Positions 1 to 44,658 of a DNA stretch of 44,658 bases are shown here, piece by piece (positions within the stretch are counted from its first letter, which is position 1; each line of letters starts with the position of its first letter). The notes under the pieces are model-generated. The model was given only the letters and a program-made list of their open reading frames with translations. It searched no databases and was not told the origin of the DNA. The translations under genes were made by a program, and so were the position numbers. Source of the DNA: a virus; IMG/VR virus record IMGVR_UViG_3300009436_000037, positions 1-44,658 of that record, one strand, 5' to 3'.

Positions 1-323
1 GATGTACCTTCGAATGCGATATGATAATCTTGTTTCGTCTGTGTGATATTGACAATCAGGTTAATGATGTCATCTGCAGTCTTAATATATCTTTTGATTT
101 TTGCAAATTCGTTTTTAGAGTAATCTCCGACTGAAGATTTCCAATCAGGTTGATGAACAAGAGTTACATCTGAAAATGTACTTATTTCTTCTTGTCTTCG
201 CTGTTCGGCTTTTGTGCCAGAACCAGCTTTAATATAGGAGATAAAGTGATATTCATTCGTGTCAGATTGCCAGACACAAATACCAGGGGAATTAAGCGAG
301 AAGTCAACTGTAACTAGATTCAA
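1..323 (-). CDS. RuvC-like Holliday junction resolvase, C-terminus cut by window edge
   Basis: The open frame runs off the left edge, so only about the first 107 residues are visible. The start VTVDFSLNSPG places an Asp at residue 7, and a later IAFEG places a Glu at residue 105. These match the spacing of the first two catalytic acids of RuvC-type RNase H-fold nucleases. Such enzymes cut branched DNA during recombination and before packaging. The chosen start is TTG at 323, one base after the TAA of the upstream gene, because it puts the catalytic Asp at position 7 as in RuvC. A GTG at 350 in the same frame is the alternative and would add nine residues. The remaining acidic residues lie outside the window, so activity cannot be judged. 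Confidence 0.6.
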   Translation of the reverse strand, partial: MNLVTVDFSLNSPGICVWQSDTNEYHFISYIKAGSGTKAEQRRQEEISTFSDVTLVHQPDWKSSVGDYSKNEFAKIKRYIKTADDIINLIVNITQTKQDYHIAFEGT

Positions 324-324
324 T

Positions 325-702
325 TTAGATTCTTTTACCCATCGCAGCACCTAGAGCAGCACCGACTAATCTGGAAGTTAATAAATCGTAGAAGATACCT
401 TTCTGAATACCAAGAACTTTACAGATCATTTTGCCTACGGATTTTCCTAATGCAAAACCTGCAAGACCACCAAAGATAGAACCTAAAAGTCCTTCATTAA
501 CAAGTCCCTCTTCTAATCTATCTAAATCAAAAGAACCATCTTCGTTTGCAAATTGTTGAGCAAACTGTTCTAGTGCAAAATCAACCTTATCTTCTAAATC
601 TTGAGTCCACTCTGATTGTAAACCTTCTTGTAAAAGTTTCATGTCAGTCTTAGTTAGCTTTTGCTCAACTAAGTATTCATTAAATGTTTTAGTATCTTTC
701 AT
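325..702 (-). CDS. Small protein with acidic helical N-terminus and glycine-zipper hydrophobic C-terminus
   Basis: I do not recognise this 125-aa protein. Residues 1-70 are charged and predicted helical. From about residue 71 it changes to a Gly/Ala-rich hydrophobic stretch (LLGSIFGGLAGFALG, later LVGAALGAAMG) typical of glycine-zipper membrane-associating segments. It could be a small membrane-active or virion-internal protein; its role is unknown. It is the next-to-last gene visible in the minus-strand run, 14 nt after a tail-tube-like gene and 1 nt before the RuvC-like start. A GATATATA motif overlaps its immediate upstream region (705-714), so any transcript starting there would begin inside this gene and serve the next one. 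Confidence 0.7.
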   Translation of the reverse strand: MKDTKTFNEYLVEQKLTKTDMKLLQEGLQSEWTQDLEDKVDFALEQFAQQFANEDGSFDLDRLEEGLVNEGLLGSIFGGLAGFALGKSVGKMICKVLGIQKGIFYDLLTSRLVGAALGAAMGKRI

Positions 703-704
703 AG

Positions 705-714
705 TTTATATATC
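705..714 (-). promoter_or_regulatory. GATATATAAA motif, candidate late promoter for the RuvC-like gene or chance match
   Basis: Read on the minus strand this is GATATATAAA, matching the motif found in other gaps of this window. It ends only 3 nt before the ATG at 702. Initiation about 8-12 nt downstream would therefore produce a transcript lacking that start codon. It may drive the downstream RuvC-like gene or simply be the A-rich translation leader. Confidence 0.3.
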
Positions 715-716
715 TT

Positions 717-1268
717 TTATTCTATTTCTAATCTCAAGTTTAACTTATTGTAAACAAATGAACATTCAAATGTAGCAAAATCAGATACATTCTCTGCCAT
801 GTTTAAGTTTAACTCATTAATAGATGTCATGATAATACCAGAGTATTCCATGTAAGCTACTGAAGCTCCTTCAGCATCTAATATTCTTAAAGTCAATGGT
901 TCAATAAACGCCTGTTTAGTAGACCTAGCATAATAATAAAGTAAAGTGTCCATCATTAACCAATAGTTAATAAAACCATCTAATAATTGAAACGTTACTG
1001 TAAATTCTCTAGAAATTGTATTTTGAATTGGCTGTGCACCTCGATGGCTTCTTATAGTACCATCATTATCTGATTGAGTAACAGGATCAAACGTTACACC
1101 TGGGATATTAAGCCCTTGGATAGAATAATTTACAAAATCAATTGGCTCTGCTAAAAGTCCACCTGGAACTCTATTCAAATATTTCTTATACTTGTTAGCA
1201 ACCTCTTCTGGAATAAACTTCCTAGGGAATCTAAAATCGTATGCGTTATTTCTGCTATTTAAAATCAT
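717..1268 (-). CDS. Tail-tube-like (gp19-family fold) virion protein, candidate
   Basis: A protein of 183 aa, close to the size of T4 tail tube gp19 (163 aa). The order of elements fits the tube fold. These are a strand with NIPGVTFDPV, a turn rich in Gly and Arg, a strand pair at REFTVTFQLLDGFINYW, then LTLRILDAEG and a final strand FECSFVYNKL after an NMAENVSDF loop. No exact family signature is certain. It could be the main tube, a tube terminator or a neck component. Its start overlaps the stop of the preceding gene as TAATG, implying translational coupling. The sheath gene that usually neighbours the tube gene is not in the window. Confidence 0.45.
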   Translation of the reverse strand: MILNSRNNAYDFRFPRKFIPEEVANKYKKYLNRVPGGLLAEPIDFVNYSIQGLNIPGVTFDPVTQSDNDGTIRSHRGAQPIQNTISREFTVTFQLLDGFINYWLMMDTLLYYYARSTKQAFIEPLTLRILDAEGASVAYMEYSGIIMTSINELNLNMAENVSDFATFECSFVYNKLNLRLEIE

Positions 1269-3340
1269 TATCCAATAGTAAATTTACCTTTAGTAACCAT
1301 AGTTTCTTCTGTTCCATTATCAATGCTAATATAGAAAGCGTCAGTTTGCATACCTCTAATACTGGTTGCATTAGCCTCGTTTATCGTAAACAAAACTTCA
1401 CCGCTACCCATATCAACATCTTTATTGTACACATGATTAAATTTTAACTTTGTCTTACCATCATTAAAAGTAAGTATAACTCTTTCTGCATTTTCAAATG
1501 AAATCATATCGAAATCATCTCCTCTCTTTTTAGCTATTACAAATTTATAGTAAGATGCAAAAGGAGGAATACTAATAGATAAATCACCTTCGTCCACAAA
1601 ATCAGTCGTATCAAATTCTTCAACATCTTTTATGATTGGATTATTACCAGCACCTACTAAGTTAACTTTTGCAGAACTAGCAATTACATTATGTCTTTCA
1701 ACAAACGCGGGTACTGTTTTTACTGATCTTGGTAAATTGTCAGTAATAAAACCTGAGATAATTTTATTAGCAGCAAGGCTAGGTAAAACATTGTAAACCT
1801 CAGTTAACATGTTTGGATTATCAATCTTTAAAGTACTTAACTTCTTACCGTATCTATTAGCTTGATCTACTGTTAAACTTGCTCTCTTTACAATTTGAGT
1901 ATTATCTGTTTGATTGTAAATTCTCATAGTTACCTCAATAGAAAAGTTAACTGCTACATTAGCCTTATTAATTACAGGTCTAAATCTAATCGGAGTATTA
2001 AAATCTTCATACTGAGTAAATGTTGTTGTATATGATTTAATTTGAGCAGTACCTATTTGTTCAAATACATCTACATCGAAAATAACAACTATATCATCTG
2101 ACGATGTTCTAATCCTATCTAATATATGACCCTCAAAGTTTGCTAGTGAATTATCTTTCTCTCCGTAAATATTAAAGTAATCACCATCAGTTGCATCTTC
2201 AACTACAACTGTAAAATCAGCAAATTCATCTTCTCTTGAAACCGTAAATACATTTTCTTCTCCAGTATAAACATAGTCATACCCTTCAATAGTTTTTAAA
2301 CTATCTAGTAATGCAAATCTAATTCCGTAATTAGAAGTAGGATCTAAGTTACTTGAACCTATAACACCATCTCCATAAAATCTATCATTAAATTCTGAAT
2401 TTTGTCCAACAAGTGCTGGTACTTTTAAATTAATAAACTTAGACCAAAGAGTCTCACCTAAAATAAAAGGTTTAGGGTTAGAGAACTCATAATTACTTTG
2501 GTTTAAATAAACTATTTGAGATAAGTAATTTTGTACACCGCTTAATCTACCAGCTGTAACTTCAAACAAAAAGCCTTCATATCCTCTTGCAGCAAAACTA
2601 AAACCAGCCTTTAAATGTAGTCTAATACTATCATATAAGATATAGTTAATATTTTGAGTAGCCTCGGATTGGTAATTTAAAAGATCTGCTTCATTACCAC
2701 CTTGCCAATCTGAATTATTATTAATGTAATTATGCATATCATAATCACCGGTTGAATCATAACCTAAAAGAGCATACTTTGTAGTATCTGTTGTACCTGG
2801 TGTTTTTACAGCATGGTATCTTCCAATTGTTTGGTTAATATCATTTCCTGTAGCCTCGTCTGGTGAAGAGAATAAAGGATTAGCTCTAGTATCAACATAA
2901 ATCACACCACCTATTAAATCCGGATATGTATATTCTATTTTACCGTTTATCGTTGGAGTGAATGTACCTATCATAGTCGTTGCCGAATAACTATAAATAC
3001 CTAAAGCACCAGATATAGTAAAATCAGCAGGATTAGGTAAAGCACTTAAATCGAATTTATATGTTTTACCACTTTGTAATAACAAAGTTCTGGCTGCAAA
3101 GTTTTCTATAGCAATATAACCGCTAATAACAGTGGCATCAAAATTAACTACAGCAGAACCTAATTCATTAATTAAGTGCCTTGCTTGATACGGATTTTGA
3201 TCTACCGTATCTAGAAACATAACCTCACTACCATTGTCATCTACCTCAATTCGATACTTCTCTGCATCTCCTTGATCGTGGTAAATAAACTCTAACAGGA
3301 TGTCTTCGTCTATTCTAAAATATCTACTTGATTGCGCCAT
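1268..3340 (-). CDS. Large beta-rich virion structural protein, unrecognised
   Basis: A 690-aa protein with no signal peptide or membrane segment. It is rich in Asn, Asp, Thr and aromatic residues arranged as short predicted beta strands, typical of phage fibre or baseplate-peripheral proteins. The N-terminus (MAQSSRYFRIDEDILLEF) is compact and may be an attachment domain. The C-terminal ~150 residues read as one or two Ig-like sandwiches. It sits 1 nt after the spanin-like gene and is coupled to the tube-like gene by TAATG. I cannot assign a specific virion position. A neck whisker, fibre or decoration protein are all possible. Confidence 0.65.
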   Translation of the reverse strand: MAQSSRYFRIDEDILLEFIYHDQGDAEKYRIEVDDNGSEVMFLDTVDQNPYQARHLINELGSAVVNFDATVISGYIAIENFAARTLLLQSGKTYKFDLSALPNPADFTISGALGIYSYSATTMIGTFTPTINGKIEYTYPDLIGGVIYVDTRANPLFSSPDEATGNDINQTIGRYHAVKTPGTTDTTKYALLGYDSTGDYDMHNYINNNSDWQGGNEADLLNYQSEATQNINYILYDSIRLHLKAGFSFAARGYEGFLFEVTAGRLSGVQNYLSQIVYLNQSNYEFSNPKPFILGETLWSKFINLKVPALVGQNSEFNDRFYGDGVIGSSNLDPTSNYGIRFALLDSLKTIEGYDYVYTGEENVFTVSREDEFADFTVVVEDATDGDYFNIYGEKDNSLANFEGHILDRIRTSSDDIVVIFDVDVFEQIGTAQIKSYTTTFTQYEDFNTPIRFRPVINKANVAVNFSIEVTMRIYNQTDNTQIVKRASLTVDQANRYGKKLSTLKIDNPNMLTEVYNVLPSLAANKIISGFITDNLPRSVKTVPAFVERHNVIASSAKVNLVGAGNNPIIKDVEEFDTTDFVDEGDLSISIPPFASYYKFVIAKKRGDDFDMISFENAERVILTFNDGKTKLKFNHVYNKDVDMGSGEVLFTINEANATSIRGMQTDAFYISIDNGTEETMVTKGKFTIG

Positions 3341-4150
3341 TTAAAATCTTAAAAATTTTGGTGACCAATATAAGCCAAGTCCTATTGAAGGACCTGTACT
3401 AATCACTTGATTGTTGTTTAAATTAATACCATATCCTACGCCAATACCAATACCCCAACCAGCTGTTTTCTCTGATCTTCTATTTAGTCTAGTATTAACT
3501 AGGTTGATATTTTCAATATCTTTAATCACTAAACCAGGATACGTCGTTGATAGTTTTAATCTATCTGCTCCATCTTCACCTTCTTCGATAGCAGCCATCA
3601 GGCTTAGTGTTTGTTTTAACTCAAATTTAGACTCTAAAACTTTAAACTGACCAAAGTCATATTTAACAGTAGAGAACCCGGTTAAAAACCTTGAGTTACC
3701 GTTGCCGAAATCTTTACTAGATTCGAAATTAATTTTTGTTGTTGTAGTATCTACAATCTCTGTTGTCGTTGCAACATCTAGGCTATCTGTAATTTCTAAC
3801 TCTGCAGAAATCAGGGAGTTAACCTTCTTTAAGTCATCATTTAACGCAAGTGCCTTTTGGTACTTTTTAGTTAATTTAATTTGACTACCCTGTAAGTTAG
3901 ATAGATCAAATTCAAAAGATCTGATCTGTGCTAACTGGTCTCCGTTATCATTTCTTAAAACCGTAACTGAATCTTGAGCAGCTTTAAAATTATTTAGATT
4001 TCTATCAGCATCTTGTTGTGCTAACTTAACATCTTGTTTTAAATTCTCAATACTATTACATTGTTTAAGAAATAATAAACATAGTAAAGCTCCCGCAACA
4101 AAAGTTACCAGAGTCTTATTCGATAATATATTTTTTATTTTGTCCTTCAT
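3341..4150 (-). CDS. Membrane-anchored coiled-coil protein with beta-rich C-terminus, spanin-like candidate
   Basis: A 269-aa protein in three visible parts. A short basic N-terminus is followed by one transmembrane helix at about residues 14-29 (LVTFVAGALLCLLFLK). A long coiled coil covers about residues 33-120. A C-terminal domain ends in alternating-residue strands rich in Gly (GWGIGIGVGYGINL, then SIGLGLYW) and a terminal Phe, as in outer-membrane beta proteins of Bacteroidota. One polypeptide could therefore bridge the inner and outer membranes. That is the job of spanins, which fuse the membranes at lysis, although a classical unimolecular spanin has the reverse topology (N-terminal lipoprotein, C-terminal TM). 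No proper lipobox is seen around the Cys residues. No holin or endolysin was recognised beside it, so the lysis role is inference. Confidence 0.5.
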   Translation of the reverse strand: MKDKIKNILSNKTLVTFVAGALLCLLFLKQCNSIENLKQDVKLAQQDADRNLNNFKAAQDSVTVLRNDNGDQLAQIRSFEFDLSNLQGSQIKLTKKYQKALALNDDLKKVNSLISAELEITDSLDVATTTEIVDTTTTKINFESSKDFGNGNSRFLTGFSTVKYDFGQFKVLESKFELKQTLSLMAAIEEGEDGADRLKLSTTYPGLVIKDIENINLVNTRLNRRSEKTAGWGIGIGVGYGINLNNNQVISTGPSIGLGLYWSPKFLRF

Positions 4151-4156
4151 AATTTA

Positions 4157-4756
4157 TTATTGCACGTTACACCAGTCTTCAACAGGAACATAACCTGCTG
4201 TATAATTTTCCGCCTTTTCAGTTGAACCAAACGGAAAGAAAAGCTCACCTTCGTAACCTGTTCTATTCCATGACACTTTCCATAGATCTAGCTCACCTAG
4301 TTTTTCTATAGAAGTAGCATTACGTCTTCTATAAACATTTGATTTAACTGTCGTTTCTTCATCAATAGTGACAGTAATTTTATCCCAGCACCCAATTTTA
4401 AAGAAGCTTCTAGTGAAACCTAAAGGGCTAGACCAATGATATGGCACTGCTTTAATATCAACAAAGAATTTATTATCTAATGCTAATTGTTGTGCGCTTA
4501 CTAATATAGATTGTAGTAAAGGTAATTCACTAGAATCATATACTTCACCAGATAATGGTGTTAACACTATATCAGCATCTAGTGAATCCTGAGATCCATT
4601 AGCCATTCCACCTACAATATGCCAATTATAGCTATTATAGTTTGGTACATTTTGCTTTACTGCTTCCCACCATGCCTTAACTTTAGCAGGTGTACACCTC
4701 TTAAAATCTGTAGGATCTTGGGTAGAAACGTTTGGGCCTATATTTAATATATACAT
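4157..4756 (-). CDS. Putative minimal nucleotidyltransferase (Pol-beta fold)
   Basis: This 199-aa protein carries a Pol-beta-type NTase signature. It has HIVGGMANGS with Gly49-Gly50, nine residues, then Asp60-x-Asp62 (LDADIVLT), and a third Asp at 100 in a hydrophobic strand (FFVDIKAV). Glycine pair, paired acids and a later strand acid are the three elements of the fold, which transfers a nucleotidyl group to protein, RNA or small molecules. The N-terminal ~45 residues and the aromatic C-terminus (about 105-199) have no recognised match. It lies between the collagen-like fibre gene and the spanin-like gene, 18 nt and 6 nt away, so it is expressed with virion genes. The target is unknown. No antitoxin partner is visible. 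Confidence 0.5.
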   Translation of the reverse strand: MYILNIGPNVSTQDPTDFKRCTPAKVKAWWEAVKQNVPNYNSYNWHIVGGMANGSQDSLDADIVLTPLSGEVYDSSELPLLQSILVSAQQLALDNKFFVDIKAVPYHWSSPLGFTRSFFKIGCWDKITVTIDEETTVKSNVYRRRNATSIEKLGELDLWKVSWNRTGYEGELFFPFGSTEKAENYTAGYVPVEDWCNVQ

Positions 4757-4774
4757 CTTTTATTCTTTTAATTT

Positions 4775-7114
4775 CTATGCAGAAGACCCGCCACCAGAGT
4801 CATCACAGCCGTTTATTGTTTTTGTATCTGATACTGGCGATATTGCTTGTCCGTTTGAATCAAAACCTGTCGCCGTACATGCAAGTGTCGCATTATGACC
4901 TCCTCCACTACATGTACCAGTTCCAATATAGGCTACAGTACATGTCTGTGAACTTGCGTTAGTTAATTGGAATTTATTAGTATTTATTCCAGACAGTGCC
5001 CATGAGAATGACGGATTTCCATTTCCACCAGAACCGAATATATTAGTAGGAGTTCCTACATAATCTTCAGATCCTTGTGCTGTGTAAATGTTTTCTGCTC
5101 CTGTTATTGCTACTGAAGCGAATCCACCACCAGAGTTACAGTTAAACCAACCTCCGTTTAGAGGTTCATTATTATTATTCATTGAAATTGCCCAACCTCC
5201 CCAAGAGAAGCCAGGTTCGTTAGAGCTAATTATTTTTATCGAGCTGTCCGGACCAGTTACCTGGTAGTTATTTAAGAAGTAGTTCTGGAAGTTTACTCCA
5301 CCTTCACCCTGTGGGTATGTGAATGTATTATTACTAACAGTTTCACTACATATTGTACTAAAATCATCTGTTTCTACAACGTCCACTGTATATGTATATT
5401 GACTTGCACTACCTGCTATTCCTATATCGAAAGAAAGATTATTTGGATCTATTGTATCGTTCCATCCAACAACAACCCTACCTGCTGAATTCACGTTAGG
5501 GTTAACAAAAGTATTAGAGCCTCCACCGCCCCATGAAGATATAGTAACTTGAGAAGGACTAATATTATAGCCGGCATCTGCTTCAACATAGAACGCATCG
5601 TTAATAGCATCACCTGCTCCTCCGGTTTGCGTAATAGTGTTATTAGGCGAACCTCCAGATGCAACATTATAGATTGACGCGTTTGTTATCGTACTATTTG
5701 CTCCAATTGTAACGGTATATTGTTGAGTTGGACATGGATCAACACTTATTAAACCACCGGAACCATCATATTCAATAAATTCATTTACAGTAGGAATCGT
5801 CCCATTATTATGATCAGATATAGCCGTTACTTTAAAGTGTTCACCTGCAGCTAGAAGGCTTGGATTATCATTAAAGTAATCTAAAGCATCATTACGCGCA
5901 GCTGTTTGCCATTCTGCATTACTCGGATTAGGAATTCCAGTTATTTCTACTGGTACAGCTCCGACATAAGTTCCTGATCCTGAACATACAACCCCTCCAC
6001 TAGAACCATAGTTTAAATTCATTTGTCCAGTTAATGTTACTGGCGCTTGATAACTAGTTGGTTGTACTACTGTAACAGAACCTGCAACAGTTTGACCTAC
6101 ATTATCATATCCAGAAGGAACTGTAACTGTAACTGTGAAAGATACATTATTAGTTCCAGCTGTTGTATTAGCAGCTACTGGGCCTACAGGATCTGTAACC
6201 ACAGTTGTAGCATTACCATTATTAATAGTTACCACACCTGCAGCATCAACAGAAACACTACCATTCCAGTTACTATATTGGAAAGTCGGATTACCTCCTA
6301 CTAAACTTCCGTCTACATTAAGGTTTAAGTTAGTACCGCTAATTGAGATACTACCACTAGAACCCCCAGCACCACATGGTGCTGTACATAATTCAACCCA
6401 TGCATTATTAATATAACCCTCAAACTTATTAGCGCCGGAGTTATATCTAAGCATGCCGTCTTCAAAATTACCAGTAATATTAAAATTATTTAATCTAAAT
6501 TCTCCAGTATATGTTGTCGGTAAATTTATTTGAAACCTAATATCTTCAGGGTTACTATTTGGTACAATAGGCGCAACTGCAGAAAGATTAAATCTAGTAT
6601 AATTATTTACACCAGTTACATCTTCGGAGTCTAATTTAATTTTAACACTAGAACTATGCCAAAATGTAGCATATTCAGCAGCAACAGCGGAACCGTTAAT
6701 ATCATAATGTCTACCAACATTCAAAGTAGATCTTAATGTGGTATCCCCATCATTTGCGCCAACACCTTCGTCTAAAAATGAACTATCACCTAACCAAATA
6801 ACAGGAGTCTCTAAATCAGTTCCTGGTTTTGGCTTTAAAATTCTAACGTTATTTTTACCATCGCTAAGGTTTAAATCTATGGCAATATTTTTCCATGGGC
6901 TGGTAGTTTCACCAGAATCCCCTTTATTACCCTTATCACCAGTATTACCAGTTGCACCAGTTTGACCTGTGCTACCTGGATTACCTAAATCTCCTTTTGG
7001 ACCAGCAGGTCCACCTCCATTAACAACTAGTTGATCGAAGTTATAGTTAATCTTCGAGAACTTGATACTGTCAGAGTCACTAGGGTGTAGTATTTCTTGA
7101 ATGTTAATTGCCAT
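4775..7114 (-). CDS. Tail fibre or appendage protein with collagen-like triplets and Ig-like repeats
   Basis: A 779-aa protein. Residues 1-32 (INIQEIL then KINYNFDQL) resemble the N-terminus of the protein encoded at 21107-21667, suggesting a shared virion-docking segment. Residues ~34-69 are about a dozen Gly-X-Y triplets, a collagen-like trimeric stalk common in phage fibres. Residues ~75-240 form a compact beta domain. The remainder consists of Thr/Gly/Asn-rich Ig-like or bacterial-fibre repeats ending in a Gly-Ser-rich tail with Cys residues. A host-contacting role is likely, from family knowledge of such stalks. A GATATATAATA motif lies ~57 nt upstream inside the end of the preceding gene, so this gene may have its own promoter. 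Confidence 0.75.
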   Translation of the reverse strand: MAINIQEILHPSDSDSIKFSKINYNFDQLVVNGGGPAGPKGDLGNPGSTGQTGATGNTGDKGNKGDSGETTSPWKNIAIDLNLSDGKNNVRILKPKPGTDLETPVIWLGDSSFLDEGVGANDGDTTLRSTLNVGRHYDINGSAVAAEYATFWHSSSVKIKLDSEDVTGVNNYTRFNLSAVAPIVPNSNPEDIRFQINLPTTYTGEFRLNNFNITGNFEDGMLRYNSGANKFEGYINNAWVELCTAPCGAGGSSGSISISGTNLNLNVDGSLVGGNPTFQYSNWNGSVSVDAAGVVTINNGNATTVVTDPVGPVAANTTAGTNNVSFTVTVTVPSGYDNVGQTVAGSVTVVQPTSYQAPVTLTGQMNLNYGSSGGVVCSGSGTYVGAVPVEITGIPNPSNAEWQTAARNDALDYFNDNPSLLAAGEHFKVTAISDHNNGTIPTVNEFIEYDGSGGLISVDPCPTQQYTVTIGANSTITNASIYNVASGGSPNNTITQTGGAGDAINDAFYVEADAGYNISPSQVTISSWGGGGSNTFVNPNVNSAGRVVVGWNDTIDPNNLSFDIGIAGSASQYTYTVDVVETDDFSTICSETVSNNTFTYPQGEGGVNFQNYFLNNYQVTGPDSSIKIISSNEPGFSWGGWAISMNNNNEPLNGGWFNCNSGGGFASVAITGAENIYTAQGSEDYVGTPTNIFGSGGNGNPSFSWALSGINTNKFQLTNASSQTCTVAYIGTGTCSGGGHNATLACTATGFDSNGQAISPVSDTKTINGCDDSGGGSSA

Positions 7115-7117
7115 TGC

Positions 7118-10100
7118 TTATGACTTTATTTTTACCATAGGCTTAATTCGATAAGAATAACCTAATCTTTTATTATATATCAACCTAAAATTAAGGGGCT
7201 TTTGTTCGTGCGACTTAAATGTAAAATTCGTATCGTTCATATAGCCTCCATCATCTAGATTTTCAACACTCGCAGAAGATATAACCTCAGAATCTACACC
7301 CTTAATTCTACTAGTGTAAATTTTTATCATATCTAAATTAAAAGTGTTTAGCAAGTTGTTTTCTACATAAAGCTGCGCATCATCTTTAGTTGTGGTTTTA
7401 TCACCAGCAGAATTAGCAGCTGAAACGTATTTATTAATAGAGTCTAAAACACCTTCACTACTTAATAGTTTATTAAGAGTACTAGTAATGTAAAAATCCA
7501 TATAAACATATTTCTTATCTTCAAATAAAACTACGTCATATTTTTCGTCGTTATTAGCTAAAATTCTATCTTGTTGCTCCTGCGTACTAGCTCTATATGA
7601 AGTAAAGTTAATCATATTGTATGAATCTTTTACCTTCATGATTGTAGAACCTAAATAAGATCTTTCTTCTTTAGTTTCAAATGTACCGGGTACCGCTTCG
7701 TTTGTTCCACCGGATAAAGATCTAGTATAATAGTTTTTATCCCAAGAAGATCTAAATACATTTACATCTTTTTTGTCTATTGCAATCTCACCTATTAACG
7801 GGTAAAGAGGTAACTTATCTGTAGATCTTGATAATTTAGTAACACCTGCAGAATTAGTCTCATTTACTTTTCTATAAAAGTGGTTTTTAATTATACCCCA
7901 AGAAGAATCATGAGTTCCACCATCTTGTATAAAACCTAAATTAAATGAAGTTCCACATCTGTTATATCGTTTGTAATAATCTCTAGCTAATTTAATTTCT
8001 TCAGCACTAGTTAAAGAGTGCTTATACATTGGCTCCTCAAAGTTTAACTCAGTTTCGTTTAACGTAGTTTGAAGTGTATTTGTTTTAAAATGAGAATACG
8101 TATCTGTAAATGTTACAACAGGTCTAGTATCTACCGTGTAGCTACCGTTGTGTCTAACTAAGAACGGATAGTAAGTATCGCCTTGTTCAATATCAAACCC
8201 AATAACACCTTGTTTTAATTTAAAAGTTTTAGGCTTATCTTGATCTGGTGCTATAGTTAAATTAGAATCTTTAATTATCTCTACTCCATTTTCAAAATCT
8301 AATTCAAATTGATTATTTAATATAGTACCATCTTCTTCAATAGTAGTATATACAACACTACCATCGTTTAGTAATAATAAATCAGCAACTGATCCAACAG
8401 ACAGTTGGTCTAAGATCGACGTAAACGCATTCTTACCCCCTTGTTTATATACATACTCTGCACTATTTTGAACATAACCAGATATGTTAGAAACATTAAC
8501 AGCATTACCGTTTAAGTCTTGAGGGGCTCCTTCTAGAGTTATTTGATTTTGATCGTCTACTGATTGTATTTTTAGTATAAAAGTAACAGGTCCAGTAGAG
8601 TCCGTAACTGTAATTTCAATATTACCAAATATGTCATCATCATCTGAACTAATTTGATCTAAAAAGCTAGCAGTAGATCCGTCAGCGTGATTAATACCAG
8701 TTGCTACTAGATAATCAGCACCGTTTGGATTCGTAAAGTTAATATCGTTTAAGTTAAGGGCTCCTGATAATGCAACATCAGAATAGCCAAAGTTTTGATT
8801 TTCATGATTCCAAACAAAACTATGATTCATTTCATATAGAAGTTTTCTATTTAAAGCACCATCAATCCATAAATCATCTAATGATACTGTAATTAAAAAG
8901 ACAACAAACTTAAATGCTTTATTTTGAATTACCTCATATTGTATTCCGTTATTATCACTACCACCTCTTACTAATACTAAAGTGCTAAACTTATAGCCAT
9001 TAAAATCAGAAGTTTTAACAAACTCACTAGCTTTAGTGTTTACAAATTCTTTTCTATTTTTAAAGTCTACTCTAATACCTTTAAAAACTGTATTAGCAAA
9101 TGAAGCGTCATTACCACCAGAGACTAAAGTATATTTCTTTTGTAGATTTGTTTTAATAAACGACTTTATGTCATATTGATCTTTTACTTCAAACCCATCA
9201 GTAACCATAAACTTATCAAAGTAATTATATGACGTACTTTTAAAGTGAGAAGGTTTTATCTTAAAATCATTTAAGAAATTAACATAACTAAATGTGCTGT
9301 TAAGTTGGTTATAGTCTAAATACTTTGGAAGGTTATCCATATAAAACCATTCATGAGTCATTCCCAGTCTATCTCTACCAACAGAATTAAAGTCCGGTGA
9401 GAAGTTAGTTCTACCAAAAGCCTCGTTAGCATTTAGATAATAAGGTTGCTCTCTTACAGTTAAACTATCTTTTAGTGTCCATTTATTTATATTAGGAACT
9501 ACTCTAGATTGTATTGCAAATTCTTTTAAATTATTCTCTTGTAACCTATCATATTCAGTAAACAATTTAATCTCATCATTCTCGGCTTCAGTTTCCTCTC
9601 CTAAACGATCGTTAATTCCACTAAAATAAGTATATGGATCTGATATATCGTAATCATTACTAAACACCTCGAGTGTATTTTGTTGACTTCTTTCAGGCTC
9701 ATAGTTAATAATTGCTGGAGTTTCATACTCTAATTCCTTTAGCTCAGAGTTTTCTATATCATAGAAATCAAAGTTCATATCATGAATATCATAGGCTGAG
9801 AATAATCCAAGTCTAGCTATATTTTCAGAGTATAATTTTTGTTCGCCACTTTCAATGTAATTCTTTTTATCTAGTATTAGTTTCTGGTAAATAGTATTAG
9901 GTGTTGTAATATCATCGACTATGTCAATAATCTCATTGTAAACACCAACCGAAGGTGTTGGTAACATATTACCGACAGCAACATCTGAAACAGAATCTTT
10001 AGTTACTAAAACAGATTTACCAGCAGAATTACCACCATTCATGTAATGTACAAAGTTATTGTCAATTATATTTTCTGAAAGTTTAAGTAAACCACTAGGG

Positions 10101-13100
10101 TTATTTACTGTTTTTAAGTCTCTGTTGTTTAATGTAATAAAAGTATTGGCATTATTAGCAGGTATTAAAATACCGGACTGTAAAAGTCTATAACCACTTA
10201 CCGCATTCTTAATATAGAAATCAGACGCACCGTCATTTATTATTGCAGTAAAGTTGATACTACTATTGTTAACACATCCTACAATCGCTTTAGCGATCTC
10301 AGAGGTCGTGCCTTCTAGGGAATAAAAATTACCATTGTATGAACCAGGCGCTAGTGAGTGTGTTGCAAAGAACGTAGAGCTATCTAAATTAATAGAAGTC
10401 TGCATCTGTGTAACCTTAGCAATACTACTAATATTTACTCCGTTTCCTGTAAACGAAAGTTGTAAATCTTGTAAAGAAGCGTTAACCTCATTAATAAAAA
10501 TAGTATTAGGATATTTACTGTTTGGACCGCCATAAGTAATAGCTATATTGTCTTTGTACGCATTAAGTGCGTTTTTAATTGCTGCGTAAGCATCCCCAAC
10601 ATTATTACCAATGTTAATAACAGGAATATTAATTACAGCACCGTCAATATTAATAGACATGTTCCAGGATTCATTTGGTATATGTCTTAAAAACTTAATT
10701 GAATATACTGATTCTCTAGACTCAAATACTGTAAACCTATCATTTACCGCAGGTGTTCCCGTGACAGTGAACTTAACAAAATCAAATCCTGGTAAATCAC
10801 TTTTAATAATATCAATAGAATTACCATTAGGAGCTGTTTTAATCTCGGCAGGTATTTGATTGTTACTATCTTCTACAATTACATTTAGATTATTAGTGTC
10901 ATACTGGGCTCTTGACGATACTTTATAGAACTCGTCGCTTATATTAAGATATGCCAATGTAGGAGTTGTTGATACTTGTTTAAACGATGGTATTGCAGAT
11001 TTTGGAAGATCGTTAATATGTGAGTTTAAACTTTTAAAAATAACATCTCCATTATTTGCAGAACGTATACTACCATATCCTGAATCAATATCATTTACAT
11101 ACAGCCCAAAATATCTATTAATAGAATAGTCTTTAGCGTTATGGTCATCAAATAAAAACTCTATATTGATTAAGTTAGCACATGCAAGTTTATTTCTTTC
11201 AAAACCGTCTGTAATCATTTCATTACTAGCAATAAGAGGGCTATCAGCTCTAACAAAGTCTTTATGTAAATATTCACCCTTGCTAGTAAATCCACCCTTT
11301 CCTAAATCAATACCATTAAAGCTACTTTTCTCTCTCTTTTCAAAGTTAAACTGTATTGGTGATTTAGGGAACGACTCAGCATTAACATGGTTTCTAATAT
11401 ATTTACCAATTGCTGAATCTGTAGTTAAATCAAAGGTCTTAATAATTTCAGAGTTCTTTAGAAGATCCTGTATATTGTCAAAGTTAGTTCTTGTATCAAA
11501 GTCCATTTCTCCAACAGGGTCGTTAACTCTAAATATAACAAACTTTTTAGGAATATCTTTATCTAACCAAATAGGTGCTAACATTCTTAACTCTTCAGTA
11601 TGAAGTTTAGAATAGTTATATGTTGTTCCGTAATGATAAACCTCTTCAATTTGTTTATCAAAACTATCTTGTACTGTAAAATCTGAGTAATCAGCCCTTG
11701 TCGCGTACATTATATCAGAAGGAGTGGAACTACTCTTGTAAAACTTGTATAAGTCTTGAGACCACTGTCCCTCTGGGTTAAGCGCCCATTTCTTATACTC
11801 AACTGAAGCTAACTCTTTAGTCGCATCAATAGATTCAAGAAAAATCTGATCAGTACTATTTGCTACTAATTTAGCATTAGTTGTTAATTTAGGGTTTGTT
11901 CTTAATAGGGGTTTAGATACATTATCTAATACGTAGTTTTCTTCTAAATTAAAATTAGGAGATGTTCTATTTAATACCTCAGCATTATCCATTGCTGGAA
12001 ATGCATACGTAGCCCAGTTGTGATTAGTTCCTTGAGTTCCTGATGCACATGAGTAGCATATTGTACCCTCTTCTCCTTGTGTAAAGTTTCTCCAAACAAC
12101 AGATGCTTGGCTACCTAATCCAAAATCAACCGCATTAATAGAAATTGCCTTGGCATCCATATCTCCGGATCCTGCAATTATATCGATTTCATTTTGCATT
12201 AAATCTACAGCCTCTTCAATATTTGTTGCAGCTATATAATTTATATAAGTGAAACATTTACCATCTATTTTAACCTGAGCTCTAACGTTTTTATCACCAA
12301 CGTTAATAGTCCTCATAAAATCGTTAACATAAGATACTCCACTTTCGCTAAACTGTTCAATATCTACCATACCATCTACCACATAAACAGGGTAATATGG
12401 TTGACCTCCAGGTATACCTGGATCTAATTGAGGCTCACATGCGTAAAATGCAAAGAATATAGAATTTTTAGAACCCAGATGGTTACCTACTTGTATCGTG
12501 TCAATTACACCCAAGTTATCGTCAAAATCAACTTGTTGAGTTATACTCCAAAGGGCATCTCTTTGATAATCTGCTAAAGGACCTGCAATACCATCGCTAC
12601 ATGTTCCTAATTGTGAACTAGTAGCAGCCTGTTCTAATACATTATTAGTATCGAATGCAAACCAGTTATATGTACCATCATACCCAGTATAATCATCATT
12701 ATCCCATAATACAAAGCCACCGCTAGTAGCATCTAGTAAAACTGAACTAGGCTGTAATAATGAATAATTTTGACTTTCTGCCCCACTAGCAGTTACAAAA
12801 ATTTGAATCTTAGAACCACTATTAATGGTTGTTTTAGCAACGTCTAATAGGCTTGGGTTTTGATTAGCATTAGCAGCATCCCATCTAAAATAAATTGTAA
12901 CTAAATCAAAACGTTCATCATCGACATCAGCCCACGGTAAACCTCCTATAGCATTACATACTGCACCTATATTAGTAGGATCAGCACTATAATATCTAAC
13001 ATCTAGTGATTTTGTTATGTATGTTATTGGTGTCGGACATGTAATAAGATAGACTCCAGGTGCGTTTGTTGGATCTGGTTCTAACCAATCTGCAATTGCA

Positions 13101-15343
13101 GTATCCCAGTAAAAATATTGATTAGATGTAATACTAGAATCTCCGTATGCACCTTGTGCTAATATGACGCTTGCTGGAGCAGTTTGGCCCGCATATTGGT
13201 TTGCCCAATATTCCGATGCAAACAATTGACCGCCTGCTGCCACAACATCAGTTAAAGTTACAGTACCTCCGGATTGCTGCGGATCTAAAATATTTTGCCA
13301 AACATTACCTGTTTGATATATTCCGTTACAATAATCAGCAGCCTGTGCGTTATATGTAACATTAAGTATTTCCCATGCAGCACCACCGGCGGTTGTACAA
13401 TTTAATATACTTTCTATTGCCCCGGTTGTTGCATTTAATTGAAGTGCTTTTACAGTTCCCTGTGATGTTTCTTCTACAGAAACCCACGTGCTACTAGCAC
13501 TTGTAGGAATTACCCTACTTGTAGGCTGTAAGTCATCATCGACATAAATAAAGTCTCCTACTGCTAAAGTAGATAAGAACGTTGTACCGTTAGGCGCTGT
13601 TTCGTAATAGTATTGATCTAGCCCAGTGCTTCTAGCTTGTGCACATGCTGACTGATCAGAGTTTGTAAATGCAGAATATTGAATCCCTCTATATGGCACC
13701 TCTGTTATAGTAAACTGATAAGTAAGAGTAGAAACTGTAATTCCGTCGCTAACTTCTAAAGTTACTGTGGCATTCCCTGCAGTTACTCCATTAACTGAAA
13801 ACGTCTGAGTACTCGCGTTATATGTCGCTGTAACAGTTCCAGTATTATTGTTATTAGGGTCATCATCAACCGTATAATTTAAACCTTGACCTGGATCAAC
13901 ATCTGTAGCAGTTAAGCCAGTAACAGTAAATGGAGAGCCGGCTACAATGGCAATTGAATTGCCTGGAGCGTTATATGCTTGCCCATTCTGTTTCCATACA
14001 GGGGCCGTATTACTAGTTGAAGTATTATTAACAGTTACTTGAATCGGAGCAGAATCGTCAGTACCATCATTTGCTTTATAGTAAAAAACATCTGTTAGTG
14101 TAGATGGGTTAGAACCTGGAGCAATGTATAATTGAGTATTTTGTGTATACTGAAAAGTTTGACCGGAACCTACTTGAGTTAAAGCCCCATGGTTTAACGA
14201 GGGAAGACCGGTTGTTACACCTGATGCATTACACCAATTAAAAGTCATACTCTGGTTCTCAGGGTCGGTCGCAACTCTAGTAAAAGTATCGGAATTAGTA
14301 GTACCGTCGGCTACTAAGCTTATGGTTATTGGATTACCAGTTGGAGGTTGATTAGCAGGTGCATTAACGTTTATTGTAATTGTACCAGTATTTGATACAT
14401 TGCCGTTATCGTCTTCTGCTTTAAATGTAAAATTAACTACACTGCCTGCAACTGTATTACCAGGGTGGTATTTAACTATGTAGTTATTTCCATCACCATC
14501 TATTTGTAGTTCATAAACCAATTGCCCTGGAGCAATTGGAGTAGCAGGAGCATAATTATCTCTTAGCGTACCTGTTGTCGGTAAAGTAATAATTTTCCAT
14601 ATTAATGGGTCACTCTCTGTGTCATTAGTAAGCTGTTGAAGATCTATTGTTACACTATCAGCAGCGTCATTATTTTGAGTTACATTAAATGTTTGGTTAG
14701 TTACAGTAGGAGCGGTGTTAGGGTTTTCTGATGTATCATTTATAGTAACATCGTGTGTAAGTGTGCCTGTTGTAATACTATTATCATCGAGTGCATCTAA
14801 TGTTAAAGTTAATGTCTCAGCACCTTCTGTAGTAGTATCTTCAGCTAGAGTAAATGTAACAGAACCAGAGTCACTCGTAATGGTTATAGTACCTGTTAGC
14901 GAACCTACTGTAAAATCATTACCATCAATGTTAGTACCCGATAAAGTATAACCTACTTCTGTACCATTTGGAATATTAGTAGTAGCTACCGTAAATATAA
15001 TAGAACCACCCTCATCGACATTTGATACGTTTGAACTTAAAGTATCATAAGACACGGGAGTAATAGTATCAACCTGTCCTATATCAGTGACACCATCTAA
15101 TTGTATTGCACTTTGGTTTGTTTCATCCCAGTGCCACCCATTACTGCCAGGTGCATATACTGTACCTGTTGATGGGTTAGTATCACTTGTATCATAAAGT
15201 ATATTACCTACCTCTAATACACCAGCATTCGCATTACTGGAATCATCAAAGTATTTTGTACTATTGTTTACGCTACTAGGACCATTCTGAATCGCTAGGA
15301 TTGCAGATGTTTCTAAATTACCTTTAAGTATTAATTGTGCCAT
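7118..15343 (-). CDS. Giant (2741 aa) fibre or adhesin-like virion protein
   Basis: The largest gene in the window. Residues ~105-205 resemble a Calx-beta-type domain (VDEGGSIIFTV, then TTEGAETLTLTLDAL). Residues ~210-560 hold about three cadherin-like or Ig-like repeats (NTAPTVTNQTFNV; YYKANDGTDDSAPIQV; VTLEVSDGITVS), as in bacterial adhesins. Residues ~560-950 contain several longer Cys-bounded repeats with Tyr/Trp-rich strands (SACAQARSTGLDQYYY is the first), a pattern I associate with receptor-binding regions of Bacteroidota phages. The rest is a long structural body without recognised domains. No signal peptide is present, as expected for a virion protein. It is preceded by a promoter-like motif and a hairpin, and followed after 3 nt by the collagen-like fibre. 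It probably forms a long tail fibre or peripheral baseplate appendage. Confidence 0.75.
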   Translation of the reverse strand: MAQLILKGNLETSAILAIQNGPSSVNNSTKYFDDSSNANAGVLEVGNILYDTSDTNPSTGTVYAPGSNGWHWDETNQSAIQLDGVTDIGQVDTITPVSYDTLSSNVSNVDEGGSIIFTVATTNIPNGTEVGYTLSGTNIDGNDFTVGSLTGTITITSDSGSVTFTLAEDTTTEGAETLTLTLDALDDNSITTGTLTHDVTINDTSENPNTAPTVTNQTFNVTQNNDAADSVTIDLQQLTNDTESDPLIWKIITLPTTGTLRDNYAPATPIAPGQLVYELQIDGDGNNYIVKYHPGNTVAGSVVNFTFKAEDDNGNVSNTGTITINVNAPANQPPTGNPITISLVADGTTNSDTFTRVATDPENQSMTFNWCNASGVTTGLPSLNHGALTQVGSGQTFQYTQNTQLYIAPGSNPSTLTDVFYYKANDGTDDSAPIQVTVNNTSTSNTAPVWKQNGQAYNAPGNSIAIVAGSPFTVTGLTATDVDPGQGLNYTVDDDPNNNNTGTVTATYNASTQTFSVNGVTAGNATVTLEVSDGITVSTLTYQFTITEVPYRGIQYSAFTNSDQSACAQARSTGLDQYYYETAPNGTTFLSTLAVGDFIYVDDDLQPTSRVIPTSASSTWVSVEETSQGTVKALQLNATTGAIESILNCTTAGGAAWEILNVTYNAQAADYCNGIYQTGNVWQNILDPQQSGGTVTLTDVVAAGGQLFASEYWANQYAGQTAPASVILAQGAYGDSSITSNQYFYWDTAIADWLEPDPTNAPGVYLITCPTPITYITKSLDVRYYSADPTNIGAVCNAIGGLPWADVDDERFDLVTIYFRWDAANANQNPSLLDVAKTTINSGSKIQIFVTASGAESQNYSLLQPSSVLLDATSGGFVLWDNDDYTGYDGTYNWFAFDTNNVLEQAATSSQLGTCSDGIAGPLADYQRDALWSITQQVDFDDNLGVIDTIQVGNHLGSKNSIFFAFYACEPQLDPGIPGGQPYYPVYVVDGMVDIEQFSESGVSYVNDFMRTINVGDKNVRAQVKIDGKCFTYINYIAATNIEEAVDLMQNEIDIIAGSGDMDAKAISINAVDFGLGSQASVVWRNFTQGEEGTICYSCASGTQGTNHNWATYAFPAMDNAEVLNRTSPNFNLEENYVLDNVSKPLLRTNPKLTTNAKLVANSTDQIFLESIDATKELASVEYKKWALNPEGQWSQDLYKFYKSSSTPSDIMYATRADYSDFTVQDSFDKQIEEVYHYGTTYNYSKLHTEELRMLAPIWLDKDIPKKFVIFRVNDPVGEMDFDTRTNFDNIQDLLKNSEIIKTFDLTTDSAIGKYIRNHVNAESFPKSPIQFNFEKREKSSFNGIDLGKGGFTSKGEYLHKDFVRADSPLIASNEMITDGFERNKLACANLINIEFLFDDHNAKDYSINRYFGLYVNDIDSGYGSIRSANNGDVIFKSLNSHINDLPKSAIPSFKQVSTTPTLAYLNISDEFYKVSSRAQYDTNNLNVIVEDSNNQIPAEIKTAPNGNSIDIIKSDLPGFDFVKFTVTGTPAVNDRFTVFESRESVYSIKFLRHIPNESWNMSINIDGAVINIPVINIGNNVGDAYAAIKNALNAYKDNIAITYGGPNSKYPNTIFINEVNASLQDLQLSFTGNGVNISSIAKVTQMQTSINLDSSTFFATHSLAPGSYNGNFYSLEGTTSEIAKAIVGCVNNSSINFTAIINDGASDFYIKNAVSGYRLLQSGILIPANNANTFITLNNRDLKTVNNPSGLLKLSENIIDNNFVHYMNGGNSAGKSVLVTKDSVSDVAVGNMLPTPSVGVYNEIIDIVDDITTPNTIYQKLILDKKNYIESGEQKLYSENIARLGLFSAYDIHDMNFDFYDIENSELKELEYETPAIINYEPERSQQNTLEVFSNDYDISDPYTYFSGINDRLGEETEAENDEIKLFTEYDRLQENNLKEFAIQSRVVPNINKWTLKDSLTVREQPYYLNANEAFGRTNFSPDFNSVGRDRLGMTHEWFYMDNLPKYLDYNQLNSTFSYVNFLNDFKIKPSHFKSTSYNYFDKFMVTDGFEVKDQYDIKSFIKTNLQKKYTLVSGGNDASFANTVFKGIRVDFKNRKEFVNTKASEFVKTSDFNGYKFSTLVLVRGGSDNNGIQYEVIQNKAFKFVVFLITVSLDDLWIDGALNRKLLYEMNHSFVWNHENQNFGYSDVALSGALNLNDINFTNPNGADYLVATGINHADGSTASFLDQISSDDDDIFGNIEITVTDSTGPVTFILKIQSVDDQNQITLEGAPQDLNGNAVNVSNISGYVQNSAEYVYKQGGKNAFTSILDQLSVGSVADLLLLNDGSVVYTTIEEDGTILNNQFELDFENGVEIIKDSNLTIAPDQDKPKTFKLKQGVIGFDIEQGDTYYPFLVRHNGSYTVDTRPVVTFTDTYSHFKTNTLQTTLNETELNFEEPMYKHSLTSAEEIKLARDYYKRYNRCGTSFNLGFIQDGGTHDSSWGIIKNHFYRKVNETNSAGVTKLSRSTDKLPLYPLIGEIAIDKKDVNVFRSSWDKNYYTRSLSGGTNEAVPGTFETKEERSYLGSTIMKVKDSYNMINFTSYRASTQEQQDRILANNDEKYDVVLFEDKKYVYMDFYITSTLNKLLSSEGVLDSINKYVSAANSAGDKTTTKDDAQLYVENNLLNTFNLDMIKIYTSRIKGVDSEVISSASVENLDDGGYMNDTNFTFKSHEQKPLNFRLIYNKRLGYSYRIKPMVKIKS
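7171..7181 (-). promoter_or_regulatory. GATATATAATA motif, candidate late promoter for the collagen-like fibre gene
   Basis: Minus-strand TTGATATATAATA is almost identical to the site at 15380-15390, but lies within the last codons of the 2741-aa gene. It ends ~57 nt before the ATG at 7114. An internal promoter would allow separate expression of the downstream fibre, NTase-like and spanin-like genes. The underlying codons (LIYN) could also produce it by chance. Confidence 0.4.
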
Positions 15344-15361
15344 TCAGTTTTAAATCTTATT

Positions 15362-15382
15362 ATAGAGATCTTTCGTCTCTAT
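15362..15382 (-). other. Inverted repeat in the leader of the 2741-aa gene
   Basis: On the minus strand ATAGAGA, seven loop bases, then TCTCTAT form a perfect 7-bp stem between the promoter-like motif and the ATG at 15343. There is no U-run after it, so it is more likely a 5' leader stem, stabiliser or protein-binding site than a terminator. It overlaps the last bases of the adjoining motif by three positions. Confidence 0.45.
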
Positions 15383-15390
15383 TATATATC
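15380..15390 (-). promoter_or_regulatory. GATATATAATA motif, candidate late promoter for the 2741-aa gene
   Basis: The minus-strand sequence CTTGATATATAATAGAG lies in the 74-nt gap between the 1241-aa and 2741-aa genes, ending ~37 nt before the ATG. That is a normal promoter-to-start distance. It is one of the clearest members of the motif set and plays the role that TATAAATA plays in T4 late promoters, by analogy only. Confidence 0.5.
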
Positions 15391-15417
15391 AAGATTATTA
15401 TCTAACTAAATGAAGGA

Positions 15418-18400
15418 TTACTGCTGAAAGATGTTTCGTCTACCGTTACTAGATGGAGTATACCATGATTGGATTGGTGCTGATGTATCTCTCGTTAATC
15501 TTGCAGCTCTAATAGAGTTTAAATTCTTACCTTTAGGGCTGTACTTAGCAAACACCTCTAAGTCAAAAGAGAATTGTTCACCAAATTTATCGAAAATATC
15601 AAAACCAATCTTCTTGGTATAAGTCAAGTTATTGTAGGCTAATCTAGCGAATCCTCCAACTCTACCAGTGTCAGTCTCCGGATTATTTCCAAAGTAATCA
15701 GTCATTCTATATTGAAATACAACTTCGACAGAAACAGCATTAGATGAATTATCTTTTTTAGGGTTTATTTGTTTTTTACTTCTTTTAGTATCACCACCAA
15801 CCTTTAATGTTTCTACGTTAACCGGGTTCATGTACAAGAACGAACCACAAGATCTACCACCTAGTAAATATTGATCGCTTTCTTCATAAGACATTTTAAC
15901 AGGTCTATCTAAATCTTCCGGTGTATTAGAATTAGCCCATAAAGTCTTTTCTTTTAAACCTCTTCCGTTATGATATGCAGTTTGTTGTTTGTTTCCAATA
16001 CTAGCACTAGCTAAAAGACTATTGTAACCAAAGAAACTAAATAGTGTAGAACCTGTTGCTTTTGTTGCAGTTTTAGGCATTGAGAAAACCATTGACTTTC
16101 TAACACCGTCTATATCAAATGCCGGAGCATTTGGTTCAGCAGCACCTTCCCATAGGTTTTCTAAAAGAGGATGTTCTTTATGTAAAAACAGACCCACGTT
16201 ATATTGATAAAGACCAAGCCCAGTATTACCAATCTCCGCTGTATTTAGTTTAGTTAGGTCCCATGTCCCAGTTATATCAGCAAATGAACCGGCCCAAATG
16301 AAATCGTTTGCGCCATTCGCAACTGTTAACGGTGATGTAGTATTATAGCTTAATCCATACTCGTAGTCAGTAATATCATAAGGTGTTGTTTCTGATTCTA
16401 AAGGCTCAACAATATAGTGTGGATTTTGATTTGCAACATCCATAAATCTACTATAAATAAATTGACCTCTTCTTTGTGTTGATTGATATGGAGCATCTCC
16501 AGTCTCTTCAAAATTATTAGTATTTACATTTTGGTACTGTATAGGTGCTAAATCATATTTACCTTCAACTAAGTAGTAACTATCGTTTTCTACTTTTTTA
16601 TCTACTGCTTCACTAAGACTATCGTTTTGTTCAATACCAAATCCGTTACTAGCCTCTGTTGAGTTTGCAGCAGAAGATCTATATGCAGCTTTATCTCTAT
16701 TACCAACTAGTTTAGATACTAATTCTAATTTAGTAGCTTTACTATTTTCTAATTGTAATCTAAACGTCTTGTTTACAATATGTCCTTTTCTAATTGCTAA
16801 ATCAGCAACCTCATTTACATAATACCCAGCAAATAATTGAACTGTTTGATCTTTAGTAACGTTAGTCACTGTACCATCTTCATCAACAATTTTAACAACC
16901 AATTCACCAACTTCAGCTTCAACAGTACCTTTAAGTCCTGCTAGTGCAGCTTCTAATTCTGCAATTTTATCGTATACAGAAATAGGCTTTTGTTCGTCTG
17001 TTAAAAACCCTGATGCAATATTAGTTGCAACGTGAGCATAATAACTTTCATTTGCAGAGAAAGAATCTCCGACGTGAGTGTAAACACCCTGAGCGGTTAA
17101 CTCTTCAATCATTCTTACTCTAGCTAATTCAGCTAGATTGGCTTCAACTGTTGCAGCAATATCATTAGTATCAATTTCTGCTTCTGGAAAAGCAACCGTC
17201 ATTGACTCTGACCAATCTGACATGATTGGGTTTTGAGGGTAACCTGCCTCTGAAATAGATTTAACTCTAATTTCTACAGTTTCACCTTGACTAATTGCAA
17301 TATCTAATTGATTGAAGTTAATTTCTTGACCATCTTCAACTCTTGATGGCTGCCATGAAAACTTAGTAGCAACTGTACCATCTGGTGCAATCGACTTAGC
17401 TCTTGGTCTTACTTTAGTTTTCTTTTCATTCCAGTTTGAGAATACTGCAGTTTTTTCTCTACCATCTTCTGCAAACTTAAGTTGAGCAGCCTCTCCTGAT
17501 TTACCAGAAGTAGATAGGTATCTATATGCAACAATAAACTGTACTACTTCTTGATCTGCAGTATCTGCAACCTTCTTAGCACCTGGTATTGCCCAGAAAC
17601 CTCTAATTCTATATTTAGGGCTAATCTTCTTAACGTTAGTATCTGTAGAAACACTTTGTATTTGATTTACAATAGAGCTAAACATTTTAGATTCTGAAAC
17701 TCTTTCTTCTATAAGTGAGTTTAATTCTGATTTATCTTTATCTCTTTGTACTTCAGATCTATATTTCTTGGTAGCAATTTCTCCACGTTTCTTAGAAATA
17801 GTTGAATCTAATTTCTTAACAGCCTCATCAACTGTAATTTTATCAGCACTTAATTTTGAAATCTTACCCTTAGCATCATTTGCACTTAAGTGTGTATTAA
17901 CCTGTACAACTTTAAAGTTTTCAGAATTTAAAACAGGAGCATCCGGAGATACACCAATTGCTGCAGGAGGTATTGAATCTACTTTTAATGCATCAATCAT
18001 TCTACTGAAATCAGCTACATTCTCTTTATAGTATTCTGCTAATGTAATTTTTATACCATCCTCTTGAGTAAGAATTAATTCGTTTGTATAATAACCAACA
18101 CCTGGAGACCAGTTCTCTGCTAATAGTTTAGAATCAGCATCAATTGCTTTCATAAACATTAAAACTCTCTCGTTGAATCCACATGGTATTTCAATTTGTA
18201 AGTTATTATCTTCGTTCTTATAGATACCTAACGCGTTAGCTCCAATTTTAATTGGCTCATAGCCCTCAATCAATCTAAGCTCAACCTGTCTAGTTGAAGA
18301 GTCCAGCTTGTTAATTCTATATCTTGTGTTTTTAGAACCACCAGCGACCATCAATTCATCTCCTACGCGGATTAATTCAGTCTGGTCTAGATCTTTACCT

Positions 18401-19143
18401 TTATCAGAGTATGTTAATTTATCTAAAGTGTATAATTTAATAGCTTGTTTTGTAGTAACACCATCAACTAAAACTTCTCTTTGTGAATTCGAGATCGATA
18501 GGACGTCAAACTTTCCAGTATATTGTCCAGTTCTATATGGCATATCTCTTAATTCTTCATCAACGATATATGCAATGTTATTATTTACTACATCTCTAAT
18601 TGCAGTTAAATAATCGATATTCTCTTGGTTTCTATAATTTTCATTAAACCAATCCACAGCAGTCTGATTTGAAGAATCAAAAATAATTCTTTTTACTAAA
18701 ACTCTTTCTGTATCATTTGGTATTTGACCACTTATGTCAAAAGAAGTTTTTAGCATTGGATTTAAGAAATCCTCAGCAAAATAATTTGGAGCAGTAGAAA
18801 ACGTAATAGGTCTTGCTATAGCAGTAAAGTCATTTGCAGGACTCTTAAGAGCAGATGTAATAATATTTTGAAAAGTACCATCTGGTAATTTAATCTTAGT
18901 TGAACCTTTGCCTAAACCAGTTAGCGCTTTTAGATTAGTATCTAATCTTTGCAATTCTTTTTGCATAAAGTTAAACCCAGGAATAGACACTATTTTAGTA
19001 CCCTCATCTGTAAGTATTTCTAATGGAATACTTTTTTGATCAGTAGTAACTGCTTCATTAATTCTTTCAAAAGTTTTTAATGAATTAGTATTAAGCTCTA
19101 AGAGCCTCTTTAATGAGTTGGAAATAGAATTGTTTGTGTTCAT
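15418..19143 (-). CDS. Large (1241 aa) baseplate or fibre-associated structural protein
   Basis: The N-terminus is helical and repetitive in Leu/Asn (NSLKRLLELNTNSLKTFERI), likely oligomerising. A second long helical or coiled-coil segment lies near residues 430-500, rich in Lys/Glu/Ser. Residues ~515-655 look like paired fibronectin-III-type sandwiches (VVQFIVAYRYLSTSGKSG; VEIRVKSISEAGYPQNP; SDWSESMTVAFPE), a common arrangement in tail-tip and baseplate proteins. A third helical stretch with repeated Glu/Ala is at ~665-770, and a beta-rich C-terminal domain follows. It starts 2 nt from the preceding gene and ends before the 74-nt gap with a promoter motif. By order after gp6 and gp7-like genes it occupies the place of T4 gp8-gp12, but I see no direct similarity to them. 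Confidence 0.7.
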   Translation of the reverse strand: MNTNNSISNSLKRLLELNTNSLKTFERINEAVTTDQKSIPLEILTDEGTKIVSIPGFNFMQKELQRLDTNLKALTGLGKGSTKIKLPDGTFQNIITSALKSPANDFTAIARPITFSTAPNYFAEDFLNPMLKTSFDISGQIPNDTERVLVKRIIFDSSNQTAVDWFNENYRNQENIDYLTAIRDVVNNNIAYIVDEELRDMPYRTGQYTGKFDVLSISNSQREVLVDGVTTKQAIKLYTLDKLTYSDKGKDLDQTELIRVGDELMVAGGSKNTRYRINKLDSSTRQVELRLIEGYEPIKIGANALGIYKNEDNNLQIEIPCGFNERVLMFMKAIDADSKLLAENWSPGVGYYTNELILTQEDGIKITLAEYYKENVADFSRMIDALKVDSIPPAAIGVSPDAPVLNSENFKVVQVNTHLSANDAKGKISKLSADKITVDEAVKKLDSTISKKRGEIATKKYRSEVQRDKDKSELNSLIEERVSESKMFSSIVNQIQSVSTDTNVKKISPKYRIRGFWAIPGAKKVADTADQEVVQFIVAYRYLSTSGKSGEAAQLKFAEDGREKTAVFSNWNEKKTKVRPRAKSIAPDGTVATKFSWQPSRVEDGQEINFNQLDIAISQGETVEIRVKSISEAGYPQNPIMSDWSESMTVAFPEAEIDTNDIAATVEANLAELARVRMIEELTAQGVYTHVGDSFSANESYYAHVATNIASGFLTDEQKPISVYDKIAELEAALAGLKGTVEAEVGELVVKIVDEDGTVTNVTKDQTVQLFAGYYVNEVADLAIRKGHIVNKTFRLQLENSKATKLELVSKLVGNRDKAAYRSSAANSTEASNGFGIEQNDSLSEAVDKKVENDSYYLVEGKYDLAPIQYQNVNTNNFEETGDAPYQSTQRRGQFIYSRFMDVANQNPHYIVEPLESETTPYDITDYEYGLSYNTTSPLTVANGANDFIWAGSFADITGTWDLTKLNTAEIGNTGLGLYQYNVGLFLHKEHPLLENLWEGAAEPNAPAFDIDGVRKSMVFSMPKTATKATGSTLFSFFGYNSLLASASIGNKQQTAYHNGRGLKEKTLWANSNTPEDLDRPVKMSYEESDQYLLGGRSCGSFLYMNPVNVETLKVGGDTKRSKKQINPKKDNSSNAVSVEVVFQYRMTDYFGNNPETDTGRVGGFARLAYNNLTYTKKIGFDIFDKFGEQFSFDLEVFAKYSPKGKNLNSIRAARLTRDTSAPIQSWYTPSSNGRRNIFQQ

Positions 19144-19144
19144 A

Positions 19145-21082
19145 TTATCTTAGTATATCTGCTTCAAATACGTAATTAGATGGGTCCATACATACAACTT
19201 CAATATAAGGAGTTGTTGTAATCAACCTTGAAGGGTCGATATTAGCAACTGCTTGCGTGAAACCTGTAGAAGTACCTGTCCAAATTTTTATATTGTTTCC
19301 GTTAATGTCTATATTATCTAATGCAACTCTAAAGATCTGGCCTTTCGCCCATCCGTTAGTAGAATCATCAATGTATATATTTAGATTTCCGTTGAATACC
19401 CCAGAGTCTGTAATATTCTTTAGACTTAATCTATTAGAGAAGGGTACTAACTTAGACCAAACACCATACTGATTAGCATTGGTTGGGTCGTATAAGTTAT
19501 TTGTAGTTAATTGACTAACCACAGTCGATGAACCTAAGTCCCATCTAAATACGTCAGCAATAACATATCCGTCAACGATATTGTTTACTTTAATTTTACC
19601 GGCTATTGATTTATCAACCGTAGTTCCCTTTCCTGCAAATATTACATCTGTATTATATTGTAATTCTACTGGAATTGTACCATCTATTAATTGATTAATT
19701 TTACCATGTGCATTATTTACAAGATCTAACAAAGAGCTTGAATCCTGTAACTGCAACGAAGACGCTGTAAAGTCATCTTCTAATTCTTTTATTCTAGCTT
19801 CTAGAGCAGCTGCTTTTGCAGTACCTAGAATTATATTCTCTAAACTATCTAATCTATCAGTAACTTTACCATACCTATTATTAGTTTGTAATAATAAATC
19901 TGTTGCATTTTCTAGGGCTGTAGTCGTATCCATAAAAAGGTCCATCGAGAAAGTAGTAAAGTCATTTACACTTGTCTCAACACCTACATTATCTAGAGAT
20001 GAATTAAATTTAAGATTTAATTTTAATGAATAAGCATTACCATTAAGACCGGTAACTTCATTAGGCTTAAACTTAATTTGTTCATGTATTTTTGTACCAG
20101 GTCCATAAGCATCTTGAATATCATCTAAGATTAAGATACCATAAAGGTTGGTAGATCTGTTTGCTGGAATTGACTGGCTATATAAATCATAGTAAACTAG
20201 AACGGCATTAAATCTAAATTGTTGTCCAGTCTTTGCAAAGTCTAATAAAGACTTTACATCAGGGTTATTCTGAATTCCTGCATAAGAGGTTGAGTCCCAA
20301 TCAATACCTACTGAATTTGTACCATTGGTCTGAATATCGTAAAACCCTCCATCTTGTGAAGACCAGTCATCTACAACCGGTGCTAAGTTAATGTTTGGAT
20401 CTGGGTGTGTTTGGCCCTCTCTACCTTCGATATTCTGATTATTTGAATCTAAATAAAGTTTTGAATTTGTCGTATTATAGTCGTATGGTCTAAATAAAAC
20501 CAACGGAGTATTACCGACAGACGTAGGTACATTAATGTAGACTTCGTGATATGTATTACCTTGGTAAGCCACATCATTCTCTGCATCGATACTACCTAAA
20601 TACTTAACTACTCTATCGTAGTTTGAACCTCCTAGAATTGCATTATCGTTCTCTGCATACGCACCATTACTAGATTCGTTAGAATCTGTAGGTCTAAAAT
20701 CCATCGCGCCAAGAGCAGACATCCATTTAAAGAAAATCTTCTCAGCGTCAGATGCTAAAATAATTGGATCGTAGTCATCGTCCTGAAGTAGAAGCTCTTC
20801 CATGTTTAAGGCATAGTTCTGGAAAGTCTGTGCCCAATCTACATTGGGTTGTCCAGCTACATAAGCCTGTCCGGATGCTTGCTTTAAATTTAATTCAAAG
20901 TCAATAGTATTAGAGCCGTACACAGAGTCTGTAAAATCTGGTAAGTCTAGTAAAGCGTATTTACTAAACTCAAAGTTCAGATCAGAACTGTTAAATGCCC
21001 TAGTCATATCTCTTGCTGAAGAAGCAAAAGCATACATCGTGCCACCTTGTGGCTGTGGTATTCTAACTAAAGGAGTTGCCAT
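19145..21082 (-). CDS. Baseplate-peripheral or fibre structural protein (645 aa), unrecognised
   Basis: Residues ~1-390 are mixed alpha/beta with many Asp/Asn/Tyr, including a distinct N-terminus (MATPLVRIPQPQGGTMYAF). A coiled-coil segment lies around residues 395-450 (TDRLDSLENIILGTAKAAAL, then ARIKELEDDF), and a beta-rich domain forms the C-terminal ~180 residues. Globular head, coiled coil and beta knob suggest a trimeric or dimeric tail appendage. It is packed tightly between a short fibre-like gene and the 1241-aa gene, with gaps of 24 and 1 nt, and is surely expressed with them. No enzymatic motif is seen. Confidence 0.65.
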   Translation of the reverse strand: MATPLVRIPQPQGGTMYAFASSARDMTRAFNSSDLNFEFSKYALLDLPDFTDSVYGSNTIDFELNLKQASGQAYVAGQPNVDWAQTFQNYALNMEELLLQDDDYDPIILASDAEKIFFKWMSALGAMDFRPTDSNESSNGAYAENDNAILGGSNYDRVVKYLGSIDAENDVAYQGNTYHEVYINVPTSVGNTPLVLFRPYDYNTTNSKLYLDSNNQNIEGREGQTHPDPNINLAPVVDDWSSQDGGFYDIQTNGTNSVGIDWDSTSYAGIQNNPDVKSLLDFAKTGQQFRFNAVLVYYDLYSQSIPANRSTNLYGILILDDIQDAYGPGTKIHEQIKFKPNEVTGLNGNAYSLKLNLKFNSSLDNVGVETSVNDFTTFSMDLFMDTTTALENATDLLLQTNNRYGKVTDRLDSLENIILGTAKAAALEARIKELEDDFTASSLQLQDSSSLLDLVNNAHGKINQLIDGTIPVELQYNTDVIFAGKGTTVDKSIAGKIKVNNIVDGYVIADVFRWDLGSSTVVSQLTTNNLYDPTNANQYGVWSKLVPFSNRLSLKNITDSGVFNGNLNIYIDDSTNGWAKGQIFRVALDNIDINGNNIKIWTGTSTGFTQAVANIDPSRLITTTPYIEVVCMDPSNYVFEADILR

Positions 21083-21106
21083 CTATTAGGTTTCAGTTTA
21101 ATTAAT

Positions 21107-21667
21107 TTAAGATATAGTACAAGCGTATGTGCTAATAATATACCATTTGTTTTCAAAACATCTTAACGTTATTGTTGAGTTTAAGTTATCTAATGCTATT
21201 GAAGTTGCACCTAAAGCTGCATTCAAAGATGTTACTGCAGTACTTGCTGCAGCAGCATTAATTAGAGTCACTTCTGTTCCATCAATTGCTGTTGGAAGAT
21301 CAAACGAACTGTTAATGAAGTATGAACCTTTTGTAATTTCAGACGGGTTGTTCGTTGCTGTAGGAGCTGAAGCAGTTCCAACAACACCGGCCTTGACAAT
21401 TCTGCCACCGAATGAAACATTGTTACTAAACGTAGAGTCTGTACTAACAGTTAAACCTGCTGTACCTACTACTAAAAGATTCGTACCATCACTAACTGTT
21501 AAGCTCGCCGTTACTGCGCTAGTTAATCCAGATAACGTTGAAGTTGTTGGATTAATTAAAGCAATTACTGAAGCTAACTCGTCGTTTAACAACTCAAAGT
21601 TACTGTTAATAGTTGGTCTTGAAGACGATACCGAGTCGGTACCTAAAATTTCTGTAATGTTTGCCAT
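21107..21667 (-). CDS. Short fibre-like protein with shared docking N-terminus
   Basis: This 186-aa protein starts NITEILGTDS and continues with INSNFELLNDEL. That aligns by eye with INIQEIL and INYNFDQL at the start of the 779-aa collagen-like protein, so both may dock on the same virion site. Residues ~35-100 are Thr/Ser/Val-rich short strands typical of trimeric beta fibres (LTVSDGTNLLVVGTAGLTV). The C-terminal ~60 residues (TLRCFENKWYIISTYACTIS) resemble the small closing domain found at the ends of many phage fibre proteins. It is six nt downstream of the gp7-like gene. A short tail fibre or a collar protein are both plausible. Confidence 0.6.
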   Translation of the reverse strand: MANITEILGTDSVSSSRPTINSNFELLNDELASVIALINPTTSTLSGLTSAVTASLTVSDGTNLLVVGTAGLTVSTDSTFSNNVSFGGRIVKAGVVGTASAPTATNNPSEITKGSYFINSSFDLPTAIDGTEVTLINAAAASTAVTSLNAALGATSIALDNLNSTITLRCFENKWYIISTYACTIS

Positions 21668-21673
21668 TTTAGT

Positions 21674-24424
21674 TTATTTTACTTTTATCATATTACGTCT
21701 TATGACGTTTTTGTTGTTATATGTATCTTCCGCTTCCAGCTCAATAGAGTAGTCGCCCGGCTCCTTGAAAATGTACGTTAGCCACATATTATTATAGTAT
21801 ATATCATTGATTTCTGGGTTACTTAAATTAGTAATAGTCCATTTTGCATTTTTAGCTCCAGGAAACTTAGAAATATCAGTTGATATAGTTACATGAGTAG
21901 ATCGATCTACTGTCGCATGGTGTTTAAACACTTTCGTGTCGTCCCATGTTGGGTTGTAAGATTTATGGTGGATAAATCCACTAACTTGTGCGTTTGAAGC
22001 ATTACTTGCCTTAACAATCTCTACACTTTCAAAGTCATAAGTTCTAGAATATTCTTGACCTACACATAATATATGATGCATATAATCGTATATAAGTCCA
22101 CCGTCATTAAAATCCTCAAATATAGGATTAAAATTAAATTTATTTATTATTGGATCAGTACTTGTCTCAAGATCTGCGACGACGGCTTGCCATCCTGCAA
22201 AATCTGCAGCATTAACCGGAGTTGGAGTAGTAATAGTATGTTCTCCAAAAGAAGTAACACCTGTTACAGGATCTTTATATACAATTCTTAAAAGATCCCC
22301 ATATTCAATCCAGTCAATCTTAAAAGATGCCGCTAAATCCGGACCAACTCTCATTGCATCCCACCATAAGTGGCTTGTATCTTTCCATCTAAAAGTAGAC
22401 TCATCATAAGTATAAGGTCCAGTAGTTTCTGAATATCCAGTATCTGAATAAACATCTGAATATCTTCTTACAGTAGAGAATCTAACTCCTTGTTCAGCGT
22501 CATGTATATAGTTTGATCTATCTAACGTTAAATACATTGTTGCAATATTATCCTCGACTTTAGTTTGGTTGTCCTGAGGGAATCCCCAGTAACCGCCAGA
22601 CTTATTCCACTCTATCTTTTTAGAATCCCAAGTAAATGGTTTATCGTCTTGGTCTATATCTAACCATTTATAGACACCATACAATTCTAGATCTTTTAAT
22701 TTAACCTCAAATAAGTCTTTTGTTTTATAGAAAGACATGTGACCAAATAAGTCGTATGTTCTCATTTCTACAGTATATGAACCTACATAAGGTAAATTAA
22801 GTGCTATTTGTTTATAGTCATCGATAGCACCTCTGTATTCTTGGTGTAAATCATTTGGTCCATCAATTAACCATTCAATTTCGTAAACCCATTTCTTCCA
22901 CCAGTTATCCCAAGTTACTTTTAAGTTTGCATTTGCATCTATGGCATCGTCCCATATAAAATTAGCTTCATCCCATACATCATCAAAAGAAGGTACACCA
23001 TCTAAAATAACTGGACATCCAATTGGAATGTCTTCATTATACGAATGTAATTCTCTGTCGTGATACGTTTCGTAAAACTTTCTGTATAAATCTTTCATCT
23101 CAGTTCTTTGAGCCTCTGTTAGAGTACTCTCACCTCCTGGTTGAAGATTTAGGAATGTGTTATAGTTATTAGAACTATCATTTTGGTCTAGGGTAGCCTT
23201 TAATACATTTGAAGTATCTTCAATGAAAAGATCTCTATCATTAGGAAACACTTCATATTTAATTTTATGTCCTTCTGTAAAGAATCCAATTGGGTTTTGG
23301 ATTTTCCACATATTTACATTTCTGTTTGTAAAGTAATCGCCCTCACCAGTAATATCTATAATCTTAGCTTCAAGTGGTAGATAATCTGTTTGTAATCTAT
23401 TCTTTAAACCATATAGCTTAATGATAACCTCATCAGGAGTATAATCAAATACTTCATCAACGTTTGCAATATCCCAATAGTCAAAAGTTCCATTAGGCTC
23501 ATTTAATCTATAGACTAAAGAAAATCTACTAGTCTTCTTTTTTGTTGAAGAAGGTACTTTAAACTTTAATCTCTTTCTAGTCATCTCACCTCTTACAGAT
23601 GAGTTAGGCACTGGAATAGCGTGTAGCTTACCAAAGTTATTCTCTGATTTATCTACATTAATCCAATACTCTTTAAGTGTAATTTTATCATAACCAAAAT
23701 AATCTATCGCATTTAAGATAGCCTTATATGTACCGACAAAAGGTTTAATATTATGTAATTCTAATAAGAGTTCTTTTCTCTTTGCATTCATTAAGACCTG
23801 GTCAGGTGATTGCTCAGATATATCATGTGATTTGAATAACAAGAAATCTGAATCATCTAACGTTGCTCCTAGGTTAGCTAAAAGAACTTTTAATCTTTCA
23901 TCTTCACCTTCAACTTCACCATAAACTCTAACTCTAGCAACTACATCATTACCAGCTTTAACCTCTAATACTCTTTTATGAATACCTTCTCTCATAGAGT
24001 TAAGAGCAATATTAACTTGAATAGCAACATTAGTATTCTCAGTTAAAGTTTTAAGATAATCAGCATCTTGGCTAATGATATTTGAAAATAAACCTAAGTC
24101 TTTGTTTTGAGATTTTAACTCTTTAATAAACGGTTTACCGTCTGTTAAAGTATAACCATACATAATAATATCTTCAGACTCATCTACTTTAGTCGGCTCC
24201 CATTTAAAATCAAATGTAGTTATTGTACCATCTGGGGAAACTGGAGTATTAATAATAGAATCACCACTAGTGTCTATGGCCTCTTCTAAGATAAATAGGT
24301 TAACTGTTTCAAATAACTGAGTAGATACAATAGGTAAATAGATAGAACCTTCCCAGATGCCATCTACTTGCTCGAGCTGTAACTCATTTGTTGTTCCGTT
24401 AAAAAATCTTAAATTATTCCACAT
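21674..24424 (-). CDS. Baseplate wedge protein, gp7-like
   Basis: A 916-aa protein, near the size of T4 gp7 (1032 aa), placed two genes after gp6-like and gp25-like, as gp7 follows gp6 in T4-type maps. A helical segment at about 205-245 (NAKRKELLLELHNIKPFVGT, then a stretch ending FGYDKITLKEYW) is the kind of wedge-core feature I associate with this group. Two PKD/Ig-like domains follow (LPYVGSYTVEMRTYDLFGH near 560 and PGDYSIELEAEDTYNNKN near the C-terminus), together with many Trp-Asp pairs. In the virion gp7 clamps the gp6 dimer with gp53 and contacts the peripheral baseplate. The added PKD-like modules are not part of T4 gp7 as I know it. The call rests on size, order and weak motif likeness. 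Confidence 0.55.
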   Translation of the reverse strand: MWNNLRFFNGTTNELQLEQVDGIWEGSIYLPIVSTQLFETVNLFILEEAIDTSGDSIINTPVSPDGTITTFDFKWEPTKVDESEDIIMYGYTLTDGKPFIKELKSQNKDLGLFSNIISQDADYLKTLTENTNVAIQVNIALNSMREGIHKRVLEVKAGNDVVARVRVYGEVEGEDERLKVLLANLGATLDDSDFLLFKSHDISEQSPDQVLMNAKRKELLLELHNIKPFVGTYKAILNAIDYFGYDKITLKEYWINVDKSENNFGKLHAIPVPNSSVRGEMTRKRLKFKVPSSTKKKTSRFSLVYRLNEPNGTFDYWDIANVDEVFDYTPDEVIIKLYGLKNRLQTDYLPLEAKIIDITGEGDYFTNRNVNMWKIQNPIGFFTEGHKIKYEVFPNDRDLFIEDTSNVLKATLDQNDSSNNYNTFLNLQPGGESTLTEAQRTEMKDLYRKFYETYHDRELHSYNEDIPIGCPVILDGVPSFDDVWDEANFIWDDAIDANANLKVTWDNWWKKWVYEIEWLIDGPNDLHQEYRGAIDDYKQIALNLPYVGSYTVEMRTYDLFGHMSFYKTKDLFEVKLKDLELYGVYKWLDIDQDDKPFTWDSKKIEWNKSGGYWGFPQDNQTKVEDNIATMYLTLDRSNYIHDAEQGVRFSTVRRYSDVYSDTGYSETTGPYTYDESTFRWKDTSHLWWDAMRVGPDLAASFKIDWIEYGDLLRIVYKDPVTGVTSFGEHTITTPTPVNAADFAGWQAVVADLETSTDPIINKFNFNPIFEDFNDGGLIYDYMHHILCVGQEYSRTYDFESVEIVKASNASNAQVSGFIHHKSYNPTWDDTKVFKHHATVDRSTHVTISTDISKFPGAKNAKWTITNLSNPEINDIYYNNMWLTYIFKEPGDYSIELEAEDTYNNKNVIRRNMIKVK

Positions 24425-24426
24425 AA

Positions 24427-24699
24427 TTATCTAATATACTTATCATCTTTTTTAACCGTATAATTCTTGTAACCTTTTAGAAATCTATTACCGTTTAATA
24501 TATTTAAAAGATAATCATTTAAGAAAGAAATAAAATCGTTAAGTGTTGTATTTCTTTGAATGTGCTTAGAAATCATTCTTTGGAATAAACCAATCTCTTG
24601 ATAATCCGCACCGACATTTAGCCTAGAATCTTTTCTAGTTCTGGCCGCCTTGTAAAGGCTATTTCTTTTATATGCTAATAGATCTTTATATAATGACAT
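24427..24699 (-). CDS. Small basic protein between gp6-like and gp7-like genes
   Basis: A 90-aa basic, mostly helical protein (MSLYKDLLAYKRNSLYKAAR; later FISFLNDYLLNILNGNRFL). I recognise no family. Its ATG overlaps the stop of the gp6-like gene as TAATG, and it ends 2 nt before the gp7-like start. It is thus translationally coupled within the wedge operon, and its product probably acts in baseplate wedge assembly as a small component or chaperone. That role is inferred from position only. Confidence 0.65.
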   Translation of the reverse strand: MSLYKDLLAYKRNSLYKAARTRKDSRLNVGADYQEIGLFQRMISKHIQRNTTLNDFISFLNDYLLNILNGNRFLKGYKNYTVKKDDKYIR

Positions 24700-26528
24700 T
24701 ATTTCAAGGCTTTTCTGTTTCCAGCCTGTACTCTAGTGTATATCGTCCTAGGCACTGGCGTTGGGTCGAAGTTAACAGACAGAGCTGCTTCTGCATTAAT
24801 TAGAGCTTTATCAACAATCTCGTCACCATCACGATCTTGCCATCCGCCTCTAAAGACTGCAACTTCCTCTTTCTCCATAATTATATCACCCCACTGGTCT
24901 AAGCCAGCAACAGTGTACGGTATTACTGTAGTTTCATCAACGTCAACGACCCTGACTTCTTCTACTTTTTTGAAAAAGATATATTTTTGCTTACCGTTAC
25001 CTATGTCTTCTAAGACTACTGGCTCTTGTGGTTGAACGGTTGTTGTAACCGACTCGAAGTAACCTAGTCTTCTAGCTGTTTCTTCAGTTTCTGAAATAAA
25101 CCTAACGTTAACAGCATCAATACCTTCTATTTCCTCTAGAATATAGACAATATCAGATTTAGGCAGCTTATCTCTTCTTGTTACATTTAACATGTAATCA
25201 CTTACCTTTGCTCTGACATCATTAAAAATCTCTTCTTTGTTAAACCCTGAAAAATATCTAATATTAATATCCATACTATATTTTCTAACCTGAGGTTTTA
25301 CAAATACAACTTCAGTCGTAACCATTTGCTGGCCACTATCCTGAATTACTTGTCCCATTTTATCATATTCATTTTGGTCAAAGAACATTTCATTCTCTGG
25401 GATAGAGAAGTAATCTTGACCTGAAATTAATTTCTTTTTTACATCCGGAATCGCAAAAATATAGATAACGTTATCATCATCTAAGTATTCATCCGAAGTA
25501 GTATTGTAAGCATCTATGTACGAGAATAATCCATATCTTGATAAGAAGTATTCGTAATTATCTGGAGTCGCTAAAACAAAAGATTTTGAAGCAAGAGGTG
25601 TCATGATTTTTGTAAAGTCAGTAGACTCTCTTTCTGCTCCCATTTTTGGAGATGAAGTACATGTAATATCTAAGAACTCATTTAGGTCATGTTCGCCTCC
25701 TAAAGAATCAGTTCCCTCTGCATCCCATTTAAAAGTAATATCTCTACCATCATCAATGTTACCCATTGCACCATCATGGTTTACATATTCTACTTCAATA
25801 GTAGATCCTAGCGGCGGTATTGCACCAAATGCATCATTACCAAAATAAACATCAATACCTCCGGAGATACCTGTTTTTAATAAATAACCTTTTTCTTTAT
25901 TTAATAAGTCATATAATGAAACATGTTTAGTCCATTTTTCACCGTTTACAGAAACACTAACTTTAGAGTGATCTGATAATTTCTTTGTTTGTACATTAAA
26001 AGATTGTAGCTTTTCACCAGTACCAGTTAATGTTTGTCTTTCATATTTACCTTGAATAATACCACACTTAACCATGTTCATAGAAGATTTTTCTAATCGG
26101 TATCTATCGTTTGAAGATAATAAAGTATAAGTTAAATTATTTAATTCACATTTTAACTCAGCTCTTGCATCTATATTTAATCCAGTACCTGCAATCTTAC
26201 CTAGGTCAGCTCCTGGCTTCCATCTAAATTGAATCTCACCAGTTGAAGCAAAACCTCTTGTTGCATCGTGGCCTGTTAGCCTCGACATACCATATATAGA
26301 TTCTGCTTGTTGCGCAGTATATATGTTTTGTTCAACCACAGCATCCTCAATATAAAACATGATAAGTTCATATAGCTCTGAGAATACAGAAATAATTTGA
26401 GCAAAAGGAGAAGCTTCTGTAAAAAGAGTATTAGCCCTTTTGTAAACTCTACTTATGTAGGTTCTTGTATCAGCTTTAATTGCTGCTGCGTTATTTCTAA
26501 CTGTCTCTAAAAATTTTAGTTGTGCCAT
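24699..26528 (-). CDS. Baseplate wedge protein, gp6-like (baseplate J family)
   Basis: This 609-aa protein matches T4 gp6 (660 aa) in size and organisation. It has a helical N-terminus with SPFAQIISVFSELYELIMFY, a middle beta region, and a C-terminal section typical of J-like wedge proteins. There a VRKYSMDINIRYFSGFN strand precedes FNDVRAKVSDYMLNVTRRDK, then IVYILEEIEGIDAVNVRF. gp6 forms the inner ring of the contractile baseplate with gp7 and gp53. The gene sits directly after gp25-like, a pairing conserved across contractile tails. A beta domain of ~80 residues follows the J-like part at the C-terminus (PQEPVVLEDIGNGKQKYIFF onward). Confidence 0.8.
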   Translation of the reverse strand: MAQLKFLETVRNNAAAIKADTRTYISRVYKRANTLFTEASPFAQIISVFSELYELIMFYIEDAVVEQNIYTAQQAESIYGMSRLTGHDATRGFASTGEIQFRWKPGADLGKIAGTGLNIDARAELKCELNNLTYTLLSSNDRYRLEKSSMNMVKCGIIQGKYERQTLTGTGEKLQSFNVQTKKLSDHSKVSVSVNGEKWTKHVSLYDLLNKEKGYLLKTGISGGIDVYFGNDAFGAIPPLGSTIEVEYVNHDGAMGNIDDGRDITFKWDAEGTDSLGGEHDLNEFLDITCTSSPKMGAERESTDFTKIMTPLASKSFVLATPDNYEYFLSRYGLFSYIDAYNTTSDEYLDDDNVIYIFAIPDVKKKLISGQDYFSIPENEMFFDQNEYDKMGQVIQDSGQQMVTTEVVFVKPQVRKYSMDINIRYFSGFNKEEIFNDVRAKVSDYMLNVTRRDKLPKSDIVYILEEIEGIDAVNVRFISETEETARRLGYFESVTTTVQPQEPVVLEDIGNGKQKYIFFKKVEEVRVVDVDETTVIPYTVAGLDQWGDIIMEKEEVAVFRGGWQDRDGDEIVDKALINAEAALSVNFDPTPVPRTIYTRVQAGNRKALK

Positions 26529-26544
26529 TTATTATTTATCTCTT

Positions 26545-26901
26545 TTATCTTAGGTTTATTTGTACTAGATATTTACTGTCGATTGTAATATCAATATAAG
26601 CAATATCTCTCACAGTACCTTTAAAGAATTTTACATTAGTTGCAACCCTATATTTTGTAGCAAGTGGGCAATAAGTTCTTATTTGATTTGTAATTTCTTG
26701 TTTAATATTAAACTCATTTTGATTTAATGAGTAAACTAAATCCTCAAGATTACAACCAAACCCTGGAGAACCCAAGACTTCGGTTTTTCTAGTAAACAAG
26801 GTGGTTTCAATTTGAGTAATTAACTGCTCGATCTCACCGTTATTTTGTAACTGCGTCGCGTTGTAATTTGGGTCACCTATGTATTTAATATAAAATTCCA
26901 T
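26545..26901 (-). CDS. 25: Baseplate wedge protein gp25 family
   Basis: A 118-aa protein matching the GPW/gp25 family in length (T4 gp25 is 132 aa) and motifs. An N-terminal IEQLITQIETTLFTRKTEVL segment is followed by the characteristic PGFGCNLEDLVYSLN and IKQEITNQIRTYCPLATKY, then a closing strand pair. In contractile tails gp25 links the wedges to the first sheath ring and is required for sheath polymerisation. It is followed 16 nt later by gp6-like, the standard order. This is the clearest marker that the phage has a contractile tail. Confidence 0.88.
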   Translation of the reverse strand: MEFYIKYIGDPNYNATQLQNNGEIEQLITQIETTLFTRKTEVLGSPGFGCNLEDLVYSLNQNEFNIKQEITNQIRTYCPLATKYRVATNVKFFKGTVRDIAYIDITIDSKYLVQINLR

Positions 26902-26921
26902 TTATATATGTATTCGGCTTA

Positions 26922-27764
26922 TTATGAGTGGAACATATAGTCCACACCTTCGTCGCCCTTAATTTCCTCTACTATCGACTCTAACTCGGTGTCTCCCATG
27001 TCTTTAATAGCATCATAATCAAATTCTACATTACCTGGTAATGCAAACTTAAATATACCTAATTTAGCACCTAAAGATTGCTTTATCTTTGCAGAGCAAT
27101 ATCTAAAGAAAATCTCATCTGAATAAAGTGCACAATCAGATATAGTTTCGTATACCTGTAGTATACAATCTCCTTTCGGAGTGTCTCCCATTATTTTCAG
27201 CTTACCATTTAGTCTAGCATACTGAAAGCTAATAGGGTTTTCTAAAATCTGTCTTGACATATCTGCCAATGACGCATTTAGTACATAATATTGTAATTCT
27301 TCGGCTGCTTCTGCTGGACCAGATCCATCATACATACCTCTAAATAACATTTTGTCTAGCGAAAAATCACCACCACCTTGAAATCTAACATCCATACCTT
27401 GACCTGTTCCATTAAAGCCAGAAGCTAAATCATGTACTCCAAAAACTGAATAGACTGCGCCTCCACCATCAGCGTTAGCTCCCGGTAGGTTTAAACATCT
27501 ATGCTTTTTAAAATAATCGGATTCAAAAACATTTTTAGGAACAACATAATAGTTTTCTAATACAGAATCTTCATATTGCTTATAGAACCATTTTTTAGCT
27601 CTCTTAATAATGTTCATGATTTCTCTTTGCGGTAAATTAACTGGAACCATACAAGCACCTGTTAAATCATCCCCAAGCTCTGCTAAAAACTCATTTTGGC
27701 AGTTTTGCCCAAAATCTCTTTCAGTGCCTAAGTTAGTATTGTTACCTTCTCTAATTTCGCTCAT
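26922..27764 (-). CDS. Neck or head-tail connector-type virion protein, candidate
   Basis: A 280-aa protein. It has an N-terminal FLAELGDD and VNLPQREIMNIIKRAKKWFY helix, typical of connector or neck proteins that begin with a short helical bundle. A beta region with glycine-rich insertions follows, then IFFRYCSAKIKQSLGAKLG with LPGNVEFDYDAIKDMGDTEL near the C-terminus. The last part resembles T4-type neck-associated proteins as I recall them, but I cannot assign gp13 or gp14. It follows the amidoligase-like gene by 2 nt and precedes gp25-like by 20 nt. Confidence 0.5.
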   Translation of the reverse strand: MSEIREGNNTNLGTERDFGQNCQNEFLAELGDDLTGACMVPVNLPQREIMNIIKRAKKWFYKQYEDSVLENYYVVPKNVFESDYFKKHRCLNLPGANADGGGAVYSVFGVHDLASGFNGTGQGMDVRFQGGGDFSLDKMLFRGMYDGSGPAEAAEELQYYVLNASLADMSRQILENPISFQYARLNGKLKIMGDTPKGDCILQVYETISDCALYSDEIFFRYCSAKIKQSLGAKLGIFKFALPGNVEFDYDAIKDMGDTELESIVEEIKGDEGVDYMFHS

Positions 27765-27766
27765 TC

Positions 27767-29080
27767 TTACGCTTTAATTTTTTTACTTACAATAACTTCA
27801 GTCTCATCAGAGAATCTAACATGAGGCCCGACCCCACCTTCTCTGAAAATACCTCCATTCATTTTGCCTTTAAATATACCGTCCCTGCCAAAAACAAAAC
27901 AGTTGTTCAAAGTACAACTCCCATGTACAAAACTAGACTCTACTTTAGAGTCCCAAACCTCTGTACCTTGGTATAGATTTGATCTTAATATTTGAGCACC
28001 TTTGATTTTACATCCGTATAAATCACAGTTTTCAATATTACCCGATAATTCACAGTCTACAAATTCAAAACCATCTAATAAATATGAAGTTTTAAACTTA
28101 CCATCCTTAACCTGAACCCCTGAAAAATCAGAATCATAGTTAATTGTGCCCTCTTCCATTCCTCCGTTTGACAATAGATCTAGTACTTTTAACTTAAATC
28201 TTTCCCATTGAACTCTAATAACCTGCGGATTATCTTGCAAATCTACTAGTATATGTATCTTAGGCCAATGTTTATTTACGGCGGTATAGTCTTTTAATAC
28301 TGCTGAAAGCGGTGCATTTTTCTGCAAAATCCTTTTCATCTCGATTTTATTCTCGGCAGTAAACTTAGGATTAAAGCAAGATTTCCATACAGACATAATA
28401 AACATTTCCGCTAAATGTAAAATATCATCACCTCTTTTTTCATAATCTTTACCACCAATATATCTAAACTCTAAATAGTTCTTTTGTGCTTTCTCAAAGT
28501 TAATACCATAATATTTAGTATTGGCAAACGTAAAGTTATCTGAGCTAATTAGATTTTCATTGTAATAAAAGGCTTCATTTTTAGGCATAACCCATTTAAT
28601 AGACTTTGCATAAGTTGAATTCTCTCTATTAGGGAAATATTTGTAAACCCTTTTCTCATCAAATTCTAAAATAAACTTTAAAATATTCATTTTAGATACC
28701 ATCATAGGATCTATTAAAAAATCAGGATTGAAAGACATATTAAGGTGAATAGAAGCACGGTCAGTTGTATAACCATTTGCTTTAATCCATCCTAACATTT
28801 TAATAATAACTAATCTAGCATCTCGATATGGCATAGGTCCAGTAACTAATTCAATTAGTCCTTTACCACCAGACATATCTGGTTCCATTTTAAAAACATC
28901 TTTGCTAGGTTGAAAGTCAGAATGGGCCTTATCTTCTACTTTAATCTTGCGATTAAGTAGCTTAGATAAAGCTTTCTGTGTCTCTTCGATCTCTAAGTTA
29001 GAATAGAATTCAAACTCGATACCCATTTGACTTCCGTTCAGTATCGAAATTCTACTAGAGTCTCTATTTAGTTTTTGCAT
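27767..29080 (-). CDS. Amidoligase-like enzyme fused to beta-helix-like C-terminus
   Basis: Residues ~15-235 show the pattern of amidoligase (COOH-NH2 ligase, glutamine-synthetase-like fold) proteins. They read MGIEFEFY (Glu22, Glu24), FKMEPDMSGG (Glu66, Asp68), IELVTGPMPY (Glu77), ASIHLNMSF (His112, Asn114) and NYLEFRYIGG (Glu204, Arg206). Such enzymes form ATP-dependent amide or peptide bonds, so an amino-acid tag on a protein or modification of a small molecule is expected. Residues ~310-410 are short repeating strands (CELSGNIENCDLYGCKIKG; SSFVHGSCTLNNCFVFG) like pentapeptide-repeat or left-handed beta-helix folds, perhaps substrate binding. It has a promoter-like motif upstream and is followed by a neck-like gene 2 nt later, so it is made with virion proteins. 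The substrate is unknown. Confidence 0.65.
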   Translation of the reverse strand: MQKLNRDSSRISILNGSQMGIEFEFYSNLEIEETQKALSKLLNRKIKVEDKAHSDFQPSKDVFKMEPDMSGGKGLIELVTGPMPYRDARLVIIKMLGWIKANGYTTDRASIHLNMSFNPDFLIDPMMVSKMNILKFILEFDEKRVYKYFPNRENSTYAKSIKWVMPKNEAFYYNENLISSDNFTFANTKYYGINFEKAQKNYLEFRYIGGKDYEKRGDDILHLAEMFIMSVWKSCFNPKFTAENKIEMKRILQKNAPLSAVLKDYTAVNKHWPKIHILVDLQDNPQVIRVQWERFKLKVLDLLSNGGMEEGTINYDSDFSGVQVKDGKFKTSYLLDGFEFVDCELSGNIENCDLYGCKIKGAQILRSNLYQGTEVWDSKVESSFVHGSCTLNNCFVFGRDGIFKGKMNGGIFREGGVGPHVRFSDETEVIVSKKIKA

Positions 29081-29105
29081 ATTGAGAGTATAATATTACT
29101 TTCAA

Positions 29106-29113
29106 TATATATC
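29106..29113 (-). promoter_or_regulatory. GATATATA motif, candidate late promoter for the amidoligase-like gene
   Basis: Minus-strand ATTGATATATATTGAAAG lies in the 50-nt gap between the S1-like and amidoligase-like genes, ending ~25 nt before the ATG at 29080. It is placed to start transcription of the amidoligase, neck and wedge genes. Confidence 0.45.
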
Positions 29114-29114
29114 A

Positions 29115-29128
29115 ATCTCTTCTGAGAT
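29115..29128 (-). other. Small hairpin just after the S1-like stop codon
   Basis: The minus-strand sequence ATCTC-AGAA-GAGAT gives a 5-bp stem with a four-base loop, 2 nt after the S1-like TAA and directly next to the GATATATA motif. There is no U-run, so it is a weak terminator at best. An mRNA 3'-end stabiliser or a promoter-flanking operator are alternatives. Confidence 0.35.
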
Positions 29129-29130
29129 AG

Positions 29131-30423
29131 TTATTGGGGCATCTTTAAAAAGACCTTCATTGTTGCCTCGTCAATTCTAGTAATCTGAACGGTTATTTTA
29201 TCACCAGGGTTAAATACAGACATAGTCTCCTCACCTATTTCGCTAACATGTAGCAATCCAGTCACACCCTCTTCGATTGTAATGAATAAACCATAATCTT
29301 TTTTAGACTTTACAGTTGCCTCTACCACAGAAGGTATTTGGTATCTCGTAGAAATATTTATCCAAGGGTTAACCTCGACTACATCTTTCTGTGTTAGGGT
29401 AATCTTCCTATTACTAATAATATCTTTTACCTTAAATTTAATTGGATCTCCAGGTTTAATATCTCTAGCTTTAAATCTAGTTAAAGTTTCTTCGTCTAGG
29501 TCATTATTGTGAATCATACCAGTTAAACATTTGCTAAACTCTACGAATACACCATACTTAGCTGTACCTGTTACTAGCCCTTCTCTTTCTATCTCAATGC
29601 TCTGTTTTAATTCTTCTATTGCAGTTGGTATAAGTGCTTGTAAATATTTTCTATGTGAAACTACAATCGTACCTCTATCTGGAGAGAAACTAACCGGTAC
29701 TACATAAATCTCTTCGCCAACAATAGAGCTGAAATCAGATAATTTATTTATACCTGCTAATGAACCTGGCATAAAGCAACTAATACCTTGTACTGTAACT
29801 ACATAACCACCTTTATCAATCATACTATTAACAGTACCAATCCATGCAGTTCTACCTTCATCAATTGCATCTCTAAGATCCATGAATGTTTTATGTTTGA
29901 CACCACCTGTAATCGTACCTGTAATCGTACCTTTTGTTTCTGTAATTAAGACTGCGGTTTCATCTCCAACAGAAGATGCTTGAACCTCAGCAGACTCTTT
30001 ACCAAACTTAACATAGACTAATTCTCTATAATTTATATCTACAGTTATATAGTCTCGATCAATCGCGTGAATAGTACCCTCGTGGATTTCACCCTCATTA
30101 ACAACCGGCTTAATATCTTTGCCGTAATTTTCCATCATATCATATAACTCTTGTGCATAGGGCTCTCTCGAGTATACCTTATCACCGTCATTAGTTTTAA
30201 TATGCGGATTAGGAGTTCTATTTCTAGTAGGACACGTACCTTCGTAAGCTTCCCAAAGGAACTCTCCGTTTTCATCATAAAATTCTGCGTGGGGGTTTGC
30301 AGGTTTTTCTTTAGCTTCTGTTTTAGCTTCTACCTGCTCTTGTGTATTTTGAGTCTTTTCTTCGACTGCGATTGTTGTGGTTACATCTTGACCGATGCGT
30401 TTTCTTTTAGCGTTTGCTGACAT
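29131..30423 (-). CDS. Ribosomal protein S1-like RNA-binding protein with four S1 domains
   Basis: A 430-aa protein. Residues ~10-45 are a Lys/Glu/Gln-rich linker. Residues ~46-105 form a unique segment (TCPTRNRTPNPHI). Four S1 (OB-fold) domains follow at about 111-165, 193-258, 282-346 and 363-428. The last two are classic (GTAKYGVFVEF then LTGMIHNNDL; KSKKDYGLFITIEEGVTGLL then HVSEIG). Bacterial S1 usually has six domains and brings mRNA to the 30S subunit. Domains one and two are more divergent. It begins its own unit at the divergent region and precedes the amidoligase and wedge genes, so abundant late expression is plausible. It may help translate SD-less phage mRNA, or bind RNA for another purpose. 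Confidence 0.8.
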   Translation of the reverse strand: MSANAKRKRIGQDVTTTIAVEEKTQNTQEQVEAKTEAKEKPANPHAEFYDENGEFLWEAYEGTCPTRNRTPNPHIKTNDGDKVYSREPYAQELYDMMENYGKDIKPVVNEGEIHEGTIHAIDRDYITVDINYRELVYVKFGKESAEVQASSVGDETAVLITETKGTITGTITGGVKHKTFMDLRDAIDEGRTAWIGTVNSMIDKGGYVVTVQGISCFMPGSLAGINKLSDFSSIVGEEIYVVPVSFSPDRGTIVVSHRKYLQALIPTAIEELKQSIEIEREGLVTGTAKYGVFVEFSKCLTGMIHNNDLDEETLTRFKARDIKPGDPIKFKVKDIISNRKITLTQKDVVEVNPWINISTRYQIPSVVEATVKSKKDYGLFITIEEGVTGLLHVSEIGEETMSVFNPGDKITVQITRIDEATMKVFLKMPQ

Positions 30424-30462
30424 TTATTTTTTATTTAAAAGGTTATACTATCTTAGTAACAT

Positions 30463-30472
30463 ATTATATATC
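30463..30472 (-). promoter_or_regulatory. GATATATAAT motif, candidate late promoter for the S1-like gene
   Basis: Minus-strand GTAGATATATAATATG ends ~39 nt before the S1-like ATG at 30423. This is the least ambiguous site in the set because no gene lies immediately upstream on the same strand. Some promoter is therefore needed here. Confidence 0.55.
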
Positions 30473-30631
30473 TACTTAAAAATTCTTTTTATCCAAGTGT
30501 ATTTTTTTTCTAGAATTTAAACAATTGGTGTTTTCATATAAGCTATCTATCTAGCTCAAAAGAGTTGGCTTTTCTTACAAAATAGTTACCAAATAATTTT
30601 TTTATGTCAATTATTTTTCGTATATTAGTAC

Positions 30632-30637
30632 TATAAT
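30632..30637 (+). promoter_or_regulatory. TATAAT box, candidate promoter for the plus-strand gene
   Basis: A perfect TATAAT lies 18 nt before the ATG at 30656. No good TTGACA at 16-18 bp spacing, and no Bacteroidota TTTG/TAnnTTTG pair, could be found, so the -10 call stands alone. The GATATATA motif is absent on this strand, hinting at a different expression time. Confidence 0.35.
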
Positions 30638-30655
30638 AAAACAAATAAATAATAT

Positions 30656-31054
30656 ATGAGTAAATTTAATGTAAACGAAGTAACTTGCAACGGAGTAGGC
30701 GGTCATGGTTACCAGGCCGTTCTTAAGCATAAAGATGCAATCTTAGAAATCTGTCAAGATGTCAGAGATCTTATCGGTATTGAAAAACTATGGGAACTAG
30801 CAACTGCAGATCCTAATGTTGATTATCACCAAGGTACTAGGTTTAATTCTGTAGAGGATAATGCTTATAGACTTATCTCTGGAATTGCAAATCATGTATC
30901 TGAGTATTTGCCAAACAGCTTGCTAGTCGAGATGCACGTAGGAGCCATCCTACCGATGTTAACTATGGAAGAAAAGGTAATACTTGTTACTGATGCTTGT
31001 AGGGACTGTGCGTCTGCAGACCATTGGTATACATACGAAAAGGATTGGGGTTAA
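30656..31054 (+). CDS. Lone plus-strand gene, unrecognised 132-aa protein
   Basis: The only gene on this strand. The protein is soluble, helical and slightly acidic. It has a Cys near the N-terminus (NEVTCNGVGGHGYQAVL), several His residues (GGHGYQ, DYHQG, IANHVSEYL, EMHVG, DHWYTY) and a Cys pair near the end (TDACRDCASADHW). The His/Cys content could bind a metal, but there is no recognised motif. Its orientation and TATAAT-like upstream box suggest independent, perhaps early, expression. Its TAA shares four bases with the stop of the convergent 653-aa gene (TTAA at 31051-31054), leaving no room for a terminator between them. Function unknown. Confidence 0.75.
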   Translation: MSKFNVNEVTCNGVGGHGYQAVLKHKDAILEICQDVRDLIGIEKLWELATADPNVDYHQGTRFNSVEDNAYRLISGIANHVSEYLPNSLLVEMHVGAILPMLTMEEKVILVTDACRDCASADHWYTYEKDWG

Positions 31055-33012
31055 AATACAATCGGTACAAAACCTACCATTGGAACTGGTCCAGCAGGAG
31101 TTGGAATACCACCAAGATAAAGTAGTTTAAATTCTAGTAGATGTAGGGCATAAGCTCCTGCAACTGCTGTTGCTGTAGCATTAGATGCTGGCGCTTGAGT
31201 TCCAGGTGTTGCAAAAGACTTACCTGTATTCCAAGCTCTTCTTAGATTATTTGCTAAACGATTTGCACTACCATAATAAATTGGAATGTAAATACCTGTT
31301 AGAGGCGGTGCAATTAAAGCTGGTGGAGCAGAGGGTGTTGGTTTAAATGGTTTAACAATACAAGCATACCAATATGCTATTGTAACTCTCGCCATCATCA
31401 TATAAGGATCTCCACTATAAGACTTACCTCCAGGCGTTGAACCACTTGGATCCCATGGATGTCCAACATCAGTCATTGGTTCTTCACAATTTTCTGCAGC
31501 TCTAATCGCACAAAGAACTCTATGATATTCAAATTTATATTGAGTACCTGCAGCGCCGCCATTCCAATTGTCTCCATTCCAACCTAGTGCTAAGAATGCA
31601 TAGCCAGGTTTTGACTTACCCATAAACTTAAGATCGTCAGTAGCTCTAGCTGCTGCATCTAACTTTTCTTTAGGTGGGCATTTTCTCCATTTGTTTTTCC
31701 ACTCAGCATCTCTATATTTTTGTTTTACCCAGTTATTAGATTTAGGATATTTAATACGATCTTTTCCAAATTGAGCTTTGAGATTATTAACAACATAAGG
31801 AGTTGTATTATTTAAACCTATGTTATCTCTAATACCAGGATAATATGTAAATGTTGCGATTACATTCATGGTCAAGATTTTAGGTTTTAAAGATGTATCC
31901 CCTTCAAAATCTCTAGCCACTTGAATCTTATATCGATTAATAGGACAAACTGCTGGAGTTACATCTACCTCTTCATCGTTTATTATTTTTGGAAACTCAA
32001 GATCTTTTGCAGGAGTTCGCTTGATTCTCTTTTCTAATTCAGAGTTAGTACCTACAGTTTGGAAATCATTTTCATTTTTTGGATGAGCAGCCAATATTCC
32101 GTACTTAACCATTTTAGATACATTGTCAGCTAGTAACTTATAGTCATAACCTGCATTTTCAATATCGTTTCTACAATTACTACTAATATTCTCATAGCCA
32201 GAGTTATTATTACCAAAACTGGAGCTACTAGAGTAATTCTCTTTACCTAAATGACATGCCCATACAAAATAATCCCATCTTGCATTTCCAGTCGTCATAA
32301 ATTGATAACCCATTAGAAGTCTATTAGCAAATATTACTTCTAGTTCTTCTTGGCTTTCATCTCCGCTTAAACATGGAAATTGATAAAACTTAAATTTATA
32401 TAAGTTATAGTTTTGTACATTCTCACCAGTGGTAAACTTGTTAAAGGCTTTATTATTTTCTACTTCTAGGGCTGCTATAGTTTCTGCATCTGGTTCTTCA
32501 ACTTCAGGACAGAAATCAGCATAGGCAGGATGTGACTCTTTACCCATCTCAATTAGATTACCATCCTCATCGTATTGGTCTTGTAAAGGTATATCACCTT
32601 CTCTTAAAAGTCTTTCGAATGCAATACCATACCCCTCTTTTAAAAGAGTCTCAGCACCCCCGTTATTAATATGGGTTTCTCCAACATGAGTTTGCGCCGC
32701 ACCTTTAACTGCATCTAAATAGTGTTGAGCAACCTGTTTACCAAAGTCATATCTACCGGAAAGTGGATTAATATCATTTGCATTAACCATAGTTGCAGGG
32801 TTAGTAGCTAAGACTGCATTTGCAGGATTACCTACCGGAGAAAGACCTCCACTTAAAATAGATTTTTGTGGACCTGATGGTTTACCTAAAGAAACTTCAG
32901 CGCCAATCTTAGGTGCTTCATAAGAAACTCCTGCACCGCCTGGTTTAGTAAACTCTTGACTTTGTAGCGTACTCGCTAAGTCCTTAATAAATGGAGGCCA
33001 CTTTGCAGGCAT
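31051..33012 (-). CDS. Baseplate-region structural protein (653 aa), unrecognised
   Basis: This protein lies directly downstream (3 nt) of the gp5-like spike gene, so it most likely belongs to the central baseplate or is carried at the tail tip. Its N-terminus (MPAKWPPFIKDLASTLQSQE) is distinctive. The centre contains many aromatic residues and Cys. The C-terminal ~120 residues are hydrophobic and rich in Pro/Ala/Gly (PTPSAPPALIAPPLTGIYIP; GGIPTPAGPVPMVGFVP) without a clear transmembrane helix. The Pro/Gly-rich tail could insert into or contact a membrane on injection, which is only a suggestion. No catalytic motif was found. Confidence 0.65.
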   Translation of the reverse strand: MPAKWPPFIKDLASTLQSQEFTKPGGAGVSYEAPKIGAEVSLGKPSGPQKSILSGGLSPVGNPANAVLATNPATMVNANDINPLSGRYDFGKQVAQHYLDAVKGAAQTHVGETHINNGGAETLLKEGYGIAFERLLREGDIPLQDQYDEDGNLIEMGKESHPAYADFCPEVEEPDAETIAALEVENNKAFNKFTTGENVQNYNLYKFKFYQFPCLSGDESQEELEVIFANRLLMGYQFMTTGNARWDYFVWACHLGKENYSSSSSFGNNNSGYENISSNCRNDIENAGYDYKLLADNVSKMVKYGILAAHPKNENDFQTVGTNSELEKRIKRTPAKDLEFPKIINDEEVDVTPAVCPINRYKIQVARDFEGDTSLKPKILTMNVIATFTYYPGIRDNIGLNNTTPYVVNNLKAQFGKDRIKYPKSNNWVKQKYRDAEWKNKWRKCPPKEKLDAAARATDDLKFMGKSKPGYAFLALGWNGDNWNGGAAGTQYKFEYHRVLCAIRAAENCEEPMTDVGHPWDPSGSTPGGKSYSGDPYMMMARVTIAYWYACIVKPFKPTPSAPPALIAPPLTGIYIPIYYGSANRLANNLRRAWNTGKSFATPGTQAPASNATATAVAGAYALHLLEFKLLYLGGIPTPAGPVPMVGFVPIVF

Positions 33013-33015
33013 AGC

Positions 33016-33732
33016 TTACTTGTTTCTTTGTTGATAGTTAATATGAGTACCTGATAATTTTGCTACTGTTACTGGAGTAGGTGGCATTGGAGGACCTGAT
33101 GGTCCTACGCCCGTTGGATGTATATGTGCATTGTAATCATCTAACCACATCTGTAACCAATCCTGTAGAGATTGACCTCTTACTGCTGGTTCAGTTTCAT
33201 CTGCTCCAGGTTCACCTTCGTTAGATATAAATATATCTCCACAGTCCATAAAGATTTTAGCATCTGTTGAGATCTTAATAAAACCTTCTTCGTCGATTTG
33301 CATCATAGGTCTTTCTTTTGCACCCTCACCTCTAGTAATTACTAGGCCATCTTCAGGAGAATGATATATTCTTACATTTCTTTCTGCATCGTAAACCAAA
33401 CTAATTACATTATGTGGTTCTCCTGATGCTTCAAGAATGTCTGCTTTTAATTCTTCGTTCTGATCTACTTGAAACCAGTACTCTGGGTGGTAGATGTTTC
33501 CGTTATCAAATCTTACTGCAACAATATCTCCAACTCTAGGTACAATATGCATACCAGGTGCTTCTCTATTCTGTGGAGTAGCCCATGGAATAGTTTCGTT
33601 TGTAAGTTTATCAAATTTACCGTATACCTTTACTCTTGCCCTACCTTGAAGAAGAGGGTCTTCAATATCAACTACCTCTCCTAACCAATGAGCATCACGT
33701 AAATTGTCTCTAAATAATTCACTGTTATTCAT
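33016..33732 (-). CDS. 5: gp5-like baseplate spike with OB-fold domain and HxH tip motif
   Basis: Residues ~16-90 match the OB-fold of T4 gp5 and VgrG-type spikes: GEVVDIEDPLLQGRARVKVY, then IPWATPQN, IVPRVGDIVAVRFDNG and PEYWFQ. Residues ~105-175 are short strands of a beta-helix shaft (MQIDEEGFIKISTDAKIFMD). The end carries NAHIHPTGVGPSGPP with His203-x-His205, resembling metal-binding His pairs at spike tips of contractile phages. The protein is 238 aa against 575 in T4 gp5. The lysozyme domain is absent, so cell-wall digestion on entry must come from elsewhere or be unnecessary. It overlaps the preceding gene by 8 nt. Confidence 0.8.
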   Translation of the reverse strand: MNNSELFRDNLRDAHWLGEVVDIEDPLLQGRARVKVYGKFDKLTNETIPWATPQNREAPGMHIVPRVGDIVAVRFDNGNIYHPEYWFQVDQNEELKADILEASGEPHNVISLVYDAERNVRIYHSPEDGLVITRGEGAKERPMMQIDEEGFIKISTDAKIFMDCGDIFISNEGEPGADETEPAVRGQSLQDWLQMWLDDYNAHIHPTGVGPSGPPMPPTPVTVAKLSGTHINYQQRNK

Positions 33733-35089
33733 GTACGTTATTGTTTAAGTTACCATCCGGTGTTGAGTCTACACCAGGCTCATGTATTCTATAATTTAAG
33801 AAACCATCTGGTGATGAATCAACTCCTGCTGGATGAATTTTTTCGTTTATACCACCGCTACCGCCAGAGTTATTGTTACCACCAAACAAACCTCCTAATT
33901 GATTTGCAATTGCATTTATTGAACCTGCTTGAACTGCATCTAGTAATGAACCACCGGAAAGTCCGTGTACATTACCTAATAATAATTTACTCATAACAGA
34001 ATCTGTAACTCTACCAATTAAGGTTGATGCTAAGCCTGTTGTCTTACCATATACATTACCAATATCAGAATTGTTCTGTAGGGTTAATGAATTTACTGCA
34101 CTATTAACTCTACCTGTAATACCATCAACGGCATTATCTACTGCATCTCCAATTTTACCTAAAGTATTATCTTTAAGTACAGATTTAAAAGTAGGATCTC
34201 CAGGTAATGCGAAACCACCCTTTCCATCACCATCTTTACTAATAGTTCTTCTATCTGCACTTGGATCAAATGGGTTATAGTCGCCTTGAGCTGCTTGTTC
34301 TAATGGAGAATCATTTACCTCAGTAACTAGATTCGCTCCTAGTTGTTGATTAATCTGATGTACAGCACCCCATTCAATTGCAATCTTAGGCTTTTTTAAC
34401 TCAGGGTTTTTACCTAGATCTGCAAACATAGGAGCAATAGAGTCTATATCAAATTCACAATGTGAAAAGTTAAGTTGTATAAAAGGCTTAGCTGATAGAC
34501 TAAAGTCTTGGTTCATCTTTTTAACATTACCGCCATTGCCAGAATTTTCAGGATTATCAAAAAATCCTAGATTCTTAGCATCGGAATCCTGTTGGAAAGC
34601 TCTAACCTCACTAACCCAAACTTGCATTTGAAAATGTCTTAGGTTTGGTGGAATAACTTCTACCCATCTAGTAAAATCAAAACAAGCTCTCTTATATAAG
34701 TCCATTAGACCGATTGCAGTTAATTCAACATTCTCTTCTAAACACTCAATCTCTAATTTAGGTTTATTTGCACCCCACCAAGGGTCAACCATTTTTTCAT
34801 AAGTCATTGCTGCATCAACACCTGAAATTGTTTGCCAAAACCAAGGCAACTCTTTATTAATCTTTAATAAAACTTTTTGAAAGTTTTCAAGTGCTAAAGA
34901 ATATTTCTTTGCATGGTCTTGATTTAAAACCTTTGTTAAATAATCCATAGCTGGACCGGCAAACAGAGGAGACTCTTCTCTATTCTGAGTATCAAATACC
35001 AGAAAGAAGCTAAGATACGTTGGGTCTTCGTTTATCTTACGAAGCAACGATCCTTTTCTAAAATCTTGTGTTCTTTTAAAGTCTGCCAT
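33725..35089 (-). CDS. Tube-like baseplate protein with C-terminal His-containing repeats
   Basis: A 454-aa protein. Residues ~80-240 read like the tail-tube fold used by T4 gp48/gp54 and tube proteins: LPWFWQTISGVDAAMTYEKM, then KPKLEIECLEENVELTAIG, HFQMQVWVSEVRAF and KPFIQLNFSHCEFDIDSI. Residues ~250-410 are Gly/Asn/Ser-rich and flexible. The end holds two 17-residue repeats starting IHPAGVDSSPDG and IHEPGVDSTPDG plus a final VHE. Located between the gp27-like hub and the gp5-like spike, it probably joins hub to tube. The distinct repeat tail is listed separately. The call of a tube-initiator role is inferred. Confidence 0.55.
   Translation of the reverse strand: MADFKRTQDFRKGSLLRKINEDPTYLSFFLVFDTQNREESPLFAGPAMDYLTKVLNQDHAKKYSLALENFQKVLLKINKELPWFWQTISGVDAAMTYEKMVDPWWGANKPKLEIECLEENVELTAIGLMDLYKRACFDFTRWVEVIPPNLRHFQMQVWVSEVRAFQQDSDAKNLGFFDNPENSGNGGNVKKMNQDFSLSAKPFIQLNFSHCEFDIDSIAPMFADLGKNPELKKPKIAIEWGAVHQINQQLGANLVTEVNDSPLEQAAQGDYNPFDPSADRRTISKDGDGKGGFALPGDPTFKSVLKDNTLGKIGDAVDNAVDGITGRVNSAVNSLTLQNNSDIGNVYGKTTGLASTLIGRVTDSVMSKLLLGNVHGLSGGSLLDAVQAGSINAIANQLGGLFGGNNNSGGSGGINEKIHPAGVDSSPDGFLNYRIHEPGVDSTPDGNLNNNVHE
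33728..33838 (-). repeat. Two 17-residue tandem repeats plus partial third in the C-terminus of the 454-aa protein
   Basis: The last 37 residues contain IHPAGVDSSPDGFLNYR, IHEPGVDSTPDGNLNNN and a closing VHE, a 51-bp unit repeated about 2.2 times. The nucleotide copies have diverged while His, Gly-Val-Asp-Ser, Pro-Asp-Gly and Leu-Asn positions are kept, which suggests selection on the peptide. The HP-x-GV core is also found in the tip of the neighbouring gp5-like spike. Confidence 0.75.
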
Positions 35090-35109
35090 GTATTATCTAT
35101 CTCTCTTTT

Positions 35110-36618
35110 TTAATCTTCTAAATTCTTAATCCTCGTTGGCCACTCTCTTCTAATTAATGTAACCATCTGTTTTAGACCATCATCTGGATTATCAATAATA
35201 TAGTCAATATTCTCTATAATATAATGACCACTTATGAACCTATCCATTACCTGTTGTGCATCATTGGCATCTTCTGCTTTTCCAGCGCCAAATGGTTTAT
35301 CTGTAAATCCAGCCTCATCTCTTTTAAAATCACCTTGTTTAGAAGCTTCTGCTCTAATACCATCATAATGATACATTATTACTGGAATCTTTTGAAATTT
35401 ATAGATCGATGGATTAAATGAAGATAGCGTCATTCTAATTTTCATTTTTTCAATCTCCATTTGATTCTGTTTATTATGTAACTTAGAAAAAGCTGCATTA
35501 GGATGCGTATTTCCTAAACCGTCCTCGCCTGCATTTTGTCTACCCATGTATTTATGTTTTACTTGAGTCTCATAGCGATTATCTTTCTCATTACCTTTTA
35601 AAGGTGCTTCAATATCTGGTAAGTCTTCAGTTACTAGAGCTTCTACTTTAAACTCTTGTAACCTATCACCAGGTTCAGCGTTATTATCGTATATCTGAAT
35701 GTTTCTAGCGTATCCAGCTGCAAGACTAACCTTAGATGAGTTGTTTATCAATTCATACTTATCAACATAACAGGATAGCCCATTTGTGTCTTTGTGGTTA
35801 GTTAACATTAATGGTACTTCAATCTGATCTCCTTTATTTTCACCGCCCTCTTCCTGATCGTGACCTTCAGACATTGATGAAGCAAAAGAAGCAAGAACAG
35901 ACATTACTTCATCCAGCTTAGGGTTAGGAGCGTTGAATATCTTATTAATATTTACATAAGTCAAATAATAATATTGATCTATATAGTATTTTGTGAAAGC
36001 ATCATCAGAGATATAACTATCCTCTACAATTTCTTTTATGAAATCTGCATAAGTAATATAAGCCTGCAGTCTAGGTTGATTATCATCTGGAGCTTCTACG
36101 TTTGTTGCTAGGCCTAGTTCTAAATCTCTTGCTATTAACTCTAAATGATTTAATGAATTATCTGCATCTAAGTTTTGGCAATCTTCAGCGTAAAGTCTAG
36201 GTATCTTTGCAATACCCTCTAGTGTAATTGTAGGATTTCCACCTTCTATCTCTGGTGAAGTTTCAATTTCAATAATATCAAAGTCCATGTGAATAGACTT
36301 AAAAGTTTCTTGGTGTTTAGAGTTAAGTAGAATAGTAAAGAAGTCTCCATCTCTTGGGTAAGACTCTACTTGGAAAGCATTTTTATTATCCATTACTACT
36401 ACTGCACATTTAGGCGCAATACCGCTACAATCCAATTTAAAAGATTGAATATCATCAGGTCCAAATTGATAAGAGTTTACTAGAACGAAAGGTTTTAAAG
36501 TACCTATTGCTTTAGTTTGCTTAGCGCCACCTCCGTCTTCACCGAGGTTATCAATTTTGATTTCTGTAGGTAATATAGCCGGTTCTACGACCGCTAATAA
36601 ATGATTATCTAACTCCAT
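35110..36618 (-). CDS. gp27-like central baseplate hub protein, candidate
   Basis: A 502-aa protein placed before the tube-like and spike genes. It shows the general plan of hub proteins related to T4 gp27 and Mu gp44. There is an N-terminal beta domain (IKIDNLGEDGGGAKQ; FGPDDIQSFKLDCSG; CAVVVMDNKNAF), a middle domain with helices and acidic loops, and a C-terminal strand set (MKIRMTLSSFNPSIYKFQKI; FISGHYIIENIDYIIDN; MVTLIRREWP). T4 gp27 is 391 aa, so this is longer, mainly through an acidic insertion near 270 (GHDQEEGGENKGDQ). The hub forms the channel onto which the spike is attached. Confidence is limited because hub sequences diverge strongly. Confidence 0.6.
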   Translation of the reverse strand: MELDNHLLAVVEPAILPTEIKIDNLGEDGGGAKQTKAIGTLKPFVLVNSYQFGPDDIQSFKLDCSGIAPKCAVVVMDNKNAFQVESYPRDGDFFTILLNSKHQETFKSIHMDFDIIEIETSPEIEGGNPTITLEGIAKIPRLYAEDCQNLDADNSLNHLELIARDLELGLATNVEAPDDNQPRLQAYITYADFIKEIVEDSYISDDAFTKYYIDQYYYLTYVNINKIFNAPNPKLDEVMSVLASFASSMSEGHDQEEGGENKGDQIEVPLMLTNHKDTNGLSCYVDKYELINNSSKVSLAAGYARNIQIYDNNAEPGDRLQEFKVEALVTEDLPDIEAPLKGNEKDNRYETQVKHKYMGRQNAGEDGLGNTHPNAAFSKLHNKQNQMEIEKMKIRMTLSSFNPSIYKFQKIPVIMYHYDGIRAEASKQGDFKRDEAGFTDKPFGAGKAEDANDAQQVMDRFISGHYIIENIDYIIDNPDDGLKQMVTLIRREWPTRIKNLED

Positions 36619-36628
36619 ATTCTAAAGT

Positions 36629-37441
36629 TTAGTTACAAGGTGCACCGTCGTTAGCAATGCCGCTTCCGCCACCTGTAGATTCAGGTGCAGTACCGTCTCC
36701 TGCCGCTCCGCCAGTTTCATCTGCAGTTCCAGCCCCAGCTCCGTTAGGTGCGGACACTCCGCCTTTACCAGCTTGGTTTTGTAAATTTTTATCTAATTGA
36801 CTTTCCGTCAAACCGCTACCGCCTGCTCCAGCTCCAGATCCACTGCCTAACGCATCTTGTAAATCATCAATCTGACCTTCTAACTGATCTATCCTATCTT
36901 GAATTAATTGATTTGAAAGATCTGAAACTATTGATTCAGTTACCTCATCGTTCTGAGCTTGTGCTCCTAATATAACATTTCCATCTGCAGTAAACTTAAA
37001 ATTCTTTTTGCCGACAGCAATAACATTAGGTGGTAATAACACTTCCTTATTATATTTCTTTTTTAAGGCTTCTATTCTAGCAAGATCTCTCTTATTTAGT
37101 TTTTTACCCTGTACAAATTCGTTCTTAATTTTATTATCCTCAAACTTACTAGGTCTATCTAGTTTATAGAATGGTACTTCATCAGTCGGTATCTCTAGCT
37201 CTTCTCCTGGGCTTAAAGAAAACGGATCTGATATACCATTCCATTTTAGAATAATATCTGTTTTGCTATCAGTATTATAGTATTCCAAAGAAATAAGGTC
37301 AGGTCTACCAACCTCATCTTCTTTTACAATATGAGTAGCAATAATAGGAACAACTTCTCTGTTCCTAAACATCATAGTAGGTTGAGCCAAAATAAATTTA
37401 ACTCCACTTACTGTTTTATTTATGAGTGTTTTAAGATCCAT
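36629..37441 (-). CDS. gp53/LysM-like baseplate wedge protein
   Basis: Residues ~36-87 read as the LysM-like module found in T4 gp53: THIVKEDEVGRPDLISLEYY, then LKWNGISDPFSLSPGEELEIP. It has the conserved asparagine-glycine turn and the pattern of a late strand ending in IP. In T4, gp53 (196 aa) caps the wedge. Here the protein is 270 aa. A Lys-rich helix covers ~100-130 and a coiled-coil-like stretch ~172-196 (QLIQDRIDQLEGQIDDLQDA). A low-complexity Gly/Ala/Ser tail (GSGSGAGAGG) makes up the last ~70 residues. The tail resembles a flexible linker. Spacing to its neighbours is 3 and 10 nt. Confidence 0.6.
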   Translation of the reverse strand: MDLKTLINKTVSGVKFILAQPTMMFRNREVVPIIATHIVKEDEVGRPDLISLEYYNTDSKTDIILKWNGISDPFSLSPGEELEIPTDEVPFYKLDRPSKFEDNKIKNEFVQGKKLNKRDLARIEALKKKYNKEVLLPPNVIAVGKKNFKFTADGNVILGAQAQNDEVTESIVSDLSNQLIQDRIDQLEGQIDDLQDALGSGSGAGAGGSGLTESQLDKNLQNQAGKGGVSAPNGAGAGTADETGGAAGDGTAPESTGGGSGIANDGAPCN

Positions 37442-37444
37442 ATT

Positions 37445-39193
37445 TTATCCGTGACCGAAGTTCGATAATTTTTCTGTAAAGCCAGGGGTAAATTTACCTC
37501 TATCTTTATTTCCATAAGATGATACATCTACTACGTCATCAAGACTAACAGATCCTTCAACTTCTGGTTGTAAATACATTCTACCTCTACCAGCATTAAA
37601 CATACTTTCAATTTCACCTTTATCTCTAGGTCTTGCTGGTTTTAAGGTACATGTTAATTTTAATTTACTAGGGAAACCTTCATAACTTAGAGGTCCCTCA
37701 AATTCTACTTCAGACTTTTCTAAAGCTAGGTTACCACAAACCATCATTGGGTTCATAGGATTACCTACTGTCATGTGCCATTGTCCTGTCGGATCTCCAG
37801 TTAAGAATGCATTAATTACTGCACCACCCTGAGGACCATTCATTAATTTCATTAGTCCACCACCGACGATGTTATCCATAATTTTAGAGTCACCTAATGC
37901 ATTTATACCTTTACCATTTAATAAACCACTCGCAGCCTTACCTATATCATCAAACGCAGCACCCATTGAAGATTTTAACTGAGTAGTTAAACTTCCCATA
38001 AAACCTGCATAGTCTCCATTCTTTAATTTATCATAATCACCAAATGGCTTACCTACTGAGCCACTTCCAGTATATCTGGTAGCACCACCCCAGAAAGGAG
38101 CATTGTTATATGTTAGGGCTAAGATATTCGCCAGTTGGTCCATAAATGCAACCTTAGGTGAAGTACCTGCAATACCTTTAATATCATAATGGAATGTTAG
38201 AGTAAATGAACTTTCAAAAATAAGGCCTTGCTCTCTAGCTAAAACGTTCTTAATTACATTCAACGGTCCAAATACTTTATTAGGATAAGTTTCTTTCATA
38301 GGGTCAAATCCCCCACCTTTATCTCTAATAGTTGCAGCTTCCGAAGCAGACTTACCATTAAGACCAGCCTCAACAGCACGGCCTAATGAAGATGAATCCA
38401 TCATTGCCCCAAGTTTACCTCTACTCTGTGAGTTACCTGCAACTTCTTGAATTTTAGACTCAACATCTTTCCATGGAAATCCAGTACCAAACTTTAACAC
38501 CTCTTTCATGTCGTTACCTAAAGCAGGTGACATCCATGTTAGAACTCTAGCTAAATCCGGTTGGGATAAATCTATATCTCCCCCTTTAGAATCTTTACCC
38601 ATAGTATTCATAATGTCATCTCCAGTTGGATATGCAAAACGCCTTAGGGTAATTAAGTATTCATTTGATATTTGACCATAATGTTCTGTTGCTGCAAAAT
38701 CACCAAATTTATACGAGTAGCCAATACCTCCTTGTTCTTGAGAATAGTTTACAATTCTTCTAGCAGTAGGATTAAGAATATTATCTTCGCCACCATCTAA
38801 AACAGTTTTATTATAGTTTGTATACGCATCTGTTTCATTAGCAACACCACCGGCTCTATTATTGTAATTATGAAGAGACCATTTATTATATAGAGACCTT
38901 ACACCATCCCCCATATTAATATCTTTATCTGGGTCTTTAGCTTTAAAAGTCCTAGAAGCAATGGCGTTTGTGCCATATAAAGATACTGGACCTGCATCAC
39001 CATCTTCAATAAAAGTAGTATGCCCAGAAGTAATAGCTGCATCGCCTCCATCTTGGGGCTCATTACCTGCTACTTGGTCATCTGGAAACGGGCCATTCCT
39101 AACAATCAGATCACCGGTTGCAATCTCCGTATAAGAAAACTTAGTAGGAGGTCCAGGAGTTATGTTATTAAGTGTATACTTAGGTACAGGCAT
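37445..39193 (-). CDS. Large tail-tube/baseplate hub-associated structural protein (582 aa)
   Basis: First gene after a promoter-like motif, ahead of the gp53-, gp27- and gp5-like genes. Tube-like beta elements appear split by a long insertion. SNEYLITLRRFAYPTGDD lies near residue 180, ESSFTLTFHYDIKGI near 325, and a conserved-looking C-terminal block (WHMTVGNPMNPMMVC; FPSKLKLTCTLKPARPRDKG; ESMFNAGRGRMYL) near 480-550. The inserted middle is Gly/Ala/Ser-rich. Its length is close to the T4 tape measure gp29 (590 aa), but it lacks the long continuous helix expected of a tape measure, so I prefer a tube-initiator or hub role. No sheath or tape measure gene was recognised in the window. Confidence 0.5.
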   Translation of the reverse strand: MPVPKYTLNNITPGPPTKFSYTEIATGDLIVRNGPFPDDQVAGNEPQDGGDAAITSGHTTFIEDGDAGPVSLYGTNAIASRTFKAKDPDKDINMGDGVRSLYNKWSLHNYNNRAGGVANETDAYTNYNKTVLDGGEDNILNPTARRIVNYSQEQGGIGYSYKFGDFAATEHYGQISNEYLITLRRFAYPTGDDIMNTMGKDSKGGDIDLSQPDLARVLTWMSPALGNDMKEVLKFGTGFPWKDVESKIQEVAGNSQSRGKLGAMMDSSSLGRAVEAGLNGKSASEAATIRDKGGGFDPMKETYPNKVFGPLNVIKNVLAREQGLIFESSFTLTFHYDIKGIAGTSPKVAFMDQLANILALTYNNAPFWGGATRYTGSGSVGKPFGDYDKLKNGDYAGFMGSLTTQLKSSMGAAFDDIGKAASGLLNGKGINALGDSKIMDNIVGGGLMKLMNGPQGGAVINAFLTGDPTGQWHMTVGNPMNPMMVCGNLALEKSEVEFEGPLSYEGFPSKLKLTCTLKPARPRDKGEIESMFNAGRGRMYLQPEVEGSVSLDDVVDVSSYGNKDRGKFTPGFTEKLSNFGHG

Positions 39194-39210
39194 TAAAAGT
39201 CTCTTTGTTT

Positions 39211-39222
39211 TTTATATATATC
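39211..39222 (-). promoter_or_regulatory. GATATATATAAA motif, candidate late promoter for the central baseplate operon
   Basis: Minus-strand ACAGATATATATAAAAAAC lies in the 54-nt gap before the 582-aa gene, ending ~18 nt before the ATG at 39193. Nine tightly spaced genes (39193 down to 31051) could be transcribed from it. Confidence 0.45.
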
Positions 39223-39230
39223 TGTGCAAT

Positions 39231-39245
39231 ATATTACAGTAATAT
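39231..39245. repeat. 15-bp near-perfect palindrome next to the promoter motif
   Basis: ATATTAC-A-GTAATAT has perfect 7-bp arms around one central base, immediately after the stop of the 200-aa gene and 8 bp from the GATATATA site. It is more like a dimeric protein binding site than an RNA hairpin, because the loop is one base. Its all-A/T character outside the C/G pair means chance cannot be excluded. Confidence 0.35.
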
Positions 39246-39247
39246 GT

Positions 39248-39850
39248 TTAGACCCACTCTCCGCGGTCCATTTCATCGTGATTAGGTCTATATAATATAG
39301 AGTCAGACCAATCATCGTCCTTAGGGTATCTATCTCCTAAAAACTTTTGAAGTGCTTTAACGAACTCTCCTTTTGTATGAAAGTTGTAATTACCAGTATA
39401 TGTAGTTCGATTTACTAGATTAAATAGATCCCTAATATTAGTTTCTACCTGAAAATCTTGTATTTTATTAAATAGTTTTGTTTGTTCAGCTCTGGTCTTA
39501 ACACAGAATACTGAATCTACAACAATTAAGTATTGCATCCATTTGTTACCGTTAAATACTCTATCTTCTAGTTCTTTAACAGTATTATATTCTTGTCTCT
39601 TTAAGTTAATCCTAGTATCTTTACCATCAAAGTTTTTAAGGAATCTTCCACCGAATAAGTTTCGCTTAAGAAAACTAATTGGGTCATAAAACTTTCTAAT
39701 CTTAATTTGATATTGAGGATTGACGTCATCAAATTTAACGTCGTGTATCATAGCCCTTACAGGAATCAATACATTAGGTGCTTGTGTAGTAGAGATTAGA
39801 GCTTGTATTAATTCACCTTTGGTAAATATCTTATGCTTAATCATGGTCAA
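39248..39850 (-). CDS. Unrecognised basic protein, 200 aa
   Basis: I do not recognise this protein. It is basic and mixed alpha/beta (TKGELIQALISTTQAPNVLI; FYDPISFLKRNLFGGRFL; KWMQYLIVVDSVFCVKT). The C-terminal ~40 residues are acidic and aromatic. Its start overlaps the preceding gene by 14 nt; a second Met at residue 3 (39844) would shorten the overlap. It is the last gene before a gap with a promoter-like motif, so it closes the small-gene cluster. Baseplate assembly factors such as T4 gp26 and gp51 sit at a comparable place, but no similarity is visible. Confidence 0.6.
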   Translation of the reverse strand: MTMIKHKIFTKGELIQALISTTQAPNVLIPVRAMIHDVKFDDVNPQYQIKIRKFYDPISFLKRNLFGGRFLKNFDGKDTRINLKRQEYNTVKELEDRVFNGNKWMQYLIVVDSVFCVKTRAEQTKLFNKIQDFQVETNIRDLFNLVNRTTYTGNYNFHTKGEFVKALQKFLGDRYPKDDDWSDSILYRPNHDEMDRGEWV

Positions 39851-40244
39851 TGAATCTTACGTTATCAAATTTACTCAACACTCCTCTTTTAGGATAGTCG
39901 CATCTATTAATGATAATAAGATCCAAATCAAAAGGTTCTTCGATTAGGTCGTTTACAAAATCTTTAAATCCGGATACAGATCCAGTATCTAAAGTTTTAA
40001 ACATGTATAAAATTTTAGCACCTTCTTTCTCTTTTTCTAGAGTATCACTAAGTAGCCTTTGTATTAACTTTCTAATATAGAGAGATACAATAATATCTGA
40101 TGGCTCCTTACTATAAGGATCTGATTTAATTAGTCTATTGAATATATCAAAATATGAGACCGTTAAATCATACTCACCAGACTTAGCTAATCTCTCAAAC
40201 TCAGTTCTAGTTTTGCACCATACGCCTTCTACGTGTAGTTTCAT
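39837..40244 (-). CDS. Unrecognised 135-aa protein
   Basis: A soluble, helical protein with a central Lys/Arg-rich helix (YIRKLIQRLLSDTLEKEKEG) and a strand-turn near the end (DLDLIIINRCDYPKRGV). It has no recognised motif. It shares an ATGA four-base overlap with the preceding gene and a 14-nt overlap with the next, so the three are translationally coupled. Function unknown. Tail assembly or chaperone work is possible from position only. Confidence 0.6.
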   Translation of the reverse strand: MKLHVEGVWCKTRTEFERLAKSGEYDLTVSYFDIFNRLIKSDPYSKEPSDIIVSLYIRKLIQRLLSDTLEKEKEGAKILYMFKTLDTGSVSGFKDFVNDLIEEPFDLDLIIINRCDYPKRGVLSKFDNVRFIDHD

Positions 40245-40564
40245 TTCTCTATCATACGAGTAAGCTTTTTTATTTCTTTTTGGAGTAGCGTTACTCTTTG
40301 TTTAATTTCAGATTCGGAAGCGTTATACTTGTCTCCCCAATTCAGTTTAATCTCCAATTTGTCACGATCAATATCACTACCAGTACTTAGTCCTAGATCT
40401 AAAATTAAATCACTTAAGAATTTAACTTGTTGTTGTCTACCTAAGTAACCATCGAAATCATAAACCATCCTAGAAGTATATTCTTCACCTCCGCCGTTTA
40501 CATTATCGTCAATTAAAAATTTGACCACCCCGTTATCAGCGGGTTCGATTTGAATAGATACCAT
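40241..40564 (-). CDS. Unrecognised 107-aa protein with C-terminal coiled coil
   Basis: The N-terminal ~60 residues look beta-rich and acidic (VKFLIDDNVNGGG; MVYDFDGYLGRQQQ). The last ~30 residues form a heptad-like basic helix (SEIKQRVTLLQKEIKKLTRM). No family was recognised. It is followed by an ATGA overlap with the next gene and lies 8 nt after the preceding one. Confidence 0.6.
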   Translation of the reverse strand: MVSIQIEPADNGVVKFLIDDNVNGGGEEYTSRMVYDFDGYLGRQQQVKFLSDLILDLGLSTGSDIDRDKLEIKLNWGDKYNASESEIKQRVTLLQKEIKKLTRMIEK

Positions 40565-40572
40565 ATTGCCTG

Positions 40573-41037
40573 TTACTTTTTTCTAGATCGAAATGATTCT
40601 CTCACTTCTTTCTGTAATTTCTTAATAGCCTTTTTGTCTTCTTTTATAGACTCCTTATCTTTTACTACAGATAAAGACCAAGCCTCTTCTAATTTATTTA
40701 TCTCGCTTTTATTATAGCCCATAGAATTCCAAGTCTCTTTCATAGACTTTAGTTTATCTTCTAATACAGCATGGTTAACTTTATCCATAGCATCTAAATT
40801 TTGCTGATGAATCTTTCTACCATTCTCTATATTTTGCTTACGAAAGTTAGACCTAACCTCACCTAAGAAATTCATATTACTTAAATACTTAAGCACACCT
40901 TGTTGTTTCATCATGTGACGTCTTTGACGTCTATTGTAACTAGTAGGTTGGGATGTCGGAGGCTGTGTTACTGCTTGATCTATTGCTTGTTGTTGCTCCG
41001 GTGTCAGTTGCACTGACTCTTCTTTTTGTTTTGCCAT
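40573..41037 (-). CDS. Lys/Gln-rich helical protein, start uncertain, overlapping the upstream gene
   Basis: A 154-aa highly charged, almost entirely helical protein. The N-terminus (VQLTPEQQQAIDQAV) is Gln-rich and is followed by a basic NRRQRRHMMKQQG element that looks nucleic-acid or scaffold related. A Lys/Glu helix forms the C-terminal half. The first 98 nt overlap the end of the upstream gene in another frame. The frame stays open only to 41073, where a TAA lies upstream. Starting at Met42 (40914) would remove the overlap, but the Gln-rich N-terminus looks genuine. A +1/-2 ribosomal frameshift joining the two frames is another possibility. Function unknown. Confidence 0.55.
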   Translation of the reverse strand: MAKQKEESVQLTPEQQQAIDQAVTQPPTSQPTSYNRRQRRHMMKQQGVLKYLSNMNFLGEVRSNFRKQNIENGRKIHQQNLDAMDKVNHAVLEDKLKSMKETWNSMGYNKSEINKLEEAWSLSVVKDKESIKEDKKAIKKLQKEVRESFRSRKK

Positions 41038-41536
41038 TGTAATAATTTTTAATGAATTCTTCTGCTTGAGGTTTTAATTGTTCTTGTAAGTTATTTATCT
41101 GGCTCTGTACCAGTAGCAATATCTGTTCGTTTAGATCTGCTTTTGTAATATCCATCTGATCTTTAAATAAATCATAAACATCTTTAGATGGAACATTAAG
41201 TTCTAAGGGCATTGTAATTGTATTCTTAGCGCTAATCTTCTTTAGCATCTCTAACATTACGTTTAATTCGCCAGTTGGTTGAGTAGTTTTAGTTTCAGTT
41301 ACTGGTTTTGTTGCAACCTCTTTTACAGTTTTAAATGATTTAGCTAATGAAGCTGCGTTATCTTCATCTCTAGCCTCCATTAACATTTCACCAATTAATG
41401 CGGTTGCACATTTAGTACCATCAGTAAAAGTAGTAAACTGACCTTCAGTTCCTTCTACTATAACTGTATCTCCAGCACGTTCAGTCTTAACCCAAACGTA
41501 AGTTTTTGCTTTTTGTTTTTCTGTTTGTTCAGACAT
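40940..41536 (-). CDS. Unrecognised ~198-aa protein; C-terminal tail overlaps the next gene
   Basis: I take the ATG at 41536 (MSEQTEKQKAKTYVWVKTER), 4 nt after the upstream stop. An ATG at 41554 overlaps the upstream gene, and the longer extension reads as out-of-frame sequence. The N-terminal ~80 residues form a small beta/alpha domain (GDTVIVEGTEGQFTTFTDG). A Thr/Lys linker leads to a helical part (LNVMLEMLKKISAKNTITMP; NEQILLLVQSQINNLQEQL). The last ~30 residues (SATDTGATTSNRSSSNTASD) are low-complexity and lie in the 98-nt overlap, so they may be poorly constrained. Short tail assembly chaperones have this general build, but evidence is thin. Confidence 0.5.
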   Translation of the reverse strand: MSEQTEKQKAKTYVWVKTERAGDTVIVEGTEGQFTTFTDGTKCATALIGEMLMEARDEDNAASLAKSFKTVKEVATKPVTETKTTQPTGELNVMLEMLKKISAKNTITMPLELNVPSKDVYDLFKDQMDITKADLNEQILLLVQSQINNLQEQLKPQAEEFIKNYYNGKTKRRVSATDTGATTSNRSSSNTASDIPTY

Positions 41537-41540
41537 ATCT

Positions 41541-41774
41541 TTATTTTTTGTCATTAACCTGATCAAAATCAAACTCGATTTGACCAGTTGTTCTATAATT
41601 ATACTCACGATTTAGAAATTGTTTAATAAAGTCCATAGATTCAGGTGGACCCATGATCGCATCTGCCTTAAAATACCTAGCTTTCCAGAATTCTGTAAAC
41701 TCTTCATTGCCCTTTTCTTTTAGGCTTTCTTTTAAGTAATCTAGATCTGGAATGTGTAATTTGTTAAACCCCAT
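41541..41774 (-). CDS. Unrecognised small protein, 77 aa
   Basis: The start is taken as ATG 41774 (MGFNKLHIPDLDYLKESLKE), 7 nt after the upstream stop. An in-frame Met 28 codons earlier lies inside the oxygenase-like gene and gives unlikely sequence. The protein is acidic and helical, with KGNEEFTEFWKARYFKADAI and GPPESMDFIKQFLNREYNY. No family was recognised. It belongs to the minus-strand run between the oxygenase-like gene and the unknown cluster. Confidence 0.55.
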   Translation of the reverse strand: MGFNKLHIPDLDYLKESLKEKGNEEFTEFWKARYFKADAIMGPPESMDFIKQFLNREYNYRTTGQIEFDFDQVNDKK

Positions 41775-41781
41775 ATTTGTT

Positions 41782-42357
41782 TTATTTAGTGTTAAAGAAA
41801 AATGTTTGAAATAATCTACCGTCCTGTAGATCTTTACCAAAGTAATCCATTGAAGCATGAAATAAGTCTCCTTTATAGAATACTGCTCTATTATACTTAT
41901 TACCTACTTGGTCAATTAATTCCCATTTAGTATAATCTTGTCCATCATTATTAATTAGTTCAGATAAGGTATCATTACGGCTACCATTTGCTAATCTTGG
42001 CATCTTGTAAGCTCCTGTTGGCTTATGTCTATAAATACCAGTACCACCAGATGCGGGCGCATCCGGAGTTAAGTAAACTACACCAGCCCATTGGTTCCAG
42101 CCATCAGCATGAATCCATGTTCTATCGCTAGCAGTGGTATATTGATATGCACCACAGTAAGTATCAGCTCCTAATGTTTCCGTATCCATCTCAGCTCCTA
42201 CGATTTTAGAAATCCATTCAGCTATATTGTCATTTAAAAATGATTTTGTTCTATGGCCTGGGTAATTACCATCCACATCAAAATCTTGTTTTAGTGCATA
42301 CGCTCTTACCTCATCCACATTAGAGTAAAAGTTATCGCAAATAATTAAGTCTCTCAT
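41782..42357 (-). CDS. 2OG-Fe(II) dioxygenase-like protein (DUF6445-type)
   Basis: A 191-aa protein with the jelly-roll oxygenase signature. It has WIHADGWNQWAGVVYL (His83-x-Asp85), a strand-rich core with APASGGTGIYRHK, then AVFYKGDLFHASMDYFG (His167) and Arg181 in GRLFQTFFF, 14 residues later. These supply an H-x-D...H iron triad and a 2-oxoglutarate-binding Arg. An NYPGHRT motif near residue 31 is also seen in the DUF6445 group as I recall it. Such enzymes hydroxylate proteins, nucleic-acid bases or metabolites. It starts directly (0 nt) after the DinG-like stop, alongside dCMP deaminase, so nucleotide or DNA modification is possible, but protein hydroxylation equally so. Confidence 0.72.
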   Translation of the reverse strand: MRDLIICDNFYSNVDEVRAYALKQDFDVDGNYPGHRTKSFLNDNIAEWISKIVGAEMDTETLGADTYCGAYQYTTASDRTWIHADGWNQWAGVVYLTPDAPASGGTGIYRHKPTGAYKMPRLANGSRNDTLSELINNDGQDYTKWELIDQVGNKYNRAVFYKGDLFHASMDYFGKDLQDGRLFQTFFFNTK

Positions 42358-44091
42358 TTAGTATATTGTTTTAAGTCTTTCTTCAAACGAAGGTGGGAAT
42401 AACCCTTTTTTATTTATCAAGCTTCTAAAGCACGCATCCAGGATATATGTTACTGCCCAATCGTCTTTAGATCTAACAGATCGTCCAGCTCCTTGCTGTA
42501 TTGCAATGCCCGTTTTCCAATCATACCAATCTGGAAATGCAGACATCTTAGCTTTTACAAGCGGATCTCCTAGAGAAGGATATGGTACTTTAAAAAAGAT
42601 TTGAAATCTAGATTTGTCATCTTTTAAGTCTAACCCTTCTAATAGTGATGGTCCCATAAGTATTTTACCATCCTGTTCATTAAAGTTTCTAATTGCCCCT
42701 TGTCTCTCCTTGGCTAAATCATAGGTGATGAAATCAAAACTATGTTTAGAATGTTGATTGATGTAGTTTGTGAAATTGTAGGAACCGGCGTGAATAATTC
42801 CACTTTGTCCTTTGTGTTTCTCTAAGATCTTATCCAGAGTCTTAACTACATGAGGGAGATTTTGTTCGCGTTCTCTAAAAGACAATTTGTGCCTATTAAT
42901 GAAAACCACGGGGGATTTTTTGTAATCAAAATTATTACTCATTCTAATAACTTTAGCATTACCCATTTTAGTATGTTTTGCATAAGATCTAATATCACCT
43001 AATGTTGCTGACATAAAGACTTTAAAGCCACTTTTCTTTTGTAAGAATTTATCAATCATCATTGCCTCTTCCAAACATAAGAATTTAGTTTCAGTTTCTT
43101 TACGATCAATAACAATCGCGTCCATACCAAGTTCTTTAATTATATCATGATAGTCATCAAACTTACACCATATATCTTTTAGTCTATCGAGTCGTCCAAA
43201 AAAAGTCTGCCAATCCTTAGGGACATCTCCCCCTTTGAATCTAGACTTACTTTGTTTTAGGGCTGCCGATCTGACCTTGCGGTAAACCACGGCAATACCT
43301 CTGAATTCTCTGATGTGGCTCATCAACTCCTGGTGATCGTCTTCCCGCATTAAGCGGTCGACTATATCTTCTATTCTGTTCTCAGATACCCAGGCAGCAC
43401 TAATGGCCTGTTTCTGTATAAACTTGTTTACCTCTTTAAATATCTTACTGGTTGTTCTGTCTATTCTAGGACTAAAGTGTGATTGTACTATACTGTCTAC
43501 CTTATGTGCTTCATCAAAGAATACAAAGTCTCTCTTAGGAAATGGTACCTCTCTGTCTTGTTCTTGCATCTTATCCTCTACATAATTCCTTTGTATTAGA
43601 TAGTATGAATAGTTGAAGAGAGCTACAGGTAGCTCCTTCGCGCGCTTTCTGCCCTGAAGATACCCACAGGTTCCCCAGCAAGGTAATTTCTCTGCAGCTT
43701 CATACCCAATCCCTTTCATCTTACAATCAGCAAGTGAGAATGGCAGATCATTTACGTTACAATTATAGTTGTCTACTCCTCTTATACTTGGCCAATTAAG
43801 TTTTAGCCTTTTAAAGTCTTCTTCATATTGATCTTGTAGCATTAGATCAGAGGTTACTAAATAACCTCTTTTACCCAGTTCTTTTAGGACGTGCGCGGAC
43901 CACATAGCAATTAGTGATTTACCACTTCCAGTTGGGGCATCTAAAATAATAGTCCCTTCTGGATCTTCAAGATAATGATTGCAGATAGCTTCAATAACTT
44001 CTCTCTGTCCCTCTCTGAATTTGAAATCTTTTCCAAACGTACCAGTGACAAGCGCCTCATTAATAATAGCGTCTACTCCGCGTTCCAACAT
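42358..44091 (-). CDS. DinG/XPD-like superfamily 2 Fe-S helicase
   Basis: This 577-aa protein has Walker A DAPTGSGKS (51-59) and DEAH box FFDEAH (191-196). Four Cys (111, 123, 138, 142) between them are the Fe-S cluster ligands of XPD/DinG helicases, spaced C-11-C-14-C-3-C. Motif VI is QQGAGRSVRSKDD near residue 535, with SATLGDIRSY and LLEGLDL as further helicase motifs. These enzymes unwind DNA 5' to 3', acting on forks, R-loops and repair structures. T4-type phages more often carry Dda, UvsW and gp41, so a DinG type is less usual. The start overlaps the dCMP deaminase gene by 19 nt, indicating coupling. Confidence 0.88.
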   Translation of the reverse strand: MLERGVDAIINEALVTGTFGKDFKFREGQREVIEAICNHYLEDPEGTIILDAPTGSGKSLIAMWSAHVLKELGKRGYLVTSDLMLQDQYEEDFKRLKLNWPSIRGVDNYNCNVNDLPFSLADCKMKGIGYEAAEKLPCWGTCGYLQGRKRAKELPVALFNYSYYLIQRNYVEDKMQEQDREVPFPKRDFVFFDEAHKVDSIVQSHFSPRIDRTTSKIFKEVNKFIQKQAISAAWVSENRIEDIVDRLMREDDHQELMSHIREFRGIAVVYRKVRSAALKQSKSRFKGGDVPKDWQTFFGRLDRLKDIWCKFDDYHDIIKELGMDAIVIDRKETETKFLCLEEAMMIDKFLQKKSGFKVFMSATLGDIRSYAKHTKMGNAKVIRMSNNFDYKKSPVVFINRHKLSFREREQNLPHVVKTLDKILEKHKGQSGIIHAGSYNFTNYINQHSKHSFDFITYDLAKERQGAIRNFNEQDGKILMGPSLLEGLDLKDDKSRFQIFFKVPYPSLGDPLVKAKMSAFPDWYDWKTGIAIQQGAGRSVRSKDDWAVTYILDACFRSLINKKGLFPPSFEERLKTIY

Positions 44092-44579
44092 ATAACCTCT
44101 TTTACTTCGATACCTGCACGTTCTAGTAATTCTACTCCTCCCATATCTCTATAGTCTTCTGAATAGAATACTCTTGCAATACCTGCTTGAATAATTAATT
44201 TTGCGCAATCAAAACATGGACATGTAGTTACATACATATCTGCTCCTTCTGAGCTTAGTGTTGATTTGCTTACTTTTGCTAATGCATTTGATTCTGCATG
44301 TAAGACCTCTCTTTTAGTTACCTCTTTAGAACAACAGCCATCTTCACATGAATAACCCTTTTCTTCTAATACTTTTTTATGGTTATCATTCTCTATCTCT
44401 CTAACCTGTATCTCTTCACAGTCGTTTTCGAACTTATGTGGCGTACCATTATATCCAGTTGATATAACTTGTGTATCTTTCACAATAATACAACCTACGC
44501 GCCTACGTTTAGCATAGGATAGTTTGGCTATTTGATAAGCCATCTGCATATAAATTAAGTCTACTGGTATTCTAGGCAT
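44073..44579 (-). CDS. cd: dCMP deaminase
   Basis: A 168-aa zinc-dependent deaminase of the dCMP type. VLHAESNAL gives His94 (Zn ligand) and the proton-shuttling Glu96. TTCPCFDCAKLI supplies the PCxxC Zn ligands Cys122 and Cys125. RRVGCIIVKD with STGYNGTP is the usual substrate-binding start. An extra Cys/His-rich loop at 64-84 (Cys78, Cys82, Cys83) resembles the additional metal site in T4-type dCMP deaminases. The enzyme makes dUMP for dTTP synthesis, giving a phage supply of thymidylate. It is the first visible gene after a strong terminator and overlaps the helicase gene. Confidence 0.9.
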   Translation of the reverse strand: MPRIPVDLIYMQMAYQIAKLSYAKRRRVGCIIVKDTQVISTGYNGTPHKFENDCEEIQVREIENDNHKKVLEEKGYSCEDGCCSKEVTKREVLHAESNALAKVSKSTLSSEGADMYVTTCPCFDCAKLIIQAGIARVFYSEDYRDMGGVELLERAGIEVKEVICWNAE

Positions 44580-44581
44580 AT

Positions 44582-44622
44582 AAAAAAGAGTCTATGTTAC
44601 TATTGTTATACATAGACTCTTT
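44582..44622 (-). terminator. Rho-independent terminator before the dCMP deaminase gene
   Basis: On the minus strand a perfect 13-bp stem (positions 622-610 with 597-585 of this last kilobase, AAAGAGTCTATGT and its complement) encloses a 12-nt loop and is followed by a run of T. It would end transcription coming from genes beyond the right edge. It lies just 3-6 nt before the ATG at 44579, so the deaminase start is in the terminator's tail. The stem may therefore also serve as a 5' hairpin on the deaminase mRNA. Beyond it, 44623-44658 shows no gene or motif. Confidence 0.75.
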
Positions 44623-44658
44623 AAAAAGTTTAATTCGATGATACTCAAATATTAAAAC

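Follow-up and report, generated by a model that had tools for sequence, protein, structure and literature searches.

Knowledge of phage amidoligases derives mainly from small gene clusters that also encode partner enzymes, as in phiEco32, phi14:2, and their relatives. The amidoligase genes of phiEco32 and phi14:2 are located near GATase, ATP-grasp, and GGACT genes, that of phiEco32 also near a COOH-NH2 ligase gene, and a role at the envelope has been proposed for the phiEco32 amidoligases (PMC10580990, PMC11318856).

The gene analyzed in this study originates from the virus record IMGVR_UViG_3300009436_000037 of IMG/VR, whose 44,658 bases are referred to as the window. Positions 27767..29080 on the minus strand correspond exactly to an open reading frame of 437 amino acids with an ATG start, encoding an amidoligase fused to a beta-helix. 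As in the phiEco32 type of the Amidoligase_2 family (PF12224; e.g., gp84 of phiEco32), the motifs of the protein are arranged in the order GxExE, D-x-S, E, H-x-[HN], R, Y-x-x-x-N, and E-F-R. The protein differs in carrying SGG instead of SLR, H-x-N instead of H-x-H, and an additional C-terminal beta-helix, and no gene for a glutamine amidotransferase, a COOH-NH2 ligase, or an ATP-grasp enzyme was seen in its neighborhood. It represents a solitary amidoligase fused to a beta-helix, conserved as a single-copy gene in many metagenomic relatives and also in the largest known phages (634–735 kb).

The nearest relative found that consists of the glutamine-synthetase-like domain only is the enzyme of Agrobacterium phage Atu_ph07 (AUZ94978), which is likewise solitary and has EPDGS, ELVSP, H-x-N, and EFRxxGG in common with the fusion, but lacks a C-terminal beta-helix and has its first motif followed by an insert. 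Salicola phage SCTP-2 gp125 was matched by the window protein with an E-value of 1e-3. Both gp124 and gp125 of this phage contain the H-x-S and E-x-R-[YF]-x-GG region, but differ from the fusion in being tandem copies of 647 and 606 amino acids with large inserts and no beta-helix; the two genes (L086:13924-15744 and 15741-17684) are located close to the ClpP-like protease gene gp122. The same two-domain architecture was found in BFVD entry A0A6J5PQ40 of an uncultured Caudovirales phage, which aligns over its full length (TM-score 0.85 over 438 columns, 24% identity) and is named only 'Uncharacterized protein'. The literature search revealed no description of an amidoligase–beta-helix fusion; a related arrangement may be contained in the founding paper by Iyer et al. 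2009.

Domain Architecture of the Fusion Protein

Evaluated on its own, the window protein matched no Pfam family, no PDB entry by sequence, and, among PHROGs, a single uncharacterised one; the assignment of its N-terminal domain (residues 1–305, positions 28166..29080, minus strand) to the glutamine-synthetase-like amidoligases is therefore based on relatives, profiles, and fold. Relative L019, which is 80% identical to the window protein, achieved 30.6 bits against PF12224 (cut-off 22, E-value 4.1e-7), the relatives L058 and L071 likewise exceeded the cut-off, and 13 of the 44 family members matched this model at E ≤ 0.05. The family's own profile found the amidoligase of Atu_ph07, which itself exceeds the PF12224 cut-off, with an E-value of 1.2e-19. 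Mycobacteriophage Marvin was also tried as a reference, and none of its five genes selected matched PF12224. When the family was compared by hhalign with nine enzymes of the phiEco32 type, no significant match resulted (probability 0.5%; shallow alignments, secondary structure unused); at the sequence level, the link is therefore provided by the Pfam model and Atu_ph07.

Structure prediction with AlphaFold2, for which the alignments consisted of the window and IMG/VR rows only, resulted in a model with a mean pLDDT of 90.2 and a pTM of 0.82, featuring an alpha/beta N-terminal domain followed by an all-beta solenoid (residues 307–425). Foldseek placed glutamine synthetases on top of the PDB matches of this model with probabilities of up to 1.00; in the top fold match (e.g., PDB 8fbp), the order of the Glu, His, and E-x-R motifs is the same at approximately 10% identity. 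Named phage amidoligases were among the best matches to viral models, with E-values down to 1.4e-12. The second model, calculated for L119, a relative sharing 37% identity with the window protein, and not fully independent of the first one since both have alignment rows in common, consisted of the same two domains, and again glutamine synthetases ranked first. Since the TM-scores to glutamine synthetase were near 0.3 for both models, the match comprises the core of the glutamine-synthetase fold, and not the whole protein. An amidoligase-type N-terminal domain had been recognized in an earlier note made from the letters of the window, and it was borne out by the relatives above the PF12224 cut-off, the profile match to Atu_ph07, the motifs, and the glutamine-synthetase-like fold, for which the note had proposed a structural check and which was predicted in both models in agreement with Foldseek. 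An accidental likeness to amidoligases, with a different function of the domain, appears extremely improbable: the lack of a Pfam match for the window protein and the non-significant hhalign result would fit such a case, but it is largely refuted by the Pfam scores of the relatives, the profile match, and the fold matches.

The C-terminal domain (residues 307–425, positions 27806..28162, minus strand) was identified as a pentapeptide-type quadrilateral beta-helix, as deduced from its AlphaFold2 strands, a period of five residues, and the Foldseek matches MfpA, AlbG, and Rfr23. Hydrophobicity follows this period in residues 316–400, reached by only 1 of 5000 shuffles, and no such period was found in the first domain; in the L119 model, the strands of the solenoid are spaced five residues apart. 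MfpA and AlbG were recovered with the solenoid of the window model, Rfr23 and AlbG with the L119 model (probability 0.93). Searching the PDB by sequence, the profile achieved weak pentapeptide matches, whereas the single protein gave none. Qnr also belongs to the solved neighbours of the solenoid. SV2 chains also appeared among the PDB matches, reflecting the pentapeptide-like domain of SV2 itself, and are without functional meaning here. Because the best scores remained below the Pfam cut-offs (26.8 bits versus 38 for Pentapeptide_4, PF13599, and 17.3 versus 20.2 for PF00805), the solenoid is termed pentapeptide-type by fold, and not as a member of the family. It shares the quadrilateral beta-helix and the five-residue period with MfpA, AlbG, Qnr, and Rfr23, but is about 120 residues long, shows a weak repeat sequence, is located behind an enzyme, and lacks the charge of a DNA mimic. 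With 19 acidic versus 15 basic residues, a strong negative charge is absent, and a DNA-mimic role was set aside for this reason. Probably, the beta-helix serves to dock the enzyme on its substrate or to stabilize an oligomer. The earlier note had assigned a solenoid to the C-terminal half of the protein; the solenoid itself was confirmed by the AlphaFold2 model, the period of five, and Foldseek, but it occupies the last third.

An amidoligase fold with a beta-helix is thus almost certain for this protein. Both domains of the fusion are under purifying selection, with dN/dS values of approximately 0.07–0.18, dS being near saturation in the more distant pairs. Overall, the fusion is real.

Conservation of the Putative Active Site

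The alignment of 44 sequences, reaching down to approximately 32% identity to the window protein, contains 30 invariant motif positions, and all 44 sequences are identical at G20, E22, E24, E66, D68, S70, E77, H112, N114, S116, R152, Y190, N194, E204, and R206. The GxExE motif (residues 20–26, positions 29003..29023; this and all following motifs on the minus strand), whose G20, E22, and E24 mark probable metal ligands, is also invariant in the reference phage amidoligases. It is followed by E66-P-D68-x-S70-G-G (28865..28885), which according to the alignment is the invariant counterpart of DGSLR in the reference enzymes, and by E77 of ELVTGP (28850..28852), a Glu that is invariant in the reference family, too. 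The invariant H112-x-N114-x-S116 (28733..28747) corresponds to H-x-H in the phiEco32-type enzymes and to H-x-N in that of Atu_ph07. In KYYGIN (residues 189–194, 28499..28516), the counterpart of KYSALN, K189, Y190, G192, and N194 are invariant, and the ExR motif E204-F-R206 (28463..28471), representing a probable metal ligand and a phosphate-binding Arg, has E204 and R206 in common with all reference enzymes. In a joint alignment with the enzymes of Atu_ph07, phiEco32, FJK, and phi14:2, D68, S70, E77, H112, R152, Y190, N194, E204, F205, and R206 were still invariant. For three of these enzymes, the first motif was wrongly placed by MAFFT, although it is plainly present in each of them. The acidic, His-Asn, and ExR positions pointed out previously were accordingly all found, with no substitution of Glu, His, or Arg across the 44 aligned sequences.

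Metal and phosphate binding by the motif residues is inferred from glutamine synthetase, and the conservation pattern suggests that the fusion enzyme is likely catalytically active. It would belong to the ATP-dependent carboxylate-amine ligases with a glutamine-synthetase fold, the C-terminal beta-helix forming a docking or oligomer part. By analogy with the glutamine-synthetase family, ATP would phosphorylate a carboxylate at the site formed by E22, E24, E77, H112, E204, and R206, and an amine would then attack the acyl phosphate, yielding an amide. More speculatively, an amino acid or amine may be added to a protein produced together with the enzyme, for which a neck or baseplate protein would be the foremost candidate.

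Compared to the phiEco32 type, two residues are exchanged, the Arg of SLR being gone in SGG and the second His of H-x-H being an Asn. Their loss could point to a protein with a structural role or an association with the virion, in which the fold persists without enzyme activity, and the position of the gene as the first one before a neck gene, together with the frequent occurrence of beta-helices in phage particles, would suit such a protein. However, the invariance of the acidic, His, and ExR positions down to approximately 32% identity would be needless in a dead enzyme, which makes the loss of activity very unlikely.

Gene Neighborhood and Promoter-Like Element

The fusion gene is separated by 2 nt from the next gene on the minus strand (26922..27764), which encodes a neck or head-tail adaptor-like protein (phrog_211, E-value 6.7e-10). 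It is followed on the same strand by a gene for a gp25-like baseplate wedge protein (26545..26901; phrog_43, and PF04965 with an E-value of 1.7e-4, below the cut-off) and one for a gp6/J-like baseplate wedge protein (24699..26528; phrog_219, E-value 7.8e-24). Directly upstream of the fusion gene, an S1-domain RNA-binding protein is encoded (29131..30423, minus strand; PF00575, E-value 2e-23); this gene precedes the amidoligase throughout the lineage of the window and may represent a phage translation factor. The close spacing to a neck-like gene stated in the earlier note agrees with the ORF coordinates and the phrog_211 match. The order amidoligase–neck–gp25–wedge was found in 65 of 65 loci of the window's lineage, mostly with 1–7 nt between amidoligase and neck gene. 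These loci were found via the wedge gene, reaching 4 kb upstream, and many of the contigs are close relatives, so that the loci should not be counted as independent of one another.

In most of the larger relatives, comprising the 634–642 kb records and their kin in IMG/VR, the fusion gene adjoins a block of baseplate-type genes in opposite orientation, and a DHH-phosphoesterase-like gene usually comes next. In the 634–735 kb relatives, the wedge gene is located far from the fusion gene, and the S1 neighbor is not kept adjacent. The proposed location of the ligase in a tail operon therefore holds for the window's own lineage, but not for the 634–735 kb relatives, in which it is encoded on the strand opposite to the neighboring baseplate genes. 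A gene for a DHH-phosphoesterase-like protein of approximately 490–760 amino acids follows the amidoligase in many larger relatives (L119:9414-11141, L082:16826-18817, L113:9784-11412, and others).

A promoter-like element, GATATATA, is located 33 nt before the ATG of the fusion gene (29106..29113, minus strand), and the same element was found before most copies of the gene; the neck gene of the window lacks one. RATATATA occurs within ≤70 nt upstream of 67 of the 72 distinct amidoligase genes, at a distance that is nearly fixed per lineage (approximately 33–36 or 12–14 nt), and before 46 of 47 S1 genes (that of the window at 30465-30472), but before none of 48 neck genes, one of 48 gp25 genes, and one of 45 wedge genes. 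It is rare in coding sequence. The signal lies in its position before genes, since the count for the whole window is not above chance (10 versus 15 expected). Six minus-strand genes of the window, several of them virion genes, are preceded by the element at 12–67 nt (707-714, 7174-7181, 15383-15390, 29106-29113, 30465-30472, and 39215-39222), and a position-specific placement was also observed in huge phages. At the right end of the window (42358-44579, minus strand), genes for a DNA helicase (phrog_2488) and a dCMP deaminase were identified, which do not have the element.

RATATATA is read as a candidate promoter. As it precedes 67 of 72 amidoligase genes, but none of the 48 neck genes, the amidoligase probably comes first in the transcription unit for the neck and baseplate proteins in the window's lineage. 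Among the genes on pieces of the 462 kb relative, those for a tail-spike-like protein, an ATPase, and an endonuclease are preceded by the element, and those for a helicase, a topoisomerase, and rIIA are not; this distribution fits a late class, the sample being small. The presence of the element before non-virion genes such as those for the ATPase and the endonuclease means that it is not a proven late promoter. Late production, as expected in the earlier note, is indirectly supported by the shared promoter-like element. Judged from gene order and element, the fusion enzyme is likely made together with virion proteins.

As a whole, the observations are best explained by an active ligase with a docking beta-helix that is made with neck and baseplate, a reading for which we see roughly even chances. 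A virion protein can only tentatively be suggested as the putative substrate, and the tagging of capsid, tail, or host-wall molecules considered in the earlier note is a guess. The full scenario, in which an enzyme made from the neck/baseplate transcript docks via its beta-helix and covalently amidates or aminoacylates virion proteins, is somewhat unlikely. Further support for a link to the particle is given by the baseplate genes adjoining the fusion gene in huge phages and by a portal gene near the amidoligase of Atu_ph07. In the latter phage, the portal gene is found two genes away from the amidoligase (L248:7930-9432), on the opposite strand, and this single case hints that the link of the amidoligase to particle genes may be older than the fusion. 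To our knowledge, no covalent amide-type chemical maturation of a tailed-phage particle has been described; if the particle is indeed modified, covalent amide chemistry would be added to virion assembly.

Alternatively, the enzyme could have the host envelope as its target, altering the wall through peptidoglycan precursors or surface peptides in order to block superinfection or to assist lysis. This function has been proposed for phiEco32, and late expression would suit it. However, the partners of the phiEco32 enzyme are missing: neither PF14395 (COOH-NH2 ligase) nor PF13522 (GATase_6) was detected in any of the eight megaphage and jumbo-phage records searched, whereas phiEco32 as a control was positive for both; PF13522 was also matched in phi14:2. 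GGACT (gamma-glutamyl cyclotransferase-like) genes are present in three huge-phage (Mahaphage) records at a distance from the amidoligase (L260, L263, L264, and L265). Since PF14395 and PF13522 are absent and GGACT is not adjacent, the fusion enzyme seems to work without these partner genes. Moreover, it is neck and baseplate genes that adjoin the fusion gene, and no lysis gene was identified beside it, leaving an action on the envelope unlikely.

Jumbo-phage enzymes of the GNAT and ATP-grasp types have been proposed to modify host proteins (PMC7824862). Following this precedent, the fusion enzyme might modify host proteins such as ribosomal proteins or translation factors, or make a small amide metabolite in the course of host takeover, and the upstream S1-domain neighbor with the same promoter-like element would be in line with this. 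Such a role is nevertheless rather improbable, as the gene is linked to virion genes and not to takeover genes, and the S1 neighbor is not kept next to it in the 634–735 kb relatives. If the host is modified, this would assign a function to a conserved but so far uncharacterized Mahaphage gene.

Occurrence of the Fusion Gene in Other Phages

When IMG/VR was scanned by pattern, a single query recovered 134 relatives and the alignment at least 547; the fully translated copies matched the profile across both domains. As a single-copy gene, the fusion was identified in the huge-phage records LR756500 (462 kb), LR745206 (635 kb), LR756502 (642 kb), LR756501 (735 kb), and LR756504 (636 kb), the second match in LR756502 being a weak fragment with stops. 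Al-Shayeb et al. 2020 assigned their four largest genomes to the Mahaphage clade with Bacteroidetes as predicted hosts (PMC7162821), and the huge-phage carriers of the fusion fit members of this clade. No evident Shine-Dalgarno sequences were found at the gene starts of the window, which fits Bacteroidetes hosts without proving them.

Lak phages have been assigned to the Mahaphage clade as well (PMC7162821). In Lak-A1, a related wedge gene is present, but the family profile search revealed no recognizable amidoligase, and the fusion enzyme is therefore not a general need of this type of virion. TAG codons interrupt the reading frame of the wedge homologue of Lak-A1 (L255, 279245-280840), in agreement with a reassigned stop codon.

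Scanning of the genome collection resulted in two loci only, both residing in metagenome-assembled bins. One contig, L155, belongs to a 'Deltaproteobacteria' metagenome bin and carries, all in one orientation, the genes for the amidoligase and the neck, gp25-like, and wedge proteins; it probably represents phage DNA in a bacterial bin.

What the first reader, a model, noticed from the sequence alone, without database searches (positions are those of the whole stretch)
29131..30423. Phage-encoded four-domain S1 protein in a genome with almost no Shine-Dalgarno sites
Starts across the window have A-rich leaders without GGAGG. A phage S1 could tether ribosomes to such mRNA, or outcompete host S1 to redirect translation. 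It opens its own transcription unit directly ahead of structural genes. The non-S1 segment 46-105 with TCPTRNRTPNPHI may give a partner-binding function.
Basis: partly seen in the sequence, partly recalled or inferred. Interest (0 to 1): 0.75.

Follow-up and report, generated by a model that had tools for sequence, protein, structure and literature searches.

The report
Huge-phage version of ribosomal protein S1
A marine phage related to huge phages of Bacteroidota-type bacteria carries a shortened copy of ribosomal protein S1 that keeps the parts used to dock on the ribosome; phage S1 genes of this kind, and their link to missing Shine-Dalgarno sites, are already in the literature, and the missing sites turn out to be shared by related phages that have no S1.

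Summary
The ORF is real but lies on the minus strand (29131-30423, 430 aa). It is a genuine bS1-type protein: its domains 1 and 2 match bacterial bS1 D1 and D2 specifically, followed by two RNA-binding domains of D4/D5 type. Residues that anchor E. coli bS1 on uS2 have invariant counterparts (Y89/Y94 helix, R133), which suggests ribosome docking. 118 IMG/VR stretches encode relatives, and homologues sit in 462-735 kb metagenomic phages and Lak phages; all these phage S1s form one clade (100/100), so this is an old phage gene, not a recent host acquisition. Some of the same phages carry bS21, the ribosomal neighbour of bS1. The lack of Shine-Dalgarno sites is confirmed, but four related jumbo phages with no S1 domain lack them equally and share the same A-rich -14 to -11 leader. 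New here: residue-level docking evidence, the S1-less control, and a 16-nt leader element (GATATATAWTATGTTA) found once per contig, only ahead of S1. Verdict: new member of a known kind; function inferred, not shown.

The parts
29131..30423 (-). phage bS1-like gene, 430 aa
   Evidence: ORF; bS1 homology
30457..30472 (-). 16-nt leader element GATATATAATATGTTA, beginning 49 nt before the S1 start codon; promoter or regulatory site, function not shown
   Evidence: 15 of 16 positions invariant in 19 relatives in an otherwise divergent leader; exactly one copy in each of 11 large contigs; in 74 of 81 loci, always ahead of S1
30241..30267 (-). GEFLWEAYE motif (residues 53-61), resembling the (D/N)F(D/N)WxxFExG motif near the N terminus of Bacteroidota bS1
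   Evidence: F55 and W57 invariant in 22 phage sequences; F.W invariant in 5 Bacteroidota bS1
30109..30288 (-). N-terminal extension, residues 46-105, with a low-confidence stretch (60-85) and a helix (88-100)
   Evidence: alignment and model; pN/pS 0.30
30124..30162 (-). helix 88-100 (YAQELYD), likely counterpart of the uS2-binding helix of bS1
   Evidence: Y89, A90, Q91, Y94 invariant; E. coli Phe5/Gln7/Phe9 bind uS2 (PMC10123108)
29908..30108 (-). domain 1 (residues 106-172), bS1 D1 type; R133 at the place of E. coli Lys43
   Evidence: D1 HMM 15.1 bits against 6.2 for the next; alignment
29638..29862 (-). domain 2 (residues 188-262), bS1 D2 type, most constrained domain
   Evidence: D2 HMM 41.6 bits against 7.5 for the next; pN/pS 0.17
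29380..29601 (-). domain 3 (residues 275-348), RNA-binding type S1 domain, D4/D5-like
   Evidence: Pfam S1
29140..29358 (-). domain 4 (residues 356-428), RNA-binding type S1 domain, D4/D5-like
   Evidence: Pfam S1
27767..29080 (-). 437-aa gene directly downstream, unknown function, next to S1 throughout the marine clade
26922..27764 (-). head-tail adaptor Ad2-like gene
   Evidence: PHROG 211
24699..26528 (-). baseplate wedge subunit
   Evidence: PHROG 219; relatives in Bacteroidota-type jumbo and huge phages
30656..31054 (+). 132-aa ORF of unknown function on the other strand, found near S1 in about a third of the loci

Best explanation
The gene encodes a phage-owned, shortened bS1. During infection it most likely docks on the host 30S subunit through its N-terminal helix and domain 1 (on uS2, at the mRNA exit), places domain 2 at the exit channel, and uses domains 3 and 4 to hold A/U-rich phage leaders. 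It would supplement or replace the loosely bound host bS1 when late proteins are made, in some phages together with a phage bS21 that occupies the neighbouring site. Shown: homology, domain order, conserved anchor residues, purifying selection, shared phage ancestry, co-occurrence with bS21 in some phages. Inferred: docking, mRNA binding, timing, and any preference for phage mRNA. It is not needed for SD-less translation as such, since related phages without it have the same leaders.
For: Domain-specific match to bS1 D1 and D2; best fold matches are bS1 on the 30S subunit (9gut_B, E 1.5e-24); counterparts of the uS2 anchor (Y89, Q91, Y94, R133) and of two of three OB2 pocket residues (Y207, F217) are invariant; strong constraint on D2; phage S1s form one clade at 100/100; bS21 in 6 of 17 records searched, two of them of the marine clade; bS21 bridges bS1 OB1 to 16S rRNA in E. 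coli (PMC10123108); added bS1 raised initiation on an SD-less mRNA in F. johnsoniae in vitro (PMC9976891).
Against: No biochemical data. Overall identity to bacterial bS1 is only about 25-30%. NCBIfam rpsA models match well below their cut-offs (160 of 524 bits). Lak-C1's version lacks domain 4. Relatives without S1 manage the same mRNA type. Structure model confidence is moderate (pLDDT 66, pTM 0.40).
Confidence: 0.6

Rival explanations
1. It works off the ribosome as an RNA chaperone or mRNA protector, or as a partner of phage RNA enzymes, using its S1 domains without stable docking.
For: S1 domains are widespread in such proteins; in Lak and other huge phages the gene lies near Thg1-like, RNase H-like or AAA genes, not baseplate genes; host S1 serves the RegB nuclease in T4 (PMC13157829).
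Against: An off-ribosome binder would not need specific D1 and D2 domains or the conserved uS2-type anchor.
Confidence: 0.22
2. It is a decoy that displaces host bS1 and lowers host translation, without serving phage mRNA.
For: It keeps the docking half and has a shortened RNA-binding arm; by analogy, a Pelagibacter phage bS21 lowered translation by E. coli ribosomes in vitro (PMC6375957).
Against: Domains 3 and 4 remain constrained (pN/pS 0.24 and 0.25); the gene heads a run of structural genes.
Confidence: 0.1
3. It is a virion or injected protein encoded among tail genes.
For: Fixed position ahead of Ad2 and baseplate genes in the marine clade and in LR756500.
Against: In Lak and four other huge phages the gene lies away from the baseplate genes; the architecture is that of ribosomal bS1.
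Confidence: 0.06

Closest known systems
S1 proteins of huge phages (Al-Shayeb et al. 2020, PMC7162821; homologues here in LR756500-LR756504 and LR745206)
   Same: One homologous clade (100/100), S1 tandem domains, SD-poor genomes; that paper already proposed a role in translation initiation from the same correlation.
   Different: The window and its relatives form a separate marine clade, about 31-34% identical to them, with a longer N-terminal extension. That these records are the paper's own genomes is inferred from size and naming.
Lak phage S1-like protein (MK250029)
   Same: Shares the F.W motif and the N(P/K)(H/N)IKT..(D/E)KVFS(R/H)E.YAQELYD segment.
   Different: Lacks domain 4.
Bacteroidota bS1 (rpsA)
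   Same: D1-D2 order, F.W motif near the N terminus, anchor residues.
   Different: Six domains; the phage proteins are not nested within it, though a grouping with it is not rejected (p-AU 0.125).
Phage-encoded bS21 (PMC6375957; PMC9723584)
   Same: Phage copy of a loosely bound protein of the initiation site, Bacteroidota hosts, expressed with late genes, proposed to replace the host copy.
   Different: A different protein; substitution of S1 has not been demonstrated.
Microcystis jumbo phage PhiMa05 bS1 (PMC13157829)
   Same: Phage-encoded bS1.
   Different: Separate bacterial origin according to that paper; here it falls with bacterial bS1 on a very long branch.

Membership tests
bacterial ribosomal protein bS1 | tandem S1 domains with ribosome-docking D1 and D2 followed by RNA-binding S1 domains | tested here: met
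bacterial ribosomal protein bS1 | six domains, as in Bacteroidota | tested here: not met
   four domains, C terminus conserved in 22 relatives; bacterial counts in PMC6705787
bacterial ribosomal protein bS1 | score over the curated rpsA equivalog cut-offs | tested here: not met
   best 160.5 bits against a 524-bit cut-off
bacterial ribosomal protein bS1 | uS2 anchor: aromatic helix and basic residue in loop 2 | tested here: met
   Y89/Y94 and R133 invariant; the aromatic spacing is i,i+5, not i,i+4 as in E. coli
bacterial ribosomal protein bS1 | binds the 30S subunit and mRNA | not testable with these tools
   needs ribosome co-sedimentation and RNA binding assays
huge-phage S1 clade (PMC7162821) | homology and shared ancestry with S1 of the 462-735 kb phages | tested here: met
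huge-phage S1 clade (PMC7162821) | genome with few SD sites | tested here: met
huge-phage S1 clade (PMC7162821) | genome over 200 kb | tested here: inconclusive
   window is a 44.7-kb record; the longest marine relative is 126 kb, also linear

The most novel reading that the evidence does not exclude
These phages rebuild the mRNA-exit platform of Bacteroidota ribosomes by swapping in two neighbouring proteins, bS1 and bS21, and control the dose of the S1 copy through a dedicated leader element (GATATATAWTATGTTA, with a short Met-Leu upstream reading frame) that S1 itself may bind.
Probability: 0.15. Interest if true: 0.75.

Novelty: new member of a known kind. Interest (0 to 1): 0.4.

Why it matters
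The S1-less control phages show that the published correlation between phage S1 and missing SD sites can be explained by the host group. That moves the question from 'how do SD-less phage mRNAs get translated' to 'what does an extra bS1 add', and the conserved anchor residues and the S1-only leader element make this testable in laboratory Flavobacterium.

Tried and rejected
Plus-strand reading of the given coordinates (full of stops). Recent acquisition from a bacterial host: not supported, as phage S1s form their own clade; descent from Bacteroidota bS1 remains open (p-AU 0.125; the F.W motif is suggestive only and was noticed after the fact). The genome-contig scan gave seven distant bacterial bS1 and no Bacteroidota, so Bacteroidota bS1 were taken from plasmid records and one contaminated 'phage' record; the F. 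johnsoniae-like sequence was read from the alignment to PDB chain 9zcd_A, whose organism is my inference. Acinetobacter, Listeria, Enterococcus and several faecal 'phage' hits look like bacterial rpsA contamination and were not counted as phage S1. Whole-profile hhalign placed phage D3-D4 on bacterial D4-D5, which led to the domain-wise test. A recurrent phage promoter was considered for the leader element, but no other copy was found. The hhalign loop printed headers only and was not used; the HMM scores in the same call were.

Full report
Observation. The window is a 44,658-base linear IMG/VR record. The named coordinates hold a 430-aa ATG ORF on the minus strand; the plus strand is full of stops. 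It heads a minus-strand run of tail genes: a 437-aa gene 50 nt downstream, then Ad2-like and baseplate wedge genes.

What the protein is. Pfam finds two S1 domains; E. coli bS1 aligns over residues 108-428 at E 1.9e-40. AlphaFold on 22 phage sequences gives moderate confidence (pLDDT 66) with four beta-rich modules, and the best structure matches are bS1 on the 30S subunit (9gut_B, E 1.5e-24). I scored each phage domain against HMMs of bacterial bS1 D1-D6: phage D1 fits bacterial D1 (15.1 bits, next 6.2), phage D2 fits D2 (41.6, next 7.5), while phage D3 and D4 fit D5 and D4 best and nearly equally. So the protein keeps the docking pair and has two RNA-binding domains in place of four.

Anchor residues. 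In E. coli, bS1 binds uS2 through Phe5, Gln7 and Phe9 of an N-terminal helix and Lys43 of D1, and an OB2 pocket of Lys117, Phe120 and Phe130 meets mRNA (PMC10123108). The phage counterparts Y89, Q91, Y94, R133, Y207 and F217 are invariant in 22 sequences; the Lys117 place varies (K or N). Most other huge phages keep K at the Lys43 place. The spacing of the two aromatics differs by one residue from E. coli, and the assignment rests on alignment. The segment also holds an F.W motif shared with Bacteroidota bS1.

Spread and ancestry. 118 IMG/VR stretches encode relatives. Among phage records, convincing homologues are in LR756500-LR756504, LR745206 and the Lak phages. All those tested form one clade apart from bacterial bS1 at 100/100. 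Other window genes point the same way: the helicase and baseplate wedge match LR756500, Lak, and isolates of Tenacibaculum and Chryseobacterium. Gene order around S1 is kept in the marine clade and LR756500 but not in Lak or four other huge phages. bS21 is present in six of 17 records, two of them marine-clade contigs; most marine contigs are fragments, so absence is not informative.

Shine-Dalgarno test. Core SD motifs precede 3.3% of starts in the window (2.7% in shuffles), 1.2% in the marine clade (1.2%), and 38% in T4 (8%). Four jumbo phages with no S1 domain detected in the whole record show 0-2.1%. A at -14..-11 is enriched over -30..-21 with odds ratios of 2.06, 1.97 and 2.09 in marine S1 phages, huge S1 phages and S1-less phages, matching the F. 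johnsoniae rule (PMC6847099). Bacteroidia ribosomes sequester the anti-SD (PMC9976891). Missing SD sites are thus best read as a host trait. ORFs were called mechanically (first ATG, 100 aa or more), equally in all groups. PAU is deposited under a Sphingomonas host; its genes group with the Bacteroidota-type phages here.

Leader element. GATATATAWTATGTTA begins 34-56 nt before the S1 start (49 in the window). Fifteen of its 16 positions are invariant in 19 relatives in an alignment with 47% mean column identity; it occurs once in each of 11 large contigs and nowhere else in them, and in 74 of 81 loci (two more differ by one base, five are cut short). It contains TATAAT or TATATT and an ATG that begins a 4-12 codon reading frame ending at or before the S1 start. 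Promoter and mRNA operator are both open.

Verdict. A real, constrained, bS1-related phage protein; a new marine branch of a family already reported with the same hypothesis (PMC7162821). Ribosome docking is likely, redirection of translation is unproven, and the SD argument for it fails the control.

Noticed in passing
window 30457-30472 (-), and ahead of S1 in 74 of 81 loci: The ATG inside the 16-nt leader element opens a short Met-Leu reading frame (e.g. MLHL, MLIPFK, MLLR) that in all 74 loci stops at or before the S1 start codon; may be a uORF or a by-product of an A/T-rich promoter.
   Followed up: partly
L114 (LR756501, 735-kb phage), start at 1492: The phage bS21 gene is preceded by AAAGGAGGATAA, a strong Shine-Dalgarno-like leader in a genome otherwise poor in SD, recalling the rpsU autoregulation described for Flavobacteriales; the other phage bS21 leaders examined lack it.
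   Followed up: no
L084 14448-14858 and L086 14085-14474: Small genes just upstream of S1 in two huge phages carry a UvrB/UvrC (UVR) motif.
   Followed up: no
L085 16686-17498 (Lak-C1): A tRNA-His guanylyltransferase (Thg1)-like gene lies close to S1.
   Followed up: no
L010 (IMGVR_UViG_3300046167_000307), 7998-8942: The S1 frame ends after residue 314 in this contig, while tblastn matches the full length; probably a frameshift or assembly error.
   Followed up: no
phages collection: MT835643, CAKLQH020000011, OR845856 and similar: Several records labelled as phage contain bacterial rpsA, in one case in a clear bacterial gene context, so they look like chromosomal contamination.
   Followed up: partly
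window 7118-15343 (-): A 2741-aa gene in the tail region with only a partial match to a PHROG of unknown function (31887).
   Followed up: no
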